NCBI RefSeq assembly: GCF_900182645.1
Contig: NZ_FXTA01000001.1
Coordinates: 806,001-870,000 of the forward strand
Source of the DNA: Flavobacterium resistens
GTDB taxonomy: Bacteria > Bacteroidota > Bacteroidia > Flavobacteriales > Flavobacteriaceae
Length of the DNA: 64,000 bases
Reading direction: 5' to 3'
Below are positions 1 through 64,000 of the stretch, piece after piece. The translations under genes were made by a program, and so were the position numbers. Position 1 is the stretch's first letter. Each line of letters begins with the position of its first letter. Under the pieces are notes generated by a model, which saw only the letters and a program-made list of their open reading frames with translations, ran no database searches and was not told the DNA's origin.

Positions 1-7
1 TTATAGA

Positions 8-394
8 ATGAATATGACAGTCACAAAAAGTGACAACACAAAATTACTTCACAATGGCGGTACATACTCAATAACTTATACAGACAAAATCAGTCAATCA
101 GGAAATGAGAAACTGATATTTAGTTACGATGTCGGATTGATTGACAATGTGTATACAATTAAGAATCTAAAAATAACAGGCTCAAAGGATCGATTGATTT
201 CATTTTTTGTTGAGTTTTGGCAGACAAGTAAAAATTTTACAGCTCCCGCCGGAAATGCAGATGTTTCTCTCTTAACTGGTCAAGATGTAGCAAAGTTTTA
301 CTTTAATAATGGTAAACCATACATTGCAGTCATAAATAATACATTTAAATCGATAGACGAATTTAAAGTGTACTTTGAAAAGCTTAAGGTATAA
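8..394 (+). CDS. Hypothetical protein, possibly truncated at its 5' end by the window edge
   Basis: I do not recognise this 128-residue product. It looks soluble, with alternating beta-type segments (residues 15-60) and no signal peptide or membrane segment. No stop codon lies between position 1 and this ATG in frame, so the real start may be outside the window. A strong hairpin terminator follows directly. It precedes prophage genes on the same strand and could be a prophage early gene or a host gene next to the insertion; the sequence does not decide. Confidence 0.5.
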   Translation: MNMTVTKSDNTKLLHNGGTYSITYTDKISQSGNEKLIFSYDVGLIDNVYTIKNLKITGSKDRLISFFVEFWQTSKNFTAPAGNADVSLLTGQDVAKFYFNNGKPYIAVINNTFKSIDEFKVYFEKLKV

Positions 395-396
395 AA

Positions 397-424
397 AAAA
401 CCACTGTAAAAAGTGGTTTTTTTT
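397..424 (+). terminator. Intrinsic terminator after the first ORF
   Basis: A 9-bp perfect stem (AAAACCACT at 397-405, AGTGGTTTT at 412-420) with a 6-nt loop is followed by a T run to 426. It begins 3 nt after the preceding stop codon. Confidence 0.85.
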
Positions 425-440
425 TTGGGGTTTAAGTCCG

Positions 441-471
441 TTTGAAAATAGAAATAACTTACATATATTTG
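441..471 (+). promoter_or_regulatory. Bacteroidota-type promoter abutting the start codon at 476
   Basis: TTTG at 441-444, a 19-nt spacer, then TATATTTG at 464-471 match the Bacteroidota sigma-A consensus exactly. Only 4 nt separate the -7 box from the ATG at 476, so transcription should start at or next to the start codon and the mRNA would be leaderless or nearly so. This is inferred from consensus spacing. Confidence 0.7.
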
Positions 472-475
472 CCAC

Positions 476-706
476 ATGACACGCAAAGAAAGACTTACCC
501 AAAGAAACAACCAAGTAAGAAAGCTTTTCTACGATCTACAGGCAAAAAATCCTAAATGGCGTATTGATGCTATTATTGAAGAGGTTGGCAACAAAACCTT
601 TTTAGCCAACAGAACTGTTGAAGCTATAATCAATTATGAAGGGATCTACAATGATAATGCAAAACCAGTAGAAACTTCTCAAATTTCCTTATTTCAGTTT
701 ATTTAA
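476..706 (+). CDS. Small basic prophage protein of unknown function, probably leaderless mRNA
   Basis: The 76-residue product is rich in Lys and Arg at its N-terminus (residues 2-16) and then predicted helical. The segment around residues 27-55 could form a small helix-turn-helix, which suggests but does not prove DNA binding. It has its own consensus promoter 4 nt upstream. Its stop codon overlaps the stop codon of the convergent gpF-like gene (shared TTAA at 703-706) and no terminator separates the two, so the transcripts may run into each other. It may be the last gene of the prophage early/middle region. Confidence 0.6.
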   Translation: MTRKERLTQRNNQVRKLFYDLQAKNPKWRIDAIIEEVGNKTFLANRTVEAIINYEGIYNDNAKPVETSQISLFQFI

Positions 707-1491
707 GAACTTAATAGTGTAGTTGCCATTTCTTCGGCTTCTTTTATTTCATCACTATTTAAAGTTTCTTTATAAGCAATTTCACCAAATATTTTTCCAG
801 TTAAAGCTGCATTGTTTTTGAAGCTGTTTTTAATATCAAAATCAGGTACGAAATCACTAGGTTCTTCGTCTGTTTGCTCAACATCGCATCGACAACCCCA
901 ATCAATCGGAGTCATATGCGTTTTCCAAAATGGATGATTTATTGGCAATATAATACCATCTAAAGCACGGTGTTTCTCACGTGTTCTCGAATCATGTATT
1001 GCGACGTATTTCAAGTTTGGATATAAATCCGAATCAGCTTCAAAACTTTTCCATCTTTCTGCATTGTTGGCGGTTGCGACTGTATGATGATATTCCGTTT
1101 TTAAGTAGCGCACATTATATTCCTCGCTTACTTCTAATGCTTTTTTTCTGTACTTATTCCAAGGAACAACTTCGCCACTTTCAGTTAGAAATGATTCTAA
1201 TTGTTTTCTGAAGCTAGTTTCTTTAAATGCGGAAAATAATGCAATATCATTTTTTAAAGAGCGTGCAAGATCTGTATCATAAAATACTGAATCAGTATTA
1301 TAACCGACATTTAAAGCCTCGCTTAAATGATCGAAGTAATATTGAAATAATTTGTTTGTAGCTCCTTTGCTTCCCAATACACCGTCAAATACTTCACGAA
1401 TGTAGCTTTCAATTAGCCTGCTAAAAATATTATCACTTTTCAATTCAATTGAGCTGTGTTCGTGATCACAGCAGTGGGAACGATAATGCAT
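703..1491 (-). CDS. Minor head protein, Mu gpF-like
   Basis: The product is 262 residues. The C-terminal half carries the signature of Mu gpF/SPP1 gp7 head morphogenesis proteins: IHDSRTREKHRALDG at 165-179, then HMTPIDWGCRCDVEQT at 192-207, with conserved Trp, Cys-x-Cys and Asp. Members act in procapsid assembly near the portal vertex, or in DNA ejection. The N-terminus has a Cys/His cluster (C7, C8, H10, H12) that could bind metal, which is only a suggestion. It is the last gene of the leftward head operon, 11 nt after the portal gene, matching the usual portal-gpF order. Confidence 0.85.
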   Translation of the reverse strand: MHYRSHCCDHEHSSIELKSDNIFSRLIESYIREVFDGVLGSKGATNKLFQYYFDHLSEALNVGYNTDSVFYDTDLARSLKNDIALFSAFKETSFRKQLESFLTESGEVVPWNKYRKKALEVSEEYNVRYLKTEYHHTVATANNAERWKSFEADSDLYPNLKYVAIHDSRTREKHRALDGIILPINHPFWKTHMTPIDWGCRCDVEQTDEEPSDFVPDFDIKNSFKNNAALTGKIFGEIAYKETLNSDEIKEAEEMATTLLSS

Positions 1492-1502
1492 TTTTAGCAG
1501 GC

Positions 1503-2774
1503 TTAAGCCTTTCCCGTGGCAGTCTTTTCTTTTAGCGGTTTATCTTCAGACGGCATTCTTTCAACTTCGACACCATAAGTTTGCTCAACATATTGTTGTT
1601 TAAGAACGTAACCATTACCCATTAATTCAGTATCGATTTTTATCTGCTCTTTTGGATCTACAGTTTTTTCAATAGTGATCTTTGCATTTTCGGGAATTTT
1701 GTAACCAATCATCCGCATTGCCGGAACAAGTCTTTTGTTTAAAAAAGACAGCATTTTCTTTTTATCAGATTTTACAACTTCTTCCAATGTGTTTTCGTGA
1801 ACTTCACCCTGAGATCTGCTAGAACCATTTTCAGTAGTCATTGTTTGATGCAAAATCAATTTTGACAATTCTTTGTCTAATGCTTGAATTTTCATATAAA
1901 ATACATTAAAAGCATCTGTTTTAGAATTCTCTTTTATTTCGACTTCTGTACCAATTGGGAAAACTCCGTAAGCGGCACTTCCCATTTCTTCAAGCCAATT
2001 AGCTACTTCATTTTTTACAGCATCACTTTGTGAAGCTATCTTTGCAATTCTAATTGGCACACCGAATAATTCTTCAAACTCATCCCAGCTTCCCCAACTA
2101 TGGCGTTTTAATATTGTATAAACTGCAGCTTTTTCAAGTATTCCAATATTGTTGTAAAATTTGGCATATAGCAAAACGTCATTAACCTCAGAAACATCAA
2201 TTCCGCTGTTAGCATTGATATCAGATAAAAGTATTTTTTGTCCAGGAATATGGAGACCTCGATCAATCAATTCGACCTCTCTAATATTACCTTTATCAAA
2301 ATCTTTAATAAAAATAAAGGTTTCACCTCTGTAGACTGATTTATGCGCCTCATCAAGAACCATATCAAACCATTCCTTGTCTTCAATGAATTCTGATAGT
2401 CTATCATCTTTAATTCCATTAATAGTAAAGATATAATTCTTATTTGTTGTTCTTAAAGTGCGATCTTCTGTAACAGCCGTTAAATGTCCATCTAATAAGG
2501 TATCATCATAAACTTCCTGCATTTGGTAGTTCTTAGGTATTTCTGATTGATAGAAGGCATATCTTGCCGCTTGCCAATCTGTAATTTCTTTTCGCCACAA
2601 ACGGCGCTGTCTTCTAATTACATCAACCATAAGATTTGTGATCTTACTTATATTTTCTGAATCTTTACCGGATAAACTTACCGTTTTACCAAAGGCATTT
2701 CCTGAAAAATTTAATCTGCTGTTGCTGATAGCTATTTTTGCTTTCTCTTGTAATTTGTTAAAAATTGATTTCAT
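1503..2774 (-). CDS. Portal protein, Mu gp29-like (DUF935)
   Basis: The product is 423 residues, close to the size of shorter DUF935 portals. Family features are an N-terminal helical region with RRQRRLW (55-61), WDEFEELFGVPIRIAK (230-245) and the loop TMTTENGSSRSQGEVH (311-326), which corresponds to the conserved Thr/Gly/Ser-rich GEVH segment of Mu gp29. By family knowledge it forms the dodecameric ring through which DNA enters and leaves the capsid. It starts 1 nt after the gpG-like gene ends, in a tightly packed leftward operon. Confidence 0.88.
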   Translation of the reverse strand: MKSIFNKLQEKAKIAISNSRLNFSGNAFGKTVSLSGKDSENISKITNLMVDVIRRQRRLWRKEITDWQAARYAFYQSEIPKNYQMQEVYDDTLLDGHLTAVTEDRTLRTTNKNYIFTINGIKDDRLSEFIEDKEWFDMVLDEAHKSVYRGETFIFIKDFDKGNIREVELIDRGLHIPGQKILLSDINANSGIDVSEVNDVLLYAKFYNNIGILEKAAVYTILKRHSWGSWDEFEELFGVPIRIAKIASQSDAVKNEVANWLEEMGSAAYGVFPIGTEVEIKENSKTDAFNVFYMKIQALDKELSKLILHQTMTTENGSSRSQGEVHENTLEEVVKSDKKKMLSFLNKRLVPAMRMIGYKIPENAKITIEKTVDPKEQIKIDTELMGNGYVLKQQYVEQTYGVEVERMPSEDKPLKEKTATGKA

Positions 2775-2775
2775 A

Positions 2776-3276
2776 TTATCTTAGGAGTTTGTCCAGTTCT
2801 TTTTTTATTTTTTGGCTTATTTGATTATCTAAATATTTGGACTTACCCATAAATTGACGTTTAGGCATTCCGTCAAGACCTTCGTTGTGACGTCCTGCAT
2901 ATTTCTTTGTAGTTCTAAAATTTACCTGACTGCTGGCTCTGATTATATTGTATTTAAAGGAGTTTATAAGTTTGTCGCCTCCGGTATCATGTCCAACTAA
3001 AATTGCCCGATTAACATCTCGAAGTCCAAATTTGGTTAAGCTTCCGGCACTTCTTCCATTTCTATTTGTTGAATACCTCGTTAAATCCCTACCGTTTTTA
3101 TCAGTGGTTTTTCTTTTCTGCCATTTTTCAAGTCCGGTATCATTAAAACCCTGATCCCTGAAATTCTTCTTAATAAACTTTAAACCTTCAACGCCTATAA
3201 TTCTAAGTGCTTTATCGGGCAGTTCTTTAGCGGCTTGATTAAGCAGATTTTGCAGATCAGTTAAACTACCAGCCAT
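2776..3276 (-). CDS. Phage virion morphogenesis protein, Mu gpG-like
   Basis: The product is 166 residues. It shows the gpG/tail-completion pattern: an N-terminal helix, a W-x-x-R-K segment (WQKRK near residue 47), an 'L-x-x-SF-x-Y' strand (LINSFKYNI), and near the C-terminus the conserved Y-A-x-x-H-N-E-G followed by M-P-K-R-Q-F-M-G. Family members complete the head-tail junction or tail. The start overlaps the upstream gp36-like gene by 11 nt, indicating translational coupling. Confidence 0.8.
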   Translation of the reverse strand: MAGSLTDLQNLLNQAAKELPDKALRIIGVEGLKFIKKNFRDQGFNDTGLEKWQKRKTTDKNGRDLTRYSTNRNGRSAGSLTKFGLRDVNRAILVGHDTGGDKLINSFKYNIIRASSQVNFRTTKKYAGRHNEGLDGMPKRQFMGKSKYLDNQISQKIKKELDKLLR

Positions 3277-3697
3277 TTTGATAGTTTTTTCGGCTTCCCA
3301 ATTTCAAAAATGTAGCCGGACTATCGGGATTTCCATCTCCGTCAGTATCTATTTTCTTTGGCGGTAAGTCCGGCTTTAATTTACCTGTAGAAACTTTTTC
3401 AAGCCACAACATTGCTTCATCATAACGTAATTTTGTAACCTCGTTAATTGCCTTGTTTCTTCGGGTGTATATGTCAAAAATAACCAGCCCTTTTAAGTGT
3501 CGTAATAATGTTTTATTTCGATCATCTCCTGTTGCGTTAAATATTGCCTCAACATCGTAATACTGGAATAAATAACCGCTTGCGAGGTCGATATCTTCCT
3601 CAATTATTTCATTAACAATAGCATCATCACTATTGATAATTTTATTAATGATTTCCTCAACTCCCACAGTTTGTAATTCGGATTTTTCTAAAAACAT
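3266..3697 (-). CDS. Mu gp36-like head-tail connector (DUF1320 type)
   Basis: The product is 143 residues and mostly helical: 'ASGYLFQYYDVEAIF' followed by 'LLRHLKGLVIFDIYTRR' and a 'YDEAMLWLEKVSTGK' helix. This is the layout of DUF1320/gp36 proteins, which have the fold of head-completion adaptors such as HK97 gp6. By inference it sits between the portal and the tail. The C-terminus is a polar tail rich in Asp and Pro. It lies 1 nt from the next upstream gene. Confidence 0.7.
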   Translation of the reverse strand: MFLEKSELQTVGVEEIINKIINSDDAIVNEIIEEDIDLASGYLFQYYDVEAIFNATGDDRNKTLLRHLKGLVIFDIYTRRNKAINEVTKLRYDEAMLWLEKVSTGKLKPDLPPKKIDTDGDGNPDSPATFLKLGSRKNYQNGW

Positions 3698-3698
3698 A

Positions 3699-4175
3699 TC
3701 ATTCAGTTATTTTGAGTTTTTTATAATTGTATTTGGGATTTACGGATCTGTAAATCATAGTTTCAAAAGAAAGTCTGTAGCTCATTATTTCTTCTCCTTC
3801 TTCGACTGGTTCTTCATTTACAAGATTCAATGGTTTAAATTGATCCCCTTGAAAACCTTGAAGTTTTTCGACTATCTTGTCAATAATGTCAATTTCAATT
3901 AAACCGTGTTCAGGATCTGAGGTATTGTTGTACTGTTCCATCCAGCCATCTTTGCAATAAAATGTAACATCGAGTGTGCAATTTCCTTCCTGCTTTTGCT
4001 CAACCATCATTGCCCATGTAATTGACCTTATTTCTATAAGTGCCGCCGTAAAATAACTTGGATAGTTTTCTTTTCCATTACTGAACTGTTTTCGCTGTAA
4101 ATCGATAAGTTCTAATTCGGATAAAGTTGCGAGACTTTCTTTTACTTTTATGAATAATTCTTTACGTGGTGTCAT
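3699..4175 (-). CDS. Probable tail terminator / Mu gp37-like protein
   Basis: The product is 158 residues, without signal peptide or membrane segment. An N-terminal helix with 'ELIDLQRKQF' is followed by beta strands such as 'CTLDVTFYCKDGW' and a C-terminal strand 'SYRLSFETMIYRSV'. This alpha/beta pattern and the position next to the gp36-like gene fit small tail-terminator or gp37 proteins that join head and tail. No diagnostic motif is visible, so the assignment rests mainly on context. It overlaps the terminase gene by 4 nt. Confidence 0.5.
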   Translation of the reverse strand: MTPRKELFIKVKESLATLSELELIDLQRKQFSNGKENYPSYFTAALIEIRSITWAMMVEQKQEGNCTLDVTFYCKDGWMEQYNNTSDPEHGLIEIDIIDKIVEKLQGFQGDQFKPLNLVNEEPVEEGEEIMSYRLSFETMIYRSVNPKYNYKKLKITE

Positions 4176-5767
4176 ACTCTGCGTTTCTTTTTTTGTTTAC
4201 CTATAAGTGGTTTCGTACTGCTGTTGTTTTCTTCTGTAGAGTACCCAAAAAAAGTTTGAGCTAAAGTGATTGCTCTTTCTAAAGTATCAGCAGGATCATC
4301 ACCCGTGGCGATTCCTTTTTCGAATGCTAAAATCAATTTCATGAATAGTTCATAATCATCTGAACGTTCCTTTAAAGTCTCATCCCAAAAAAGTATTTTT
4401 CTAAATAAAGCATTACCAATACCTGCTGCAATTCTATTATGTTTATCGCCATCCTGATGCATTGGCATTGGAATATTTGGACATTTATTGTCTTCAGCAG
4501 ACTGCAAAATAATTGGTGTATAAACTGCCTGTTGAGCCGCTGTTGCATCAAAGAAGCCCATCATGTTATAACCTCTCTTTAAATACTTTTTAAACCATTT
4601 GTATCTGACTTCCATTGCTGAGTTTATTTCACATTTTTGGCAAAAAACTTCTAAAACAAACAGCTTAATTCCTTTGATTCCTAAAAGAACTCCTGCTTTA
4701 TAGTCTCCTGTACCTGTATATGATAAATCCCAGTGATCCAAAAGACCGTCAAAAACTTCGTTTTCAGCTATACGAGTATGAATTATGGTATCAGCTTTAA
4801 ATAACTTTCCTTCCTCAACTGGGTTATTAAAATCTTCTCTTTGAGATGTGTAAAAGTCATCATCTTCAACAATGTTTATTACGTCTTCTCTGCTATATCT
4901 TTCATCCCATGAAGGTTTCCAATTAGTTAATTTTCGACAATTTTCTTTCGTTATATTCTTTGTAGCCAAATCGACTTTACTTAAATCATAATGACTACTT
5001 TCTTTGAATTTATCTGTTAGAAAATCAATTAAACCATCTTTTACGATATAGTTGTTTGGAATTATAAGACGACCTCTTTGTTTGTGAAAAGCTTTTTTTA
5101 AATCTCCAGTTATTTTTTCGCCGTACTTTCTAATCATAACAGGGTTTTTGGCTCGATCTCTGTCTTCACAATCATCAACACTTGCGAAATCAGGACGATA
5201 TTGACCGAAACGAAGTCCTCTAAAAGGTTGGTTTAAACCTAATGCTTTAAAAAATCTGCCGTCCTTAGTTTGAAATTCGCCATCTGCCCAATTACCATAA
5301 CTCAACTGAGATCCAAAATCTTTAATAATTCGCTCATTACTTTCTAAGTGCATTTGTAAATCACTTAAAAGGATTTTGGAAAGCCCTTCATTAGCACCAA
5401 TTAACACTGCAAAGAATAATTCGTCATTTTCTTTTAGGTGTAATATGTTACCAACATTTGTATGAATCGATTTTGCCGCACCCCTAAACCATTGACGAAA
5501 TTGTCTAATTTTGTTATCATGAAAAACCTTCTCATAACTCGCCTGATGAAATTTTGAACTTGGCGCATCAGCCAAAGGCATTCCTGAATTAACTCCAAAA
5601 TAGTAATCGAAAAATTCAACATAGTTCTCAGGTTTTAATAGATGTTTTTTTCTATGTTCCTGTTGATCTACAGTCTCATTTTCTAAAGATTTAGACGTAC
5701 TATCTTTAATCATTTTGGAAAGCATGAAATATCTTTCCTTCGCTTCTTTTAGTTCCGTTTTAGTCAT
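4172..5767 (-). CDS. Terminase large subunit, Mu gp28-like
   Basis: The product is 531 residues, the usual length. The ATPase domain shows a degenerate Walker A, RGAAKS at 95-100, and a Walker B, FASVDDCED at 194-202. The C-terminal RNase H-like nuclease shows its first acidic strand as WDLSYTGTGDYKAG (346-359, Asp347) and a further acidic residue in GFFDATAAQ (Asp407). The protein packages DNA into the procapsid and cuts at the end of packaging; in Mu this is by headful. It overlaps the small subunit gene upstream by 8 nt. Confidence 0.9.
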   Translation of the reverse strand: MTKTELKEAKERYFMLSKMIKDSTSKSLENETVDQQEHRKKHLLKPENYVEFFDYYFGVNSGMPLADAPSSKFHQASYEKVFHDNKIRQFRQWFRGAAKSIHTNVGNILHLKENDELFFAVLIGANEGLSKILLSDLQMHLESNERIIKDFGSQLSYGNWADGEFQTKDGRFFKALGLNQPFRGLRFGQYRPDFASVDDCEDRDRAKNPVMIRKYGEKITGDLKKAFHKQRGRLIIPNNYIVKDGLIDFLTDKFKESSHYDLSKVDLATKNITKENCRKLTNWKPSWDERYSREDVINIVEDDDFYTSQREDFNNPVEEGKLFKADTIIHTRIAENEVFDGLLDHWDLSYTGTGDYKAGVLLGIKGIKLFVLEVFCQKCEINSAMEVRYKWFKKYLKRGYNMMGFFDATAAQQAVYTPIILQSAEDNKCPNIPMPMHQDGDKHNRIAAGIGNALFRKILFWDETLKERSDDYELFMKLILAFEKGIATGDDPADTLERAITLAQTFFGYSTEENNSSTKPLIGKQKKKRRV

Positions 5768-6248
5768 TTTGAAGTAGTTCGGTTACATACCTGTCGAAGT
5801 ATGGTCTAATTGTCTTAATTTCTTCCAATAATTCATCTCGTTTTTTACCTGTGTTGTTACCTGCTTGTACGATCATCCATTGACTAAAACCGTCTATACT
5901 TTCCATAGTATAAACCGCTTTCTTTTTTGAATCGGAAATACGGTCAAATGCAGCAACAATTTTTGAAACATCATCAGCTTTGTATGGTAGTGGCTCTCCT
6001 TTTTCAATGGCTAATGCCATTTTAAGTGTAAGATTTCGAATGGTTGAAGGTTTTAAACTATTTAAATCTTTTTCATCCTGCCAATTGTAATCCTCACGCC
6101 ATTTCGATAATGTTTTAATCCCTACGTCAATGATTTCAGCAATATTTGTCATAGAAAAACCCTTGACAAATAAATCTTTTCCCTGACTTTTTTTGTAATC
6201 ACTTTCGGAGGCTGTCATTCTGCCTTTTGTTTTATTGGTAGTCCCCAT
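5760..6248 (-). CDS. Terminase small subunit, Mu gp27-like (DUF1804 type)
   Basis: The product is 162 residues. An N-terminal helix-turn-helix is evident (residues 26-55: 'LFVKGFSMTNIAEIIDVGIK' then 'LSKWREDYNW'), as in small terminase subunits that recognise packaging DNA. The rest is helical and likely mediates oligomer formation and contact with the large subunit encoded next, with an 8-nt overlap. It overlaps the gp46-like gene upstream by 17 nt. Confidence 0.75.
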   Translation of the reverse strand: MGTTNKTKGRMTASESDYKKSQGKDLFVKGFSMTNIAEIIDVGIKTLSKWREDYNWQDEKDLNSLKPSTIRNLTLKMALAIEKGEPLPYKADDVSKIVAAFDRISDSKKKAVYTMESIDGFSQWMIVQAGNNTGKKRDELLEEIKTIRPYFDRYVTELLQND

Positions 6249-6519
6249 TAATGTTTAGATTTCCGTTTTCTTCAAACTTTATGTTATTAATTTTCATTCC
6301 GTCATACTGAAGATTCTTTTTGGCTTCAATTAAGAAGGGCAAAAAATCATCTTCATTTAGCATGTTGTTGATTCCCACACCCAGCTCAGGAAACTCTTTG
6401 TAATCTCCCTTATTTGCCAATAAAATGTGCTCTTGATGCTGGTTGTCTGAATAGTCTATTACAATATCCCCGTTTTGAATATCTAAATCCCCTGTTTTGT
6501 TTAAAAATATATCAGTCAT
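6232..6519 (-). CDS. gp46/gp25-like baseplate wedge protein, first gene of the head operon
   Basis: The product is 95 residues. Its pattern (MTDIFLNKTGDLDIQNGDI then 'HILLANKGDYKEFPELGVGI' and a C-terminal 'MKINNIKFEENGNLNI') matches the compact Mu gp46/T4 gp25 fold: an N-terminal strand with Asp/Gly turns, a helix, a G-x-x-x-E-x-P-x-x-G-V-G-I core and C-terminal strands. Such proteins belong to the baseplate wedge. It is oddly placed, heading the packaging operon rather than lying next to the J-like gene at 16788. The ATG is covered by one arm of the 13-nt inverted repeat. Confidence 0.65.
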   Translation of the reverse strand: MTDIFLNKTGDLDIQNGDIVIDYSDNQHQEHILLANKGDYKEFPELGVGINNMLNEDDFLPFLIEAKKNLQYDGMKINNIKFEENGNLNINGDYQ

Positions 6520-6662
6520 GAGGCAAAATTCGATATATAATAAGGCTCTAAAAATTTACTTCCCAAGCCTTGTAAAGTTTTGATACAAAGCTTGTTTGTT
6601 TTTAGTACAACCATTGATCCCGTATTTTTTTTTGCTTCAAAAACGCTTCAATTTTGCCTCAT
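6518..6662. promoter_or_regulatory. Divergent late control region with 13-nt inverted repeat
   Basis: This region separates the two late operons. ATGAGGCAAAATT at 6518-6530 and AATTTTGCCTCAT at 6650-6662 are perfect reverse complements, so each operon is headed by the same sequence in the same orientation relative to transcription. On the left it covers the start codon at 6519; on the right it ends 32 nt before the ATG at 6695. A smaller inverted repeat (TTGTA at 6570-6574, TACAA at 6584-6588) lies between. No clear TAnnTTTG box is seen, so a phage activator may be needed; this is inference. Confidence 0.55.
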
Positions 6663-6694
6663 CAAACAATCAGAAACACGTAAAATAATTGCCA

Positions 6695-7696
6695 ATGACG
6701 TACGATTTTGTAGTTAATACAGAAAATGTTAATGAATATAAATTCAGGGTTCTCACAAGCGGTATTGATTACCAACAGTATCTACGAAACCCCGTAGTTC
6801 TTTATATACACACAAGAGAAAATAAGGACGATGAAAACAGAGGCAGTGAGGTTGTCGGCAGATGCATTGCGCTAAAAGTAAAAGGCACAGATTTAATTGC
6901 TACGATCGAGTTTGATGAAGAAGATCCTTTCGCTAAAAAGATTGCTGGAAAAGTTCAGCGAGGTTATCTAAGAATGACTTCAATATATGCTGATGTTATT
7001 GAAACCTCAATGGATTCTGAACTGATTTTAGAAGGTCAGCTTTATGCAACCGTAACGAAATCAAAACTGGTTGAAATATCAATTGTGCCGATTGGCGGAA
7101 ATGATGATGCACTTAAGCTTTCAAAGTTTGGGTTTGATCCGGTAAAACTAAACAAAGTAAATACTAATAAAACTGAAAATATGTCAAATTTTAAAACAAT
7201 TGCTATTGCATTATCATTAGGCGCTGATGCTGATGAAAGTGCCATTATTCAAACATTTCAAACTGTGAAATTAGCCAAAGAAACTGCGGAAGCAAAGGTT
7301 AAGGATCTTGAAACTAAAATTACTCAGCTTGCTAAAGACGAAGGTACAAGTTTAATTGAAAAAGTCATTTCATTAGGCTTAATGAATGAAGCTTTAAAAG
7401 CTGTTCAATTATCAGCTTATGAGGCTGATCCAATTGGACAAAAAGCAATTTTAAGCAAACTTATCACTGATCATGAATCGGAAGCTGGCAAAAATGGAAA
7501 CCATACTGTAATTAAGGAGGTAGTCCTTAAAGGTAAAACTGCTTTTGGTGCTGTAACTGATACAGAAGAAACATTTGACTATTTGCAAAAATTTGATACT
7601 GTTAAATTGGGCAAAATCAGAGACGAAGATCCAACGAAATATACTCAGTTAGCAAAGGATTATGCCAATGGGGTTAGACATCCTGAGAAGAAATAA
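6695..7696 (+). CDS. Prohead protease with C-terminal scaffold domain (Mu gpI/Z-like)
   Basis: With the ATG at 6695 the product is 333 residues; an in-frame TTG at 6689 is a less likely start. Residues 1-145 resemble HK97-type prohead serine proteases: 'PVVLYIHTRENK' carries the probable catalytic His39, and 'LVEISIVPIGGN' the Ser129. Residues 163-333 form a charged helical scaffold-like part with a coiled-coil segment ('KLAKETAEAKVKDLETKIT'). The protease processes the prohead and removes scaffold before packaging. An internal in-frame ATG at 7181 could make the scaffold alone, as Mu gene Z does inside gene I. Confidence 0.85.
   Translation: MTYDFVVNTENVNEYKFRVLTSGIDYQQYLRNPVVLYIHTRENKDDENRGSEVVGRCIALKVKGTDLIATIEFDEEDPFAKKIAGKVQRGYLRMTSIYADVIETSMDSELILEGQLYATVTKSKLVEISIVPIGGNDDALKLSKFGFDPVKLNKVNTNKTENMSNFKTIAIALSLGADADESAIIQTFQTVKLAKETAEAKVKDLETKITQLAKDEGTSLIEKVISLGLMNEALKAVQLSAYEADPIGQKAILSKLITDHESEAGKNGNHTVIKEVVLKGKTAFGAVTDTEETFDYLQKFDTVKLGKIRDEDPTKYTQLAKDYANGVRHPEKK
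7181..7696 (+). CDS. Candidate nested scaffold protein from an internal start (Mu Z-like)
   Basis: An ATG at 7181, in frame with the protease gene, lies just after the protease domain and follows an A-rich tract (ATACTAATAAAACTGAAAAT) of the kind that favours initiation in Bacteroidota. The product would be 171 residues, starting MSNFKTIAIALS, acidic and helical with a coiled coil. In phage Mu and lambda the scaffold is made in this way. The start is inferred from its position at the domain boundary; nothing in the DNA proves it is used. Confidence 0.45.
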   Translation: MSNFKTIAIALSLGADADESAIIQTFQTVKLAKETAEAKVKDLETKITQLAKDEGTSLIEKVISLGLMNEALKAVQLSAYEADPIGQKAILSKLITDHESEAGKNGNHTVIKEVVLKGKTAFGAVTDTEETFDYLQKFDTVKLGKIRDEDPTKYTQLAKDYANGVRHPEKK

Positions 7697-7727
7697 ATCA
7701 ATTAATCATCATTAAAAAAAAATATAA

Positions 7728-8570
7728 ATGGCAGGTTTACAAAAAGAAGTATGGGTAGCAGGTATTCAAGAGAATCCAATCCCGAATAATAGTTTTGTTT
7801 TCGCATCTACTGACAAATCAGAGTACGTGGAAAACAATAAGTTACATCTTGCTGAAGCAGGTTTAGAGCCGGGCGTTCACGAAGATTATTTTGCTGGTAA
7901 TGAAGACGATTTACCGTTAGCAACAATTGAAGATATCCCGAATGAGGTTTTATTGAAAACCTATTCTACTGAAAGAACTAGACACAGAAAGCTTCAAGAA
8001 ATCGAATTGTCTTACAATAAACGTCAGTCAGTTTTAGAGCGCCATAAAAAGGCTTTAGCAAAGAACATCGGTTTAAGAGCAGCGCATTCTTGGTCACCAG
8101 CTCAGAACAATACCTTCAACAAAATTGCACTTGTTGGCTCAGGTTCTATCATTGATACAATCATTGATATGGAAGCGTTTTACAATGGCTTGGATATGTT
8201 TGAGAATCTAAACATCTGTCTGACTGCTTCCCACATGGCAAAAATCAAAAAAGAAGATGCGAAACTTCATAAAGAAATTTTGAATACTAATGTAATGTAT
8301 GGCTTTAAAGTTTTCCGTTACAACAAAAATGCGATTTACACTTCCGCTGGTGTAAAAAAACCATTCGGTTCTGTATTAGAGGCTGGCGATAAAATGTGCT
8401 CATTTACTTGGTGTTCAGATGAGACTTTCAGATGCTTAGGAGATACTGAAGTTTACGAAACTTTAGCAACTGCCGCAACTCAGGCTGACGAAATTTCTTT
8501 TGCTCAAAGAGCTTTAGTAGGTAATATTCGTGCAACCAATCCTAAATATTTAGGAGCAATTTTGGACTAA
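7728..8570 (+). CDS. Major capsid protein
   Basis: The product is 280 residues. It follows the protease/scaffold gene, the usual place of the capsid gene, and has the alpha/beta pattern of HK97-fold shells: an N-terminal arm, a long helix with 'LSYNKRQSVLERHKKALAKNIGLRA' (residues near 93-117), and a C-terminal domain with 'LNICLTASHMAKIKKEDAKL', comparable to the Mu gpT/DUF-type capsids of Bacteroidota phages. It is shorter than Mu gpT (about 305 residues). Product identity is strong from context and moderate from sequence. Confidence 0.8.
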   Translation: MAGLQKEVWVAGIQENPIPNNSFVFASTDKSEYVENNKLHLAEAGLEPGVHEDYFAGNEDDLPLATIEDIPNEVLLKTYSTERTRHRKLQEIELSYNKRQSVLERHKKALAKNIGLRAAHSWSPAQNNTFNKIALVGSGSIIDTIIDMEAFYNGLDMFENLNICLTASHMAKIKKEDAKLHKEILNTNVMYGFKVFRYNKNAIYTSAGVKKPFGSVLEAGDKMCSFTWCSDETFRCLGDTEVYETLATAATQADEISFAQRALVGNIRATNPKYLGAILD

Positions 8571-8571
8571 G

Positions 8572-8868
8572 ATGTCAGACAAGAAAAAAAATCAAGTAAA
8601 TGCGTCAATAATTAGTGATGCATTTGCCGAAAAAGTAGAAAACTATTTTGCTGAAAATCCAAAGAAGAAAAAAGTATATGTTTCTTCAGACGGCTATCTT
8701 TTTGAAGTTAAAAAGTTCGCAACCAATCACGGTGACACTTTAGAAGATAAAGAGATTATAACCGCAAAGAATCCACTTCAAATTGATGTAACGATTGAAG
8801 AAGAGGAAGAAGAAGAAGATCCGACTCCGCCTTCAGGAGTTGCGGCAACACAAAAAATCACACAATAA
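8572..8868 (+). CDS. Small acidic-tailed protein after the capsid gene, unknown role
   Basis: The product is 98 residues, starting 1 nt after the capsid stop. A basic N-terminal half ('NPKKKKVYVSSDGYLFEVKKF') includes a short beta hairpin, and the C-terminus has an uninterrupted acidic run (EEEEEEED near 76-83) followed by a Pro/Gly-rich end. Mu-like phages often have a small head protein here (capsid decoration or head completion), which is the likeliest role. It could instead be a DNA-mimic or assembly factor because of the acidic run. Confidence 0.55.
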   Translation: MSDKKKNQVNASIISDAFAEKVENYFAENPKKKKVYVSSDGYLFEVKKFATNHGDTLEDKEIITAKNPLQIDVTIEEEEEEEDPTPPSGVAATQKITQ

Positions 8869-8869
8869 A

Positions 8870-9283
8870 ATGGCAAGAAATATAAAGTATTTAGCCGTGC
8901 ATTGTACGGCAACTTCTCAAACTACGAGCATTAGCGCAATTCAAAGCTATTGGCAAAAGCAATTAGGCTGGAAAATGCCCGGCTATCACTTTATAATCAA
9001 GCCCGATGGCGAATTAGTTCAGCTGTTGCCAATTGAGCAGGTTTCAAACGGTGTCCAAGGTTTTAATAGTCAAATTATAAATATCTCCTACATCGGAGGC
9101 GTAGATCAAAATAATAAACCCGTTGACAACCGGACACCTGCTCAAAAAGCAACACTGCTTAAAAAGCTAAAAGAGTTAAAAGTAAAATATCCACTCGCAA
9201 AAATTCAAGGTCACAGGGATTTCCCAAATGTTCACAAAGCATGTCCGAGTTTTGATGCCATTAAAGAATATAAAGATGTATAA
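8870..9283 (+). CDS. Endolysin, N-acetylmuramoyl-L-alanine amidase (Amidase_2)
   Basis: The ATG at 8870, overlapping the previous stop region, gives 137 residues; longer in-frame versions add a Lys-rich stretch from another gene. Zinc ligands of the T7 lysozyme/PGRP family are visible: His11 in LAVHCTAT, His115 in GHRDFP and Cys125 in KACPSF, with 'MPGYHFIIKPDG' forming the substrate groove. The enzyme cuts the amide bond between MurNAc and L-Ala of peptidoglycan and should release phage from the cell. It has no signal peptide, so it needs a holin. The next gene overlaps it by 8 nt. Confidence 0.9.
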   Translation: MARNIKYLAVHCTATSQTTSISAIQSYWQKQLGWKMPGYHFIIKPDGELVQLLPIEQVSNGVQGFNSQIINISYIGGVDQNNKPVDNRTPAQKATLLKKLKELKVKYPLAKIQGHRDFPNVHKACPSFDAIKEYKDV

Positions 9284-9764
9284 GACAATACTGTTAATTA
9301 CGTTAGTTTGTTTTTGCTTTTTGACTTCCTGTCGTTCCAAACGACAGGAAACTCAAAAAGTTGAGACCACGATCGAAACAAATCACGAAAAAATTGTGAC
9401 TTATAAGGACACAATTTTATTTACTCCAAAATCAGAAACCAGCTTAAAAATTGCTTCTTCTGAATTAGTGTTTAAACCCCGTTTAAATAAGGTTGAAAAG
9501 CCTAAAATATTTACTCAGAAAAACGGCAATGCAACTGCCAAAGTAGAAATTCTGCCCGATCATATTTCTGTTACTGCCACATGCGATAGTTTAGCAATTG
9601 TAGCCAAAATAAAAAATCAGTTTGAAAAAGAGTACCGGAATAAATTATTAAGAGATAATACCCAAAGCTCCAAACAAAAAGGTTTTACTTTCTTAAATAT
9701 GCTGTTGATGTTTATAATCGGATTTGCGGTTTGTTATGCATTGAAATGGCTCAAATTAATATAA
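9276..9764 (+). CDS. Candidate unimolecular spanin (lipoprotein with C-terminal membrane anchor)
   Basis: Starting at the ATG at 9276 (16 codons downstream of the longest ORF start) the product is 162 residues. It begins with a lipoprotein signal peptide, MYKTILLITLVCFCFLTSC, whose lipobox ends at Cys19. A polar, partly helical periplasmic part follows, and the last 25 residues are a membrane segment ('FLNMLLMFIIGFAVCYALKW') near the very C-terminus. An outer-membrane lipid anchor plus an inner-membrane C-terminal anchor is the layout of u-spanins such as T1 gp11, which fuse the two membranes at lysis. It overlaps the endolysin gene by 8 nt, supporting a lysis cassette. Confidence 0.65.
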   Translation: MYKTILLITLVCFCFLTSCRSKRQETQKVETTIETNHEKIVTYKDTILFTPKSETSLKIASSELVFKPRLNKVEKPKIFTQKNGNATAKVEILPDHISVTATCDSLAIVAKIKNQFEKEYRNKLLRDNTQSSKQKGFTFLNMLLMFIIGFAVCYALKWLKLI

Positions 9765-9767
9765 GAT

Positions 9768-10943
9768 ATGAGTTTACCAAATATAAAATTTAATATCTCC
9801 AGTAGTGGCTTAGGGCTTTTACAATCGGACATTCAGAAAATACCAGGAATCGTTTTGACTGGTTCAACTGTTACCGGATCAAACAAGGTTACTGTAGGCA
9901 ATTCTTATCAAATATTTTCACTTGAAGAAGCTGTAAATCTTGGTATAGAAGAAACCGGAACAAATGCCTTTGCTTACAAACACATCAAGAGCTTTTATGA
10001 TGAAGCAAAGAAAGGTGCTGAATTATGGTTTATGCTTGTTGCTTCAACAGTTACTTTGGAAGATCAAGCCGATTTAACCGAAAGCTTTGCAAAAAAATTA
10101 TTATCTGATTCAGGCGGTAAAATCAGAATCCTTGGTCTGTTGAAAAAATCAGGAACGACCGAAACCATTACAAACGGTCTTGATAATGATGTTCATTTAG
10201 CAGTTCCAAAAGCTCATGCATTAGCACAAGACTTCAGCGATCGTTATTTCCCTGTACGTGTCATATTATCAGGAAATAAGTTTGATGGAACAGTTGCAAA
10301 CCTTAAAGATTATTCAACAACTGAATATAATAAGGTTTCGATTCTAATTGCAAACAACGACGGCTCAAAAGAGGCTTCTGTCGGTTTAGCATTGGGAAGA
10401 TTAGCAAGTATTCCAACACAAAGAAAAATTAGCCGTGTAAAAGATGGTGCTGTAGAACCTTTTGCCGCATACTTTACAAATGGCGAATCGATTTCGACTC
10501 TTGACACCGCTTGGGATGCTATCGATACCAAAAATTACACGTTCCTTAGAAGCTTTGCAAATAAGTCCGGCTTTTACTTTACAGGCGATAAAACATTAAC
10601 CAAATCAACTGACGATTTCAACAGTCTTGCACGAGGTTTGGTAATGGATGAAGCTGTTTTGATCGCTTATACAACTCTTGTTGAAGAGCTTTCTGATGAA
10701 ATTCCCGTAACGGAAACTGGAACTATTCATCCTGCAATTATTAAAGGCTGGCAAAATTCAATTGAACAGCAACTAAAAGGGCTTATGGTTGAAGAAGGGA
10801 AACTTTCAGGCGTTAAGGCATACATCGACCAAAATCAAGACGTTTTAACATCTAACAATGTTGATGTACAGCTTCAGCTTTTACCAGTTGGATATAGCGA
10901 TTTCATAACTGTGAACATAGGATTCACAACAACACTTGAATAA
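9768..10943 (+). CDS. Contractile tail sheath protein (DUF2586-like)
   Basis: The product is 391 residues. It has the mixed alpha/beta layout of Bacteroidota phage sheath proteins: an N-terminal 'SGLGLLQSDIQKIPGIVLTG', an alternating beta/helix domain with 'ELWFMLVAS', a middle domain with repeated hydrophobic strands ('DRYFPVRVILSG', 'YNKVSILIANNDG'), and a C-terminal 'TSNNVDVQLQLLPVGYSDFITVNIGFT' strand end. The tube gene follows with a 1-nt TAATG overlap, the universal sheath-tube order. It forms the contractile outer tail and shows that this is a myovirus-type particle. Confidence 0.82.
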   Translation: MSLPNIKFNISSSGLGLLQSDIQKIPGIVLTGSTVTGSNKVTVGNSYQIFSLEEAVNLGIEETGTNAFAYKHIKSFYDEAKKGAELWFMLVASTVTLEDQADLTESFAKKLLSDSGGKIRILGLLKKSGTTETITNGLDNDVHLAVPKAHALAQDFSDRYFPVRVILSGNKFDGTVANLKDYSTTEYNKVSILIANNDGSKEASVGLALGRLASIPTQRKISRVKDGAVEPFAAYFTNGESISTLDTAWDAIDTKNYTFLRSFANKSGFYFTGDKTLTKSTDDFNSLARGLVMDEAVLIAYTTLVEELSDEIPVTETGTIHPAIIKGWQNSIEQQLKGLMVEEGKLSGVKAYIDQNQDVLTSNNVDVQLQLLPVGYSDFITVNIGFTTTLE

Positions 10944-11362
10944 TGGCAGGAACATACAAAAGTCAAAACTATTCTTGGAATGATATTTCAATAGCTTTTG
11001 GTGGTAGAATCGTTGAAGGTATAGAGGAAATCGAATACACTGCAAAACAAGAAAAAAACGTTCTCCGTGGTCGTGGTGGAAAAGGTCATAAAATCACAAG
11101 AGGTAACAAGGATTTTGAAGGAAAAATTACTTTATGGCAAAGCGAAATTGAGGCTATGATTGCCGACGCTCCTAATCAGGATCTTCTAGCCTTAAGCTTC
11201 GATATTATTTGGAGTTTTACGCCAAATGACGGTGGAGCAACAGTAACAGATGTTCTGACAACTTGTGAGGTTAAGGAATACAAGAAAGGAATGAAACAAG
11301 GAGATCAAAATATGCTTGTTGAATTACCGATTATTTTCCTTGACGTTAAACACCAGCAGTAA
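10943..11362 (+). CDS. Tail tube protein
   Basis: The product is 139 residues, the usual size of contractile-tail tube proteins. It is rich in beta strands, with 'ISIAFGGRIVEGIEEIEYTA' at the start, a Gly/Arg/Lys-rich loop 'NVLRGRGGKGHKITRGNKD' (about 39-57) that would face the tube lumen or the neighbouring subunit, and 'DFEGKITLWQSEIEAM'. It follows the sheath gene with a 1-nt overlap. The inner tube carries DNA into the host. A strong terminator hairpin lies just after it. Confidence 0.82.
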   Translation: MAGTYKSQNYSWNDISIAFGGRIVEGIEEIEYTAKQEKNVLRGRGGKGHKITRGNKDFEGKITLWQSEIEAMIADAPNQDLLALSFDIIWSFTPNDGGATVTDVLTTCEVKEYKKGMKQGDQNMLVELPIIFLDVKHQQ

Positions 11363-11388
11363 TCTAAAAATTAATCATTCAAACATTT

Positions 11389-11423
11389 AAAAACCATTCT
11401 TTTTCGAAAGAATGGTTTTTTTT
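11389..11423 (+). terminator. Intrinsic terminator with TTCG tetraloop inside the tail operon
   Basis: CCATTCTTT (11394-11402) pairs with AAAGAATGG (11407-11415) around a TTCG loop, flanked by A's that extend the stem to 12 bp, and followed by eight T's. It stands between the tube gene and the chaperone gene, where it would lower expression of downstream tail genes relative to sheath and tube. Confidence 0.8.
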
Positions 11424-11441
11424 AAAAAACAAACAGAAATT

Positions 11442-12026
11442 ATGAGTACAAAAAATATTGCAGTAATTGCAGCAGGTCAACCGACAATTACACCAGCTAT
11501 AATTGCAGAATGGAAAGAAAAACACGGAGCTGTTTACGAATTACCAGTTGATGACAAAACCGCTTATCTGCGTGAGCCAAAAATGAAAGATTTCAAAAGA
11601 GCTTTTACGGCTATGACCAACGGCGGAAATTTAGCCTTTGGTGAAGAAATGATCAATGTTTTATTTATTGGCGGTGATGAAGAGATCAAAACAAATGATG
11701 ATTACTTTCTTCCGGCACGTAAAGAGATGAAAGATTTCTTCAATTTTGATGAAGCTGAGATCGAATCAGAAGGCAACAATTCAATTATCACAATCGGCGA
11801 ATACAAATGTAAGGTGCGAATCATTACAAGAAATGATATCAAACTTGCTGAGAAGAAAAACCCAAGCGATAAGCCTTTCGTAACTCAGGAAAAACTTTTT
11901 GAAGCTGTATGCCTTGAAAAAGACGAAGCTTTTAATGATCGAGATAATGCATCGATTAGATTCCCATTATATCAGGCTATTGAGAAGTTGCAGAACAAAA
12001 AATTTGCCCTGCTAAAAAAGCTTTAG
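11442..12026 (+). CDS. Tail assembly chaperone, short form (gpG analogue)
   Basis: The ATG at 11442 gives 194 residues; a longer ORF from 11412 would begin inside the terminator hairpin and is unlikely. The position between tube and tape measure genes identifies the chaperone of long-tailed phages. The sequence includes 'DKTAYLREPKMKDFKRAFTA', a conserved layout in tail chaperones, and later 'LFEAVCLEKDEAFNDRDN'. It ends LLKKL just after an A-AAA-AAG slippery site at 12014-12020. The protein binds and protects the tape measure during tail assembly. Confidence 0.75.
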   Translation: MSTKNIAVIAAGQPTITPAIIAEWKEKHGAVYELPVDDKTAYLREPKMKDFKRAFTAMTNGGNLAFGEEMINVLFIGGDEEIKTNDDYFLPARKEMKDFFNFDEAEIESEGNNSIITIGEYKCKVRIITRNDIKLAEKKNPSDKPFVTQEKLFEAVCLEKDEAFNDRDNASIRFPLYQAIEKLQNKKFALLKKL

Positions 12027-12244
12027 ACGGGGCTGTTATTGATCCTCGTGACACCTCGTCTTATGAACTTGCTAATACAAGTCCTGAAGGAAAAATTCAC
12101 ATAAATATAAGGCTGTTTGATGCCTATTTAAAATATTATATGCACATAAGAAAACCTGAAAAACTGAGCGATTCTACTTGGTGTGAGGAAATTCAAAATC
12201 TGCATTTTATAAGAACAAAAGAAAAAGAATCCTCACAAAGTTAG
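11442..12244 (+). CDS. Tail assembly chaperone, long form by -1 frameshift (gpGT analogue)
   Basis: A -1 shift on the heptamer A-AAA-AAG (12014-12020) joins the 193 residues before the site to 74 codons of an open -1 frame that starts GCT at 12020 and ends TAG at 12242-12244, giving 267 residues. The extension begins ALDGAVIDPRDTSSYE and ends with 'NLHFIRTKEKESSQS'. It fills exactly the otherwise empty 223 nt before the tape measure gene and has no ATG near its start. Two-product chaperone genes made by frameshifting are general in long-tailed phages (lambda G/GT). Confidence 0.8.
12014..12060 (+). promoter_or_regulatory. Programmed -1 ribosomal frameshift site with stimulatory stem-loop
   Basis: The heptamer A-AAA-AAG at 12014-12020 is in the correct frame (CT[A AAA AAG]). 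After a 5-nt spacer, GACGGGG (12026-12032) pairs with CCTCGTC (12054-12060), seven pairs with one G-T, around a 21-nt loop. Site, spacing and structure match known bacterial -1 frameshift signals. The zero-frame stop TAG (12024-12026) lies inside the signal. Confidence 0.8.
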
Positions 12245-12249
12245 ATGTT

Positions 12250-14082
12250 ATGACTGCTTACGAATTCATGGTTAAATTAAAAGATTATGCCAGCAACGGA
12301 TTAAGGCAGATTGCTTCATCAGTTGGTCAGAGCGTCAACAATGTAAACAATTTAAATAACGGTCTTAATAATACTGTAAAGGTTTCCGATAATTTAAAAA
12401 ATTCTTGGAATAAATTAAAAAGTCTGGTCACTAGCATTTTTGCGATAACAGCGATTTGGTCATTTACTAATAAAGTCGTGGAGGCTCGGAGTGAGTATGA
12501 AAAATTTAATGCCGTATTAGTAAATACATTTCAATCGGATAAGGTTGGAGCAGCAGCTTTAAATATGTTGAATGACTTCGCTACTAAAACACCTTTTGCG
12601 CTTAATGAGTTAACCGGATCGTTCGTCAAACTCGTCAACCGTGGTGTACTACCCACTCAAGACGAAATGACAAAGCTGGGTGATTTAGCATCATCACAAG
12701 GAAAAGGCTTTGACCAGTTAACCGAAGCAATGCTTGATGCTCAAACGGGCGAATTTGAAAGATTGAAAGAGTTTGGTATTAAAGCTTCTAAAAGTGGTGA
12801 TATGGTCAAGTTATCTTTCAAAGGTGTTACAAAGGAAGTAAAAAACAATTCCGATGCCATTACAGAGGCACTTTTACAGTATGGACAAATGAAAGGAGTT
12901 GCCGGATCAATGGAAGCCGTGTCTAAAACATTAGGCGGCAAGATTTCAAATCTCGGTGATCAATGGAATACATTTTTAGTTCAGGTCGGAGGAGAATCGG
13001 GCGAAATATTTACCGGAGTACTGACAGTTTTGAGTGTTGGACTAGCTTTTTTAAGCGACAATTTAAGTTACATCTCAGAATGGTTTTCGATACTTTTTGA
13101 AATGATACAGCCTGTTATTATAGCACTAAGCGAATTTCTAAGAGTAGCTTTCGGCATTAATGAAGCAAGTGACGCTCTTGGAATGTTTGGAAATGCTATG
13201 GTTGGTGTTTTGCTTGTAGTGGACTGGTTAACAACTGGACTGAGAACCGTAATTGATATTCTTTCTCCTTTTGGCAGAGAGATATTAATAGTAACTGGTG
13301 CATGGTGGTTGTGGAATAATGCAATTGGAGTTTTTAACGCTTTAATGCTTGTCAATCCGGTTACTTGGATTGTATTGGGAATTATGGCTTTGATTCTTGT
13401 TATCGGAATGGTAACAAAATATACTAGCGGTTGGGGCGAAAGCTGGAAGCATACCGTTAACGGCGCAAAATTTCTTTGGCAGACTTATACCGATTACGTT
13501 AAACTCAACTTTACAGCACTGGTAAATACTTTAATGATTGGTATTGATAAAATTAAACTTGGCTGGTATAAATTCAAAGATGCCGTAGGGATGGGCGATT
13601 CAGGTGAGAATCAAAAAATGATCGCTCAAATAAACAACGATGTTGAAGCAAGAAAAAAAGCCATTTCAGACGGCTACAAAAAAATGCTTGACAGCGCATC
13701 AAAAGCCAAAAATGAATTTAGTCAGGTCGGGATCAAAGTTGATACTAACGGCATAAAAAAAGACTTCCAATCTTTAAAAGACCGCTTCAGTAATGCTGGC
13801 GGGAAAAAGGATACCGGAACAGGAGCTTATGACGATTATTTAGCAAAAAATAAAGGTTTGGCTGGTGGAGCTGGCAAAGGTACGGACACAAAGGACAAAA
13901 AAGATACTATCGTATCGGGAGGTTCTAAAATGACACACATAACGGTTAACATTGGCAAGCTTCAGGACGATACAAAAATCTTTGTTGAAAATACAGAGAA
14001 AGGAATTGAAAGCTTAGGCGAAAAAATTCAAGAAATGATTTTGAGAGCTGTCAATAGTGTAAACCAAATGCAAACTGACTAA
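12250..14082 (+). CDS. Tape measure protein
   Basis: The product is 610 residues. The N-terminal part (1-240) has the tape-measure domain pattern: 'YEKFNAVLVNTFQSDKVGA', 'ATKTPFALNELTGSFVKLVNRG' and 'FERLKEFGIKASKSGDMVKLSFKG'. The middle has hydrophobic stretches (about 250-390, for example 'VTWIVLGIMALILVIGMVTK') that could insert in the membrane during DNA entry. The C-terminus is Lys-rich and helical. By the usual 0.15 nm per residue it implies a tail of roughly 90 nm. It follows the chaperone gene, as always in such phages. Confidence 0.88.
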   Translation: MTAYEFMVKLKDYASNGLRQIASSVGQSVNNVNNLNNGLNNTVKVSDNLKNSWNKLKSLVTSIFAITAIWSFTNKVVEARSEYEKFNAVLVNTFQSDKVGAAALNMLNDFATKTPFALNELTGSFVKLVNRGVLPTQDEMTKLGDLASSQGKGFDQLTEAMLDAQTGEFERLKEFGIKASKSGDMVKLSFKGVTKEVKNNSDAITEALLQYGQMKGVAGSMEAVSKTLGGKISNLGDQWNTFLVQVGGESGEIFTGVLTVLSVGLAFLSDNLSYISEWFSILFEMIQPVIIALSEFLRVAFGINEASDALGMFGNAMVGVLLVVDWLTTGLRTVIDILSPFGREILIVTGAWWLWNNAIGVFNALMLVNPVTWIVLGIMALILVIGMVTKYTSGWGESWKHTVNGAKFLWQTYTDYVKLNFTALVNTLMIGIDKIKLGWYKFKDAVGMGDSGENQKMIAQINNDVEARKKAISDGYKKMLDSASKAKNEFSQVGIKVDTNGIKKDFQSLKDRFSNAGGKKDTGTGAYDDYLAKNKGLAGGAGKGTDTKDKKDTIVSGGSKMTHITVNIGKLQDDTKIFVENTEKGIESLGEKIQEMILRAVNSVNQMQTD

Positions 14083-14681
14083 TGGCTGAATTTAATATTA
14101 AAGAAATCCTGATAAGAGCGGCATTTGATTATGTCGGACCACATTTTCCACAATGGTGGAAAAAGAACAAAATAAAATATGGCTTGCCGGATTTGGGTGC
14201 AATAAACTCAAAACAGCTTTTAGGTGCAAAGTATTTCATGCAATTAAAGTTGTCCTATAAAGGACAAATGTACATGCTTCCAAATGAGCCATTAGTTTCT
14301 ATTGGACTGACTAAAACAATTGTCAAGACTGTTACAGTTGGTAAATACAAAAAAGGAACTGTAAAAGAATACATCAATACAGATGATTACATAATCTCAA
14401 TAAAAGGTGTTTGTGTCGACAAGTATGATCCTGAAGTTTACCCTTCAGATCAGGTTAAGGCTCTTGATGAATTGGTAAATATCAATGATGCGCTTCAAGT
14501 GGAGGAAAATGCTTTTTTCGAGCTTTTCGGGATTAGAAGTATCGTCATTGAAGATATCCAATTTGATGAAATGATAGGCGAATCAGGAATGCAGAGATAC
14601 ACAATTAAAGCAATCAGCGATACTGATTTCTTTGCTGATTTAAACGAAAAGGATCAAACAAAAATTAACTTATTAGCATAA
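14082..14681 (+). CDS. Tail/baseplate protein of DUF6046 type
   Basis: The product is 199 residues, without signal peptide or membrane segment. It lies between the tape measure and hub genes, joined to both by 1-nt TAATG overlaps. Features include an N-terminal 'AAFDYVGPHFPQWW', a beta-rich centre with 'TVGKYKKGTVKEYINTDDYI', and 'KALDELVNINDALQVEENAF' before 'FFELFGIRSIVIEDIQF'. The pattern resembles DUF6046 proteins in Bacteroidota phages. By place it could be the equivalent of Mu gpN or a LysM-type tail tip protein linking tube and hub; this is inferred. Confidence 0.6.
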   Translation: MAEFNIKEILIRAAFDYVGPHFPQWWKKNKIKYGLPDLGAINSKQLLGAKYFMQLKLSYKGQMYMLPNEPLVSIGLTKTIVKTVTVGKYKKGTVKEYINTDDYIISIKGVCVDKYDPEVYPSDQVKALDELVNINDALQVEENAFFELFGIRSIVIEDIQFDEMIGESGMQRYTIKAISDTDFFADLNEKDQTKINLLA

Positions 14682-15646
14682 TGTTTATACTCGAGGGAAA
14701 GGTTGAAATAGGCGATTTTACTTTTAATGCCGTAAATGATATTGAAATAACAAAATCAGTTGAGGAAATGGGAGATACCGCAGTTATTAAGCTTCCTACA
14801 CGATTTAAAGTAAAACAGAATGGCGAACAAAAGTTTACTGAAAATGCAATTAAGGTTGGCGATCCAGTAACAATCACTTTAGGATATGAAGGTAAATATT
14901 CAGGTGTCGAATTTACCGGATTTGTAAAAAAGATAAGTCCTAAAGTTCCTCTCGAAATTCATTGTGAAGACGCTATTTGGCTTTTAAGAAGAAAAAAAAT
15001 TACTAAAACTTGGGAAAAAACCACAATGAAGGAAATTTTACAGGAGGTAGTTAAAGACACTCCTGTGAAACTTGCCGATCGTATTCCGGCTGTTCAACTT
15101 AATAAATGGATTATAAGGAATGCAAATGGTGCACAAGTTTTAGAAAGTTTAAAAAAAGATCTTTTGATGTCTGTTTTCATTACAGATGAAGGAAAACTTT
15201 ATTGTGGCTTACAACAATTAACGAACATTGGGCAAACAGTTGTTTACGATTTGAATTATAACCTTGTTGAAAATAATCTAGAATTTAAGAGTAAAGATGA
15301 TCGGAAAATAAAGATCAAATACACTTATATAGATACAAAAAATAAGCGTCAAAGTATTGAGGTTGGTGATCCTGATGGCGAGCAACGAGAATACCATACT
15401 TCTGTGATTTCGGATTTGAAAAAACTTGAAGAAATGGCATTAGCTGAAATTGAAAAGCTTAAATACGATGGCTTTGATGGTGATATTACAAGTTTTTTAA
15501 TTCCCTATGCAACAAGAGGAATGAAAGCCAAATTTATTGATAGTGACCACCAAAACCGTGAAGGCAATTATTTTATTAAAAAAGTTGTGACAACATTAAG
15601 TACAGGAGGCGCAAGAAGAAAAGTAACAATTGGAAATCGTTTATAA
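14681..15646 (+). CDS. Baseplate hub protein, late control gpD-like
   Basis: The product is 321 residues. The N-terminus has beta strands with 'GDPVTITLGYEGKYSGVEFTGFVKKISP' (about 61-90), typical of the gp27/gpD hub fold, followed by a domain with 'TKTWEKTTMKEILQEVVKDT' and a closing 'YFIKKVVTTLSTGGARRKVTIGNRL', which resembles the 'y-V-x-x-v-x-h-x-x-s-x-g-G-y-x-t-x-l' ending of P2 gpD and Mu gpP. It forms the trimeric hub at the end of the tail tube, on which the spike sits. It shares a TAATG overlap with each neighbour. Confidence 0.72.
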   Translation: MFILEGKVEIGDFTFNAVNDIEITKSVEEMGDTAVIKLPTRFKVKQNGEQKFTENAIKVGDPVTITLGYEGKYSGVEFTGFVKKISPKVPLEIHCEDAIWLLRRKKITKTWEKTTMKEILQEVVKDTPVKLADRIPAVQLNKWIIRNANGAQVLESLKKDLLMSVFITDEGKLYCGLQQLTNIGQTVVYDLNYNLVENNLEFKSKDDRKIKIKYTYIDTKNKRQSIEVGDPDGEQREYHTSVISDLKKLEEMALAEIEKLKYDGFDGDITSFLIPYATRGMKAKFIDSDHQNREGNYFIKKVVTTLSTGGARRKVTIGNRL

Positions 15647-16149
15647 TGAAAAAGGAACTACAAGACGCTTTAAGAAAACTTAAAAAAAGAGATGTAGACA
15701 CTTTTCCAGTAACAGTGATTTCAGTAAATAAAACGCAAGGTACATGTATTGTTTCTGATGACGAGATTGAATATACAGACGTACAATTATGCTCTATCAT
15801 TGATGGAAAAGAAAATAAGTTTTTTTTGTTTCCAGTGGTTGGAAGTTCTGTTTTAGTCAGCCCGATTAATGAAGATCTTAAAAGGTTGTACATCGAAACT
15901 TATTCAGATATAGAAAGTTTAGATCTGAATATAAAAGCAGTACAATTTAAAGTTTCTGAAAAAGGCTTTTTATTAAAAAAAGAGAATGAAACGCTCAAAA
16001 GTTTAATTGCTGAATTAATAACAGCAGTTGAAAATATGAGTTTTGTTGTAACTACAAGTGCCGGAGCTGGAAATACTACAACATTAATAAATGCATCACA
16101 ATTTTCGGCAGTTAAAGAAAAGTTTAATCAGTTTTTAAATGATGTTTAA
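15646..16149 (+). CDS. Probable baseplate spike protein (gpV/gp45-like)
   Basis: The product is 167 residues. Residues 17-90 look like an OB fold ('FPVTVISVNKTQGTCIVSDD', 'FFLFPVVGSSVLVSPI'), as in gpV and Mu gp45 spikes. Residues 95-125 have short repeats ('LDLNIKAVQFKVSEKGFLLKKE') that fit a small beta-helix, and the C-terminus ends in a helix with Thr-rich linker. It is encoded directly after the hub, where the membrane-piercing spike is expected. No His-x-His iron-binding tip is visible. Confidence 0.62.
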   Translation: MKKELQDALRKLKKRDVDTFPVTVISVNKTQGTCIVSDDEIEYTDVQLCSIIDGKENKFFLFPVVGSSVLVSPINEDLKRLYIETYSDIESLDLNIKAVQFKVSEKGFLLKKENETLKSLIAELITAVENMSFVVTTSAGAGNTTTLINASQFSAVKEKFNQFLNDV

Positions 16150-16518
16150 ATGGATAATATTTTAGTTTATATCTCTTCAATTCTAACTGCCATAGGTGGC
16201 ACAGGTTATTTTACTTTCCTTTTTGCAAAAAGCAAATATAAAGTAGAAGTATTACAAGCCCAAGAAAATGCTGAGTCCACTGCAATTGATAATGATATTA
16301 AGTTATCAGGTCATTATAAAGAAATTTTAGACGATCTGAAAAACAGGTATGAAACAAGATACAAAGAGTTTGAAGATCTTATGAATCGTAAAATTTTACA
16401 GTTGGAAGAAGAACTAAAGCTAAAAGACAGAAAAATTAAGCTTCAACAGCAGGAAATTATTGAACTCAAACGAGAAAACAGAACCTTAAGAAAACATGCA
16501 ATTAACCGTACTTCATAA
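16150..16518 (+). CDS. Membrane-anchored coiled-coil protein, possible holin or lysis accessory
   Basis: The product is 122 residues. Residues 3-26 form one membrane segment ('ILVYISSILTAIGGTGYFTF'). Residues 60-118 are a strongly charged heptad-type coiled coil (KNRYETRYKEFEDLMNRKIL followed by further Glu/Lys/Leu repeats). It lies within the baseplate genes, directly after the spike gene, and its 3' end overlaps the next gene by 23 nt. One membrane helix near the N-terminus fits type III holins or antiholins, but the coiled coil could also serve tail attachment. I cannot decide. Confidence 0.5.
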   Translation: MDNILVYISSILTAIGGTGYFTFLFAKSKYKVEVLQAQENAESTAIDNDIKLSGHYKEILDDLKNRYETRYKEFEDLMNRKILQLEEELKLKDRKIKLQQQEIIELKRENRTLRKHAINRTS

Positions 16519-16786
16519 TCAAAACTTATTTGACATTGCTATTCAGGAGAATGGCAATGTTTTGACCGTTTTTGAATTAGCATTATTAAATGGAATGTCG
16601 ATCACCGATAATATCGAGCCAGCACAAAAAATAGAAGTTGTAAAAAGCCCTTTAGTGTTTCCTGAACTGGTTGATTATTTAGCAGTAAAAGAACAGGTAG
16701 TCGCTACAGGCGGTATCGATACTTTAGAGGTTCGACCAACCGGAATTGGTTTTATGATAATCCAAAATGATTTTATAGTAGGATAA
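16496..16786 (+). CDS. Small LysM-like tail protein
   Basis: The product is 96 residues. 'HNQNLFDIAIQENGNVLTVF' followed by 'ELALLNGMSITDNIEPAQKI' resembles a degenerate LysM module (Q-x-L-x-D-I-A, then A-x-x-N-G, then L-x-x-G-Q-x-I). P2 gpX and similar tail proteins are LysM-like and sit in the tail near the hub, so a tail role is likely. The start overlaps the preceding gene by 23 nt. No catalytic domain is present. Confidence 0.55.
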   Translation: MQLTVLHNQNLFDIAIQENGNVLTVFELALLNGMSITDNIEPAQKIEVVKSPLVFPELVDYLAVKEQVVATGGIDTLEVRPTGIGFMIIQNDFIVG

Positions 16787-16787
16787 A

Positions 16788-17627
16788 ATGGCAAGACAAA
16801 TCGAATTAATACAAAAAGAAATTTTAGATCGGGTTGCTTCAGATGAAACGTTATCAGCTTTAAATTCGACCAGTAAAGTAGCTATATATCGTTTATATGC
16901 TCATGTAATCTCGTTTTCAATATGGGCGCTTGAAGTAGTTTTTGATAATCACAAAAAAGAAATTGACACTGCAATTTACGAGCAGAAATCAGGAACACCG
17001 AGATGGTATAGAAACATGTCGTTAGCATTTCAGTACGGATTTGATTTAATAGCTGATAGTGATCAGTTTGATAATACCGGATTTAATGATGATGCCATTG
17101 AAGCATCTAAAATTATAAAATACTGTTCTGTGAAAGAATCTACAGAAAGCAACAGACTAATCATAAAAGTTGCAAGCGAGGAAAGCGATTTCTTAACGCC
17201 TTTAGATAATACACAAATAGCAAGTTTTACAGAATACTTAAATGAGATTAAGTACGCAGGTGTAAAAATAGCCGTCGTTAACAATCCAGCAGATAAATTG
17301 CTTCTAAACATGATAATTTACAGGGATGTTTTGGTACTTGATGAAAACGGCAGCAGTATATTAAATGGTGGAAAGCCAGTTGAAGCTGAAATCAAAAGTT
17401 ACATGAAATCCCTGCCTTTTGATGGTGAGTTAGTAATAAACGACCTTATAGAAAAATTAAGGTCTGTATCAGGTGTAATCAATGCACATATAGTTACAGC
17501 AACTTCAAGTTATTACGATGTTTTGACCTCGCAATATACAGAGTTTACACCAATTAATATAAAGACGATACCAATTGCCGGATATTTTGAAATTGTAAAC
17601 TTTGATTCTGTAAGCTATGTGGTTTAA
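16788..17627 (+). CDS. Baseplate J-like wedge protein
   Basis: The product is 279 residues. It starts 1 nt after the LysM-like gene. Features that fit gpJ/Mu gp47 proteins are the N-terminal helical part ('MARQIELIQKEILDRVASDE'), an Asp-rich middle, and near the C-terminus 'SLPFDGELVINDLIEKLRSV' followed by SGVINAHI, the usual 'G-x-x-v-x-x-s-x-l-x-x-x-l-x-x-v-x-G-v' element. The wedge connects hub and tail fibres. The sequence is divergent and the call leans on gene order (hub, spike, LysM, J, I, fibre). Confidence 0.62.
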   Translation: MARQIELIQKEILDRVASDETLSALNSTSKVAIYRLYAHVISFSIWALEVVFDNHKKEIDTAIYEQKSGTPRWYRNMSLAFQYGFDLIADSDQFDNTGFNDDAIEASKIIKYCSVKESTESNRLIIKVASEESDFLTPLDNTQIASFTEYLNEIKYAGVKIAVVNNPADKLLLNMIIYRDVLVLDENGSSILNGGKPVEAEIKSYMKSLPFDGELVINDLIEKLRSVSGVINAHIVTATSSYYDVLTSQYTEFTPINIKTIPIAGYFEIVNFDSVSYVV

Positions 17628-18081
17628 TATAAATTTTGAAAAACTGGTATTGCTTTTAACACCAACTTTTCTAAGGAAAAAGGGTCTTATAGCTTATCTA
17701 AATTCACTCGTATTGCCTATTTCAAACCTTCACTATCAATGGAAAGTAAAAAGGTTAAGTGATTGGTACAAACTTAAACATACCGGACAGGTCTGTTATT
17801 TAAGGAAAGTGCTTAACGACAATCTAGACCCTTCACTTAGACGGATCTACATTGACGAAGGAAATTCCTTCAGACGAAAATACATTTATACAAGAGCAGA
17901 AAAAAAGCCTGTGTTTTTAGGTAAAATGTTCATTTATCAAAATGCCGAATACCTAAATACAGGAGCAGATTTTAACGTCTATGTTCCGTCTGAAATTATT
18001 AATCAATCAAAACATCAATTAGATGCCTTAATTGTTTTTTACAAACTGGCATCAAAACGATATAAAATTTACCCAATATGA
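17617..18081 (+). CDS. Probable gpI/gp48-like baseplate protein
   Basis: The product is 154 residues and overlaps the J-like gene by 11 nt and the following fibre gene by 4 nt. It is rich in aromatic and basic residues (for example 'LVLPISNLHYQWKVKRLSDW') with a C-terminal helix 'SKHQLDALIVFYKLASKRYK'. I see no definite motif. In P2- and Mu-like phages the gene between gpJ and the tail fibre encodes gpI, which links wedge and fibre, and that place is the only evidence. Confidence 0.45.
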   Translation: MWFNINFEKLVLLLTPTFLRKKGLIAYLNSLVLPISNLHYQWKVKRLSDWYKLKHTGQVCYLRKVLNDNLDPSLRRIYIDEGNSFRRKYIYTRAEKKPVFLGKMFIYQNAEYLNTGADFNVYVPSEIINQSKHQLDALIVFYKLASKRYKIYPI

Positions 18082-18890
18082 ATAGATTCAATTTTAATCA
18101 AAGTGTTGGATTTCCATTTGAAACTGATATTCTAGCAGATATGCAGACAGCCTATGAGCTGTTTAAAGCCTTTGGCTGGATTGTTGGGAATTTTTCAATT
18201 ATACAAGGTTGCGAGGCGAACGGAAACGGTATTTCGGATGGTGTGGTTTTTATTAATGGCGAACCTCTACCTTTTAAGGGAGGTGTGCCGACAACAAATG
18301 TTATAATTGTTGAAACAAAACAGTCTCTCGAATTTGAAGATGGTAACTCACACGAAGTAAAATTTATCAGGCATGCCCAATTTGGAAGTGCAACAACGCA
18401 GTATCCGTGGGCTGATTTTAAGCGAGGTTTTGAAACTAAAAATATTCCTAAAGCATTAGCAGAAAAAGCAACTCAAACAGCTTTAGACTCATTGATTTCA
18501 AGAATCGCAATACTCGAAGCAAAACCAAGTAATATCCCATTAGGCTTAATTGCTATTTGGGGCAGACCATTGGCAGAAATTCCAGCCGGATGGGAAGAAT
18601 ATGTAAACTTGCGTGGACGAATGCCAGTCGGTTTAAATCCTGATGATCCTGATTTTGCCAATTTAGGAAGTGCAAACGGTTCGAAATCAAAAACACTGTC
18701 TATCGGTGAATTGCCAAGCCATTTCTTTAAATATATGAAGGCTAAAGCAGGACGTGGTTACAGAACCGCATCAGACGATTTTCCTTTCCAGCAATTTGAA
18801 GAAGCCAATACAAATACAATAGGTGGAGATCAACCATTTAGCATTATGAATCCGTACAGAATTGTACATTTTATTATATACAAAGGATAA
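18078..18890 (+). CDS. Tail fibre/collar-domain protein
   Basis: The product is 270 residues. The C-terminal third is a phage tail collar domain: 'IPLGLIAIWGRPLAEIPAGW' (about 153-172), 'LRGRMPVGL', 'SKTLSIGELPSHFFKY' and the final 'NPYRIVHFIIYKG'. In this family, the N-terminus ('FNQSVGFPFETDILADMQTA') binds the baseplate. Collar-domain proteins form the tip of short fibres that touch the host. It is followed by the long fibre gene with a TAATG overlap. Confidence 0.78.
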   Translation: MNRFNFNQSVGFPFETDILADMQTAYELFKAFGWIVGNFSIIQGCEANGNGISDGVVFINGEPLPFKGGVPTTNVIIVETKQSLEFEDGNSHEVKFIRHAQFGSATTQYPWADFKRGFETKNIPKALAEKATQTALDSLISRIAILEAKPSNIPLGLIAIWGRPLAEIPAGWEEYVNLRGRMPVGLNPDDPDFANLGSANGSKSKTLSIGELPSHFFKYMKAKAGRGYRTASDDFPFQQFEEANTNTIGGDQPFSIMNPYRIVHFIIYKG

Positions 18891-20734
18891 TGGCAATAAC
18901 AGCTTTAAACACAATTAAAAACTGGTTCAAAACCGGTTTTGTTCCAACTCAGCAACAGTTTTGGGACACATGGGATAGTTTTCGCCATAAAAGCGAAAAA
19001 ATTTCTTTAACTGATATGGATGGAATAGATGAACTTCTATTAAACAAAGTTGAGAATGAAATTTTTGAAGACCATATTTCAAATCCAAATTCTCATAGTG
19101 AACAGTTTAATTTAAAAGAAGATAAGTCAAAACGAGGTGTTGCAAATGGATATGCTCCTTTAAATGAAGTTGTCAAAATTGCCTCTGAATATTTAACAAT
19201 TACTAATGATTTGATTTCAGGAGGTGAACATGCTTTGTTGTCAGCAGAACAGGGTAAGATTTTACAAAATCAAATCAATACAATTAATAATCTTTTAACC
19301 TCAGACAATGTAAATCTTGACACAGTTCAGGAGATAGTTGATGCAATTGAAGTGGTGCAAACTTCACTTAATACGATACTAGTTAATGATTTAACAACAG
19401 GAGGTGTAACCAAAGCCTTGACGGCTGAAATGGGGAAAAGTTTGAAGATTGCAGTAGATGCATTAACAACAGGTTTATCAGGAAAACAAGCTTCTTTGAT
19501 TTCAGGTAACAATATCAAAACCATCAATGGGAATTCATTATTAGGCAGTGGTGATATGAGTATTGGGTTAACCCAAACATTGAAAACGATTACATCAGCG
19601 AACTTAACAACGCAAGATGTTGCTGGTTTTGTATCTTACATTAATGCTTTAAATCCCGTATTGGTTGTTGCTTCAAATGAAATTGTGGAATATCAATTAT
19701 CAGACACTGGACGTACTTTTAAGCTGCTTTTAAATGGGCGTAGTTTTGGAATAGGACAACCTGCTATAACAACTTCGAATGTTGAAGCCGTAACTTTATG
19801 GATGAACAAAGATTTAACATTGAGCAATTATCCCAATACTCGTAATGATGGACAATTGCCTACCAATAAAGTTTTAAGTGCCGACGCTAATGGTAATTTA
19901 AGAATGTACACTATTGCCACAGCTCCGGCACCATATTTAGATATGTTAATACCGGATAGTTATTTACCAACAAACACAGGTAACTTCATTTTAAAAGGCG
20001 CTTTTTTTACACCATCAATGACTGTTCAAATTGTTGGACAAACGATCAACAACAAAACGTTTATTAGTGATAATGAGGTTCGTGTTAATGTTACAACCGG
20101 AAGTGCGGAAGGCTTTTTTGATGTCATTTTGAATAATGGTTTGAGTGCAACCTTTCCGGGCAGAATGCTAATTGTTTTAGGAAATGTTTACAATTATTCA
20201 TCAAGTGATTTTCCTTCATTAACTAGCGCAATTTCGTCAGTAGATTCTAATTTAATTGTTTCAAATGTAACAGTTGTAAATCAGGCAATATCATCTAAAG
20301 CTCTTGATGTAACAAAAAATTGGAGATTTTCCTTCTATGTTGGTGTTTCTCCTTACTATGGAAACCTTACCAACAATCAAGTTCCAAATACTGGTGTAGA
20401 TGCTTTTATGAATTTATGTTTTTTGGATGTCACAAATAATGCATTACAAATGCGTCATGTGTTTGTCGGTAATTCAACTTCTTACTTAGAGGCTGGTGCA
20501 TATACTCCTTCAAATGCATTTTTATTTAGCGGTACAGGTTTTATAGAATTTTGGAATACACATGTAATTATTGAGTATCGTTACAACGCTTCAACTCGAA
20601 TATTATCAAGTTATGCCAATGGTGTACTTAAAGGAAGTATAACCTTGACAACATCATTTCCTAACAATCTTAAAATACAATTTAGAACAAAGATGTTAGA
20701 CATTTTTAATATTAAATACGTAGAAACGACTTAA
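18890..20734 (+). CDS. Long tail fibre protein, probable receptor-binding
   Basis: The product is 614 residues. Two copies of a fibre repeat are visible: NDLISGGEHALLSAEQGKIL (106-125) and NDLTTGGVTKALTAEMGKSL (166-185). Around residues 340-430 a beta-sandwich of IPT/TIG type is likely ('PDSYLPTNTGNFILKGAFFT' then 'NEVRVNVTTGSAEGFFDVIL'). The last 170 residues are beta-rich and Asn/Ser/Thr-rich, like a lectin-type tip ('VIIEYRYNASTRILSSYANG'). This is the best candidate for the host-range determinant. Asparagine-rich composition is normal in such fibres. Confidence 0.75.
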   Translation: MAITALNTIKNWFKTGFVPTQQQFWDTWDSFRHKSEKISLTDMDGIDELLLNKVENEIFEDHISNPNSHSEQFNLKEDKSKRGVANGYAPLNEVVKIASEYLTITNDLISGGEHALLSAEQGKILQNQINTINNLLTSDNVNLDTVQEIVDAIEVVQTSLNTILVNDLTTGGVTKALTAEMGKSLKIAVDALTTGLSGKQASLISGNNIKTINGNSLLGSGDMSIGLTQTLKTITSANLTTQDVAGFVSYINALNPVLVVASNEIVEYQLSDTGRTFKLLLNGRSFGIGQPAITTSNVEAVTLWMNKDLTLSNYPNTRNDGQLPTNKVLSADANGNLRMYTIATAPAPYLDMLIPDSYLPTNTGNFILKGAFFTPSMTVQIVGQTINNKTFISDNEVRVNVTTGSAEGFFDVILNNGLSATFPGRMLIVLGNVYNYSSSDFPSLTSAISSVDSNLIVSNVTVVNQAISSKALDVTKNWRFSFYVGVSPYYGNLTNNQVPNTGVDAFMNLCFLDVTNNALQMRHVFVGNSTSYLEAGAYTPSNAFLFSGTGFIEFWNTHVIIEYRYNASTRILSSYANGVLKGSITLTTSFPNNLKIQFRTKMLDIFNIKYVETT

Positions 20735-20740
20735 AAAAAT

Positions 20741-21382
20741 ATGAGTGCAAAAATAGTTATTGAATACTACTTAGAGAAATTTCAAACAATGGGAAACATG
20801 AGTACAGACATTAGCTTTGACTGTTTACCATTTTTATATGCTCAGGAACCGGATTACAACATGAAAGGCTGTAAGGTTTCAAAATCATACTATGATAAAA
20901 GCGGACGCGAGGCGGTTCGTATTATATATGAAAAAATTCTAGGTGATTTCACATTCGAAGAAACGACATACAATAATATTTTCCTTGGTATGGGTAAATC
21001 CATTCACTATTATGATTGGGCGGGTGAAATTGCGTATACTAAAAAGTTACAGCCTTATTATTTCAGTTTGCAACCTGTTTTTGTTGGAGACGGAACTGAA
21101 ACGATTAGTGGTTTTTCAAGTCAAAAACAGCGTAAAATCTTAAAAGAGGAACGTTATTCGGCTGATGAATGGTTAAATGCTCAAAACCCGAAATTATATG
21201 CCATGCTATATGCAAAATACGGTGTGATTTATCAAGCATATTTGCGAACAGGATATAAAGATGAATTAATAAACGCTTTTGATTCTGAGACTGATCCTGC
21301 AATCTTGACTGTTTTTAATAATCAGGTTTTTGGTATGGAGCCGATGACGGTGAAAGAACTTATTATCTTAAATCTTCAATAA
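20741..21382 (+). CDS. Late-operon protein of unknown function after the tail fibre
   Basis: The product is 213 residues, soluble, with many aromatic residues and Cys at 28 and 48. I recognise no domain. It starts 6 nt after the fibre gene and ends with a TAATG overlap with the next gene, so it belongs to the late operon. Genes in this place often encode tail fibre assembly chaperones, but nothing in the sequence shows that here. Confidence 0.55.
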   Translation: MSAKIVIEYYLEKFQTMGNMSTDISFDCLPFLYAQEPDYNMKGCKVSKSYYDKSGREAVRIIYEKILGDFTFEETTYNNIFLGMGKSIHYYDWAGEIAYTKKLQPYYFSLQPVFVGDGTETISGFSSQKQRKILKEERYSADEWLNAQNPKLYAMLYAKYGVIYQAYLRTGYKDELINAFDSETDPAILTVFNNQVFGMEPMTVKELIILNLQ

Positions 21383-21783
21383 TGGGTTTTTTACTGTCAA
21401 TTATAGCGTTAATCCTTTTTGTAATTATTTACATTTTGGATGAATTAACATCTTTATTTATAAATGTTCGTAAGAGAAAATGGTTTAAAGTAATATCAAA
21501 AAGAAAGTTTACAAAGGCATTTAAGATTGATGTTTTTGCAAATTATTTGTTTAGTGACTTTTGGACGCTAATTTTTTCAACAGGCGGATATGCGTTTGGA
21601 CGCTTTGGTGAAACATTGTCTAGCTGTATAGGAAAGAAGAAAATAGAAAAAACACTCTCATGGTCAGGTTTACTATTGTATTACATCCTGTATGCAATTG
21701 ACTTCAGCCAATGGAAAAATAAAGGACATTGTATCGCTTCAATTATGCTAGATAGGGAAATTGAAGAGTTTTTAAAAAGATAG
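21382..21783 (+). CDS. Small membrane protein at the end of the late operon, possible holin
   Basis: The product is 133 residues. An N-terminal membrane segment ('FLLSIIALILFVIIYILDEL') is followed by a very basic stretch (about 29-47), and two weaker hydrophobic stretches ('FSDFWTLIFSTGGYAFG', 'SWSGLLLYYILYAI'). Two to three membrane segments with a positively charged turn fit holins, which this phage must encode because the endolysin has no signal. It is also compatible with superinfection exclusion. It is the last late gene before a strong hairpin. Confidence 0.5.
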   Translation: MGFLLSIIALILFVIIYILDELTSLFINVRKRKWFKVISKRKFTKAFKIDVFANYLFSDFWTLIFSTGGYAFGRFGETLSSCIGKKKIEKTLSWSGLLLYYILYAIDFSQWKNKGHCIASIMLDREIEEFLKR

Positions 21784-21853
21784 TTTCAGGGGACGGAACT
21801 TAAAAAAGTCCTCCAACAAATTAATACTTTCTCAGAGTAATTTAATTTAGCAC

Positions 21854-21908
21854 AAAGCCAGCGTTGGATGACAATAAGTCTTCTAACGCTGGCTTTGCTG
21901 TATTTTTA
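21854..21908 (+). terminator. Terminator hairpin closing the phage late operon
   Basis: AAAGCCAGCGTT (21854-21865) and AACGCTGGCTTT (21885-21896) make a perfect 12-bp stem with a 19-nt loop, followed by GCTGTATTTTTAG. The T run is imperfect, but this is the strongest hairpin after the last late gene. The rest of 21784-22009 shows no gene. Confidence 0.7.
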
Positions 21909-22009
21909 GTTGCGCAAAAGATTTAAATAATTAGTTTTAATTCAAAATAAAAGAAAAGATTTTATGCAGATTCAATTTAAAAAGATAATTTCGTACAAAT
22001 AGTTAAAAA

Positions 22010-22900
22010 ATGAATTCAATTCACAACAGACTGAAAGCTATAGAACCTATCCTTAGTTTAATAATGGCAATGATAGGTTTAGCAACTACTTTGCCTTATA
22101 TTATTTATACAAAACAAGAAGGTGAAGAGTATATATTTGACATAATGATTATTATTGTCTTCGTTGCACTCGCAGGAGCATTTATTTATCTATACCTAAT
22201 TAAGAAAAATATACTGTATCTTCTTATTTCTATTTTCGTTTTTTTTCATTTTGTTGTCTTCCCTTTTTGTTATACTTTCTTACTTAACTCAAATCCAAAT
22301 AATTTAAAAATTGAACAAGACATATTACAATCTGAAAAATCAAATCAATATCTGCTGGTTAGGAAAATTTATGGAAAATCTAACATTGTTAAACAAAGAG
22401 TTCTTAATGATTTAATTAAAAATGAAAAAGATTTTATAAATCTAACACAAGAAAAGATAAGCGAAAATCAAATGTTTATTTTGTCAAACTATATTGTAAT
22501 TTCGACATTCAGAACGATAGACAGAGGTGGTAAACACCCACCAGAACCAATAAACTGTTTTAATATTTATAAGAAAAATGGATCTTTCTTGTTATCTGTG
22601 AATGCAGATATTGATTATATTAACTTAAAGAATTTACTTATTAGTGAAATAGCTAATCTTAAAGATTTAGAAGTTAGAAAAAACAAGGCTATCGATGAAA
22701 TTAATTCAAATAAATTTTGGTCTTATAAAAACGTACTACCGTATTCGATGAATATTTTCATTACTAGTAATTTAGTCCCAAAAAGCAAAATTGCTAACAC
22801 AATATTTTTTATTCATAATATATTTATATTTTCATTTTTACTTACTATGATTATAAGCTACGTCCATACTATAATTACCAACAAGGAAAATGCCACCTAA
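22010..22900 (+). CDS. Multi-pass membrane protein of unknown function, accessory
   Basis: The product is 296 residues. Three membrane segments lie near the N-terminus (about 13-35, 42-64, 67-92) and one near the C-terminus (about 263-287), enclosing a soluble domain of about 170 residues (95-262). The gene is markedly AT-rich, with Asn, Lys and Ile dominating, more so than the phage structural genes. It lies alone between the late-operon terminator and two small orphan genes. It could be a prophage-carried cargo gene (for example exclusion of other phages) or a host gene beside the prophage. No family recognised. Confidence 0.55.
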   Translation: MNSIHNRLKAIEPILSLIMAMIGLATTLPYIIYTKQEGEEYIFDIMIIIVFVALAGAFIYLYLIKKNILYLLISIFVFFHFVVFPFCYTFLLNSNPNNLKIEQDILQSEKSNQYLLVRKIYGKSNIVKQRVLNDLIKNEKDFINLTQEKISENQMFILSNYIVISTFRTIDRGGKHPPEPINCFNIYKKNGSFLLSVNADIDYINLKNLLISEIANLKDLEVRKNKAIDEINSNKFWSYKNVLPYSMNIFITSNLVPKSKIANTIFFIHNIFIFSFLLTMIISYVHTIITNKENAT

Positions 22901-22995
22901 AAAAAATAAATATATTTTTGTTCCAATTTAGCACATACATTTCTTAATTGACAATTAAAATCTAACGTAATTTTACTGTTCAAAAAATTACGATC

Positions 22996-23364
22996 ATGAC
23001 ATCATCACAAGAATTAGAGGTTGATGCATATATACTTGCATCATCTCGGTTAAAAACAACTTCACGAGGTTATAAAGCACTTAAAATCTTACTAGAGCAA
23101 GGAAATTTATTGTACTGGTGTCTAGGCAAGGACAATACTCTTGAATTAGCAAAAGTGTTGATTTACCTGAATTTTAGATATGAACATGTAAGCGGTGGTC
23201 TACAATTGCGTGAGAACAGCAAATTAGATTATTATTACTTAGTTATGTACAGGAATAAACCAAAACCTAAAGTATATCAGCAAGAAAGTAAAGAACATCG
23301 CTTAGGGAAAATGGATTCAGAAGAAGGAAAACTTGGTTGGAACGAAAGACGATTTACACAATGA
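22996..23364 (+). CDS. Hypothetical small protein, accessory region
   Basis: The product is 122 residues. The first 85 residues look folded, with a helix 'SRGYKALKILLEQGNLLYWC' and strands 'YEHVSGGLQLREN' and 'YYYLVMYRNK'; the C-terminus is charged and probably disordered. A TATTTTTG -7-like box lies at 22913-22920. It is followed within 20 nt by a hairpin terminator, so it may be a one-gene unit. I recognise no family. Confidence 0.5.
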   Translation: MTSSQELEVDAYILASSRLKTTSRGYKALKILLEQGNLLYWCLGKDNTLELAKVLIYLNFRYEHVSGGLQLRENSKLDYYYLVMYRNKPKPKVYQQESKEHRLGKMDSEEGKLGWNERRFTQ

Positions 23365-23380
23365 TTAAACTGTATTTAAA

Positions 23381-23413
23381 AGCCGATACAATGTATCGGT
23401 TTTTAATTTTTTT
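23381..23413 (+). terminator. Intrinsic terminator, twin of the hairpin at 23691
   Basis: CCGATAC (23383-23389) pairs with GTATCGG (23393-23399), flanked by A's and T's that lengthen the stem, then TTTTTAATTTTTTTT. The sequence is nearly the same as the hairpin at 23691 apart from a G-C pair replaced there by A-T. Confidence 0.8.
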
Positions 23414-23467
23414 TACCAATTGACTAAACTTTTATATATTTTTAGTATATACTTAAAAAACATACAT

Positions 23468-23689
23468 ATGAAAATTACATTACATCTTACAATAGAAGTG
23501 GAAAATGCCTCGCATGCAACTAGAGATCAAATCCAAAACAATTTGCGTTTATATAGAATAAATGACCCAGTAAATAATCGTGATCTAATCAATGAGTTTG
23601 GCTTAGATGAAAAACCTTTGATGATTGATCATATAGAACAAATAACTGCTGGTCTAGAAGAGCATTATACCATAAAAATAAGAGGATAA
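23468..23689 (+). CDS. Small orphan gene between twin terminators, candidate phage moron
   Basis: The ATG at 23468 gives 73 residues. A longer ORF from a TTG at 23420 would add 16 mostly hydrophobic residues and start in the preceding terminator region, so it is unlikely. The product is one small soluble domain with beta strands at both ends (MKITLHLTIEVEN and EEHYTIKIRG) around two helices. It has its own AT-rich promoter region (TATTTTTA at 23437-23444) and own terminator, the classic layout of a moron gene. I do not recognise the family. Confidence 0.5.
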   Translation: MKITLHLTIEVENASHATRDQIQNNLRLYRINDPVNNRDLINEFGLDEKPLMIDHIEQITAGLEEHYTIKIRG

Positions 23690-23690
23690 C

Positions 23691-23729
23691 TAAAAGCCAA
23701 TACAAATGTATTGGCTTTTAGTTTTTTTT
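23691..23729 (+). terminator. Intrinsic terminator, twin of the hairpin at 23381
   Basis: TAAAAGCCAATACA (23691-23704) and TGTATTGGCTTTTA (23707-23720) are perfect reverse complements, followed by GTTTTTTTT. It begins 2 nt after the preceding stop codon. Confidence 0.85.
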
Positions 23730-23780
23730 GATACTTTTGGCTTCGTAAAACCTTACTTTTGGTTTTTCCGATTATAACAG

Positions 23781-23835
23781 CATCCCGATAAAAGGGCGAA
23801 TACGCGCAAAGAGAATTAGCCCTTTTATCGGGATG
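23781..23835. repeat. 17-bp perfect inverted repeat with 21-nt spacer
   Basis: CATCCCGATAAAAGGGC at 23781-23797 and its exact complement at 23819-23835 surround 21 nt (23798-23818). GC content is higher than the surroundings and no T run follows, so it is not a typical terminator. It lies in the gene-free stretch 23730-23938, where the prophage's right boundary may fall. A dispersed palindromic element or the relic of a mobile element is possible. Confidence 0.6.
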
Positions 23836-23938
23836 GTGGCACGCCCAACTATTTAAACTTCAAATTTTAATCATCAACCGCAACGCAACCTTTTCAAGCT
23901 TTTTGTACTTATAAAATATAACGTAAACAAAAAGTAAA

Positions 23939-24835
23939 ATGAAAAAAATAGCAATATTACTTATTGGACTTTGCATGATTTCATGCTCGAATGAAGAATT
24001 GGGTAATTCTGAAATTAAAAGTAAACTTATTAGTATTGAGGAAAATCAATATCTGGATAATGAATTATGGATACATAAAGTTTACAATTTTGATGACAAT
24101 AAATTGATAAATATTAAATATGAAAACTCTGATTTTGGCGATGAATATACTTATAATGAAAAAGGATTAGTTTCTAAAGTAGTTGAAAATGTAGACATTG
24201 GCAAAGTTTTAAAAACAACAACATACACATACGATGATAAAGGCAGAATAATTGAATACAACCAGATTCCAGGTAACGTTGATCTTAATTTAAGTGCTTT
24301 TAAATATACCTTTACATATCTTTCAGATAGAATACTTCGTGCATTTAAATCCCAATCAGGATACTCCGAAACAATCGAGTTTTTCGTCGATGCAAACTAT
24401 AATATTATCAAAAAAACAATAGCAAATAGCGACTATAGCTACATTTTTACATATGAAAATGGCAATCTCACAGAGGCTTCTGAATTTAATAAAAATAGTA
24501 AAGGTACTTCTGTAAATTACAAGTATAGCAATTTAAAAAATGAACTTCAGATCAATCAATTCATTTTTGGAAAAGAATGGAAGCTAAATAGTTTTTTATG
24601 TCGTTTACATCCTGGTAATTCTATTTTAACTGGGATTTCTGAAAACTTGATTTCTGAATATTTGACTACTTTTAGAAACCCGATAAATCCTGATAAACAA
24701 ACAGATATCACAAAGTTCATTTATAACATGAATGACAAAAATCAAATGGAGAAACAGACTGTCTTACGTACGGCAACAACTAACGGAATCGTTGATGTTA
24801 ACTCACGAACTGAAATTTCATATAAATATGAATAG
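23939..24835 (+). CDS. Lipoprotein with YD/RHS-like repeats
   Basis: The product is 298 residues. A lipoprotein signal peptide (MKKIAILLIGLCMISC, lipobox Cys16) predicts export and lipid attachment. The mature part has beta strands with repeated Y-x-Y and G-x-L motifs, such as 'YTYNEKGLVSKVV', 'YTYDDKGRIIEYN' and 'FTYENGNLTEAS', like the YD repeats of small Bacteroidota lipoproteins. The function is unknown. It probably belongs to the host chromosome and marks the outer limit of the prophage, which is inference. Confidence 0.7.
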   Translation: MKKIAILLIGLCMISCSNEELGNSEIKSKLISIEENQYLDNELWIHKVYNFDDNKLINIKYENSDFGDEYTYNEKGLVSKVVENVDIGKVLKTTTYTYDDKGRIIEYNQIPGNVDLNLSAFKYTFTYLSDRILRAFKSQSGYSETIEFFVDANYNIIKKTIANSDYSYIFTYENGNLTEASEFNKNSKGTSVNYKYSNLKNELQINQFIFGKEWKLNSFLCRLHPGNSILTGISENLISEYLTTFRNPINPDKQTDITKFIYNMNDKNQMEKQTVLRTATTNGIVDVNSRTEISYKYE

Positions 24836-24869
24836 CTCTTTTTATGAGTCTTTAACATTTTAAGATATT

Positions 24870-24906
24870 AAAAAAGCCCAATAACATTTGTTACCGGGCT
24901 TTTTTG
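24870..24906. terminator. Bidirectional terminator between convergent genes
   Basis: AAAAAGCCC (24871-24879) pairs with GGGCTTTTT (24896-24904); the internal sequence can also pair (TAAC with GTTA). A's upstream and T's downstream allow termination on both strands, for the lipoprotein gene and the Nudix gene. Confidence 0.75.
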
Positions 24907-24925
24907 TAGCTTTTTGTTTAGGAAT

Positions 24926-25564
24926 TTAAGATTCTAAATTTTCTTCTTTTTTTTTAATATCTACCGAAGCGCGATTTTCTTCTTGAAACAATAATTTAAT
25001 ATTTTCATAGGAGTTTTTAAGCGCTTCCTTGATTTGTTCTGGGTTTAGCCAGGCAACTTTTTCTATTCCTTCTTCAAGTTGTCCGTGTGGTGTTCCCTCA
25101 AAATCAGATTGCATTTCAAACCAATGCGTAATTTTAAGTTTGTATTTTCCGTTACGTTTAAAGATATGATAGGTCTTTTGAAGTTTATTCGTAATACGAA
25201 GCTTGTTTACCCCTGTCTCCTCCTCTACCTCACGCATTGCTGTGGCTTCAATGTCCTCGCCCTTCTCGATTCCGCCTTTTGGAAGGTCCCATTTTCCGTT
25301 TCTGAAAATAAATAAAACCTCTCCTTTCTTATTGTATACAAAACCTCCACCGGCTTTGTTAACCGGAATTTTGGCTTTAAGGGTCTTCATGATCTCACTT
25401 TCATCTGGATGATAAAGAATAGCTTTTTGAATTTTATTTTGAAAAATTTTTATGATAAGCTGTTCGATATCAATACTCTCCAACAAGAACAATTGGAAAT
25501 CTGTTTCTTTCGAGATTTCATTTGTCAAAAAAAGTGGTTTGTCGTTTACAAAAACTTTATACAT
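24926..25564 (-). CDS. Nudix hydrolase
   Basis: The product is 212 residues. The Nudix box GX5EX7REUXEEXGU is complete from Gly97 to Val119 (REVEEETGV at 111-119), preceded by 'FRNGKWDLPKGGIEKGE'. About 70 N-terminal residues form an additional domain of unknown role. Nudix enzymes hydrolyse nucleoside diphosphate derivatives; the substrate cannot be read from the sequence. The start codon is only 7 nt from the divergent pyrE start, so its promoter must lie inside pyrE and pyrE's inside this gene. Confidence 0.88.
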   Translation of the reverse strand: MYKVFVNDKPLFLTNEISKETDFQLFLLESIDIEQLIIKIFQNKIQKAILYHPDESEIMKTLKAKIPVNKAGGGFVYNKKGEVLFIFRNGKWDLPKGGIEKGEDIEATAMREVEEETGVNKLRITNKLQKTYHIFKRNGKYKLKITHWFEMQSDFEGTPHGQLEEGIEKVAWLNPEQIKEALKNSYENIKLLFQEENRASVDIKKKEENLES

Positions 25565-25567
25565 TTG
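25538..25567 (+). promoter_or_regulatory. pyrE promoter placed inside the divergent Nudix gene
   Basis: TTTG at 25538-25541, an 18-nt spacer and TACATTTG at 25560-25567 match the Bacteroidota consensus. The -7 box ends 4 nt before the pyrE ATG at 25572, so pyrE mRNA is expected to be leaderless. The same geometry is seen at 464-476. Confidence 0.7.
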
Positions 25568-25571
25568 TATT

Positions 25572-26216
25572 ATGATTTTTAATAAAGATACTGCCGAAAA
25601 AACAGCCGAATTGCTTTTGCAAATAAATGCAATTAAATTGAATCCCGAAAATCCTTTTACGTGGGCTTCTGGTTGGAAATCTCCTATTTACTGTGATAAT
25701 AGGTTAATTCTTTCATTTCCGAGCATCAGAAACTATGTTCGTGATGAATTTGCTAAAAACATTGAAAAACAATTTGGAAAGCCTGATGTAATTGCTGGTG
25801 TTGCTACCGGAGCCATTGGTGTTGGAATTTTGGTTGCCGAAAGTTTAGGTCTTCCTTTCGTATATGTGCGTCCGGAGCCAAAAAAACACGGAAGACAAAA
25901 CCAAGTTGAAGGTTTTTTACAAAAAGGACAAAATGTTGTTGTTGTTGAAGATTTGATTAGTACCGGAAAAAGCAGTTTGATGGCTGTTGAAGCTTTAAGA
26001 AGTGAAGGTGCAAACATTAAAGGTATGGCTGCAATTTTCACATACGGTTTTAGTGTTGCCGAAGAAAATTTTAAAGAAGCTAATATTGATTTATTCACAT
26101 TAAGCAACTACGAAAATCTTCTTGATTTGGCCGTTCAAAAACAATATATAACAGAAGATCAACAATCTACCTTACTTGAATGGAACGCAAGTCCATCAAC
26201 TTGGGGACAGGAATAA
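25572..26216 (+). CDS. pyrE: Orotate phosphoribosyltransferase
   Basis: The ATG at 25572 gives 214 residues, the normal length; the longer ORF from 25452 lies antisense to the Nudix gene and is not used. The PRPP-binding motif VVVVEDLISTGKS and the upstream 'GVATGAIGVGILVAESLGLP' and 'YVRPEPKKHGRQNQVEG' loops are complete. The enzyme makes orotidine 5'-phosphate from orotate and PRPP in pyrimidine synthesis, in the cytoplasm. Its promoter touches the start codon, which predicts a leaderless mRNA. Confidence 0.95.
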   Translation: MIFNKDTAEKTAELLLQINAIKLNPENPFTWASGWKSPIYCDNRLILSFPSIRNYVRDEFAKNIEKQFGKPDVIAGVATGAIGVGILVAESLGLPFVYVRPEPKKHGRQNQVEGFLQKGQNVVVVEDLISTGKSSLMAVEALRSEGANIKGMAAIFTYGFSVAEENFKEANIDLFTLSNYENLLDLAVQKQYITEDQQSTLLEWNASPSTWGQE

Positions 26217-26223
26217 ATTCAGG

Positions 26224-26272
26224 TTTTAAATCGTCGATTTCTGATTTTTAGAATTTACGATTTAAAATTTTG
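26224..26272 (+). terminator. Possible pyrE terminator
   Basis: TTTTAAATCGT (26224-26234) and ACGATTTAAAA (26257-26267) are perfect complements with a 22-nt loop; only a short T run follows. It is a weak candidate. Confidence 0.4.
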
Positions 26273-26321
26273 GAATTTAATTTGTTGTCATTCTTTAAAA
26301 CAAATAAAAAACAAATTTAAT

Positions 26322-26714
26322 ATGAACTTAGAAAGTCCAAAAGTTACAGTTCAGAAATCAGCTCAGGATTTATTTGACCAACTGACTGACGTAAAGAATT
26401 TTGAAAAATTAATGCCGGATAACATTGCTAAATTTGAAGTGACTGGCGAAGACGCTTTTATTTTTGGATTGAAAGGTATGCCGGAAATCAAATTAAAAAT
26501 GAAAGACAAAGTGGCTCCAAACAAAATTGTTTTAGGTGCTGCGAGTGATAAACTTCCGTTTACTTTGACTTCAAATATTGATAGTATTTCTGATTCAGAA
26601 AGTGCGGTTCAGTTATTTTTTGAAGGTGAATTCAATGCGATGATGGCCATGATGATCAAAGGACCAATCAGCAAGTTTATCGAAACTCTTGCTAACAATA
26701 TGAATAAACTTTAA
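26322..26714 (+). CDS. SRPBCC (START-like) family protein
   Basis: The product is 130 residues. It follows the SRPBCC pattern: an initial strand 'SPKVTVQKSAQDLFDQLTDV' leading into a helix with a 'NFEKLMPDN' turn, several strands ('FIFGLKGMPEIKLKMKDK', 'SAVQLFFEGEFNAMM') and a long C-terminal helix ('KFIETLANNMNKL'). The fold has a ligand-binding cavity. The ligand is unknown; the gene follows pyrE in many flavobacteria, but a functional link is not established. Confidence 0.7.
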   Translation: MNLESPKVTVQKSAQDLFDQLTDVKNFEKLMPDNIAKFEVTGEDAFIFGLKGMPEIKLKMKDKVAPNKIVLGAASDKLPFTLTSNIDSISDSESAVQLFFEGEFNAMMAMMIKGPISKFIETLANNMNKL

Positions 26715-26747
26715 TAATGGTGAATTATTAATTGTGAATTATAAATG

Positions 26748-26777
26748 AAATGCCCGATTAAAATCGGGCATTTTTTT
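26748..26777 (+). terminator. Intrinsic terminator
   Basis: AAATGCCCGATT (26748-26759) and AATCGGGCATTT (26762-26773) form a 10-12 bp stem followed by TTTTTTG, 33 nt after the SRPBCC stop. Confidence 0.88.
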
Positions 26778-26832
26778 GTTTCACGCAGATCTTGCAGATT
26801 AAGGAGATTTATTTCCCAGTATAGCTAAAAAA

Positions 26833-26867
26833 CTTAGAACCTTAGAATCTTAGCATCTTAGAACCTT
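26833..26867. repeat. Degenerate 8-nt tandem repeat array
   Basis: Four and a half consecutive 8-nt units: CTTAGAAC, CTTAGAAT, CTTAGCAT, CTTAGAAC, CTT. Related arrays occur at 37463-37502 and 39311-39346, and scattered units at 27653-27690. All are intergenic. Confidence 0.75.
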
Positions 26868-26972
26868 CCAAAAAAAACACTTCATCCGTAAAAAATTACA
26901 GTTCAGAAACAAAAATTATTCTCCATTGAAATATTGATCGAAGTTTGAATCATCAAACTAAAACATATCAAA

Positions 26973-27632
26973 ATGGAACCAGCTATTACGATTTTAATTT
27001 ACATTCATGCTTTTTTTGGCGGAATTGGACTAATTACAGGAATTGGAAGTATCGTTGTTAAAAAAGGCGGAAAACTTCATAAAAGAATGGGAAAATTATT
27101 TTCCATCGGAATGATAACCAGCTCCTTAATTTCACTGCCAATTTGCTGGATGCCAAAACATCAAAATATCTTTTTATTCCTTATCGGATTATTTACAATC
27201 TATTTAGTTATTTCAGGAAACAGAGCTTTGAGTTTTAAAACAAAAACGAAAGCTGATTTATTGGACAGAATAATCTCGGGAACTATGCTTTTCTTTTCTA
27301 TAATAATGATTTCAATTGGTTTATACTGTCAGCTAAACAACATTTCAAACGGAATATTATTCACATTTTTCGGCGGATTTGGGCTTTTCATGACCGTAAA
27401 GGATTTTATCTTTTTCAGAAATTTTTCAGAAACCAATAGAAATTGGCTTTCAAAACACATTGGAAAAATGGTTGGCGCTTTAATCGCTTCAATTACAGCC
27501 TACATAGTTGCCGGATTAGGAATTGGCAGTTTAATTGCATGGATAATGCCATCAATTTTAGGCACATTCTATATCATTTACTGGAACAGAAAAATAGAGC
27601 CAAAAGCAAAAACAATAATCAACCCAAGTTAA
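26973..27632 (+). CDS. Integral membrane protein, DUF2306-like
   Basis: The product is 219 residues with about seven membrane segments and short loops (first segment about residues 5-28, 'ILIYIHAFFGGIGLITGIGS'). His12 in the first segment and 'KLHKRMGKLFSIGM' after it resemble the H-x-x-x-G and K-x-H-r-x-x-G features of DUF2306 membrane proteins. The function is unknown. It stands as a single gene between a terminator and the convergent birA. Confidence 0.65.
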   Translation: MEPAITILIYIHAFFGGIGLITGIGSIVVKKGGKLHKRMGKLFSIGMITSSLISLPICWMPKHQNIFLFLIGLFTIYLVISGNRALSFKTKTKADLLDRIISGTMLFFSIIMISIGLYCQLNNISNGILFTFFGGFGLFMTVKDFIFFRNFSETNRNWLSKHIGKMVGALIASITAYIVAGLGIGSLIAWIMPSILGTFYIIYWNRKIEPKAKTIINPS

Positions 27633-27701
27633 GCGGTTTCATTAGGAAAACCTTAGTCCAGATAGCTATCGGGGTAGCATCTTAGAAACTAAGCGCCTTT
27701 T

Positions 27702-28442
27702 TTAATAAAGCATCTGAATTTCTTTAATCTCAAATTCTGAAACTGAATCATCTTCAAGCAAAACTTGCAATTTTCCAGTTGATGAAACACCTTGGATAAT
27801 TCCCATGAAATTTTGTCCAAAATTATCAGAATTAAGATTTTTAAATGGCATTGGAATACCTTTTCGGAACAATGTATTATAATATTCACTCCAAAAAACA
27901 GATGCTGAGGTTTCCCAGGAATTGATTTTTTCTTTGATTTTTTCGATAATCAATTCAGGCAATACTGTCTTATCAAGAGGTTTTCCTAAAATTACGGCCA
28001 AAGAAGAGGCATTTGGCAATTCATCAAAATTAGTCTGATTAACATTCAGACCCAAGCCAACAACTGACACGATTCTGCCATCACTTTTGATGGTGTTTTC
28101 AATTAGTATGCCACCAATTTTTTTATTGTATGACATAATGTCGTTTGGCCATTTTATACTTAAATCAGGAATATTTAATGATTTCAGGGCTTCAATAACA
28201 CTTAATGAAACTATTAAACTTAAATTAAAAAACTGTTCGTTGTCAAACATGAAATCCTTTATCAAGGCACTCATAATTAAGTTTTTACCTGATTCCGACT
28301 GCCACTTCGAGCCCATTTGCCCCTTTCCTTTTGTCTGATTTTCAGCCGTTACCACAGTAAAATTATCCAAATCATCCTTGCTTGATATTGCTTTTAGAAA
28401 GTCATTTGTAGAATCTATGGCATCGAGTTTGATTAGTTTCAT
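27702..28442 (-). CDS. birA: Biotin--[acetyl-CoA-carboxylase] ligase
   Basis: The product is 246 residues, the catalytic form without the N-terminal DNA-binding domain found in E. coli BirA. Visible elements are 'STNDFLK', the biotinyl-AMP loop in the variant form GKGQMGSKW (39-47), 'IKWPNDIMSYNKKIGGILIE' with the catalytic Lys, and a C-terminal SH3-like domain. It attaches biotin to the carboxyl carrier protein. It is divergent from rsfS; TATTTTTG on its strand at 28486-28493 is a likely -7 box. Confidence 0.92.
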   Translation of the reverse strand: MKLIKLDAIDSTNDFLKAISSKDDLDNFTVVTAENQTKGKGQMGSKWQSESGKNLIMSALIKDFMFDNEQFFNLSLIVSLSVIEALKSLNIPDLSIKWPNDIMSYNKKIGGILIENTIKSDGRIVSVVGLGLNVNQTNFDELPNASSLAVILGKPLDKTVLPELIIEKIKEKINSWETSASVFWSEYYNTLFRKGIPMPFKNLNSDNFGQNFMGIIQGVSSTGKLQVLLEDDSVSEFEIKEIQMLY

Positions 28443-28535
28443 TCAGGTAATTTAAATTAACTTAATTTAATATTTTGTTAAGGTTCAAAAATAATCACAA
28501 ATTTTGGTAACTTTACAAATTCATAAAAATAATTC

Positions 28536-28907
28536 ATGGCGAAAAAGACTATTAATAATGATGTTCTATTGGCGAACATAATCAAAGGGATTGAGGAAGT
28601 AAAAGGAAATGATATCGATATTCTTGACTTAAGAGAAATTGACACGGCTGTATGCGACTATTTTGTTATTTGCAACGGTAGCTCAAATACCCAAGTTAAC
28701 GCCATTGTAAACTCAATTCAAAAAACAGTATCTAAAGACTTAAAAGATAAACCCTGGCACGTAGAAGGAACCGATAACGCGGAATGGGTTCTGATGGATT
28801 ATGTGCATATCGTGGTACATGTTTTCCAAAAACACATTCGTGAATACTATAATATCGAAAGCCTTTGGGGTGACGCCAAAATAACTACAATCGAAAACAA
28901 ATACTAA
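28536..28907 (+). CDS. rsfS: Ribosomal silencing factor RsfS
   Basis: The product is 123 residues. The family core is clear: 'DIDILDLREIDTAVCDYFVI' followed by CNGSSNTQVNAI, then 'KPWHVEGTDNAEWVLMDYVH' and 'VVHVFQKHIREYYNIESLWG'. RsfS binds L14 of the large ribosomal subunit and blocks joining of subunits when nutrients are scarce. ftsH follows 15 nt later, so the two are probably one operon. Confidence 0.93.
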   Translation: MAKKTINNDVLLANIIKGIEEVKGNDIDILDLREIDTAVCDYFVICNGSSNTQVNAIVNSIQKTVSKDLKDKPWHVEGTDNAEWVLMDYVHIVVHVFQKHIREYYNIESLWGDAKITTIENKY

Positions 28908-28922
28908 AGAAAAAATTTTCTA

Positions 28923-30848
28923 ATGGCTAAAGATAATAATCCAAATCCGAATAAATTTAAAATAAGTCCTTGGTTAATATATACCGCAATACTTTTAGTT
29001 TTTTTATTTATAAGTTTTGCAACCGGAGGATCTAACTTAAGCGAACCTGCTCAATTGACTTCTTCTAAATTCAATACGCTTTTAGAAAAAGGACAAATTG
29101 AAAAAGTTATCGTTTATAATAAAGCTGAAGCTGAAGTATACCTTACTGCTGCTGCATTAAAAGACAAAGCAAACGAAAAGGTTTCAAAAGATATTTTTAA
29201 AAATCCAAACAAAGGACCTCATTATACCTTAGAAATCGGTAACGATCAGATTTTCCAAACCAAACTTGAAAAAGCGGTTGGTGAAGGAAAACTGAAAGAT
29301 TTTAATTTTCTTCAAAAAAACAATTGGAGTGATATTTTAATCAGCCTACTTCCTATCATTATCATTATTGGTGTATGGATTTTCATTATGCGTAAAATGT
29401 CTGGCGGAGGCGCTGGCGGAGGCGGACAGATTTTCAATATCGGAAAATCTAAAGCAAAGCTTTTTGATGAAAAAACAGATATCAAAACAACATTTAAAGA
29501 TGTTGCAGGTTTAGAAGGTGCAAAAGAAGAAATTCAGGAAATCGTTGAATTCCTTAAAAATCCAGAAAAATATACGAATCTTGGAGGTAAAATTCCAAAA
29601 GGAGCTTTACTTGTAGGACCTCCGGGAACTGGTAAAACTTTGCTTGCAAAAGCAGTTGCAGGAGAAGCTCAAGTACCTTTCTTCTCTTTATCAGGTTCTG
29701 ATTTCGTTGAAATGTTCGTAGGGGTTGGTGCATCTCGTGTACGTGACTTATTCAAACAAGCAAAAGAAAAATCTCCAGCAATTATTTTTATTGATGAGAT
29801 TGATGCTGTTGGTAGAGCAAGAGGAAAAAGTAATATGTCTGGAGGAAACGACGAGAGAGAAAATACTTTGAACCAATTATTGACAGAAATGGATGGTTTT
29901 GGTACAAACTCAAACGTAATTGTTTTAGCTGCAACAAACAGAGCTGATGTTCTTGATAAAGCATTAATGCGTGCTGGACGTTTTGACAGACAAATTTTTG
30001 TTGATTTACCAGACATTCGCGAAAGAGCTGAAATTTTCCAAGTTCACTTGAAACCAATCAAAAAAGTTGAAGGTTTAGATCTTGATTTCTTAGCAAAACA
30101 AACTCCAGGATTCTCTGGTGCAGATATCGCAAATGTATGTAACGAAGCTGCATTAATTGCTGCTCGTAACAATAAAGATGCTGTTGACAAACAAGATTTC
30201 CTTGATGCAGTTGATAGAATCATTGGTGGTCTTGAAAAGAAAAATAAAATCATTACTCCAGACGAAAAAAGAGCAATTGCAATTCACGAAGCGGGTCACG
30301 CAACTGTAAGCTGGATGTTAGAGCACGCTGCTCCACTTATTAAAGTAACAATCGTTCCTCGTGGACAAAGTTTAGGAGCTGCATGGTACCTTCCAGAAGA
30401 AAGACAAATCGTAAGAACAGATCAAATGTTAGACGAAATGTGTGCTACAATGGGCGGTAGAGCTGCTGAAAAAGTAACTTTTGACCGAATTTCAACGGGA
30501 GCATTAAGCGATTTAGAAAAAGTAACACGTCAAGCTCGTGCGATGGTAACTATTTATGGTTTAAATGATAAAATCGGAAATGTTACTTATTACGATTCAA
30601 CAGGACAAAGTGAATACAATTTCTCAAAACCATATTCTGATGAAACTGCAAAAATTATCGATGCTGAAATCTCAGAATTAATTGAAGGCCAATACCAAAG
30701 AGCTATTCAAATTCTTGAGGAAAACAAAGACAAATTGAATCAGCTTGCTGATATCTTAATAGAAAAAGAAGTTATTTTTAAAGATGACTTAGAAACAATT
30801 TTCGGAAAACGCACTTTTGATAAAAATCTAGAAGAAGTGGTTTCGTAA
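28923..30848 (+). CDS. ftsH: ATP-dependent zinc metalloprotease FtsH
   Basis: The product is 641 residues, normal length. Two membrane segments (about 17-36 and 139-157) flank a periplasmic domain. The AAA+ part shows Walker A GPPGTGKT, Walker [10 protein letters not shown] and the SRH '[18 protein letters not shown]'. The protease has the zinc site HEAGH and the third ligand Asp in [13 protein letters not shown]. FtsH degrades misfolded membrane proteins and short-lived regulators. It follows rsfS and ends at a very strong terminator. Confidence 0.97.
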
Positions 30849-30875
30849 ATTATTCAGAAATATGTAATATTTTTT

Positions 30876-30917
30876 AAAATCTTAATTCAAAATAGCCTTT
30901 TGAATTAAGATTTTTTT
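30876..30917 (+). terminator. Strong terminator after ftsH
   Basis: A 17-bp perfect stem, AAAATCTTAATTCAAAA (30876-30892) with TTTTGAATTAAGATTTT (30898-30914), encloses a 5-nt loop TAGCC and continues into a T run. Confidence 0.88.
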
Positions 30918-30924
30918 ATCTTTG
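30917..30924 (+). promoter_or_regulatory. -7 box of the LUD-cdsA-psd operon
   Basis: TATCTTTG fits TAnnTTTG. A TTTG at 30899-30902 lies only 14 nt upstream, inside the ftsH terminator, shorter than the usual spacing, so the -33 box is uncertain. The first gene starts at 30963. Confidence 0.55.
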
Positions 30925-30962
30925 AACGTTTTCAATTAACATGTAAAGTATTTCATATAAAA

Positions 30963-31568
30963 ATGAATTTTTTCAAAAAAATATTTGGCTCAAGTGATGC
31001 CGCTTCTGATGAGGAGAATGAAAGCGAATATGGAGGGAATCCTATTCAAAACAGTCATTTATCTATAGATGAGCAATTCATTTTTAATTTCAAGAAAAAT
31101 GGCGGTAAATTTTTGTATTGTGAAAACACACAAGAAGTTGCTGAACAATTTGAAAATATTTTAGAAGAAAATGATTGGTTTGAAAATGAAGTTCTGTGTT
31201 ATGAACCTGCTCTTTTTCATTTATTAGAAGAAAATAAATTACTTTATATTTCACCTAGAAACCCTAAATTTTTATTGGCTTCCTGCGAAAACTTAATTGC
31301 CGATGAAGGTTCTATTTTATTTTCATCAAAACAAATCAGACAGGACAAACCTAACGAACTTCCTGCAAACATTGTAATAATTGCTACTACAAGCCAGATT
31401 CTGCCAATGAAAAGCGACGGATTAAGCGCAATTAAACGCAAATACGAAAGAGACTACCCAACCAACATTACCACTATAAAATATTTCGAAAAGGCAAAAG
31501 AGGAAGATTTTACCCAATACGGAAGTGTTGCCAAAAATCTTTATTTACTGCTTTTAGAAGATCTTTAA
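30963..31568 (+). CDS. LUD (LutC/YkgG-type) domain protein
   Basis: The product is 201 residues. It fits LUD-domain proteins: 'NGGKFLYCENTQEVAEQFEN', 'ISPRNPKFLLASCENLIADE', then 'GSILFSSKQIRQDKPNELPA' and a C-terminal hydrophobic strand 'VIIATTSQI'. In LutC this fold takes part in L-lactate use, but here the gene lacks lutA/lutB and heads a lipid-synthesis operon (cdsA 1 nt after its stop), so a lactate role is doubtful. The function remains open. Confidence 0.75.
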   Translation: MNFFKKIFGSSDAASDEENESEYGGNPIQNSHLSIDEQFIFNFKKNGGKFLYCENTQEVAEQFENILEENDWFENEVLCYEPALFHLLEENKLLYISPRNPKFLLASCENLIADEGSILFSSKQIRQDKPNELPANIVIIATTSQILPMKSDGLSAIKRKYERDYPTNITTIKYFEKAKEEDFTQYGSVAKNLYLLLLEDL

Positions 31569-31569
31569 G

Positions 31570-32460
31570 ATGAACGAAACATTGAAGAGAACCATTTCTG
31601 GTGCTGTTTATATCGCTTTACTGCTTACCTCTATTCTGTTTTCTACTGAAAGCTTTATCATTCTTTTTGGAATTTTCTTGATTATTACAATTTATGAATT
31701 TTGCAATCTTGTGAATCTTAATAAAGCATTTTCAATTGTCTTTGGAATTCTGCTGTATTCAACAGTTTTATTAATTAGTCATTACAATAAAGAAACTACT
31801 TTATTTCTGAACAAAACCTTTAATTCAGATTTCGATTTAACTACCAATATTCAGCAGTTGGATTTAGTCTTACTTGCTGTAACAATTGTAATTTCTATAA
31901 AATGTATTTTATTTTTATTTTATGATTCGGTTCAAAAAATAAGTACCTCTTCAAAATATTTATATTTACTAGGATACGTAACACTTCCATTTATTTTTAT
32001 TGTTAAAATCTCATTTGGAACAAATGATTACAATCCAAAAATTATTCTTGGATTATTCATCTTGATTTGGACAAATGATACATTTGCTTATTTGGTTGGA
32101 AAATCAATGGGAAAACATAAATTGTTTGAAAGAGTTTCTCCTAAAAAAACGATCGAAGGATTTTTGGGCGGTGCTGTTTTTGCAGCTTTTGCTGGTTATT
32201 TAATATCAAAATTATACATTCAGCCTAATCCTGAGTTTAGCAGCAGATCCATTTTAATCTGGACTATAATTGCTGTAATTGTGAGTATTTTTGGCACAAT
32301 TGGCGATTTAATTGAATCCAAATTTAAAAGAATTGCTGGCGTAAAGGACAGTGGCTCAATAATGCCGGGACACGGAGGTATTCTAGATCGCTTAGATAGT
32401 GTTATATTTGTAGCACCAATTATATTTTTATTTTATCAAATTTTATATTATGTTTCATAA
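31570..32460 (+). CDS. cdsA: Phosphatidate cytidylyltransferase
   Basis: The product is 296 residues with about seven to eight membrane segments. The family signature is complete near the C-terminus: 'GDLIESKFKRIAGVKDSGSI' followed by MPGHGGILDRLDS. The enzyme makes CDP-diacylglycerol from phosphatidic acid and CTP in the inner membrane. It overlaps psd by 11 nt, so the operon supplies successive steps of phosphatidylethanolamine synthesis (phosphatidylserine synthase is not in this cluster). Confidence 0.94.
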   Translation: MNETLKRTISGAVYIALLLTSILFSTESFIILFGIFLIITIYEFCNLVNLNKAFSIVFGILLYSTVLLISHYNKETTLFLNKTFNSDFDLTTNIQQLDLVLLAVTIVISIKCILFLFYDSVQKISTSSKYLYLLGYVTLPFIFIVKISFGTNDYNPKIILGLFILIWTNDTFAYLVGKSMGKHKLFERVSPKKTIEGFLGGAVFAAFAGYLISKLYIQPNPEFSSRSILIWTIIAVIVSIFGTIGDLIESKFKRIAGVKDSGSIMPGHGGILDRLDSVIFVAPIIFLFYQILYYVS

Positions 32461-33103
32461 AGAAGGAGGACCATCCATTTTATTAGGTACCGTTTTTGCA
32501 GTAGCCTTGCTTTTAATAGCTGAAAAGTTCATTGATATTACATGGCTTAGAATGCTAGTTCAAATTTTTGGCGTAGTAGTTTTGATTATTATTTTACAAT
32601 TCTTTAGAAACCCTAAAAGAATTGCGATTCGCAACAGCGACCATATTCTTGCTCCTGTTGACGGAAAAGTTGTGGTTATTGAAGAAGTTTACGAAGGTGA
32701 ATTTTTCAAAGACAAACGTTTACAGGTTTCAATCTTTATGTCGCCAATAAACGTACACGTTACGCGTTACGCAATGGACGGAATTATCAAATTCAGTAAA
32801 TATCATCCTGGAAAATTTTTGGTTGCATGGCATCCAAAAGCAAGCGAGGAAAATGAAAGAACTACTGTTGTAATCGAAAATGATACTTTTGGGGCTGTTC
32901 TTTACAGACAAATCGCAGGAGCTTTGGCACGAAGAATTGTAAATTATGCTAAAGAAGGAATGCAGGTTGTTCAGGGAACTGATGCCGGTTTTATTAAATT
33001 TGGTTCAAGAGTAGATTTATTTTTACCTTTAGGTACTCCAATTGATGTGGTCTTAGGCCAAAAAGCAATTGGTGGAAAAACGATTATAGCTACAAAAGCT
33101 TAA
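32450..33103 (+). CDS. psd: Phosphatidylserine decarboxylase, short proenzyme form
   Basis: The product is 217 residues, the short Psd class of Bacteroidota. Two N-terminal membrane segments (about 9-24 and 36-51) precede the catalytic domain with 'APVDGKVVVIEEVYEGEF', 'IFMSPINVHVTRYAMDG' and the self-cleavage site KFGSRVD, where Ser186 should become the pyruvoyl group. It makes phosphatidylethanolamine. It overlaps cdsA by 11 nt and the next gene by 1 nt (TAATG). Confidence 0.93.
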   Translation: MFHKEGGPSILLGTVFAVALLLIAEKFIDITWLRMLVQIFGVVVLIIILQFFRNPKRIAIRNSDHILAPVDGKVVVIEEVYEGEFFKDKRLQVSIFMSPINVHVTRYAMDGIIKFSKYHPGKFLVAWHPKASEENERTTVVIENDTFGAVLYRQIAGALARRIVNYAKEGMQVVQGTDAGFIKFGSRVDLFLPLGTPIDVVLGQKAIGGKTIIATKA

Positions 33104-33372
33104 TGACTGAAAAAGATTTAGATACACGTTTTTCTGAAGCTGTTGAAGCTGCAATGCATATGACTCAGGCATCATTGCCACAAGATGTGCAGTTAAGACT
33201 TTATGCGTATTATAAACAAGCTACTTTTGGAACAGCGGTTTATAATCAATCACAAAATTTTGATTTAAGAGATGCATTCAAAACAAATGCATGGATGCAA
33301 ATAAGTCACATTTCAATTGATGAAGCGAAAGAAAATTATATCGAAATCATTAATTCACTAACATCAAAATAA
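33103..33372 (+). CDS. Acyl-CoA-binding protein
   Basis: The product is 89 residues, the typical ACBP size. The four-helix pattern and the ligand motif 'LRLYAYYKQATFG' (about 27-39), then 'FKTNAWMQISHISIDEAKEN' are conserved. ACBP binds long-chain acyl-CoA in the cytoplasm. It is cotranscribed with cdsA and psd, which use acyl-lipid precursors, so a role in supplying acyl-CoA is plausible. It starts by a TAATG overlap. Confidence 0.9.
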   Translation: MTEKDLDTRFSEAVEAAMHMTQASLPQDVQLRLYAYYKQATFGTAVYNQSQNFDLRDAFKTNAWMQISHISIDEAKENYIEIINSLTSK

Positions 33373-33379
33373 ATTAATT

Positions 33380-34162
33380 ATGAAGGCAAACATTACTCGT
33401 TTTGGCATTTTAGCTTCATTTTTTGTATTATTTTCTTGTAACGACAGTAATAAACTGACTGAAGTTGTTGAGGTTCCTTTGCCAACTAAAGAAGAAAAAA
33501 TTACTATCGGATCTCCTGATGAAGTAACGGTAGCGCCAGGTTCTTTTGGGCTTACAAAACTGCCTTTTTCTTATGATGGATTAGCCCCGGATATTCGTTC
33601 TCTTACTTTAGAAACACATTATTCAAAACATTATGTCACCTATACGAATAATCTAAATAAAGAAATTCTTTCAACCGAGTATGAAAATATGCCGATTGAG
33701 GATATCTTAAAAAAGATGGATCTAAGTAATGCTAAACTTCGTCAAAATGCTGGTGGTTATTACAATCACACTATGTATTTTAACTTACTGACGCAAAAAG
33801 AACAGACCCCAAAAGATACGTTGGCAGGTTCAATTAATAAAGAATTTGGTTCTTTTAACAATCTTACTAATCAGTTTAAAGGTCAAGCCGAAAAACAATT
33901 TGGTTCGGGCTGGGTTTGGTTGGTAGTTGACCTATATGGAAAACTACAAGTAACAACAACAGAGAATCAAGATAACCCTTTAATGAAAAATGCCGTGATT
34001 CGCGGAACTCCAATTTTAGGAATCGATTTATGGGAACATGCTTATTATCTTGATTACCAAAACAGAAAAGGAAGTTATATTGATGCTTTTTACAAACATA
34101 TAAATTGGGAAAAAGCAAACGAAAACTACAAAGAAGCTTTGAAAAAAGTTAAAAAAGTATAA
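33380..34162 (+). CDS. Fe/Mn superoxide dismutase with lipoprotein signal
   Basis: The product is 260 residues. A lipoprotein signal peptide ends at Cys20 (VLFSC), followed by an acidic linker to about 50. The SOD domain has all four metal ligands: His80 (ETHYSKHY), His130 (YYNHTMYF), Asp216 and His220 (GIDLWEHAYY). The enzyme should therefore act on superoxide in the periplasm or at the cell surface, unlike cytoplasmic SODs. Which metal it uses cannot be read. It is the last gene of the cdsA operon, before a terminator. Confidence 0.9.
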   Translation: MKANITRFGILASFFVLFSCNDSNKLTEVVEVPLPTKEEKITIGSPDEVTVAPGSFGLTKLPFSYDGLAPDIRSLTLETHYSKHYVTYTNNLNKEILSTEYENMPIEDILKKMDLSNAKLRQNAGGYYNHTMYFNLLTQKEQTPKDTLAGSINKEFGSFNNLTNQFKGQAEKQFGSGWVWLVVDLYGKLQVTTTENQDNPLMKNAVIRGTPILGIDLWEHAYYLDYQNRKGSYIDAFYKHINWEKANENYKEALKKVKKV

Positions 34163-34168
34163 TTAAAG

Positions 34169-34201
34169 AGCTGATACTAAAATAAGTATCAGCTTTTTTT
34201 T
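34169..34201 (+). terminator. Intrinsic terminator after the SOD gene
   Basis: AGCTGATACT (34169-34178) pairs with AGTATCAGCT (34185-34194), followed by nine T's. Confidence 0.9.
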
Positions 34202-34228
34202 ATAACTTAATGTTCTGATTTAAAGAAC

Positions 34229-35287
34229 ATGAAAGATATTGCCAATCGATTTATCGAAAATCCGCTGCTGTCGCCTACAGATATTCCTCCAAGCAGAGAA
34301 GGATTAGAAATTAGTTGCCTGTTGAATCCTGGCGTATTTCAATTTCAAAATAAAATATGGCTGGCAGTAAGGGTTGCAGAAAGGCCAAAACAAATAGAAA
34401 ACCTCATTTCGTTTCCAATTTTAACTGAAACAGGTACAATTCAAATCATAGAAATCCTAAAAGATCATCCCGAATTAATTGCTAACGATGCCCGTGTTAT
34501 TAATTACCAAGGAATTGATTTTCTGACAACATTATCGCATATTAGATTATTATGCAGTGATGATGGAAAACATTTCTATGAACCGGATGATTATCCGCAT
34601 TTAGTGGGAGAAGGAATTCTCGAAACTTTCGGAATTGAAGATTGCCGTGTTTCTTTTATCGAAGGAAAATATTACCTAACTTTTACCTCAGTGTCAGGAA
34701 ACGGCGTTGGAGTTGGCTTAAGAACAACGACTGATTGGAAAGTTTTTCAAAAACACGGAATGATTTTGCCTCCTCATAATAAAGATTGTGCGATTTTTGA
34801 AGAAAAAATAAACGGGTTATTTTACGCACTACACCGTCCAAGTAGTGTTGATATTGGTGGAAATTATATCTGGATCGCCTCGTCACCTGATGGCATTCAT
34901 TGGGGAAATCACAAATGTATTATCAAGACAAGAAAAGAACTCTGGGACAGTAAACGTGTTGGTGCCGGCGCTGCACCAATAAAAACAGAAAAAGGTTGGC
35001 TGGAAATTTACCACGGAGCCAATGAACATCATCAATATTGCTTAGGAGCTTTTTTAATGGATCTTGAAAATCCTTCAAAAGTAATTTCAAGAACTGAAAA
35101 TCCAATTATGTATCCGAAAACAGATTACGAATTAAGCGGATTTTTTGGAAATGTTGTTTTTACAAATGGTCATATTATCGCGCCAGACGGAGATACTCTA
35201 ACGATTTATTATGGCGCTTCGGATGAATTTGTTTGCGGCGCTCTCTTTTCAATTAAAGAAATACTATCGCTTTTAATAGATATATAA
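34229..35287 (+). CDS. GH130-family glycosidase or phosphorylase
   Basis: The product is 352 residues, the typical GH130 size, with no signal peptide. Five-bladed beta-propeller features include 'IWLAVRVAERPKQIENLISF', 'GIEDCRVSFIEGKYYLTFTS' with the conserved catalytic Asp of GH130, and 'DSKRVGAGAAPIKTEKGWLE' followed by IYHGANE. Many members phosphorolyse beta-1,4- or beta-1,2-mannosides in the cytoplasm. Product specificity cannot be assigned. It stands alone, with a bidirectional terminator shared with the GH13 gene. Confidence 0.85.
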   Translation: MKDIANRFIENPLLSPTDIPPSREGLEISCLLNPGVFQFQNKIWLAVRVAERPKQIENLISFPILTETGTIQIIEILKDHPELIANDARVINYQGIDFLTTLSHIRLLCSDDGKHFYEPDDYPHLVGEGILETFGIEDCRVSFIEGKYYLTFTSVSGNGVGVGLRTTTDWKVFQKHGMILPPHNKDCAIFEEKINGLFYALHRPSSVDIGGNYIWIASSPDGIHWGNHKCIIKTRKELWDSKRVGAGAAPIKTEKGWLEIYHGANEHHQYCLGAFLMDLENPSKVISRTENPIMYPKTDYELSGFFGNVVFTNGHIIAPDGDTLTIYYGASDEFVCGALFSIKEILSLLIDI

Positions 35288-35289
35288 AA

Positions 35290-35330
35290 AAAACTGGTTT
35301 AGAAATTAACCCATTCTAAACCAGTTTTTT
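35290..35330. terminator. Bidirectional terminator between GH130 and GH13 genes
   Basis: AAAACTGGTTTAGAA (35290-35304) and TTCTAAACCAGTTTT (35314-35328) form a 15-bp perfect stem with a 9-nt loop. It lies between convergent genes. Confidence 0.9.
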
Positions 35331-35345
35331 ATTTAAATTTTTAAA

Positions 35346-37214
35346 TTAATTTACTTCATAAATAAATGATTCCGAAGGCCCTATTTTTACTAGCGCTGTT
35401 CCTTCTCCATTTTTTACGGTAAAATACGTTTTGCTTTTTGAATATAATTTATCTACCAGTACATAAGAACCGTCTTTCAATTTCCATTTTGAAATAACAT
35501 CAGCTGGAACTTTTAACTCAAATTCACTTGTTTTTTCTGAAGAAAAATTAGTAACAACAATCAGTTTTTGTTTTTCAGACCAACGAACATACGAGTAAAT
35601 CAATTCGCCATAACTATTATTTTGACGGTTTACAGATTGTATTTCCTGAAAACTTCCCATCAAAGCCGAACTTTTAATCGAAAAATTTAAAAGTCTTTTA
35701 TAAAAATCGCGCAAGCTTTTCTCTGAATCAGATAATTTCCCTCCATCAAATTTTCCGTCGTTCATCCATTTTTGATGATTGGGAACTCCAATATAATCAA
35801 AAATCGAAGTTCTGGAACGCTTTCCAAACCCAGCGTCCTCATTTCCGGCCTCTCCTACTTCTTGTCCAAAATAAATCATCGTTGGTGAAGTGCTAATCGT
35901 TGCCGAAACAACCATTAAAGGTTTTCCGCGTTCTGGAGTTCCTGCAAATTCAGGACTTGATAAACGCTGTTCATCGTGATTATCCAAAAAATGAAGCATA
36001 TGATGTTCAATATCTGACATTCTATTTTGAATATCTGACAAACCATCTGGCGACGATTTTCCTCGAATTACATCTTTTAATTTATCATACGTTTCTACTT
36101 TATCATATAAATAATCCATTTTTCCTAAACGAATATAATTTCGATATTCGTTCGGATTATAAACTTCAGCCAATAAAAAAGCATCCGGATTTTTCATTTT
36201 GATCGCAGAATTCATATAACTCCAAAATTCATACGGAACCATTTCGGCCATATCATAACGAAAACCATCTACACCTTTTGCCGTCCAATACAAAGCAATA
36301 TCTCTGAACTTTTTCCATGAATTTGGTACATCTTTGTCTTGCCAAAAAGCAAAATGTTCTTGATACGATTTTTGATCATATCCTGCTGGAAGTTCAGGAA
36401 AATCTTTCGAGCCATCTGGACGAACACCATAATTTACTTTTACAGTTTCATACCAATCGTTTTGGTCTGGTCTTGCTTTTCGGGAGCCATTTCCTGTCCA
36501 TTTTGCCGGATTTTCTAAAAATTTCCCATCAATAAGCGGATTTTTTTCTCCGTTTAAAGGAACATCGTTATCTGGAATTTCAAAAGGAGAATTTGGAATA
36601 TAATAGAAATTATTATCTCTTTTATATTCAACGGTAACATCATCATCAGCACCGAAATCACGCACGCCTTCTGGATTGTTTTTTCCTTCATATTTTCTGG
36701 CAATATGATTTGGAACAATATCAATAATCAATTTCAAGCCTGCTTTATGCGTGCGCGAAATTAAAGCTTCAAATTCCTGCAATCTGTTTGCCGGATTTTC
36801 TGCCAAATCTGGATTTACATTATAATAATCTTTTACTGCATAAGGAGAACCGGCACGTCCTTTAACCACTTCTGGGTCATCATTAGAAATTCCGAAAGCA
36901 GTGTAATCACGAACCAATGCATGATGCGGAACGCCTGTGTACCAAATATAAGTTACTCCTAAATCCTTTATTTCATGAAGCGCTTTATCTGTAAAATCAT
37001 TAAACTTTCCAACGCCATTTTCTTCAATTGTCCCCCATGGTTTGTTTGTCGTATTTTTATTTCCAAACAAACGTGTAAAAACTTGATAAACCACAACTTT
37101 ATTCGTTGGAGCATTTTCTTCTTTTGACGTACTCATTTTTAAATCTTTTGTTTTGCATGCCGAAAAAAGCACACTTGCTGCCATTCCTGCAACAAAAATT
37201 CGTTTATTTATCAT
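35346..37214 (-). CDS. GH13 alpha-amylase family lipoprotein
   Basis: The ATG at 37214 gives 622 residues and puts a lipoprotein signal at the start (MINKRIFVAGMAASVLFSAC, Cys20); the longer ORF to 37421 adds 69 residues without family similarity. The GH13 barrel is complete: 'DIVPNHIARKY', 'GVDGFRYDMAE' (nucleophile Asp), 'AFLLAEVYNP' (acid Glu) and 'FLDNHDEQR' (third Asp). The lipid anchor suggests the periplasm or cell surface, as with SusG-like amylases, but no SusC/D pair is next to it. It probably acts on alpha-glucans. Confidence 0.88.
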   Translation of the reverse strand: MINKRIFVAGMAASVLFSACKTKDLKMSTSKEENAPTNKVVVYQVFTRLFGNKNTTNKPWGTIEENGVGKFNDFTDKALHEIKDLGVTYIWYTGVPHHALVRDYTAFGISNDDPEVVKGRAGSPYAVKDYYNVNPDLAENPANRLQEFEALISRTHKAGLKLIIDIVPNHIARKYEGKNNPEGVRDFGADDDVTVEYKRDNNFYYIPNSPFEIPDNDVPLNGEKNPLIDGKFLENPAKWTGNGSRKARPDQNDWYETVKVNYGVRPDGSKDFPELPAGYDQKSYQEHFAFWQDKDVPNSWKKFRDIALYWTAKGVDGFRYDMAEMVPYEFWSYMNSAIKMKNPDAFLLAEVYNPNEYRNYIRLGKMDYLYDKVETYDKLKDVIRGKSSPDGLSDIQNRMSDIEHHMLHFLDNHDEQRLSSPEFAGTPERGKPLMVVSATISTSPTMIYFGQEVGEAGNEDAGFGKRSRTSIFDYIGVPNHQKWMNDGKFDGGKLSDSEKSLRDFYKRLLNFSIKSSALMGSFQEIQSVNRQNNSYGELIYSYVRWSEKQKLIVVTNFSSEKTSEFELKVPADVISKWKLKDGSYVLVDKLYSKSKTYFTVKNGEGTALVKIGPSESFIYEVN

Positions 37215-37462
37215 ATTCTTTATATAATCAGGCTTTTTTGAGATTTCAGAATAAATTTGGCTTCTAAAACCATTTACTAAATTTAGTCTAATTTTTAAAA
37301 CTGAAATAAAAGTGATTTCAAATTGTTTTAAAATCACGGAAAAATAGTTTACTACAACGTGAGAGTTTGATGTTTTGTTGATAAAATTTAAAGATTCAGA
37401 ATTCCAGAATAAGGAAGACACAAAAACTCTTAAATAGCATTAAAAATGCAATAAAAAATCAA

Positions 37463-37502
37463 TTTTAAACTTTAAAACTTTTCCCCTTTGTACCTCTGAA
37501 CC
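37463..37502. repeat. Degenerate 8-nt tandem repeat array
   Basis: Five units of period 8 are visible: TTTTAAAC, TTTAAAAC, TTTTCCCC, TTTGTACC, TCTGAACC. It lies in the gene-free stretch 37215-37576, which otherwise holds the upstream regions of the divergent GH13 and OstA-like genes. Confidence 0.5.
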
Positions 37503-37552
37503 TAAAAATATAAATTAATCCTAATAACAATCTAAGGTTGTATCCTTTTTCA

Positions 37553-37560
37553 TAAATTTG
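37553..37560 (+). promoter_or_regulatory. -7 box of the OstA-like gene
   Basis: TAAATTTG matches TAnnTTTG. Transcription would start about 10 nt before the TTG start codon at 37577, giving a very short leader. No TTTG stands at the usual -33 distance. Confidence 0.5.
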
Positions 37561-37576
37561 ACAAAAATTTAATCAA

Positions 37577-39256
37577 TTGAAGAAATCACTCTTTTTCATA
37601 TCTTTTTGTCTGATGTTCTTAACTGCGCAATTTGGTTTTGCACAGGCATCAAAAAATAAGCCGGGAACTAAAAAAATAATTATCGAGAACGCTGACTTTT
37701 CTGATGTCAACCAGGAAATAGCGCCAGATGCGGTTTTATTAACTGGAAATGTAAAAATAAATCACGACGGAGTAGTTTTAACTTGTAATAAGGCTTATTT
37801 TTTTCAAAAAGAAAATTACTTAAAAGCTTTTGGAAATGTACAATTGGTGCAAGGTGACACTTTATATCTGAACAGTAAATATGCTGAATATAACGGAAAT
37901 TTTAAGAAAGCTTTTGCAACGGGAGATGCAGTAATGACTTCGCCAGATGCAACTTTACAAACTGATACTATTAATTTTGATCGAAATGTTCAACAGGTTT
38001 TTTACAACACCAAAGGGACAATCGTCAATAAAGACAATACTTTAGTAAGCAAATCAGGGCGTTATTTTGTTGCAGAGAAAAAGTTTCAGTTTTTGACTGA
38101 GGTAACAATTACAAACCCTAAATATGTTATTAAATCCAATCATTTGGATTATTACAGTAATTCCGGACATACTTATTTACTTGGTCCTTCGACAATCACA
38201 AGCAAGGCCAATTATATTTATACTGAAAAAGGTTTTTATGATACCAAAAAGAACCTTGCGCACTTCCTTCGAAAATCATACATAAAATACGATGACCGAC
38301 GCATTGAAGGCGATAGTTTGTATTATAACCGAAATACCGAATTTGCATCGGCGACGCGAAATGTAAAAATAACCGATTCCATAAATCGCGGTATCGTAAA
38401 AGGTCATTATGCTGAGATTTTCAAATTGAAAGATTCAATGTTTGTGACCAAAAGAGCTGTAGCAGTGAATTTTGTTGAAAATGATTCAGTTTACATTCAT
38501 GGACAAAAGTTAATGGTGACTGGAAAAGAAGGCGAAAGAATTTTGAGAGCATTCAAAAATGTCCGTTTTTATAAAACCGATATGAGCGGTAAATGCGATT
38601 CTATTCATTCGAACTCAAAAACAGCATTGACAAAATTGATTGGAAATCCGATTTTATGGAGTGGAGAAAGCCAGATAACAGGCGATGTTATGCATTTAAT
38701 TGGCGACAACAACACAAAAAAAATAGATTCTTTAAAAGTGCTCAATAATACTTTCCTGATTTCTAAAGATACATTAGGCACCGGATACAATCAAGTAAAA
38801 GGGCTTAACTTATTTGGAAAATTTAAAGACGGAAAACTTCATGATGTAGATATAGTCAAAAATACCGAAGTTATTTATTACAGCCGAAATGAGCAAAACG
38901 AGCTTGTTGGAATTGATAAAAGTGTCAGCAGTAAAATCAATCTGATTTTAGAAGACAATCAAATTGAAACACTTACACTGTTTAACAATGTGGACGGTGA
39001 TTTATACCCAGAGGCCGACTTGCCCGAAAATGCTCGTAAACTAAGAGGAATGCGTTGGCGTGGTGACGAACGTATTAAATCCAAAGACGATATTTTTACC
39101 GCCGAAGATAATGAACTGAATGAAAAATTAATTCAGGAAGGAAAAGATCAGGAAGAAAAAGATAAAAATGTCCCAATGAAAGTCAGGAAAGAGACTTTGA
39201 ATTATGACAAGAAAAAACCGACTGTAAAGACAGAGGCAAAACCTAAGAAAAAATAA
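37577..39256 (+). CDS. OstA/LptA-like lipopolysaccharide transport protein, TTG start
   Basis: The product is 559 residues. The start is a TTG, since an in-frame TGA at 37559 precedes it and the next ATG would remove the signal peptide (MKKSLFFISFCLMFLTAQFG, ending FAQA). The mature part has OstA/LptA jelly-roll repeats: 'APDAVLLTGNVKINHDGVVL', 'KAYFFQKENYLKAFGNVQLV', then 'GDTLYLNSKYAEYNGNFKKA'. The Lys-rich C-terminus follows an Asp/Glu-rich stretch. LptA-type proteins bridge LPS across the periplasm. It has no LptC or ABC partner next to it. Confidence 0.82.
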   Translation: MKKSLFFISFCLMFLTAQFGFAQASKNKPGTKKIIIENADFSDVNQEIAPDAVLLTGNVKINHDGVVLTCNKAYFFQKENYLKAFGNVQLVQGDTLYLNSKYAEYNGNFKKAFATGDAVMTSPDATLQTDTINFDRNVQQVFYNTKGTIVNKDNTLVSKSGRYFVAEKKFQFLTEVTITNPKYVIKSNHLDYYSNSGHTYLLGPSTITSKANYIYTEKGFYDTKKNLAHFLRKSYIKYDDRRIEGDSLYYNRNTEFASATRNVKITDSINRGIVKGHYAEIFKLKDSMFVTKRAVAVNFVENDSVYIHGQKLMVTGKEGERILRAFKNVRFYKTDMSGKCDSIHSNSKTALTKLIGNPILWSGESQITGDVMHLIGDNNTKKIDSLKVLNNTFLISKDTLGTGYNQVKGLNLFGKFKDGKLHDVDIVKNTEVIYYSRNEQNELVGIDKSVSSKINLILEDNQIETLTLFNNVDGDLYPEADLPENARKLRGMRWRGDERIKSKDDIFTAEDNELNEKLIQEGKDQEEKDKNVPMKVRKETLNYDKKKPTVKTEAKPKKK

Positions 39257-39310
39257 TTTTCACTCGCAATTTTCAGTTTACAAAACTTAACCTAAGCCTA
39301 AAATTAAAAC

Positions 39311-39346
39311 CTTAGAACCTTAGTACCTTTGCTACTTAGCACCTTA
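39311..39346. repeat. Degenerate 8-nt tandem repeat array containing a -7-like box
   Basis: Units of period 8: CTTAGAAC, CTTAGTAC, CTTTGCTA, CTTAGCAC, CTTA. TACCTTTG at 39324-39331, formed across a unit border, fits the TAnnTTTG promoter box and lies 20 nt before the aminotransferase start at 39352. Confidence 0.7.
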
Positions 39347-39351
39347 AAAAA

Positions 39352-40545
39352 ATGAATCCAGATTTTATAAAATATCAGGCACAAACTTCTCCTTATCCTT
39401 TAGGAATGGAAGTTTCTCACGCCATTGGCTCTTATATTTACGACACAAACGATAAAAAATATTTAGATTTTGTTGCAGGCGTTTCTGCCTGTACACTAGG
39501 ACATCAGCATCCGCGTGTAAATCAAGCGATAAAAGATCAGTTGGACAAATATTCGCACGTAATGGTTTATGGCGAATATTCGCAAAGTCCGGCTGTACAA
39601 TATTGTAAATTAATGGCTTCGCTCCTTCCCGAATCGTTAAACAAAACGTATTTGGTAAATTCAGGTACAGAAGCTATCGAAGGAGCCTTAAAATTAGCAA
39701 AAAGAACCACAGGACGCAGTCAATTGATTTCTTGTCATAATGCTTATCACGGAAACACAATGGGTTCAATGAGCGTTATGGGATTTGAAGAACGCAAACA
39801 AGCCTTTAGACCTTTATTGCCAGATGTTGATTTTGTAACTTTCAACAATGAAGAAGATTTACAAAAAATAACCACCAGAACTGCAGCAATTCTGTTAGAA
39901 ACCATTCAGGGAGGTGCTGGATTTATTCAGCCTCATGATAATTATCTGCAAAAAGTCCGCAAACGCTGTGATGAAGTTGGCGCATTAATGATTGTGGACG
40001 AAATTCAGCCTGGTTTTGGAAGAACAGGAAAACTTTTTGGTTTTCAAAACTATGATGTTGTTCCAGATATTGTCGTAATGGGAAAAGGTATGGGTGGCGG
40101 AATGCCTGTAGGAGCTTTTACAGCATCAGCAGAAAAAATGGATCTTTTAACCGAAAATCCTAAACTCGGTCATATTACTACTTTCGGAGGTCATCCTGTC
40201 ATTGCGTCAGCCTGTTTAGCCACTTTGCAGGAATTAACTGAAACAAATTTAATGGCAGAAACGCTGGAGAAGGAAAAATTGTTCAGATCACTTTTGGTAC
40301 ATCCTTTGATTACAGAAGTAAGAGGAAAAGGATTAATGTTGGCAGCTATGACAGAATCGGCTGAAATTACCAACGAAGTCATTTTAAATTGTCAGGACAA
40401 AGGACTGATTTTATTTTGGCTTTTATTCGAAGGATGTGCAATTAGAATTACGCCTCCTTTAACTATTTCTGAAGATGAAATCAGAGAAGGCTGTTCAATA
40501 ATACTGGCAGTTATGGACGAAATTTTAAAAAAGAATAACAAATAA
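39352..40545 (+). CDS. Class III aminotransferase (acetylornithine aminotransferase-like)
   Basis: The product is 397 residues, typical length. PLP-binding elements: NSGTEAIEGALKLAK (103-117), 'HNAYHGNTMGSMSVMG' (129-144), Asp216 in VDEIQPGFGRTG and the Schiff-base Lys245 in MGKGMGGGMP. Family members move an amino group from ornithine, 4-aminobutyrate or similar omega-amino substrates to 2-oxoglutarate. There are no arginine or GABA genes beside it, so the substrate stays open. The 8-nt repeat array directly upstream holds a -7-like box. Confidence 0.88.
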   Translation: MNPDFIKYQAQTSPYPLGMEVSHAIGSYIYDTNDKKYLDFVAGVSACTLGHQHPRVNQAIKDQLDKYSHVMVYGEYSQSPAVQYCKLMASLLPESLNKTYLVNSGTEAIEGALKLAKRTTGRSQLISCHNAYHGNTMGSMSVMGFEERKQAFRPLLPDVDFVTFNNEEDLQKITTRTAAILLETIQGGAGFIQPHDNYLQKVRKRCDEVGALMIVDEIQPGFGRTGKLFGFQNYDVVPDIVVMGKGMGGGMPVGAFTASAEKMDLLTENPKLGHITTFGGHPVIASACLATLQELTETNLMAETLEKEKLFRSLLVHPLITEVRGKGLMLAAMTESAEITNEVILNCQDKGLILFWLLFEGCAIRITPPLTISEDEIREGCSIILAVMDEILKKNNK

Positions 40546-40806
40546 AATTTTATTCGTTTTTTTGCTTTTGTTAATCGACACAGAATATTAAACAACAGAT
40601 TTACAATCTATTAAAATCGAGATTGCAATCTAAAAAATAATTAAAACGAAGCTAATCCCTTAAGAACAAAGGAGATTTCTTCCCAAAATAGAATAAAAAA
40701 CACCATATTTTGTTAATTAAATTGTTCAAAACAATTAATTCTCTTTCCTTACAACAATTATATGGTTGCCTAAATTTATAACAGGCTAATTTCAAATAGA
40801 GAAAGT

Positions 40807-42201
40807 ATGCAATTAAGCAACGAAGAAGAAGATTATAACCTATCCCTATCTAAATTTGAGTCGATGTTAAAAACTAACAAAGTACTCTTTTTTGATTCTG
40901 AAGAATTCGAAGAAATTATTCTTCATTATTTAGACATAGGTAAGGCTAATTTAGCAAAAAAGGCCTTAAAACTTGCATTAGATCAGCATCCAAAATCTAC
41001 AGGCTTAAAATTAGTACAAGTAGAAATGCTGGTTTACGACGATAAACTCGACATCGCTGAAAAGCTTTTAAACGAGTTGTATGCAATTGAACCCAACAAC
41101 GAGGAAATTTATATCCAGAAAGCTAATATTTGTTCCAAAAGAGATCAACACGAAAAAGCCGTAGAATTACTTAAAATTGCCCTGCAATATACAGATGACT
41201 ATGCTGATGTGTACAACTTGATTGGAATGGAATATCTTTTTATGGATAATCTTGAGATGGCTAAAGACAGCTTCATCAAATGTCTTGAAGAAGACTTAGA
41301 AGATCAATCGGCTTTATATAACGTAGTTTACTGTTTTGAATTTTTAGATCAAAATCAGGAAGCTATCATTTATCTTAACGAATACATCAACAGAAATCCG
41401 TATAGCGAAATTGCCTGGCATCAGCTGGGACGCCTTCATTATGGCATAAAAGAATACGAAGCTGCCATTCGAGCTTTTGATTATGCCACACTGATTGATG
41501 ACGAATTTTTAGGTGCGTTTATGGAAAAAGCAAAAGCTTACGAACGCCTTAAAAAATACAATGAAGCAATTGAAAGCTACAATCGTACAATCGAGTTAGA
41601 TGATGCGACTTCATATGCATTATTGCGTATTGGTAAATGTTATGAAAAACTTGGAAATGCTATAAAAGCACTTCAATACTATAATCAGACCGTTCATGAA
41701 GATCCGCTTTTAGACAAAGGCTGGATTGCCATTACCGATTTTTATGTTCGCCAGAAAAACTTTCAAAAAGCTTTATTTTTTGTAAACAAAGCATTGGCAA
41801 TCGACAATCAAAATCGTTTGTATTGGAAACGTTACGCAACGATTAACAAACAAATGAACTTTTTTGAAGAAGCTGAATTTGGATACAGAAAAGCCGTGGA
41901 ATTTGGAGATTATGCTTTAGACACCTGGTTATTTTGGGTTGATATTCTTCAGTTTTTAGGTGAATTTGAAAGCGCTATTCAGACTTTATTGCAAGCAACT
42001 GAATATTTTCCTGAAGAAAACGAAATCGAATATCGTTTGGCAGGACTGTATTTCATGATTCAGGACAATACAAAAGCAAAATTTCATTTAAGCAATGGCT
42101 TGCGATTAAACTTTGATAATTATATTTTGATCGAAGATTTATTTCCGGTTGTCTGGTCGAAAAAAATGGTTAAAAATTATATTGAAAAACATAAGAAATA
42201 A
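40807..42201 (+). CDS. TPR-repeat protein
   Basis: The product is 464 residues, all helical, with about ten tetratricopeptide repeats of 34 residues, e.g. 'NEEIYIQKANICSKRDQHEK' followed by AVELLKIALQ, and 'GAFMEKAKAYERLKKYNEAI'. There is no signal peptide, so it is cytoplasmic, probably a protein-interaction scaffold. aroE starts 2 nt after its stop, an arrangement that suggests one operon. The 261 nt upstream show only an A/T-rich promoter region (TAAATTTA at 40771-40778). Confidence 0.85.
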   Translation: MQLSNEEEDYNLSLSKFESMLKTNKVLFFDSEEFEEIILHYLDIGKANLAKKALKLALDQHPKSTGLKLVQVEMLVYDDKLDIAEKLLNELYAIEPNNEEIYIQKANICSKRDQHEKAVELLKIALQYTDDYADVYNLIGMEYLFMDNLEMAKDSFIKCLEEDLEDQSALYNVVYCFEFLDQNQEAIIYLNEYINRNPYSEIAWHQLGRLHYGIKEYEAAIRAFDYATLIDDEFLGAFMEKAKAYERLKKYNEAIESYNRTIELDDATSYALLRIGKCYEKLGNAIKALQYYNQTVHEDPLLDKGWIAITDFYVRQKNFQKALFFVNKALAIDNQNRLYWKRYATINKQMNFFEEAEFGYRKAVEFGDYALDTWLFWVDILQFLGEFESAIQTLLQATEYFPEENEIEYRLAGLYFMIQDNTKAKFHLSNGLRLNFDNYILIEDLFPVVWSKKMVKNYIEKHKK

Positions 42202-42203
42202 GA

Positions 42204-42953
42204 ATGATTGATACTTTAAAAAGACGTTTCGGTTTATTAGGCCGTAATATAAGCTACTCTTTCTCTAAAGGATATTTTACCGAAAAATTTAATAATGAAG
42301 TTTTTGCCGGAAATACCTATGAAAATTTCGACATTTCTGAAATCAGCCATTTCAAGGGTTTGCTTAAAAACAACCCTGATTTGAAAGGTTTAAATGTAAC
42401 GATTCCGTACAAAGAGCAAGTTATTCCTTTTTTAGACAAACTTTCAACAAAAGCAAAACTGATTGGTGCAGTAAATACAATTAAATTCACCAAAAAAGGA
42501 AAATTAAAAGGCTACAATACAGATTATTATGGTTTTAAAAAATCATTAAAACCTCTCTTGGAGCCTCATCATAAAAAAGCATTAATTCTTGGAACTGGAG
42601 GAGCATCAAAAGGCGTAGCTTTTGCACTTGATGAGCTTGATATTCCTTATACTTTTGTTTCCAGAGAAGCCAAAGAAAATATCATCGATTATGATTTAAT
42701 CAATGCCACCACTTTTGATAATTTTCAAATCATAATCAATTGTACACCAGTAGGAACAAGCCCAAATATTGAAGCTTGTCCAGATTTGCCTTATGAATTC
42801 TTTACCGACAAGCATATTGCTTACGATTTGATTTATAATCCAGCTGAAACTCAGTTTATGAAAAACGCTAAAGAAAAAGGCGCAATCATAAAAAATGGTT
42901 ATGATATGTTAATTTTTCAAGCCGAAAAAGCCTGGAAAATTTGGAACAAATAA
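42204..42953 (+). CDS. aroE: Shikimate dehydrogenase
   Basis: The product is 249 residues. Shikimate-binding Ser19 and Ser21 (ISYSFSKGYF), catalytic Lys70 in NVTIPYKE, Asp107 in GYNTDYYGF and the NADP loop ILGTGGASKG are present. The enzyme reduces 3-dehydroshikimate to shikimate in aromatic amino acid synthesis. It is 2 nt behind the TPR gene. No other aro genes are near. Confidence 0.94.
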   Translation: MIDTLKRRFGLLGRNISYSFSKGYFTEKFNNEVFAGNTYENFDISEISHFKGLLKNNPDLKGLNVTIPYKEQVIPFLDKLSTKAKLIGAVNTIKFTKKGKLKGYNTDYYGFKKSLKPLLEPHHKKALILGTGGASKGVAFALDELDIPYTFVSREAKENIIDYDLINATTFDNFQIIINCTPVGTSPNIEACPDLPYEFFTDKHIAYDLIYNPAETQFMKNAKEKGAIIKNGYDMLIFQAEKAWKIWNK

Positions 42954-43019
42954 AAAAAACATTCAAAATTAAATATTAAAGTATTTTTCATAACTTAGAC
43001 TACTCATTAATAGCTAGTT

Positions 43020-43769
43020 ATGAAAAATATTCTACCACTTTTCTTATTAGGTTTTTTTGTAAATATCGGAGCATATGCTCAGGGAACAGAAGTTGAGGAA
43101 AAAATTCCGTTTACTGAACCGCGTTTTAGATACTATCTCCAAACACTGCTTTTTTATAATGAATACTTGGACACCGATAATGGTTCCTTTAATACCACCC
43201 AAGTCCGTGCCTTAGTCCCTATTGGCAGTAAAGCATGGAATTTACGATTTGATCTTCCTGTTGTATCAGCAAATACAAACGAACAAAACAAAACAGGACT
43301 AGGTGATGTTGGTGCAGGTATCAGTTACATACCTTATATGCAGAATCACCAAGGTATAGCGGTAAGAGCGAGAGTTTATTCCAATTCCGCCACAGATCCG
43401 GCCTTTGGATCCGGAAAATGGGTATTTATGCCAGCCTTTTTTTATGGTCGTTATTTTAATGACAAAAAATTTTTATGGATTTCATCTATTGAATACCAGC
43501 AGAGTTTTGCTGGATCAAGTGAACGCAAGGATGTCAGCATTGGTGTTCTAGAAAGCGTATTTTTTCATTTTTTTGGAAAAAACTGGGTAGCTGGTGACGT
43601 AGCATTAAGATACAATAGCACTATAAAAGGCTATCAAAATAATGCTTATGTAGAATATGGAAGAAAAATAACTCCAACCAATTTAGTGTACATTCATCCA
43701 AGTGTTGCATTTGGAGGTGATAAAACCTACAATTGGGGGCTCGAAGGCGGAGTTCTTATTTTATTTTAA
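43020..43769 (+). CDS. Predicted outer-membrane beta-barrel protein
   Basis: The product is 249 residues. A signal peptide (MKNILPLFLLGFFVNIGAYA, cut after AYAQ) leads to a beta-rich mature part with alternating hydrophobic and polar residues and aromatic belts, for example 'PRFRYYLQTLLFYNEYLDTD', 'KWVFMPAFFYGRYFNDKK' and the final 'LEGGVLILF' ending in Phe, the common outer-membrane C-terminal signal. The ligand or channel function is unknown. Confidence 0.7.
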   Translation: MKNILPLFLLGFFVNIGAYAQGTEVEEKIPFTEPRFRYYLQTLLFYNEYLDTDNGSFNTTQVRALVPIGSKAWNLRFDLPVVSANTNEQNKTGLGDVGAGISYIPYMQNHQGIAVRARVYSNSATDPAFGSGKWVFMPAFFYGRYFNDKKFLWISSIEYQQSFAGSSERKDVSIGVLESVFFHFFGKNWVAGDVALRYNSTIKGYQNNAYVEYGRKITPTNLVYIHPSVAFGGDKTYNWGLEGGVLILF

Positions 43770-43985
43770 ACTGTTTTTATTTATAGCAAATACTAAAGTC
43801 TGATTTCATTTAAGATATAATCATTTTGGCATTCATTAAGCTTAATCTGTTTTTTAACTTAATTTATTCTTTATTTTAAATTTACATATATTTCAAGAAA
43901 AGGATAAAAAGACTGTCTCATCTATACAATGTAATTCTATAAATTAAGGATTTCATCGTAAAATAGGTTATAAACAAGTGATTTA

Positions 43986-44017
43986 TTTTGTATTTAGAAA
44001 CACCTTTACTATCTTTC
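43986..44017 (+). promoter_or_regulatory. Promoter of the DUF349 gene
   Basis: TTTTG at 43986-43990, a 19-nt spacer, and TATCTTTC at 44010-44017 (7 of 8 to TAnnTTTG) fit the Bacteroidota sigma-A promoter. Transcription should start near 44024, leaving a leader of about 28 nt before the ATG at 44052. Confidence 0.65.
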
Positions 44018-44051
44018 GCACTGTTAAAAGTAAAAACCTTATACATTTAAA

Positions 44052-46040
44052 ATGTTAGAAGAAAAGAATGATAACCTGCAAGAAGCAGACGGAAAATTAG
44101 GAATCGACACTACTGATTCTATTCAAGAGAACGCAATTGAAGAAACATTGGGTACAGAAGAAACTACTGAAAATTCAGTTTCAGAAAAAGAAACTGCAGC
44201 AGAAGAAATAACAACCGAAGATGATCATCAAGATGCGTTAGATGCCATCACAAATTCTAATGCTGAAGAAGGTGAAGATGAGACGCTAAAAGAGCGTCAT
44301 GATATTCCTATGCAGGATTATGATACTTTTTCATTAGATGCACTTGTTGATGAGCTAAAAAAACTGATTCAGACAGATAAAGTAATGTCTGTTAAAGATC
44401 ATATCGAAGAAATTAAAAAATCATTTTTACTACAATACAATCATTTAATTGAAGAGAAAAAAGAGGAATTCAATGCTTCAAAACAAGATCCGAATGAAGA
44501 ATTTGAATATCATTCTCCTTTAAAATCTAAATTTGATGAATATTATAATGTTTTTAGAGAAAAAAGAAATGTTCATTTTAAACATTTACAAACTAATTTA
44601 AAAGCAAATTTAGAAAACAGACTTGCGATTGTTGAAGAACTCAAAGAACTTATAAATCCACAGGAGAACATCAAAGATACTCTTAAGCACTTTAATGAAC
44701 TTAGAGAGAGATGGAAAAATGCCGGAGCAATTCCAAAAGATAAATACAATCATGTTTGGAATAATTATCATTTTCACGTAGAAAATTTTTATGATTATTT
44801 GCATTTAGACCGCGAAGCGAGAGATTTAGATTTCAAATACAATTTGGAACAAAAACAAAAAATCATCACACGTGTTGAAGAATTAGCTAACGAAACTGAT
44901 ATCAGCAAAGCATTTCGTGAATTGCAGGATTTACACAGAATCTGGAAAGAAGATATTGGTCCTGTTTCAAAAGAACACCGTGATGTCATTTGGAACAAAT
45001 TCAGTGAACTGACTAAAAAAATTCACGACAAGAGAGAAGTATTGTTTGAAAGCCAAAGAGCTAACGAACAGCAAAATCTTGAAATTAAAAAAGAAATAAT
45101 AGGCAAAATTGAAGTTTTAGGAACTGAAAAAGTCAATTCTCACTCGCAATGGCTTGTACAGATTCAAAAAGTTGAAGCATTGAGAAATGAGTTTTTTGCA
45201 GCCGGAAAAGTGCCTTCGGATGTAAATGAAGAAACCTGGGCAGCATTTAAAACTGCTGTTAGAAATTTCAATGCATTTAAAAATTCGTTTTACAAAGACA
45301 TTAAAAAAGATCAAAACGATAATTTAAATAAAAAAATGGCTTTGGTTGCAAAAGCCAAAGAATTACAGGAAAGTACTGATTTTGGCAGCACTACTCCGAT
45401 CATGAAACAAATACAGGAAGAGTGGAAACAAATTGGTCACGTTCCAAAAAAATATTCAGATAAAATCTGGAAAGAATTTAAAGATGCCTGCAACCATTAT
45501 TTTGACAAATTAAAAGAACATAAATCTGAGGAAAATCAGGATGAAGTTGCGGCTTTTGACAACAAAAAGGCTTATTTAGACATTTTACGAGCATACCAAC
45601 TTACTGGAGACCACAAAACAGATCTAGATGCCATTAAACAACACATTGAAATCTGGAAAGGTTACGGAAAAGTACCTTTTTCAAGACGTCATATCGAAGG
45701 AAAATTCAATAAAATCCTTGATGCGCTTTTTGAAAAATTAAGTTTAAGCAAAAAAGAAAGCGAGATGATGCGTTTTTCTAATCGTATTGATTCGCTTTCT
45801 GACAGCAATGATACACGCAAATTAGATAATGAAAAGATCTTTATAATGCGTAAAATCGAAGAAGTTCAAAATGAAATTTTTCAATTAGAAAACAACATTC
45901 AGTTCTTTACGAATACTAAAAACGCTAAAAAAGAAAACTCAATTGTTCTTGAAGTGCGTAAAAACATTGCAATCCATAAAGAAAGCCTTGATGTATGGAA
46001 AGACAAATTAAAACAGCTTCGTAATTTAAATCAAGAATAA
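44052..46040 (+). CDS. DUF349-repeat protein
   Basis: The product is 662 residues. Residues 1-80 are acidic and low-complexity. From about 130 on it is helical with several DUF349 repeats, each with a W-K-x-x-G-x-V/I-P-x-x-x-x-x-x-x-W-x-x-F pattern: 'ERWKNAGAIPKDKYNHVWNN', 'RIWKEDIGPVSKEHRDVIWN', 'EWKQIGHVPKKYSDKIWKEF' and 'IWKGYGKVPFSRRHIEGKFN'. The C-terminus is a coiled coil. Bacteroidota conserve this family, but its function is not known to me. Confidence 0.85.
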   Translation: MLEEKNDNLQEADGKLGIDTTDSIQENAIEETLGTEETTENSVSEKETAAEEITTEDDHQDALDAITNSNAEEGEDETLKERHDIPMQDYDTFSLDALVDELKKLIQTDKVMSVKDHIEEIKKSFLLQYNHLIEEKKEEFNASKQDPNEEFEYHSPLKSKFDEYYNVFREKRNVHFKHLQTNLKANLENRLAIVEELKELINPQENIKDTLKHFNELRERWKNAGAIPKDKYNHVWNNYHFHVENFYDYLHLDREARDLDFKYNLEQKQKIITRVEELANETDISKAFRELQDLHRIWKEDIGPVSKEHRDVIWNKFSELTKKIHDKREVLFESQRANEQQNLEIKKEIIGKIEVLGTEKVNSHSQWLVQIQKVEALRNEFFAAGKVPSDVNEETWAAFKTAVRNFNAFKNSFYKDIKKDQNDNLNKKMALVAKAKELQESTDFGSTTPIMKQIQEEWKQIGHVPKKYSDKIWKEFKDACNHYFDKLKEHKSEENQDEVAAFDNKKAYLDILRAYQLTGDHKTDLDAIKQHIEIWKGYGKVPFSRRHIEGKFNKILDALFEKLSLSKKESEMMRFSNRIDSLSDSNDTRKLDNEKIFIMRKIEEVQNEIFQLENNIQFFTNTKNAKKENSIVLEVRKNIAIHKESLDVWKDKLKQLRNLNQE

Positions 46041-46060
46041 AACTCGATTTAAATAATTAT

Positions 46061-46097
46061 AAAAGGTGTAGTGATAAATTCATTACACTTTTTTTTT
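46061..46097 (+). terminator. Intrinsic terminator after the DUF349 gene
   Basis: GGTGTAGTGA (46065-46074) pairs with TCATTACACT (46080-46089), with two G-T pairs and a 5-nt loop, flanked by A's and nine T's. Confidence 0.8.
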
Positions 46098-46221
46098 GCA
46101 GTTGACTTTCTGATAACAAATTGATAAAACAACACTTCGAAATAATGCTTATATTTGATAGATTGATTACAACTGACAATCAATACTTTAAATATATTTT
46201 ATTAATCAAAATACTCAAATA

Positions 46222-46641
46222 ATGAAATTTACAAGAAAAGCACACGCCAACTGGCAGGGAACTGGCATGGAAGGAAAAGGAACAATAAGTACACAAAGCA
46301 CAACTTTAGATAATGCACAATTATCATTTAAAACAAGATTTGCTGATGGTGTTGGAACAAACCCAGAAGAACTTGTTGCTGCTGCTCATTCGGGCTGTTT
46401 TACGATGCAATTAAGCTTTTTGCTGAATGAGGCAGGTTTTACAGCTGATGATTTAACCACAGAAGCGACAGTAACTTTTGAAGATGGAACCATAACACTA
46501 ATCCACTTGGAATTAAAAGGAAAAGTACCTTCAATTTCTTCAGAAGAATTTAACACCATAGCGGCAAAAGCAAAGGAAATTTGTCCAATTTCCAAGCTTT
46601 TAAATACGACAATAACATTGAATGCAACTTTAGAAAGTTAA
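46222..46641 (+). CDS. OsmC/Ohr-family peroxiredoxin
   Basis: The product is 139 residues. The two reactive cysteines of the family are present: Cys59 in AAHSGCFTM and Cys121 in KEICPISK. The N-terminus 'TRKAHANWQGTGMEGKGTIS' and 'FADGVGTNPEELVAAAHS' are typical for OsmC. It reduces organic hydroperoxides in the cytoplasm. TATATTTG at 46150-46157 is a probable -7 box. A strong bidirectional hairpin follows. Confidence 0.9.
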   Translation: MKFTRKAHANWQGTGMEGKGTISTQSTTLDNAQLSFKTRFADGVGTNPEELVAAAHSGCFTMQLSFLLNEAGFTADDLTTEATVTFEDGTITLIHLELKGKVPSISSEEFNTIAAKAKEICPISKLLNTTITLNATLES

Positions 46642-46660
46642 ATAAAATTTTAATGCATAA

Positions 46661-46696
46661 AAAAAACCATCGGCCTAAGCCGATGGTTTTTTTTTA
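46661..46696. terminator. Bidirectional terminator between osmC-like and TPR genes
   Basis: AAAAAACCATCGGC (46661-46674) and GCCGATGGTTTTTT (46679-46692) form a 14-bp perfect stem with a CTAA loop, with T's on one side and A's on the other. Confidence 0.92.
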
Positions 46697-46715
46697 TATA
46701 AATTCAGGTTTTTTA

Positions 46716-47984
46716 TTATCCTTTAGCTTTCAATGCTTTAGCTTCAGCTGTCATTTCAAGCGCACTGTAAACTCCTAATAATGTCTTTTTAACATCATCA
46801 TTTTGAGGATCTAATTCGTTCGCTTTTTTAAGGTAAGGAATTACGCTTTTGAAAACACCTTCTCTTTGCGCTTTTAAGACATCATAACGCTTCATATCTT
46901 TAGCTGAAGTACCTAATTTATTCATTTCGTCAATGATTGGTTTTTCAGCCTCTAATTTCAAAGCAGCTATATTAATATAAGCATTTACATAATCAGGTTT
47001 GATTTCAATTGCTTTAGCATAATATTTCTCAGCATCAGCTGTATTTTTAGCATTAGCACTGATTACTCCTAAATTGAAAATCAAATCCGCATTGTTAGGA
47101 TCTTTCTCTAAAGCTTCGCTAACTAATTTCTTGTATGTATCGAAATCTTTAGTTTCAAGATACAAGTTAGCCTCTGTAAGAATCAAAGAAGTATCTTCTG
47201 GATTTGTTTTTCTTGCATCAGCAATTGCTTTTTTAGCCTCTTCAATTTTTCCTTTTTGAACTAAAATTAAAGCTAAGTTTTTGTAGATTTCTCCTCTTTT
47301 AGAAGGAACTGCTTCCGTTTTAGGTTTTTCGTGAGTTCCTATTTTTACCGCTAAATCTCTATCTTTTGCATTAGCAAAACCATCTTCGCTTCCTGAAATC
47401 TTATTTACTGCAGTATAAAGAGTTCCTTTTCCTGAGTAATTTAGTTTTTTCAATTCTTCATACATTGGTAAAGCAGTATCATAATCTTGAGCATTTACAG
47501 CTGTAGAAGCTGCGTAGTACAAGTTAATTGTATCATTTTTATCTAATTGATAAGCATCATATAATTTTTTTGCACTTTCATTGTGTTTATTAGCTTGCGA
47601 ATCAGCAATAGCTGAATTGATTAATTTTCCTTTAATCTCTGTAATTGAAGAAGCAGCCTGAGTTGAATACTTTTGTTTTCCAGAAGCTTTTTCAACGTCA
47701 ATCAATGTTTTGTAGCTTTCAGCAGCAGCAGATAAATTTTTACCTTCTTCAACTTTTTTATTCGCTAAATCCAAGTAAGCATTCCCTTTAACAAAATAGT
47801 ATTGAGCCTGCTCAACATCTTTAGCATTTGTTACTAAATTTTCAGCATCTTTTAATATTGCAATTGCTCCTTGAGCATCTCCGCTTTTTAAAGCTTTCTC
47901 AGCATTTTTGATTTGATCTTTCTGAGCAAAAGTTGCTGCTGAAATCAATAATGCTGAAGCAAGTAATAGATATTTACTTTTCAT
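46716..47984 (-). CDS. Exported TPR-repeat protein
   Basis: The ATG at 47984 gives 422 residues and a good signal peptide (MKSKYLLLASALLISAATFA, cut before QK); the ORF can extend three codons upstream. The mature part is helical with TPR units such as 'AQYYFVKGNAYLDLANKKVE', 'ADAEKYYAKAIEIKPDYVNA' and 'PNNADLIFNLGVISANAKN'. It is probably a periplasmic interaction protein. It follows gyrA on the same strand by 41 nt, and both may be cotranscribed. Confidence 0.85.
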   Translation of the reverse strand: MKSKYLLLASALLISAATFAQKDQIKNAEKALKSGDAQGAIAILKDAENLVTNAKDVEQAQYYFVKGNAYLDLANKKVEEGKNLSAAAESYKTLIDVEKASGKQKYSTQAASSITEIKGKLINSAIADSQANKHNESAKKLYDAYQLDKNDTINLYYAASTAVNAQDYDTALPMYEELKKLNYSGKGTLYTAVNKISGSEDGFANAKDRDLAVKIGTHEKPKTEAVPSKRGEIYKNLALILVQKGKIEEAKKAIADARKTNPEDTSLILTEANLYLETKDFDTYKKLVSEALEKDPNNADLIFNLGVISANAKNTADAEKYYAKAIEIKPDYVNAYINIAALKLEAEKPIIDEMNKLGTSAKDMKRYDVLKAQREGVFKSVIPYLKKANELDPQNDDVKKTLLGVYSALEMTAEAKALKAKG

Positions 47985-48025
47985 AATATTCAATTTGTAT
48001 ATTTAATTTTAATTTTTCTTTTTTA

Positions 48026-50668
48026 TTATTCTTCAGATTCCTCCTCATCAGATTCCTCTTCTTCGTCCTCAACTACATCATCAGCATCATCATCGTCATC
48101 TGCTGTTCCGTCATCCTCAAGAACTTCATCAAGATCTGGCTTAACTCTTTCTATTCCAGACTCAACAATATTTCCATCTTCATCAACAACAACCTCTTCA
48201 GCATCATCTTTCATTACTTTTGTAACTGCTGCGATAGAATCTTTTCCTTTTAAATTGATCAATCTAACACCTTGAGTTGCACGTCCCATAACACGTAAAT
48301 CCTCAATCGCCATTCTGATTGTCAATCCTGATTTATTGATAATCATTAAATCATCAGCATCTGTTACAGCACTAATAGAAATTAACTTACCTGTCTTTTC
48401 TGTAATATTAAGCGTTTTAACCCCTTTACCTCCACGGTTTGTAATTCTGTAAACATCTTCACCATCGTCGTCAACTAATTTTGTACGTTTTCCGTAGCCG
48501 TTTTCAGTTACAACTAAAATTTGTGATTCAGAAATATCATTTTTATCAACTGTAACCATTCCGATTACTTCATCCGTTTCGTCTTTCAATGTAATTCCAC
48601 GAACTCCAGAAGCTGTTCTTCCCATCGGACGTGTTTTAGTTTCTTCAAAACGAACTAATTTACCAGATTTAACAGCTAAGATAATTTGGCTTTCTCCATT
48701 TGTCAACTGAGCACCAAGCAACTCATCGCCTTCTTTAATTGTAATAGCAGCAACACCATTCACACGAGGTTTAGAATATTTCTCTAAAGAAGTTTTCTTA
48801 ACCTGTCCTTGTTTAGTTACCATTACAAGATTATGTGTATTGATATAATCTTTATCTTTTAAATCTTGTGTACAAATGAAAGCTTTTACTTTATCATCGC
48901 TTTCAATGTTTACTAAATTCTGAATTGCTCTTCCTTTAGCTGTTTTACTTCCTTCCGGAATTTCGTAAACACGCATCCAGAAACATTTTCCTTTTTGCGT
49001 AAAGAACATCATATATTGGTGGTTGGTTGCAACGAACATATGCTCAAGAAAATCCTGATCTCTTGTTCCTGCACTTTTTTGTCCAACTCCTCCTCTATTT
49101 TGAGTTTTATATTCAGTAAGATTTGTACGTTTGATGTAACCTGCGTGAGAAATCGTAATTACCACATTTTCATCGGCAATTAAATCTTCAATACTTACAT
49201 CTCCACCAGAATATTCAATCTGAGAACGACGAGCATCACCATATTTATCACGAATTTCAATTAATTCTTCTTTAATTAAATCTGTTCTTAAATTAACGTC
49301 TGCTAATAAAGCTTTCAAATGCTCAATTAATTTCATTAATTCGTCAAACTCAGCTCTTAGTTTATCCTGCTCTAGTCCAGTTAACTGACGAAGACGCATT
49401 TCAACAATTGCACGAGCCTGAATATCAGACAACTTAAATCTTTCGATTAATTTCTCTCTTGCTTCATCTGTATTTTTAGACCCTCTGATTAACGCAATTA
49501 CTTCATCAATATTATCAGAAGCAATAATTAATCCTTCTAAAATATGCGCTCTTTCCTCGGCTTTACGCAATTCAAACTGCGTTCTTCTCACAACTACCTC
49601 ATGACGGTGCTCAATAAAATAGTGAATCATATCTTTTAGATTCAACAATTGAGGACGTCCTTTAACCAATGCAATGTTATTTACACTGAAAGAAGATTGT
49701 AATGAAGTATATTTATATAAGGTATTTAAAACTACGTTTGGCGTAGCATCACGTTTTAAGATATAAACGATACGCATACCATTTCTATCCGATTCATCAC
49801 GGATATTGGCAATACCTTCAATTTTTTTCTCGTTAACCAAATCAGCCGTACGTTTGATCATTTCGGCTTTATTGACCTGATATGGAATTTCAGTAACAAT
49901 GATACATTCTCTTCCGTCAACTTCCTCAAAACCAACTTTAGCACGCATTACGATACGTCCTCTTCCTGTTTTGAAAGCCTCACGAACACCTTCGTATCCA
50001 TAAATTACACCTCCAGTTGGAAAATCTGGAGCTTTTACATGTGTAATTAATTCATCAATTTCAATATCGTTATTATCAAGATACGCTAATGTACCATTGA
50101 TAACTTCTGTTAAATTGTGTGGAGGCATATTTGTTGCCATACCAACTGCAATACCAGTTGCTCCGTTCACTAATAAAGTAGGAACTCTTGTAGGCATTAC
50201 TTTTGGTTCATATAAAGTATCGTCAAAGTTCAATTGAAAATCAACTGTTTCTTTTTCGATATCTGCCATAATATCCTCAGATATCTTACGCATTCTAGCC
50301 TCAGTATAACGCATTGCTGCCGGACTGTCACCATCAACAGACCCAAAGTTACCCTGACCATCAACTAATAAATAACGCATACTCCATTCCTGAGCCATAC
50401 GAACCATCGCATCATAAACTGAAGTATCTCCGTGTGGGTGATACTTACCCAGAACCTCTCCTACGATTCTTGCAGATTTTTTGTGGGCAGATCTTGAAGT
50501 TACACCTAAATCATACATTCCGTAAAGAACTCTTCGGTGCACTGGTTTTAAGCCATCTCTAACATCCGGAAGTGCTCTCGATACAATTACTGACATCGAA
50601 TAATCGATGTAAGCTGATTTCATTTCATCCTCAATGTTAATAGGAATTAACTTTTCTCCTTCAGACAT
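48026..50668 (-). CDS. gyrA: DNA gyrase subunit A
   Basis: The product is 880 residues. The active-site Tyr121 stands in [10 protein letters not shown], with the quinolone region [15 protein letters not shown] (Thr82 and Asp86, where E. coli has Ser83 and Asp87). The C-terminal domain carries a GyrA-box-like QNRGGVG and a further NRGGKG. The last 60 residues are an acidic tail rich in Asp and Glu. With GyrB (not here) it introduces negative supercoils. ParC also has this fold, but the GyrA box and length favour GyrA. Confidence 0.93.
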
Positions 50669-50874
50669 AAGTTGTTATGTTTAAATAATTATATTAGTTT
50701 CAAAGCGTGCCAAGATACGTTTTTTTGAAATTTTTTCAGCTATTTCCTTACACTTATTTCAATGATTTATTAACAACTTTATTTTCGGTTTTAGTTAATA
50801 AATTAAGCGTTTTTTAACTCTTTTATTGTTATTTTTTTTGTCAATTAGCTGACAACAGATCTCAATAGGTATGA

Positions 50875-50908
50875 TTTTTGTTTTTCAACCAGTAAATAAT
50901 TAAATTTA
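50875..50908 (+). promoter_or_regulatory. Promoter of clpC
   Basis: TTTTTG at 50875-50880, a 20-nt spacer, and TAAATTTA at 50901-50908 (7 of 8 to TAnnTTTG). The gene starts at 50927. No inverted repeat typical of a CtsR operator is seen. Confidence 0.55.
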
Positions 50909-50926
50909 CATTACGAATTCTATATT

Positions 50927-53473
50927 ATGGATGATAATTTTTCACCAAGAGTAAAAGATGTTATTACATACAGTAAGGAAGAAGCTCTGCGTCTGGGGCA
51001 CGACTTTATTGGTACTGAACATCTGATGCTAGGCATTTTAAGAGATGGTAACGGAAAAGCTATTCATATACTTAATAACCTAGCAGTTGATTTAGATCAT
51101 TTACGCAGGAAAGTAGAAATACTGAGTCCAGCCAATCACAGCATTGAGATAAACACTGAAAAGAAAAACCTTCATCTTACACGCCAGGCCGAAAGAGCCC
51201 TTAAGACAACATTTCTTGAAGCAAAAGTATTTCAAAGCTCATCGATTAGCACGGCACACCTGCTTCTATGCATCTTACGAAACGAAAACGATCCAACAAC
51301 CAAGCTATTGAATAAACTAAAAATAGATTATGACATAGCTAAAGAACAATATCTAAACATGACGCCAAACGAAGAAGAATTTTTAGAAAACTTGCCACGA
51401 AACGAGTCATACAATGACGATTCAGGACAAGATGACAGTCTTAAAGAAAGCAGTTTTAATAATCCCGCCAATAAGTCAAACAAAAAATCTAAGACTCCGG
51501 TGTTAGATAATTTTGGGAGAGATTTAACAGAAATGGCTGAGGAAGGAAAACTGGATCCTGTCGTAGGACGCGAAAAAGAAATTGAACGCGTTTCTCAAAT
51601 TTTAAGCCGAAGAAAAAAGAACAACCCGCTTCTTATCGGAGAACCTGGAGTTGGTAAATCTGCTATTGCAGAAGGACTGGCTTTACGTATCATCCAAAAG
51701 AAAGTATCTCGTATTCTTTTCAACAAACGTGTTGTGACTCTTGATTTGGCCAGCTTAGTTGCCGGAACAAAATACAGAGGCCAATTTGAGGAAAGAATGA
51801 AAGCCGTAATGAACGAGCTTGAGAAAAATGATGACATTATTCTTTTCATTGACGAAATTCACACTATTGTAGGTGCTGGTGGAGCAACAGGTTCGCTTGA
51901 TGCTTCAAACATGTTCAAACCTGCTTTAGCGAGAGGCGAAATTCAATGTATTGGTGCTACTACTCTTGATGAGTACAGACAATATATCGAAAAAGACGGC
52001 GCCTTAGAAAGACGTTTTCAAAAAGTAATTGTAGAACCAACTTCTGTTGAAGAAACAATCGCTATTTTGAACAATGTAAAAGACAAATACGAAGATCACC
52101 ACAATGTAACGTATACTCCAGAAGCTATTGAAGCTTGTGTTAAGCTAACAAACAGATATATGTCTGAGCGTTTCTTACCAGACAAAGCTATTGATGCTAT
52201 GGACGAAGCTGGATCTCGTGTTCACATTACTAATATTGATGTTCCAAAACAAATTTTGGATTTAGAACGTCAATTGGAAGAAGTTCGCGAAATGAAGAAC
52301 ATGGTAGTTAAAAAACAAAAATATGAAGAAGCTGCCAAACTTCGTGATGATGAAAAACGTATCGAGAAAGACCTTGCTTTAGCTCAGGAACAATGGGAAG
52401 AAGATTCTAAAAACAACAGAATTGAAGTTACAGAAGACAATGTAGCCGATGTTGTTTCGATGATGACCGGAATTCCTGTTAACCGAATTGCACAAACGGA
52501 AAGCAACAAATTGGCTCAATTACCTGAATTGATTCAGAATAAAGTAATTGGACAAAATGAAGCTGTTCTTAAAATTGCACGTTCTATTCAACGTAACAGA
52601 GCCGGACTTAAAGATCCGAACAAACCAATTGGTTCGTTTATTTTCTTAGGTCAGACTGGTGTTGGTAAAACACAATTGGCGAAAGTTTTAGCAAAAGAAT
52701 TATTTGATTCTGAAGATGCATTAGTTCGTATCGACATGAGTGAATACATGGAAAAATTTGCAATCTCTCGTTTAGTTGGTGCTCCTCCGGGATATGTTGG
52801 ATACGAAGAAGGTGGTCAATTAACCGAAAAAGTTCGTAGAAAACCATATTGTGTTGTTCTTTTAGATGAGATCGAAAAAGCGCATCCAGATGTATTCAAT
52901 ATGATGCTTCAGGTTTTAGATGACGGATATTTGACAGATAGTTTAGGTCGTAAAATTGACTTTAAAAACACTATCATTATCATGACATCTAACGTTGGCG
53001 CACGTCAATTGAAAGATTTTGGACAAGGTGTTGGATTCGGTACTGCAGCAAGAACAGCTCAGGCTGATGAAAACTCAAAAAGCATTATCGAAAATGCATT
53101 GAAAAAAACTTTTGCTCCTGAGTTCTTAAACAGAATTGACGACGTAATCGTATTTAATGCATTGGAAAAAGCTGATATTGATTTGATTATCGAAATCGAA
53201 TTGAAAAAACTTTATTCTCGTATTGCTGAGTTAGGTTACAAATTAAGCTTAACAGACAAAGCAAAAGCATTTATTGCTGAAAAAGGTTTTGATAAGCAAT
53301 TTGGAGCCAGACCATTGAAAAGAGCAATTCAGAAATACGTTGAAGATTTGTTAGCTGAAGAAATCATCACTTCAAAAATACATTCTGGTGATGAAATCAT
53401 GATGGATTTAAAAGATGATTCACAAGAATTATCGGTAGAAATTCATAAAGCTGAAGAGCCGACAAATCAATAA
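50927..53473 (+). CDS. clpC: ClpC-type AAA+ unfoldase
   Basis: The product is 848 residues. A double Clp N domain (residues 1-145) precedes AAA module 1 with Walker A GEPGVGKS and Walker B 'DIILFIDEIHTIVGAGGATG', a short middle domain with a UVR-like coiled coil (about 440-480), and AAA module 2 with GQTGVGKT and 'CVVLLDEIEKAHPDVFNMML'. A ClpP-docking loop GVGFG is near 705. It feeds proteins to ClpP. The short middle domain distinguishes it from ClpB. Confidence 0.93.
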   Translation: MDDNFSPRVKDVITYSKEEALRLGHDFIGTEHLMLGILRDGNGKAIHILNNLAVDLDHLRRKVEILSPANHSIEINTEKKNLHLTRQAERALKTTFLEAKVFQSSSISTAHLLLCILRNENDPTTKLLNKLKIDYDIAKEQYLNMTPNEEEFLENLPRNESYNDDSGQDDSLKESSFNNPANKSNKKSKTPVLDNFGRDLTEMAEEGKLDPVVGREKEIERVSQILSRRKKNNPLLIGEPGVGKSAIAEGLALRIIQKKVSRILFNKRVVTLDLASLVAGTKYRGQFEERMKAVMNELEKNDDIILFIDEIHTIVGAGGATGSLDASNMFKPALARGEIQCIGATTLDEYRQYIEKDGALERRFQKVIVEPTSVEETIAILNNVKDKYEDHHNVTYTPEAIEACVKLTNRYMSERFLPDKAIDAMDEAGSRVHITNIDVPKQILDLERQLEEVREMKNMVVKKQKYEEAAKLRDDEKRIEKDLALAQEQWEEDSKNNRIEVTEDNVADVVSMMTGIPVNRIAQTESNKLAQLPELIQNKVIGQNEAVLKIARSIQRNRAGLKDPNKPIGSFIFLGQTGVGKTQLAKVLAKELFDSEDALVRIDMSEYMEKFAISRLVGAPPGYVGYEEGGQLTEKVRRKPYCVVLLDEIEKAHPDVFNMMLQVLDDGYLTDSLGRKIDFKNTIIIMTSNVGARQLKDFGQGVGFGTAARTAQADENSKSIIENALKKTFAPEFLNRIDDVIVFNALEKADIDLIIEIELKKLYSRIAELGYKLSLTDKAKAFIAEKGFDKQFGARPLKRAIQKYVEDLLAEEIITSKIHSGDEIMMDLKDDSQELSVEIHKAEEPTNQ

Positions 53474-53502
53474 ATTAGTTAAAATTTATAACACAAATAA
53501 CT

Positions 53503-53542
53503 TACCCGTTACGTTTTCATAACATAACGGGTATTTTTTTTT
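53503..53542 (+). terminator. Intrinsic terminator after clpC
   Basis: TACCCGTTA (53503-53511) pairs with TAACGGGTA (53525-53533); inner bases also pair; a run of T's follows to 53542. Confidence 0.88.
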
Positions 53543-53613
53543 GTAAAAATCACTATCTTTAGTAAAAGCAAATAGCTACTTTTGAATTTAAATTCTATAA
53601 TAAAAATTAACGT

Positions 53614-54981
53614 ATGCTTCAACACAAAGTCATTTTAGGCAGCGAAGAATGGTGCTCATTTCCTGAACTCGGAATCCCAACGATTAAAGCTCGTGTCGAT
53701 TCTGGTGCCAAAACTTCGGCAATGCACGCTATCAACATAGCTCCTTTTATAAAAAATGATGCCAATTGGGTAAAATTCGATATTAATCCAATTCAGAATA
53801 ATATTAAAACTATCATTCATTGCGAAGCGCCGCTGGTGGATAAAAGAATTGTAAAAAGCTCAAGCGGTTTTAGAGAACATCGTTATGTAATTCAGACAAG
53901 CATTAAAATTGGCGATTCAAAATGGCCGATCGAAATGACTTTGACAAATCGAGATTCGATGGGTTTTCGCATGCTTTTAGGGCGTGAAGCCATGAGCGGA
54001 CGCGTATTAGTTGATCCTGAAGAAAAATATCTATTAGGACAACCTACACCAGAATCTCTTAAGGAATTATATCAAAACTCCGAAAAAGCCAGTTCTGGTT
54101 TACGAATTGGACTTTTAGCCAGCAATCCAGAATTGTACAGTAATAAAAGAATCATGGAAGCCGGCGAAATGCGCGGTCATGAAATGCATTTTTTAAACAT
54201 CAAGGAATGTTACATGAAACTGGACGCTAAAACTCCGGAAATTCACTACAGAGGCGGAAAAATATTAAATCAATTTGACGCAATCATTCCTAGAATAAGA
54301 CCAAGCATTACTTTTTATGGTTGCGCATTAACACGCCAATTCGAAGCGTTGAAGGTTTTCGTTTTAAATTCGGCTACAGCTATAACACAATCACGAGATA
54401 AATTATACTCGTTACAATTACTTTTGAATAGCGGAATTGATATCCCAACAACCGGATTTGCTAATTCTCCGCTTGATACAGACAACTTAATCAAGATGGT
54501 TGGCGGTTCACCTCTAATTGTAAAATTATTAGAAGGAACACAAGGTAAAGGGGTTGTTTTGGCCGAAACCAAAAAAGCTGCAGAAAGTGTTATCAATGCT
54601 TTTAAAAGTTTAAATGCAAATATTCTGGTTCAGGAATTCATTAAAGAAGCCAATGGAAAAGATATTCGTTGTTTTGTAATTGACGGAAAAGTAGTTGCAG
54701 CGATTCAGCGTGAAGCCATGCCTGGCGAATTTAGAGCCAATATTCACTTGGGCGGTACGGCATCAGTTATAAAAGTAACCGCAGAAGAGAAAAAAATCGC
54801 AATTAAAGCAGCAAAAGCAATGGATTTAAAAGTTGCCGGTGTTGATATTATTCGTTCTTCTAAAGGACCGTTATTACTTGAAGTAAACTCTTCTCCTGGT
54901 CTTGAAGGAATTGAAGGCGCCACAAACAAAGACGTTGCCGGAGAAATGATCAAAGCAATTGAAAAGAATTTTAAACTATAA
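53614..54981 (+). CDS. Zinc-protease-like (RimK-associated) domain fused to RimK-type ATP-grasp ligase
   Basis: The product is 455 residues. Residues 1-150 match the 'ATP-dependent zinc protease' domain (PF05618), with a retropepsin-like [14 protein letters not shown] (27-40) and '[14 protein letters not shown]'. Residues 160-455 form a RimK-type ATP-grasp ligase ('[20 protein letters not shown]', '[20 protein letters not shown]', '[20 protein letters not shown]', '[16 protein letters not shown]'). RimK adds glutamates to S6 in E. coli, whereas members of this group can make other peptide bonds; the substrate is unknown. Separate genes occur in many bacteria; here they are fused. Confidence 0.88.
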
Positions 54982-55021
54982 TTAAGTTCATTTAAACTTA
55001 ATTCTGTATAAATAATTTAGC

Positions 55022-55058
55022 AGCTTTGTCGAAGTTTTAACTTTGGCAAAGCTTTTTT
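55022..55058 (+). terminator. Intrinsic terminator after the RimK-fusion gene
   Basis: AGCTTTG (55022-55028) pairs with CAAAGCT (55047-55053), with a second short stem inside (AAG with CTT), followed by six T's. Confidence 0.75.
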
Positions 55059-55080
55059 ATTTAATTTTAAAATAAAAAAT

Positions 55081-55599
55081 ATGGCTTTTCCTTATTTAGA
55101 TATTGTTTTACGTAGTATCGCCGTTTATTTTTTCATGACGATTGCTTTAAGAATCTTTGGAAAAAAAGAACTTTCGCAATTGAATACCGCCGATGTAATT
55201 CTGATTTTATTAATTAGCAACTCCGTTCAGAATGCCATGGTCGGCCCTGATACAAGTTTGACTGGCGGTTTAATTGCAGCATTAGTATTATTCATAATCA
55301 ACTTCATCATCAAAAAACTGACTCACAAATACAAGGTTTTTGGAGATTTATTATTGGACAAACCTGAAATCTTAATTCACGACGGAAAATTAGACTTCAA
55401 AGCACTTAGCAAACTAGACATTTCGCATGACGAATTAAAAGAAGCCATGAGAGAACACGGAATAGAATTCTTTAAAAATGTAAAACTGGCAATGCTCGAA
55501 ATTGACGGAACAATCAGTATTATTTCTGAGGATGAAAAAAATCTAAAACAAACACATTACAAACGAAAACATAATCGTAAAAACCTTCAGAATTTTTAA
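55081..55599 (+). CDS. DUF421 membrane protein (YetF/YcaP-like)
   Basis: The product is 172 residues. Membrane segments at about 10-28, 38-57 and 62-80 surround the conserved 'LRIFGKKELSQLNTADVILI' and 'LLISNSVQNAMVGPDTSLTG' of DUF421. A soluble C-terminal domain follows ('LLLDKPEILIHDGKLDFKAL'). Function unknown; the family is linked with the cell envelope in several bacteria. It ends at a hairpin that has a near-identical counterpart beyond the ankyrin gene. Confidence 0.85.
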   Translation: MAFPYLDIVLRSIAVYFFMTIALRIFGKKELSQLNTADVILILLISNSVQNAMVGPDTSLTGGLIAALVLFIINFIIKKLTHKYKVFGDLLLDKPEILIHDGKLDFKALSKLDISHDELKEAMREHGIEFFKNVKLAMLEIDGTISIISEDEKNLKQTHYKRKHNRKNLQNF

Positions 55600-55602
55600 T
55601 AC

Positions 55603-55636
55603 AAAAAGCTGATTTCAAATTGAAATCAGCTTTTAA
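55603..55636. terminator. Bidirectional terminator, twin of the hairpin at 58716
   Basis: AAAAGCTGATTTCAA (55604-55618) and TTGAAATCAGCTTTT (55620-55634) form a long palindrome. The core GATTTCAAATTGAAATC is identical to the core of the hairpin at 58716-58753; the next pair differs (T-A here, C-G there). Confidence 0.85.
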
Positions 55637-55659
55637 TCTAAACTATACTATAATATATT

Positions 55660-58542
55660 TTACAATAATTGTCTTCTTTTTTGAATTATACCAATAAGTT
55701 CGACAAGTTCTTTCTGATTATTTTCTGATGCAATGTCGATACAAGATTTTCCAGCTCCAGTTTTTATCTCAAAATCAGCACCTTTATCTAATAAAAACTT
55801 AAAGATATCTTTAAATCCAAAATAAGCAGCCAAATGTAATGGAGACAAACCTTTATTATTTAATGAATTAATATCACTTCCTAAATCAACAAGTAACGAT
55901 ATCATATCCTTAAAGCCTTTCATTACAGCAATATGTATTGCCTCGTCTCCATCTAGGTCTCTTGATTTAATATCGGCATCATTCGAAATCAACATTTTAA
56001 CCATTTCCTTCTGATTCAAGTTTGCACACAATACTAATGGAGTAATGCCACTGCTATCTAAAACATTAGGATTAATTCCTTCTTCTAGTAAGATACGAAC
56101 ACATTCTTTACTACGTGTATAACAAGCCATATGCAGCAATGACTCACCTTCATTACTCATTGTGTTGATATTTGCGCCATTTTGAAGTAGCAATTCTAAA
56201 AGATCATGCTGTCCATTATTAGCAATAAAATGAATTGGCAGTAATCCATCAGCATCTGCGATACTTAAATCAGCACCATTACTTACAAGAAACTTAAACA
56301 TTTCTTTTTGAAAATTAGATGCCGCCAAATGCAGAGCAGTTTGATTATGTTTGTCTGTATAATTAACATTTACTCCATTTTTAACAACAAACTTAGCCAA
56401 TGCTATCATACCCATTTTAGCAATGTAATGCAGAGGAGTCCTCCCCATATCATCAACATATGTTATATCAATGTTCCCGCTTCTCACCAATGTTTCAGCA
56501 ATACCACGGCAACCATTTTTACAAGCGCGCATGAACGCTGCGTCTAAATCATCACCATCCATTACAATACTAACATTTGATTTTTCTATAATTGAAAGAA
56601 TACTCCTCTTGTTAGATGTTAAAGCTATTTTGTAAGGGCTTTTTCCTTGATCATCTTCAATATTACAATCAGCATTGTTAGCAATTAAAAACTTAACAAG
56701 TTCTATATCATCATACATTACAGCATAATGTAATGGTGTACAATCTGTTTTGTCTTGTATATTTACACTAGCGCCTAATAAAATCAAATGTTTCAAAATT
56801 GGAATATTTTCACAATATTGAGAACTTACCGTAGAGCTACTGCTAAAAAACGGTGTGCGCAGATGGTTATTGAGAGCAGCTAGATCTGCTCCTTTTTCAA
56901 CAAGTAGGTTTATACTATTAATCGTATTTGACATATTACAACAACTCAATATATGAAGAGCAGTATTGCCATATTTATCCATTGCCTTAACATTTACACC
57001 AATTTCAATAAGATAATCTATTAACTTAAAATCTTGTTTCTCAAAGGCAATATGCAATAAAGTTTTCCCATAATCATCTGCAACATTAAAATCAGCCCCA
57101 AATTCAAAAAGAACATCCAAAACTTCGATATTAGAATTTTTACAAGCAGTCATAGCAAATGAAACACTTTTTTCACCGCATAAAACTTCTAAATCTGCAC
57201 CTTTATGTAAAAGATGACGAACGATCCTTCCAGTAGTATTTTCGCAAGCATAATATAAAGGTGAATTATCCGAAAAATCAAATTTATTAATATCAATACT
57301 ATCGCAATTCAATAAAGCATCAATAAAAAGATCGTCCTTGTTTTCTTCAGGCGGAACAACTTTATCTTTTCCTCTTGAATCAAAGCAGTTTTTAAAATCA
57401 TTTAAAGCATCATGCAATAATGTTTTACCTGTATGTGTTTCGATTTCATTTACATCAGAACATTTTTCTAAAATCATATCATAAAAAACCCTTTGATACT
57501 GATTCAAATTAAATCTTTTCAAAGTGCAAATTTCCTCATAATCAAAAACAATGTTTTCTCTGAAGAAAAGAGGTAGTAACTCCATCAAATCATCATGCAG
57601 ATCATTAAAGCAATAGATTTCCAAAATTTTTTTAATGTAAAAAAATGCATTTATATCATTTTGAACATTTTTAAGTTTGAAGCCTTCTTCAAGTAATATT
57701 TCAATTACTTTAGACTGCATGGAAGAAATAGCCCTAGTAAGATAATCAAATTTATAGTCATAACTACGATCTTTATCTTCATAAATAAATTTTTCATTTA
57801 TGTCGACACCTAGATCAATTAATAATCTTATGAGTTTAATGTTTTTATTATTTATTGCTTCAATAAATTGACTATTTAACGATTTACTTTCATTTAATGA
57901 AACTAAATCACTTACTTCTTTAGAAGAACTTTCATCTTCATTTTCAATCACTTTTTTCCCATCAGTCAATTCAATTTCGGCTTTTTCTAGTATTGATACC
58001 ATATCAAGTCTTTGACTTTGTATTGCATAATTTAATGGAGTAACATTGTATTTATCAGGTTTATTAAAAAGAGCATTTTTTTCAAGAAGTTTTTTAACAA
58101 TGCTTAAAAGATCATTTTGTACAGCAAAATGCATTGCTGTTTTTCCTATATAGTCACTAGAATTAAGTTCAGCTCCTTTTTCAATAAAAAAAAATGCTAC
58201 TTCCTCTTTCTTTTCTGTAATAACATCTGATAAAACAGATCGTAAATTATTATTAAGCGAATTTATATTTGCATTCGCACTTAATAATATTTTTACGGTT
58301 GATAAATGTCCCATCATTGAAGCTCTTGCTAATGGTGTACGGGCATTTGAATCAAGAGAATCAACTAATGCCCCCTTTTCTATTAACCAAATAACCATAT
58401 CATCATATCCTTTAGCAGCTGCAATTGAAAGTACAGTTCTACCAGCTCCATCTGTACATTCTAAATTGACATCTTCACTAAATAACATTTTTACTTCTTC
58501 TAGCTTGTTATTTGAACATAATTTAAAAAAATCCGCACTCAT
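55660..58542 (-). CDS. Large ankyrin-repeat protein
   Basis: The product is 960 residues, without signal peptide, membrane segment or recognisable enzyme domain. Ankyrin repeats (G-x-T-x-L-H-x-A-x-x-x-G-x-x-x-x-v-x-x-L-l-x-x-G-A-x-x-n-x-x-d) occupy residues 1-190 and 370-950, for instance 'DYGKTLLHIAFEKQDFKLID' and 'GLSPLHLAAYFGFKDIFKFL'; 200-365 is a helical, less regular part. It is probably a cytoplasmic binding scaffold. It is a single gene enclosed by two nearly identical hairpins among core genes, which suggests a late arrival. Large ankyrin proteins are also exported by some host-associated bacteria. Confidence 0.85.
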   Translation of the reverse strand: MSADFFKLCSNNKLEEVKMLFSEDVNLECTDGAGRTVLSIAAAKGYDDMVIWLIEKGALVDSLDSNARTPLARASMMGHLSTVKILLSANANINSLNNNLRSVLSDVITEKKEEVAFFFIEKGAELNSSDYIGKTAMHFAVQNDLLSIVKKLLEKNALFNKPDKYNVTPLNYAIQSQRLDMVSILEKAEIELTDGKKVIENEDESSSKEVSDLVSLNESKSLNSQFIEAINNKNIKLIRLLIDLGVDINEKFIYEDKDRSYDYKFDYLTRAISSMQSKVIEILLEEGFKLKNVQNDINAFFYIKKILEIYCFNDLHDDLMELLPLFFRENIVFDYEEICTLKRFNLNQYQRVFYDMILEKCSDVNEIETHTGKTLLHDALNDFKNCFDSRGKDKVVPPEENKDDLFIDALLNCDSIDINKFDFSDNSPLYYACENTTGRIVRHLLHKGADLEVLCGEKSVSFAMTACKNSNIEVLDVLFEFGADFNVADDYGKTLLHIAFEKQDFKLIDYLIEIGVNVKAMDKYGNTALHILSCCNMSNTINSINLLVEKGADLAALNNHLRTPFFSSSSTVSSQYCENIPILKHLILLGASVNIQDKTDCTPLHYAVMYDDIELVKFLIANNADCNIEDDQGKSPYKIALTSNKRSILSIIEKSNVSIVMDGDDLDAAFMRACKNGCRGIAETLVRSGNIDITYVDDMGRTPLHYIAKMGMIALAKFVVKNGVNVNYTDKHNQTALHLAASNFQKEMFKFLVSNGADLSIADADGLLPIHFIANNGQHDLLELLLQNGANINTMSNEGESLLHMACYTRSKECVRILLEEGINPNVLDSSGITPLVLCANLNQKEMVKMLISNDADIKSRDLDGDEAIHIAVMKGFKDMISLLVDLGSDINSLNNKGLSPLHLAAYFGFKDIFKFLLDKGADFEIKTGAGKSCIDIASENNQKELVELIGIIQKRRQLL

Positions 58543-58715
58543 TCTATTATATTTTTTTAATTATTTACTCTTAATAAATTAATTCCACATACTCTTCTTC
58601 ATCTTTCAAAGATTATTATTTGTTATTAAATAATTTCACAAAAGTCTTTTTATAAAACTTAACTCATATCTAGTAAAAGTTTTAAAAACATCACTTTAAG
58701 ACAAATATTTTACAT

Positions 58716-58753
58716 AAAAAAAAAGCCGATTTCAAATTGAAATCGGCTTTTTT
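58716..58753. terminator. Bidirectional terminator, twin of the hairpin at 55603
   Basis: AAAAAAGCCGATTTCAA and its complement TTGAAATCGGCTTTTTT (58719-58752) form a long palindrome with A's and T's on the flanks. It lies upstream of the ankyrin gene and downstream of the leftward pit gene, so it serves the latter. The rest of 58543-58795 shows no gene. Confidence 0.85.
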
Positions 58754-58795
58754 AATATTTAAAAGAAATGCAATTCACATTTCACAATAATCGTT

Positions 58796-60142
58796 TTACG
58801 AAATAAACACGCTAAGCACAAAATAAACCAAACCTGCTAATATAGCTGAAATTGGAATAGTCAAAATCCAAGCCCAAACTAAACTTACGGTAACTCCCCA
58901 GCGAACTGCAGAAACACGTTTTGTTAATCCAACACCAATAATAGATCCTGTGATAGTATGCGTTGTACTTACCGGAATTTTCAAATGCTCTGTAAAATAA
59001 AGCGTCAATGCTCCGGCAGTTTCAGCAGCAACTCCTTCAAATGAACTTACTTTTGTGATTTTAGATCCCATTGTTTTTACAATTTTCCATCCACCACTTA
59101 AAGTTCCCGCTGCAATTGCAGAATAACAAGCTAACGGAATCCATCCCGGCATCACTCCTTTTATTCCCAAATCATCATTTGGAAGAACAACATCTAACCA
59201 AGAATCCATATGAACTCCAGGATTTGTATTGATATAAACTGCTACAGCCGCAGCAATAATACCCATTACTTTTTGAGAATCATTTCCTCCGTGACCTAAA
59301 CTAAAAGCCGCAGAAGATAATAATTGCATTTTTTTCAAAGCAGCATCAGCCTGATGAAGATTTAAACTGCTAAATATCAAACAAAATGCACTTACAGTTA
59401 ATATAATAAATGCTACTAAAAACCATTTAATATTATGAGGATCAAAAGCTACGCTCCAAAAATGAGAATCAAACCTTCCTTTATGACCATCTTTTATAAT
59501 TTCCTCATAAGGAACCATTTGCGCATATACAAACCAAACAGTTGCAATCATTAAAGCTACAGTAAATACTTTAGGCCAAATACTTTTACGAGAAGCATTC
59601 AACAACCAAATAGAAATTAAATACGATGCCAAAGCTCCTAAAAGCGGTGCTAAAACAATAAAAGCAATAATAATAAGAACTCCTGAAGGCATTCCTCCAT
59701 CTTTTCCGGCTTTGTACCAGCTTACAATTTGATACCAGTAATGAGTAGCTCCGTCTTCACCAACATATCCAGAAAAACCGTGAACTGCAATAGCATGCGC
59801 AACCGCCGCTCCCGCAAAACCTCCAATAAGTGTATGTGAAGAACTTGAAGGAATTCCTAACCACCAAGTCAATAAGTTCCAGCAGATTGCCGCAATAACT
59901 CCGGCAAGAATAACAACCAGGTTAATTTCCATTGTGTGCGCTGTTTTAGCAACAGTATCTGCAACACCAAATCCGAAAACCCAATAAGCTAAAAAGTTAA
60001 AAAATGCTGCCCAAAGAACCGCCTGAAAAGGCGTTAAAACCTTTGTTGCAACAACTGTCGCTATAGCATTTGCCGCATCATGAAAACCGTTGATGTAATC
60101 AAAAATTAAAGCTAATACTATAATTAATATAAGTAGCGTCAT
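58796..60142 (-). CDS. pit: Inorganic phosphate transporter, PiT family
   Basis: The product is 448 residues with about ten membrane segments. The PiT signature is duplicated: 'FDYINGFHDAANAIATVVAT' near the N-terminus and 'SAAFSLGHGGNDSQKVMGII' in the second half, with 'GIPSSSSHTLIGGFAGAAVA' and 'KIPVSTTHTITGSIIGVGLT' after them. It takes up phosphate with a cation, in the inner membrane. The DUF47 gene lies 30 nt upstream in the same operon, as is usual. Confidence 0.94.
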   Translation of the reverse strand: MTLLILIIVLALIFDYINGFHDAANAIATVVATKVLTPFQAVLWAAFFNFLAYWVFGFGVADTVAKTAHTMEINLVVILAGVIAAICWNLLTWWLGIPSSSSHTLIGGFAGAAVAHAIAVHGFSGYVGEDGATHYWYQIVSWYKAGKDGGMPSGVLIIIAFIVLAPLLGALASYLISIWLLNASRKSIWPKVFTVALMIATVWFVYAQMVPYEEIIKDGHKGRFDSHFWSVAFDPHNIKWFLVAFIILTVSAFCLIFSSLNLHQADAALKKMQLLSSAAFSLGHGGNDSQKVMGIIAAAVAVYINTNPGVHMDSWLDVVLPNDDLGIKGVMPGWIPLACYSAIAAGTLSGGWKIVKTMGSKITKVSSFEGVAAETAGALTLYFTEHLKIPVSTTHTITGSIIGVGLTKRVSAVRWGVTVSLVWAWILTIPISAILAGLVYFVLSVFIS

Positions 60143-60172
60143 AAAATTATAACTTCAGAATGAAAAATTGAA

Positions 60173-60817
60173 TTAAGAATGTTTTACAGAAATAGATTCT
60201 AGTATATTCGCAACACTCTTACATTTATCTGTTGCTGATTCTAAAACAGATAACACTTCTTTATATTTAATGATATTTTTAGCGTCTGTTTCGTTTTCAA
60301 AAATTTCAAAAACTGCTTTGTTATATACGTTATCAGATTTGTTTTCTAGCTTGTTTATTCTAGCACATGAATCTTTAATAACTTTCATGTTTTTCAAGTT
60401 GCTCAACTCTTTTACTGCACTATCAATATTTTGACAAGCTTCAAGGTTGATTTCTGTCATTTTTCTGATCGATTTCGTAATTTTATCAACTTGATATAAT
60501 CTCATACGGCTTGCAGCTCCATGAAGGTAATCTGCAACGTTATCAATTGAAGTAATTAAGGTGTGAATATCTTCTCTATCAAATGGAGTAATAAAGTTTC
60601 TACTCAATTCCAAATTAGTTTGACGTGTAATATCTTCTCCTTTTTGCTCTAATTCATCAATTTTCTGAAAAAGAACTTCTCTTTCTTTTAATGGTAAGTT
60701 TACAGCTTCGTGTAAGTTAGATGCTAATTCAATTAAATTGCTTGAAGCCTCTTCAAAAAGTGGAAAGAATTTCTTGTCTTTCGGCACTAAAAATTGGAAA
60801 ATACTGTTTATTGACAT
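60173..60817 (-). CDS. DUF47 (PhoU-like) partner of the phosphate transporter
   Basis: The product is 214 residues, all helical, in the PhoU-like DUF47 family: 'FLVPKDKKFFPLFEEASSNL' at the start, then 'DELEQKGEDITRQTNLELSR' and 'TPFDREDIHTLITSIDNVAD' with the E-x-x-x-D/D-R-E-D-I residues that bind metal in PhoU proteins. It probably regulates the Pit transporter encoded next. A likely -7 box, TAATTTTG on its strand, is at 60837-60844. Confidence 0.92.
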   Translation of the reverse strand: MSINSIFQFLVPKDKKFFPLFEEASSNLIELASNLHEAVNLPLKEREVLFQKIDELEQKGEDITRQTNLELSRNFITPFDREDIHTLITSIDNVADYLHGAASRMRLYQVDKITKSIRKMTEINLEACQNIDSAVKELSNLKNMKVIKDSCARINKLENKSDNVYNKAVFEIFENETDAKNIIKYKEVLSVLESATDKCKSVANILESISVKHS

Positions 60818-60836
60818 TTTTATATTTTTGATAGTG

Positions 60837-60844
60837 CAAAATTA
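60837..60844 (-). promoter_or_regulatory. -7 box of the DUF47-pit operon
   Basis: On the minus strand the sequence reads TAATTTTG, a match to TAnnTTTG, 19 nt upstream of the DUF47 start codon. No TTTG was found at the right distance. Confidence 0.4.
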
Positions 60845-60865
60845 CTTCAATAATATTCTATAATG

Positions 60866-62380
60866 TTAAGCCATTGTTAACAAATCGTTTTCAATTTGAA
60901 AACTGTCTAAGAACGAAATTGTATTCTCAATATCATAATGTAAGATTCTATCCTCTTTAACCAAAGGCACAACTTCACGATAACTGCTTAAAAACATTTC
61001 GATAAAATCACTTGATTTCAAAGGCTCTCTATACGCAATTGCCTGTGATGCATTCATTAATTCGATTGCTAAAATTCGCTCTAAATTATCTAAAACACGT
61101 AAAGCTTTTGTAGCTCCATTTGCTCCCATACTTACGTGATCTTCCTGACCATTGCTCGAAACAATACTATCAATACTTGACGGAGTTGCAAGTTGTTTAT
61201 TCTGGCTCGCAATACTTGCCGCAGTATATTGTGGAATCATAAATCCTGAGTTCAATCCCGGATTATCAACTAAAAATGCAGGAAGATTACGCAATCCTGA
61301 AATTAATTGATACGTTCTTCTTTCAGAAATACTTCCTAATTCTGCCAAAGCAATTGCCATAAAATCTAAAGCTAAAGCCAATGGCTGTCCGTGGAAATTT
61401 CCTCCCGAAATAATCTGATCAGCTTCAACAAATATGTTTGGATTATCTGTAACCGAGTTAATTTCGGTTTTGAATACCTTTCGAACGTAATCGATCGCAT
61501 CTTTTGAAGCCCCGTGAACCTGTGGCATACAACGGAAAGAATACGGATCTTGAACATGTTTCTTTTCTTGAGCAATAATTTCACTTCCTTCTAAAAATTC
61601 TGCAATTCGCTGCGCGGTTACAATTTGCCCTTTATGCGGACGTATATAATGTATCAATTCATTAAAAGGTTCGATTCTTCCATCAAAACCTTCAAGCGAA
61701 ATTGTTCCGATTAAATCGGCTAAATAAGATAATTTATAACCTTTGATTAAAATATGAGCTCCGTAAGCACTCATAAACTGAGTTCCATTTAACAAAGCCA
61801 AACCTTCTTTTGACTGTAAAACAATTGGTTCCCAGTTAAAATGTTTTAAAACTTCGGCAGAAGCCATTTTCTTTCCTTCAAAAAGCACTTCGCCTTCACC
61901 TAGTAAAGGCAATGATAAATGTGCCAAAGGTGCCAAATCGCCAGAAGCTCCCAACGAACCTTGTGTATAAATAACAGGAAGAATGTCATTATTATAAAAA
62001 TCAACTAAACGTTGCAGAGTAATTAACTGTACTCCAGAATGTCCATAGCTTAAAGATTGAATCTTAAGCAGCAACATTATTTTTACGATTTCTGAAGGAA
62101 CTTCTTCTCCTGTTCCGCAAGCATGTGACTTTACTAAGTTCTCCTGAAGTTTAGAAAGATTTTCATTTGAGATTTTTACACTGTAAAGCGATCCAAAACC
62201 AGTATTGATTCCGTAAATAGGTGCAGAATGCGTCGACATTTTTTTGTCTAGATAATCACGGCATTTCTGAACATTAACTTTTGCTTCTTCAGATAATTCA
62301 AGCGTTTTATCATTAACTAAAATCTCTTGTAATGTTTCTAAAGTTATGGTTTCAGTACTTATATAATGAATCTCTCTCAT
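60866..62380 (-). CDS. hutH: Histidine ammonia-lyase
   Basis: The product is 504 residues, normal length. The triad Ala145-Ser146-Gly147 in GSLGASGDLAPLAHL forms the MIO cofactor by self-cyclisation. 'APIYGINTGFGSLYSV' carries the active-site Tyr, and 'QDPYSFRCMPQVHGASKDAI' and 'NGQEDHVSMGANGATKALRV' are family signatures. It turns histidine into urocanate and ammonia. No hutU, hutI or hutG lies in the window, so the rest of the pathway must be elsewhere. PAL/TAL activity cannot be excluded but the 'SHACGTG' loop favours histidine. Confidence 0.92.
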   Translation of the reverse strand: MREIHYISTETITLETLQEILVNDKTLELSEEAKVNVQKCRDYLDKKMSTHSAPIYGINTGFGSLYSVKISNENLSKLQENLVKSHACGTGEEVPSEIVKIMLLLKIQSLSYGHSGVQLITLQRLVDFYNNDILPVIYTQGSLGASGDLAPLAHLSLPLLGEGEVLFEGKKMASAEVLKHFNWEPIVLQSKEGLALLNGTQFMSAYGAHILIKGYKLSYLADLIGTISLEGFDGRIEPFNELIHYIRPHKGQIVTAQRIAEFLEGSEIIAQEKKHVQDPYSFRCMPQVHGASKDAIDYVRKVFKTEINSVTDNPNIFVEADQIISGGNFHGQPLALALDFMAIALAELGSISERRTYQLISGLRNLPAFLVDNPGLNSGFMIPQYTAASIASQNKQLATPSSIDSIVSSNGQEDHVSMGANGATKALRVLDNLERILAIELMNASQAIAYREPLKSSDFIEMFLSSYREVVPLVKEDRILHYDIENTISFLDSFQIENDLLTMA

Positions 62381-62714
62381 GATTATTTTAAATTTAAGAC
62401 GTCAAAATTCAACAAATCAATATTAAAAAGCAACATTTTATCACAATAATTAAAAATTACATCAGAGCAATTCTTAAGTTTTATTTATTCAGCAATCCGA
62501 AATTTGGCCAAAATCAAGATTTTTCAACAAGACTTTTGTTAAAAATCAATTCATTATATATGTTTTATCCGCAAAAGAACCAATCTTAAATATGTCAAAA
62601 CCTCAATTTAGCTTATAGAATTTTAACAAATACTCAATATTGATTTTTTGAAATTTGAATTATTAAAATATTCGCAAAAAGCCTTTCAGAGTTTTTAATC
62701 CTACTTAAAAGCTG
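62381..62714. other. Gene-free AT-rich region between divergent hutH and thr leader
   Basis: This 334-nt stretch holds no convincing ORF, RNA or repeat. It must contain the hutH promoter on the minus strand, but I find no clear TAnnTTTG box for it. Confidence 0.6.
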
Positions 62715-62722
62715 TACTTTTG
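62715..62722 (+). promoter_or_regulatory. -7 box of the thr leader and operon
   Basis: TACTTTTG fits TAnnTTTG and ends 11 nt before the leader peptide ATG. A GTTTTT stretch at 62691-62696 is near the -33 position but is not a good match. Confidence 0.5.
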
Positions 62723-62733
62723 AAAAATCAAAA

Positions 62734-62835
62734 ATGAAAAGTAACAGCACAAAATATCAATCTACAATGACAGTTCAAACTAGAACTGCAATTGCTGCTA
62801 CCATTATTTCTACTACAACAACTACTACCCCTTAG
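62734..62835 (+). CDS. Threonine-rich thr-operon leader peptide
   Basis: A 33-codon ORF encodes a peptide with 12 Thr and 3 Ile, ending in six Thr in a row and Pro before TAG (starts MKSNSTKYQ, ends ATIISTTTTTTP). An internal ATG at 62767 would give 22 residues, close to the 21 of E. coli ThrL, also Thr/Ile-rich. It stands 107 nt before the thrA start, just after a promoter box. Stalling at Thr or Ile codons when charged tRNA is scarce would favour thrA transcription, as in the E. coli thr operon. Function is inferred. Confidence 0.75.
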   Translation: MKSNSTKYQSTMTVQTRTAIAATIISTTTTTTP

Positions 62836-62880
62836 GGGTATACATTTTCACATATAATCCTAGGTTACCTATACTTTTTT
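62826..62880 (+). promoter_or_regulatory. Candidate thr attenuator structures
   Basis: A hairpin TACCCC-TTA-GGGGTA (62826-62840) overlaps the leader stop codon. Downstream, TTACCT (62865-62870) could instead pair with part of AGGGGTA and is followed by a T run at 62875-62880, resembling a terminator. The second pairing is short (about 5 bp), and a CCTAGG palindrome at 62859-62864 adds alternatives. Mutually exclusive pairing is plausible, not proven. Confidence 0.45.
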
Positions 62881-62942
62881 CATGAAAGAAGAGAGTTATT
62901 GGATACATAAAAATATTTGCATAAAAAGAAAAAAATATCAAA

Positions 62943-64000
62943 ATGAAAGTATTAAAATTTGGCGGAACTTCGGTTGCCAATGCTCAAAATATAAAACTCG
63001 TTCTCGAAATTGTTAAACAAAAAGCTGAAAAAGATAAATTAGTTGTTGTAGTTTCTGCACTTAGTAAAGTAACCGATTTACTTCAATCAGCAGCGGCTAA
63101 AGCAGCAGCAAATGACGAAAGCTTTAGAGAAGTTGTTGCCGAAATCGAGAAAAAACACCTTGACACTTTAAAAGAATTGATTCCGGTAAGTGAACAAAGC
63201 AGCTTGCTGAGTCACGTAAAAAGAATTATCAATCATTTAGAAACTCTATTAGACGGTTGTTTCTTGCTTGGCGAATTATCTCCAAGAACTGCCGATACTA
63301 TTTTAAGTTTTGGAGAATTGTTATCTTCATTCATTATTGCTAAAGCCTACGAGCAAATTAACAATGACGCAATTTACAAAGACAGCCGTGAGTTAATTAA
63401 AACAAATGCTGATTTTGGAAAAGCGGTTGTGAATTTCGAAATTTCAAACAGATTAATTCAGGAATATTTTGCTTCAAATGAATCAAAAATCAATATTCTT
63501 CCTGGATTTATTGCGCAAACTTTAGACGGAATTACTTCGACTTTAGGTCGTGGCGGATCTGATTATACTGCAGCAATTATCGCCGGAGCAATCGATGCGG
63601 AACAACTTGAAATCTGGACTGACGTAAACGGAATGTTTACTGCCAACCCAAAAATCGTAAAACAAGCGCAGCCAATTGCCAATATCTCTTATCAGGAAGC
63701 GATGGAATTATCGCATTTTGGTGCAAAAGTTTTGTATCCGCCAACAATTCAACCTGTTTTAAGAAAAAACATTCCAATTATGATCAAAAATACTTTTGAA
63801 CCAGAAGCTGTAGGTACTTTAATTTCTGATACCGTTTTATCAAAAGATACTGTTGTAAAAGGAATCAGCCATATCGATAATATTTCATTACTGACTCTTG
63901 AAGGCCCAGGAATGATTGGAGTTGCAGGTTCGTCAAGACGTTTATTTGAAGTATTATCTCAAGAAAAAATCAACGTGATTTTTATTACTCAGGCTTCATC
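62943..64000 (+). CDS. thrA: Bifunctional aspartokinase/homoserine dehydrogenase, N-terminal part
   Basis: The gene runs off the window; 352 codons are visible. The aspartokinase start MKVLKFGGTSVANAQNIKL, 'DTILSFGELLSSFIIAKAY', 'GRGGSDYTAAIIAGAIDAEQ' and 'WTDVNGMFTANPKIVKQAQP' are the kinase signatures. After residue 295 an ACT regulatory domain starts ('ISLLTLEGPGMIGVAGSSRR'). Homoserine dehydrogenase is expected beyond the edge; a lone lysC kinase is possible, but the Thr/Ile leader upstream and the ACT spacing favour ThrA. It makes aspartyl phosphate in threonine and methionine synthesis. Confidence 0.85.
   Translation, partial: MKVLKFGGTSVANAQNIKLVLEIVKQKAEKDKLVVVVSALSKVTDLLQSAAAKAAANDESFREVVAEIEKKHLDTLKELIPVSEQSSLLSHVKRIINHLETLLDGCFLLGELSPRTADTILSFGELLSSFIIAKAYEQINNDAIYKDSRELIKTNADFGKAVVNFEISNRLIQEYFASNESKINILPGFIAQTLDGITSTLGRGGSDYTAAIIAGAIDAEQLEIWTDVNGMFTANPKIVKQAQPIANISYQEAMELSHFGAKVLYPPTIQPVLRKNIPIMIKNTFEPEAVGTLISDTVLSKDTVVKGISHIDNISLLTLEGPGMIGVAGSSRRLFEVLSQEKINVIFITQAS

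Follow-up and report, generated by a model that had tools for sequence, protein, structure and literature searches.

The window, a stretch of 64,000 nucleotides of Flavobacterium resistens (contig NZ_FXTA01000001.1), contains a contractile-tail prophage with terminase, Mu-type portal, head protease, sheath, likely tube, tape measure and baseplate genes. The part of the tail module considered here consists of the following genes and reading frames:

9768..10943, + strand, tail sheath gene (PHROG 907 tail sheath, 6.2e-43; PF10758)
10943..11362, + strand, likely tail tube gene (PHROG 4579 'tail protein', 3.1e-14)
11442..12026, + strand, zero-frame gene, an open reading frame for a predicted tail-assembly chaperone, short form, 194 aa
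12020..12244, + strand, -1 frame extension of 74 codons (12020-12241) with its stop (12242-12244), open in 41 of 41 loci
12250..14082, + strand, tape measure protein gene (several tape-measure PHROGs, best of these 5.3e-48)

The best PHROG of the gene at 10943-11362 is PHROG 9206 (1.7e-32), labelled 'major head protein', with 'tail protein' in second place; the gene likely encodes the tube, as judged by its position after the sheath gene. Pfam TMP_3 on the tape measure gene scores below the family cut-off. The zero-frame gene sits between these two, in the place of a gene of the lambda G/GT type, and an alternative ATG upstream, at 11412, would add 10 residues to its protein. Between the likely tube and chaperone genes, at 11389-11420, there is a hairpin of 14 pairs with a run of T behind it (-14.1 kcal/mol, z -5.0). 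It looks like an intrinsic terminator and could reduce the expression of the genes after the tube gene; when the region between these two genes was scanned for consensus terminators, nothing was listed, this hairpin included.

At its end the zero-frame gene reads ..GCC CTG CTA AAA AAG CTT TAG, and the elements of interest are these:

12014..12020, + strand, slippery heptamer A AAA AAG, of the form X XXY YYZ in the zero frame (sequence)
12024..12026, + strand, zero-frame stop TAG, one codon past the heptamer (sequence)
12025..12061, + strand, bulged 14-pair hairpin, likely the downstream stimulator (fold, covariation, synonymous-site pairs)

A preliminary description of this DNA had proposed a programmed -1 frameshift at this place. 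The sequence confirms that the zero-frame gene ends 6 nt past A AAA AAG (stop at 12024-12026), that the -1 frame ends 5 nt before the tape measure gene (stop at 12242-12244, ATG at 12250) and that a fusion would have 267 residues (193 + 74, counting the start at 11442). The -1 frame does have 74 codons after the slip, but it does not start exactly at the heptamer, as was claimed: it is open from 11984, ten codons upstream. The frequency of the heptamer was rejected as evidence, since its count on both strands of the window (76 vs. 81.4 expected) is at chance level. What goes beyond chance is the combination of the signal parts with their conservation, not the heptamer alone.

The site was compared across a close family of 41 distinct loci, the window included, which come from viral contigs and from one genome per species. 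The genome scan contributed 13 loci, namely ten from Flavobacterium, two from Pedobacter and one from Epilithonimonas. Eight contigs (L029, L033, L035, L044, L046, L048, L049 and L052) were dropped as duplicates, as was L041, a copy of L023; L001-L015 and most of L064-L088 are repeats of contigs already in the set and were left out. All 41 loci show the same -1 frame relation at the same codon, with the -1 frame open, and a shift close to where the first gene ends would be the way into the second frame. Of the 41 sites, 37 read A AAA AAG and the other 4 read G GAA AAG, a departure from strict X XXY YYZ. The zero-frame stop lies exactly one codon past the slip in 38 of the 41 and six codons past it in L047, L057 and L059. 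L186 and L194, from genomes of the window's genus, carry the same extensions as L016 (Flavobacterium sp. LC2016-23) and L020 (F. soyangense). L184 and L185, on one contig of a same-family genome, turned out to be two similar extension-like frames about 470 bases apart; only the first copy has a resolvable zero frame, which ends A AAA AAG ATT TAG.

The 7-bp stem given in the preliminary description, GACGGGG (12026-12032) with CCTCGTC (12054-12060), does pair, with one G-U, but it is only the outer half of a larger hairpin. As had been stated, this outer stem begins 5 nt past the heptamer, and canonical -1 frameshift signals have their downstream RNA structure at about 5-9 nt. The stretch 12025-12061 of the window folds into 14 pairs with one bulged C at 12033 (-17.0 kcal/mol, z -4.3; none of 200 shuffles reached this stability). 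The longer stretch 12000-12080 refolds to the same hairpin with a z of -2.2 and 5 of 200 shuffles as stable. Throughout the close family, the 45 nt after the slip have a median z of -3.8 vs. -0.6 for the stretch 75 nt further on (single-nucleotide shuffles), L056 being the sole close locus without a stable hairpin (z 0.6, above -1).

Covariation was analysed in 40 of the 41 close-family loci (38 distinct rows); L062, which has its own 10-bp stem, was excluded from the alignment (A3) for indels. The consensus 14-pair structure has 84.4% of its cells paired, as compared to 73.8% in shuffled alignments and 27.3-53.0% in a slid register, which leaves 15.6% of the cells in these 40 loci unpaired. 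Cells changed on both sides number 65 vs. 24.6 in the shuffles; further pair types are no more frequent than in the shuffles (20 vs. 18.9). Compared with the consensus, the fold of the window has its bulge one base earlier and does not form 2 of the 14 pairs. RNAalifold recovers ten of the hairpin pairs unaided. Two pairs, 12031-12055 and 12028-12058, join third codon positions of the -1 frame. The former is Watson-Crick in all 36 testable rows (GC 22, TA 9, AT 3, CG 2) and the latter in 27 of 36, against permuted means of 16.1 and 10.2, respectively; the observed values were reached in 0 of 20000 permutations. The permutation leaves the relatedness among rows in place, but parsimony on the zero-frame protein tree requires 9 state changes for 12031-12055 and 20 for 12028-12058, unpaired states included. 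This covariation at synonymous sites argues that the hairpin is selected as RNA.

The extension is also conserved as a protein, and all 41 loci encode the same domain in this frame. In an alignment of 13 sequences, 17 residues of its core never vary, and the conserved part starts at the slip. Past the hairpin, differences at codon positions 1, 2 and 3 amount to 17754, 11571 and 28289. The pN is below the pS in 820 of 820 pairs (41 loci), and the median dN/dS is 0.159 over 170 estimable pairs. These values indicate that the extension is under selection at the protein level. The preliminary description had named two things that would speak against it, namely relatives lacking the heptamer and stem and a -1 frame with no conservation as protein; the relatives keep both shift site and hairpin, and the -1 frame is conserved. 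The comparative evidence is clear for both layers of the overlapping signal, protein and RNA.

The zero-frame protein is likewise conserved across the 13 aligned sequences. Its N-terminal half matches PHROG 19076 (E 3.2e-20), the function of which is unknown. A Pfam search of the protein gave no match, and neither family library (PHROG, Pfam) names it a chaperone. When a model of low confidence (mean pLDDT 61.6) was compared with the folds in the PDB, nothing matched at E <= 0.001. The model of the extension has a mean pLDDT of 75.8 and consists mainly of two helices. As for annotated phage relatives, the matches of two human-gut records, themselves unannotated, extend over less than half of the zero-frame protein; one of the two also has a weak match to the extension (E 0.04).

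With the fused 267-residue sequence as a query against about 5.8 billion proteins, 229 homologues were found, of which 120 were listed. The listed homologues have lengths of 179-211 residues and cover 72% of the query at most; therefore, the long form is absent from everything listed. Gene callers would be expected to give this outcome, though these entries then provide no independent record of the fusion. The listed database entries represent the short form only, mostly as an unnamed or 'hypothetical' protein, and the present analysis likely supplies the long form that they miss. Two homologues, P0015 and P0032, are named 'Icc-related predicted phosphoesterase', which is probably a misannotation.

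We consider 12014-12061 to be a -1 ribosomal frameshift signal, with a probability of about 0.9, through which a minority of ribosomes would join the 193-residue predicted chaperone body to the 74-residue extension. Ribosomes would reach AAA AAG while the hairpin stands at the mRNA entrance and hinders them, and the tRNA-Lys on AAA and AAG would slip back one base. The shifted ribosomes would read on in the -1 frame to 12241; the unshifted ones would read CTT (Leu) and terminate at TAG. We infer the use of the site, the ratio of the products and the chaperone role. The last of these is predicted from the gene order (sheath, likely tube, this gene, tape measure) together with the two-product architecture. 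By analogy with lambda gpG, as described in PMC5009743, the short form would coat or bind the tape measure; the recruitment of tail-tube subunits would fall to the long form, as is described there for gpGT. The two forms would be made in a set ratio, as are gpG and gpGT.

The same long form could arise in transcription, if RNA polymerase slipped on the six-A run and the altered transcripts were translated normally. There are six consecutive A at 12014-12019, and for five distant loci with nine or more A (L161, L164, L171, L172 and L179) such slippage is a fair alternative. For the window we regard it as very unlikely because 4 of the 41 close loci carry G GAA AAG, with only four A (GGAAAAG). 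Many distant loci, moreover, have GTA AAG or GAA AAG, and a hairpin that lies at ribosome spacing past the slip and covaries at synonymous sites also speaks against an event in transcription. Re-initiation past the zero-frame stop, with the extension made as a protein of its own, is highly improbable. That stop does lie at the start of the extension, and an ATG, GTG or TTG falls among the first 20 codons of the extension in 10 of the 41 loci (3 of the 41 have an ATG within the first 30). In the remaining 31 no such codon occurs among the first 20, and the conserved region starts at the slip. In the window, the first ATG, GTG or TTG of the extension is codon 43 from the heptamer.

Stops after an A run are a common type of sequencing error, and a gene that was once a single frame might have decayed. 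The frame is broken at one and the same codon in all 41 independent loci, and both frames are conserved, which makes the probability of either negligible. A different kind of objection accepts the frameshift and assigns its two proteins to another tail or regulatory function. It agrees with the lack of a chaperone family match and of a fold match (low-confidence model). Such a function appears unlikely in view of the location of the gene between the likely tube and tape measure genes, and of the -1 extension ending at the start of the tape measure gene, just as in lambda G/T/H and P2 E/E'/T.

A -1 frameshift between two chaperone forms would not be without precedent. Two-product tail chaperones are described in PMC5009743, where the lambda extension has no initiation of its own. 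In lambda, the order of genes is tube, G, T and tape measure (annotation of J02459), the order in the window matches it, and in both the -1 shift, predicted in the case of the window, lies close to where the first gene ends. Lambda slips on G GGA AAG, and its zero-frame stop comes five codons later, whereas the window has A AAA AAG and one codon; a covarying hairpin distinguishes the family of the window from lambda. In P2, which has a contractile tail, sheath, tube, E, the -1 extension E' and the tape measure gene T follow each other (annotation of AF063097), which is the order of the module in the window. The slip site of P2 gpE/gpE+E' is T TTT TTG, and the stop comes six codons later, as compared to A AAA AAG and one codon here. 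No sequence relation of the protein of the window to the lambda or P2 chaperones was found. On the evidence of its sequence and gene order, the site belongs to the lambda G/GT-type kind of tail-chaperone frameshift already known from other tailed phages.

Escherichia coli dnaX, as described in PMC3711429 and PMC5009743, shares with the window A_AAA_AAG and a downstream hairpin. It is a cellular gene with a function unrelated to that of the tail gene, and it has an upstream Shine-Dalgarno-like element (PMC3711429), whereas a Shine-Dalgarno-like match of five or more bases upstream of the slip occurs in 0 of the 41 close-family loci. In PMC6316719, the SPP1 pair gp17.5/gp17.5* is described as tail chaperone forms related by a -1 frameshift and encoded ahead of the tape measure gene, the arrangement predicted for the window; SPP1 slips on UUUUUUC, and its proteins and hosts differ. 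For an HK97-like chaperone cluster of GeneTack, PMC3711429 gives -1 frameshifting of 6% and 7% in two tested genes, again with different proteins and hosts from those of the window. No paper on tail-chaperone frameshifting in Bacteroidota phages was found in the open-access literature searched.

Distant loci were reached by a search with the extension, and a profile (A4) was built from twelve of them. Of the 137 stretches of viral contigs that matched A4, 80 were taken; removal of 12 exact duplicates and of L146, which has no upstream sequence, left 67, and the addition of L098 gave 68 loci. Three of these (L147, L148 and L150) are close-family contigs, and without them 65 loci remain, which form 51 clusters at 75% identity. 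The A4 search of 395 genomes of the window's phylum gave 8 with a match, and among the 20 genome loci L182-L201 a credible zero frame was found in 9. In profile comparisons, the distant and close extensions match with E 9.6e-25. The distant zero-frame proteins, mostly about 100-120 residues long, align to residues 15-109 of the window protein (probability 99.6%, E 2.4e-24). Since they correspond to these residues only, the branch of the window seems to carry an additional domain immediately ahead of the shift site. This second domain, 11766-12011 in the window (residues about 109-190), directly precedes the shift site and is missing in the distant relatives of about 100 residues.

The distant loci share the placement of the slip. 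A_AAN lies exactly two codons before the stop, that is, A_AAN, one codon, stop, in 64 of the 68 loci, three of them close-family, the exceptions being L108, L109, L152 and L178. The same pattern is seen in 8 of the 9 resolved genome loci, with L192 (GGG GAA GTT TAG) as the exception. The P-site codons of the 68 loci are AAA (24), GAA (20), GTA (16) and others (eight), and the A-site codons are AAG (49), AAA (9), AAC (5), AAT (2), GAA (2) and GAG (1). A GTA codon in the P site re-pairs poorly one base back, and the slip would therefore rest on the A-site tRNA. In the five loci with long A runs mentioned above, the run is itself the shift site and lies just before the stop. A hairpin as a rule is unsupported in the distant loci: the 51 clusters have a median z of 0.15, with 10% of them below -2. 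L092 and L095 have 12-pair stems.

The distant loci point to a different candidate stimulator. In 10 of the 51 distant clusters, the 24 nt that precede the A-site codon contain a match of at least 6 bases to TAAGGAGGTGA; when windows were drawn 2000 times from the same genes, the mean was 1.3 and the largest value 6. In 19 of the 51, the distance from the end of GAGG to that codon is exactly 11 nt. The Glu codon of this motif is GAG in 21 of 28 cases vs. 8.4 expected from the usage of each gene; a nearby Glu position leans to GAG too (14 of 26, p 0.02), and part of the motif comes from conserved Lys-Glu-Ala residues. Because the 51 clusters are not independent, the upstream Shine-Dalgarno-like signal is a lead and not a result.

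A more far-reaching reading, to which we give clearly less than even odds, is that contractile-tail phages of Bacteroidota share a cassette of an A_AAN slip on one tRNA, one codon and a stop. Its stimulators would be interchangeable, either a downstream hairpin, as in the branch of the window, or an upstream AAGGAGG 11 nt before the A-site codon, where the normally occluded anti-Shine-Dalgarno would act on elongating ribosomes. Two features of the family are unusual and might be unexpected to a specialist: the near-fixed position of the stop, one codon past the slip, and the apparent replacement of the hairpin by a Shine-Dalgarno-like element among related phages. The second of these is only a lead. 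The wider family lends itself to a natural comparison, in which one branch apparently supports the frameshift with a 3' hairpin and another with a 5' Shine-Dalgarno-like element.

According to PMC8710568, the anti-Shine-Dalgarno of F. johnsoniae ribosomes is occluded, and prfB frameshift sites with a Shine-Dalgarno-like element are common in the class to which the window's host belongs. If the upstream element acts as suggested, the question of the occluded anti-Shine-Dalgarno would become testable on a second kind of site besides prfB. In the account of PMC8710568, the action of the anti-Shine-Dalgarno in prfB frameshifting of Flavobacterium is only hypothesised. CCTCC is kept at the end of the 16S rRNA gene of the window's host, and the pattern was matched in 11 of 18 genomes; in the other 7, the source of L196 included, the gene may just be missing from the draft assembly. 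AAGGAGG, or GAGG 11 nt before the A-site codon, occurs in L101, L103, L104, L133, L196 and other distant loci without a hairpin. In L196, which comes from a genome of the window's genus, AAGGAGG is combined with GTA AAG.
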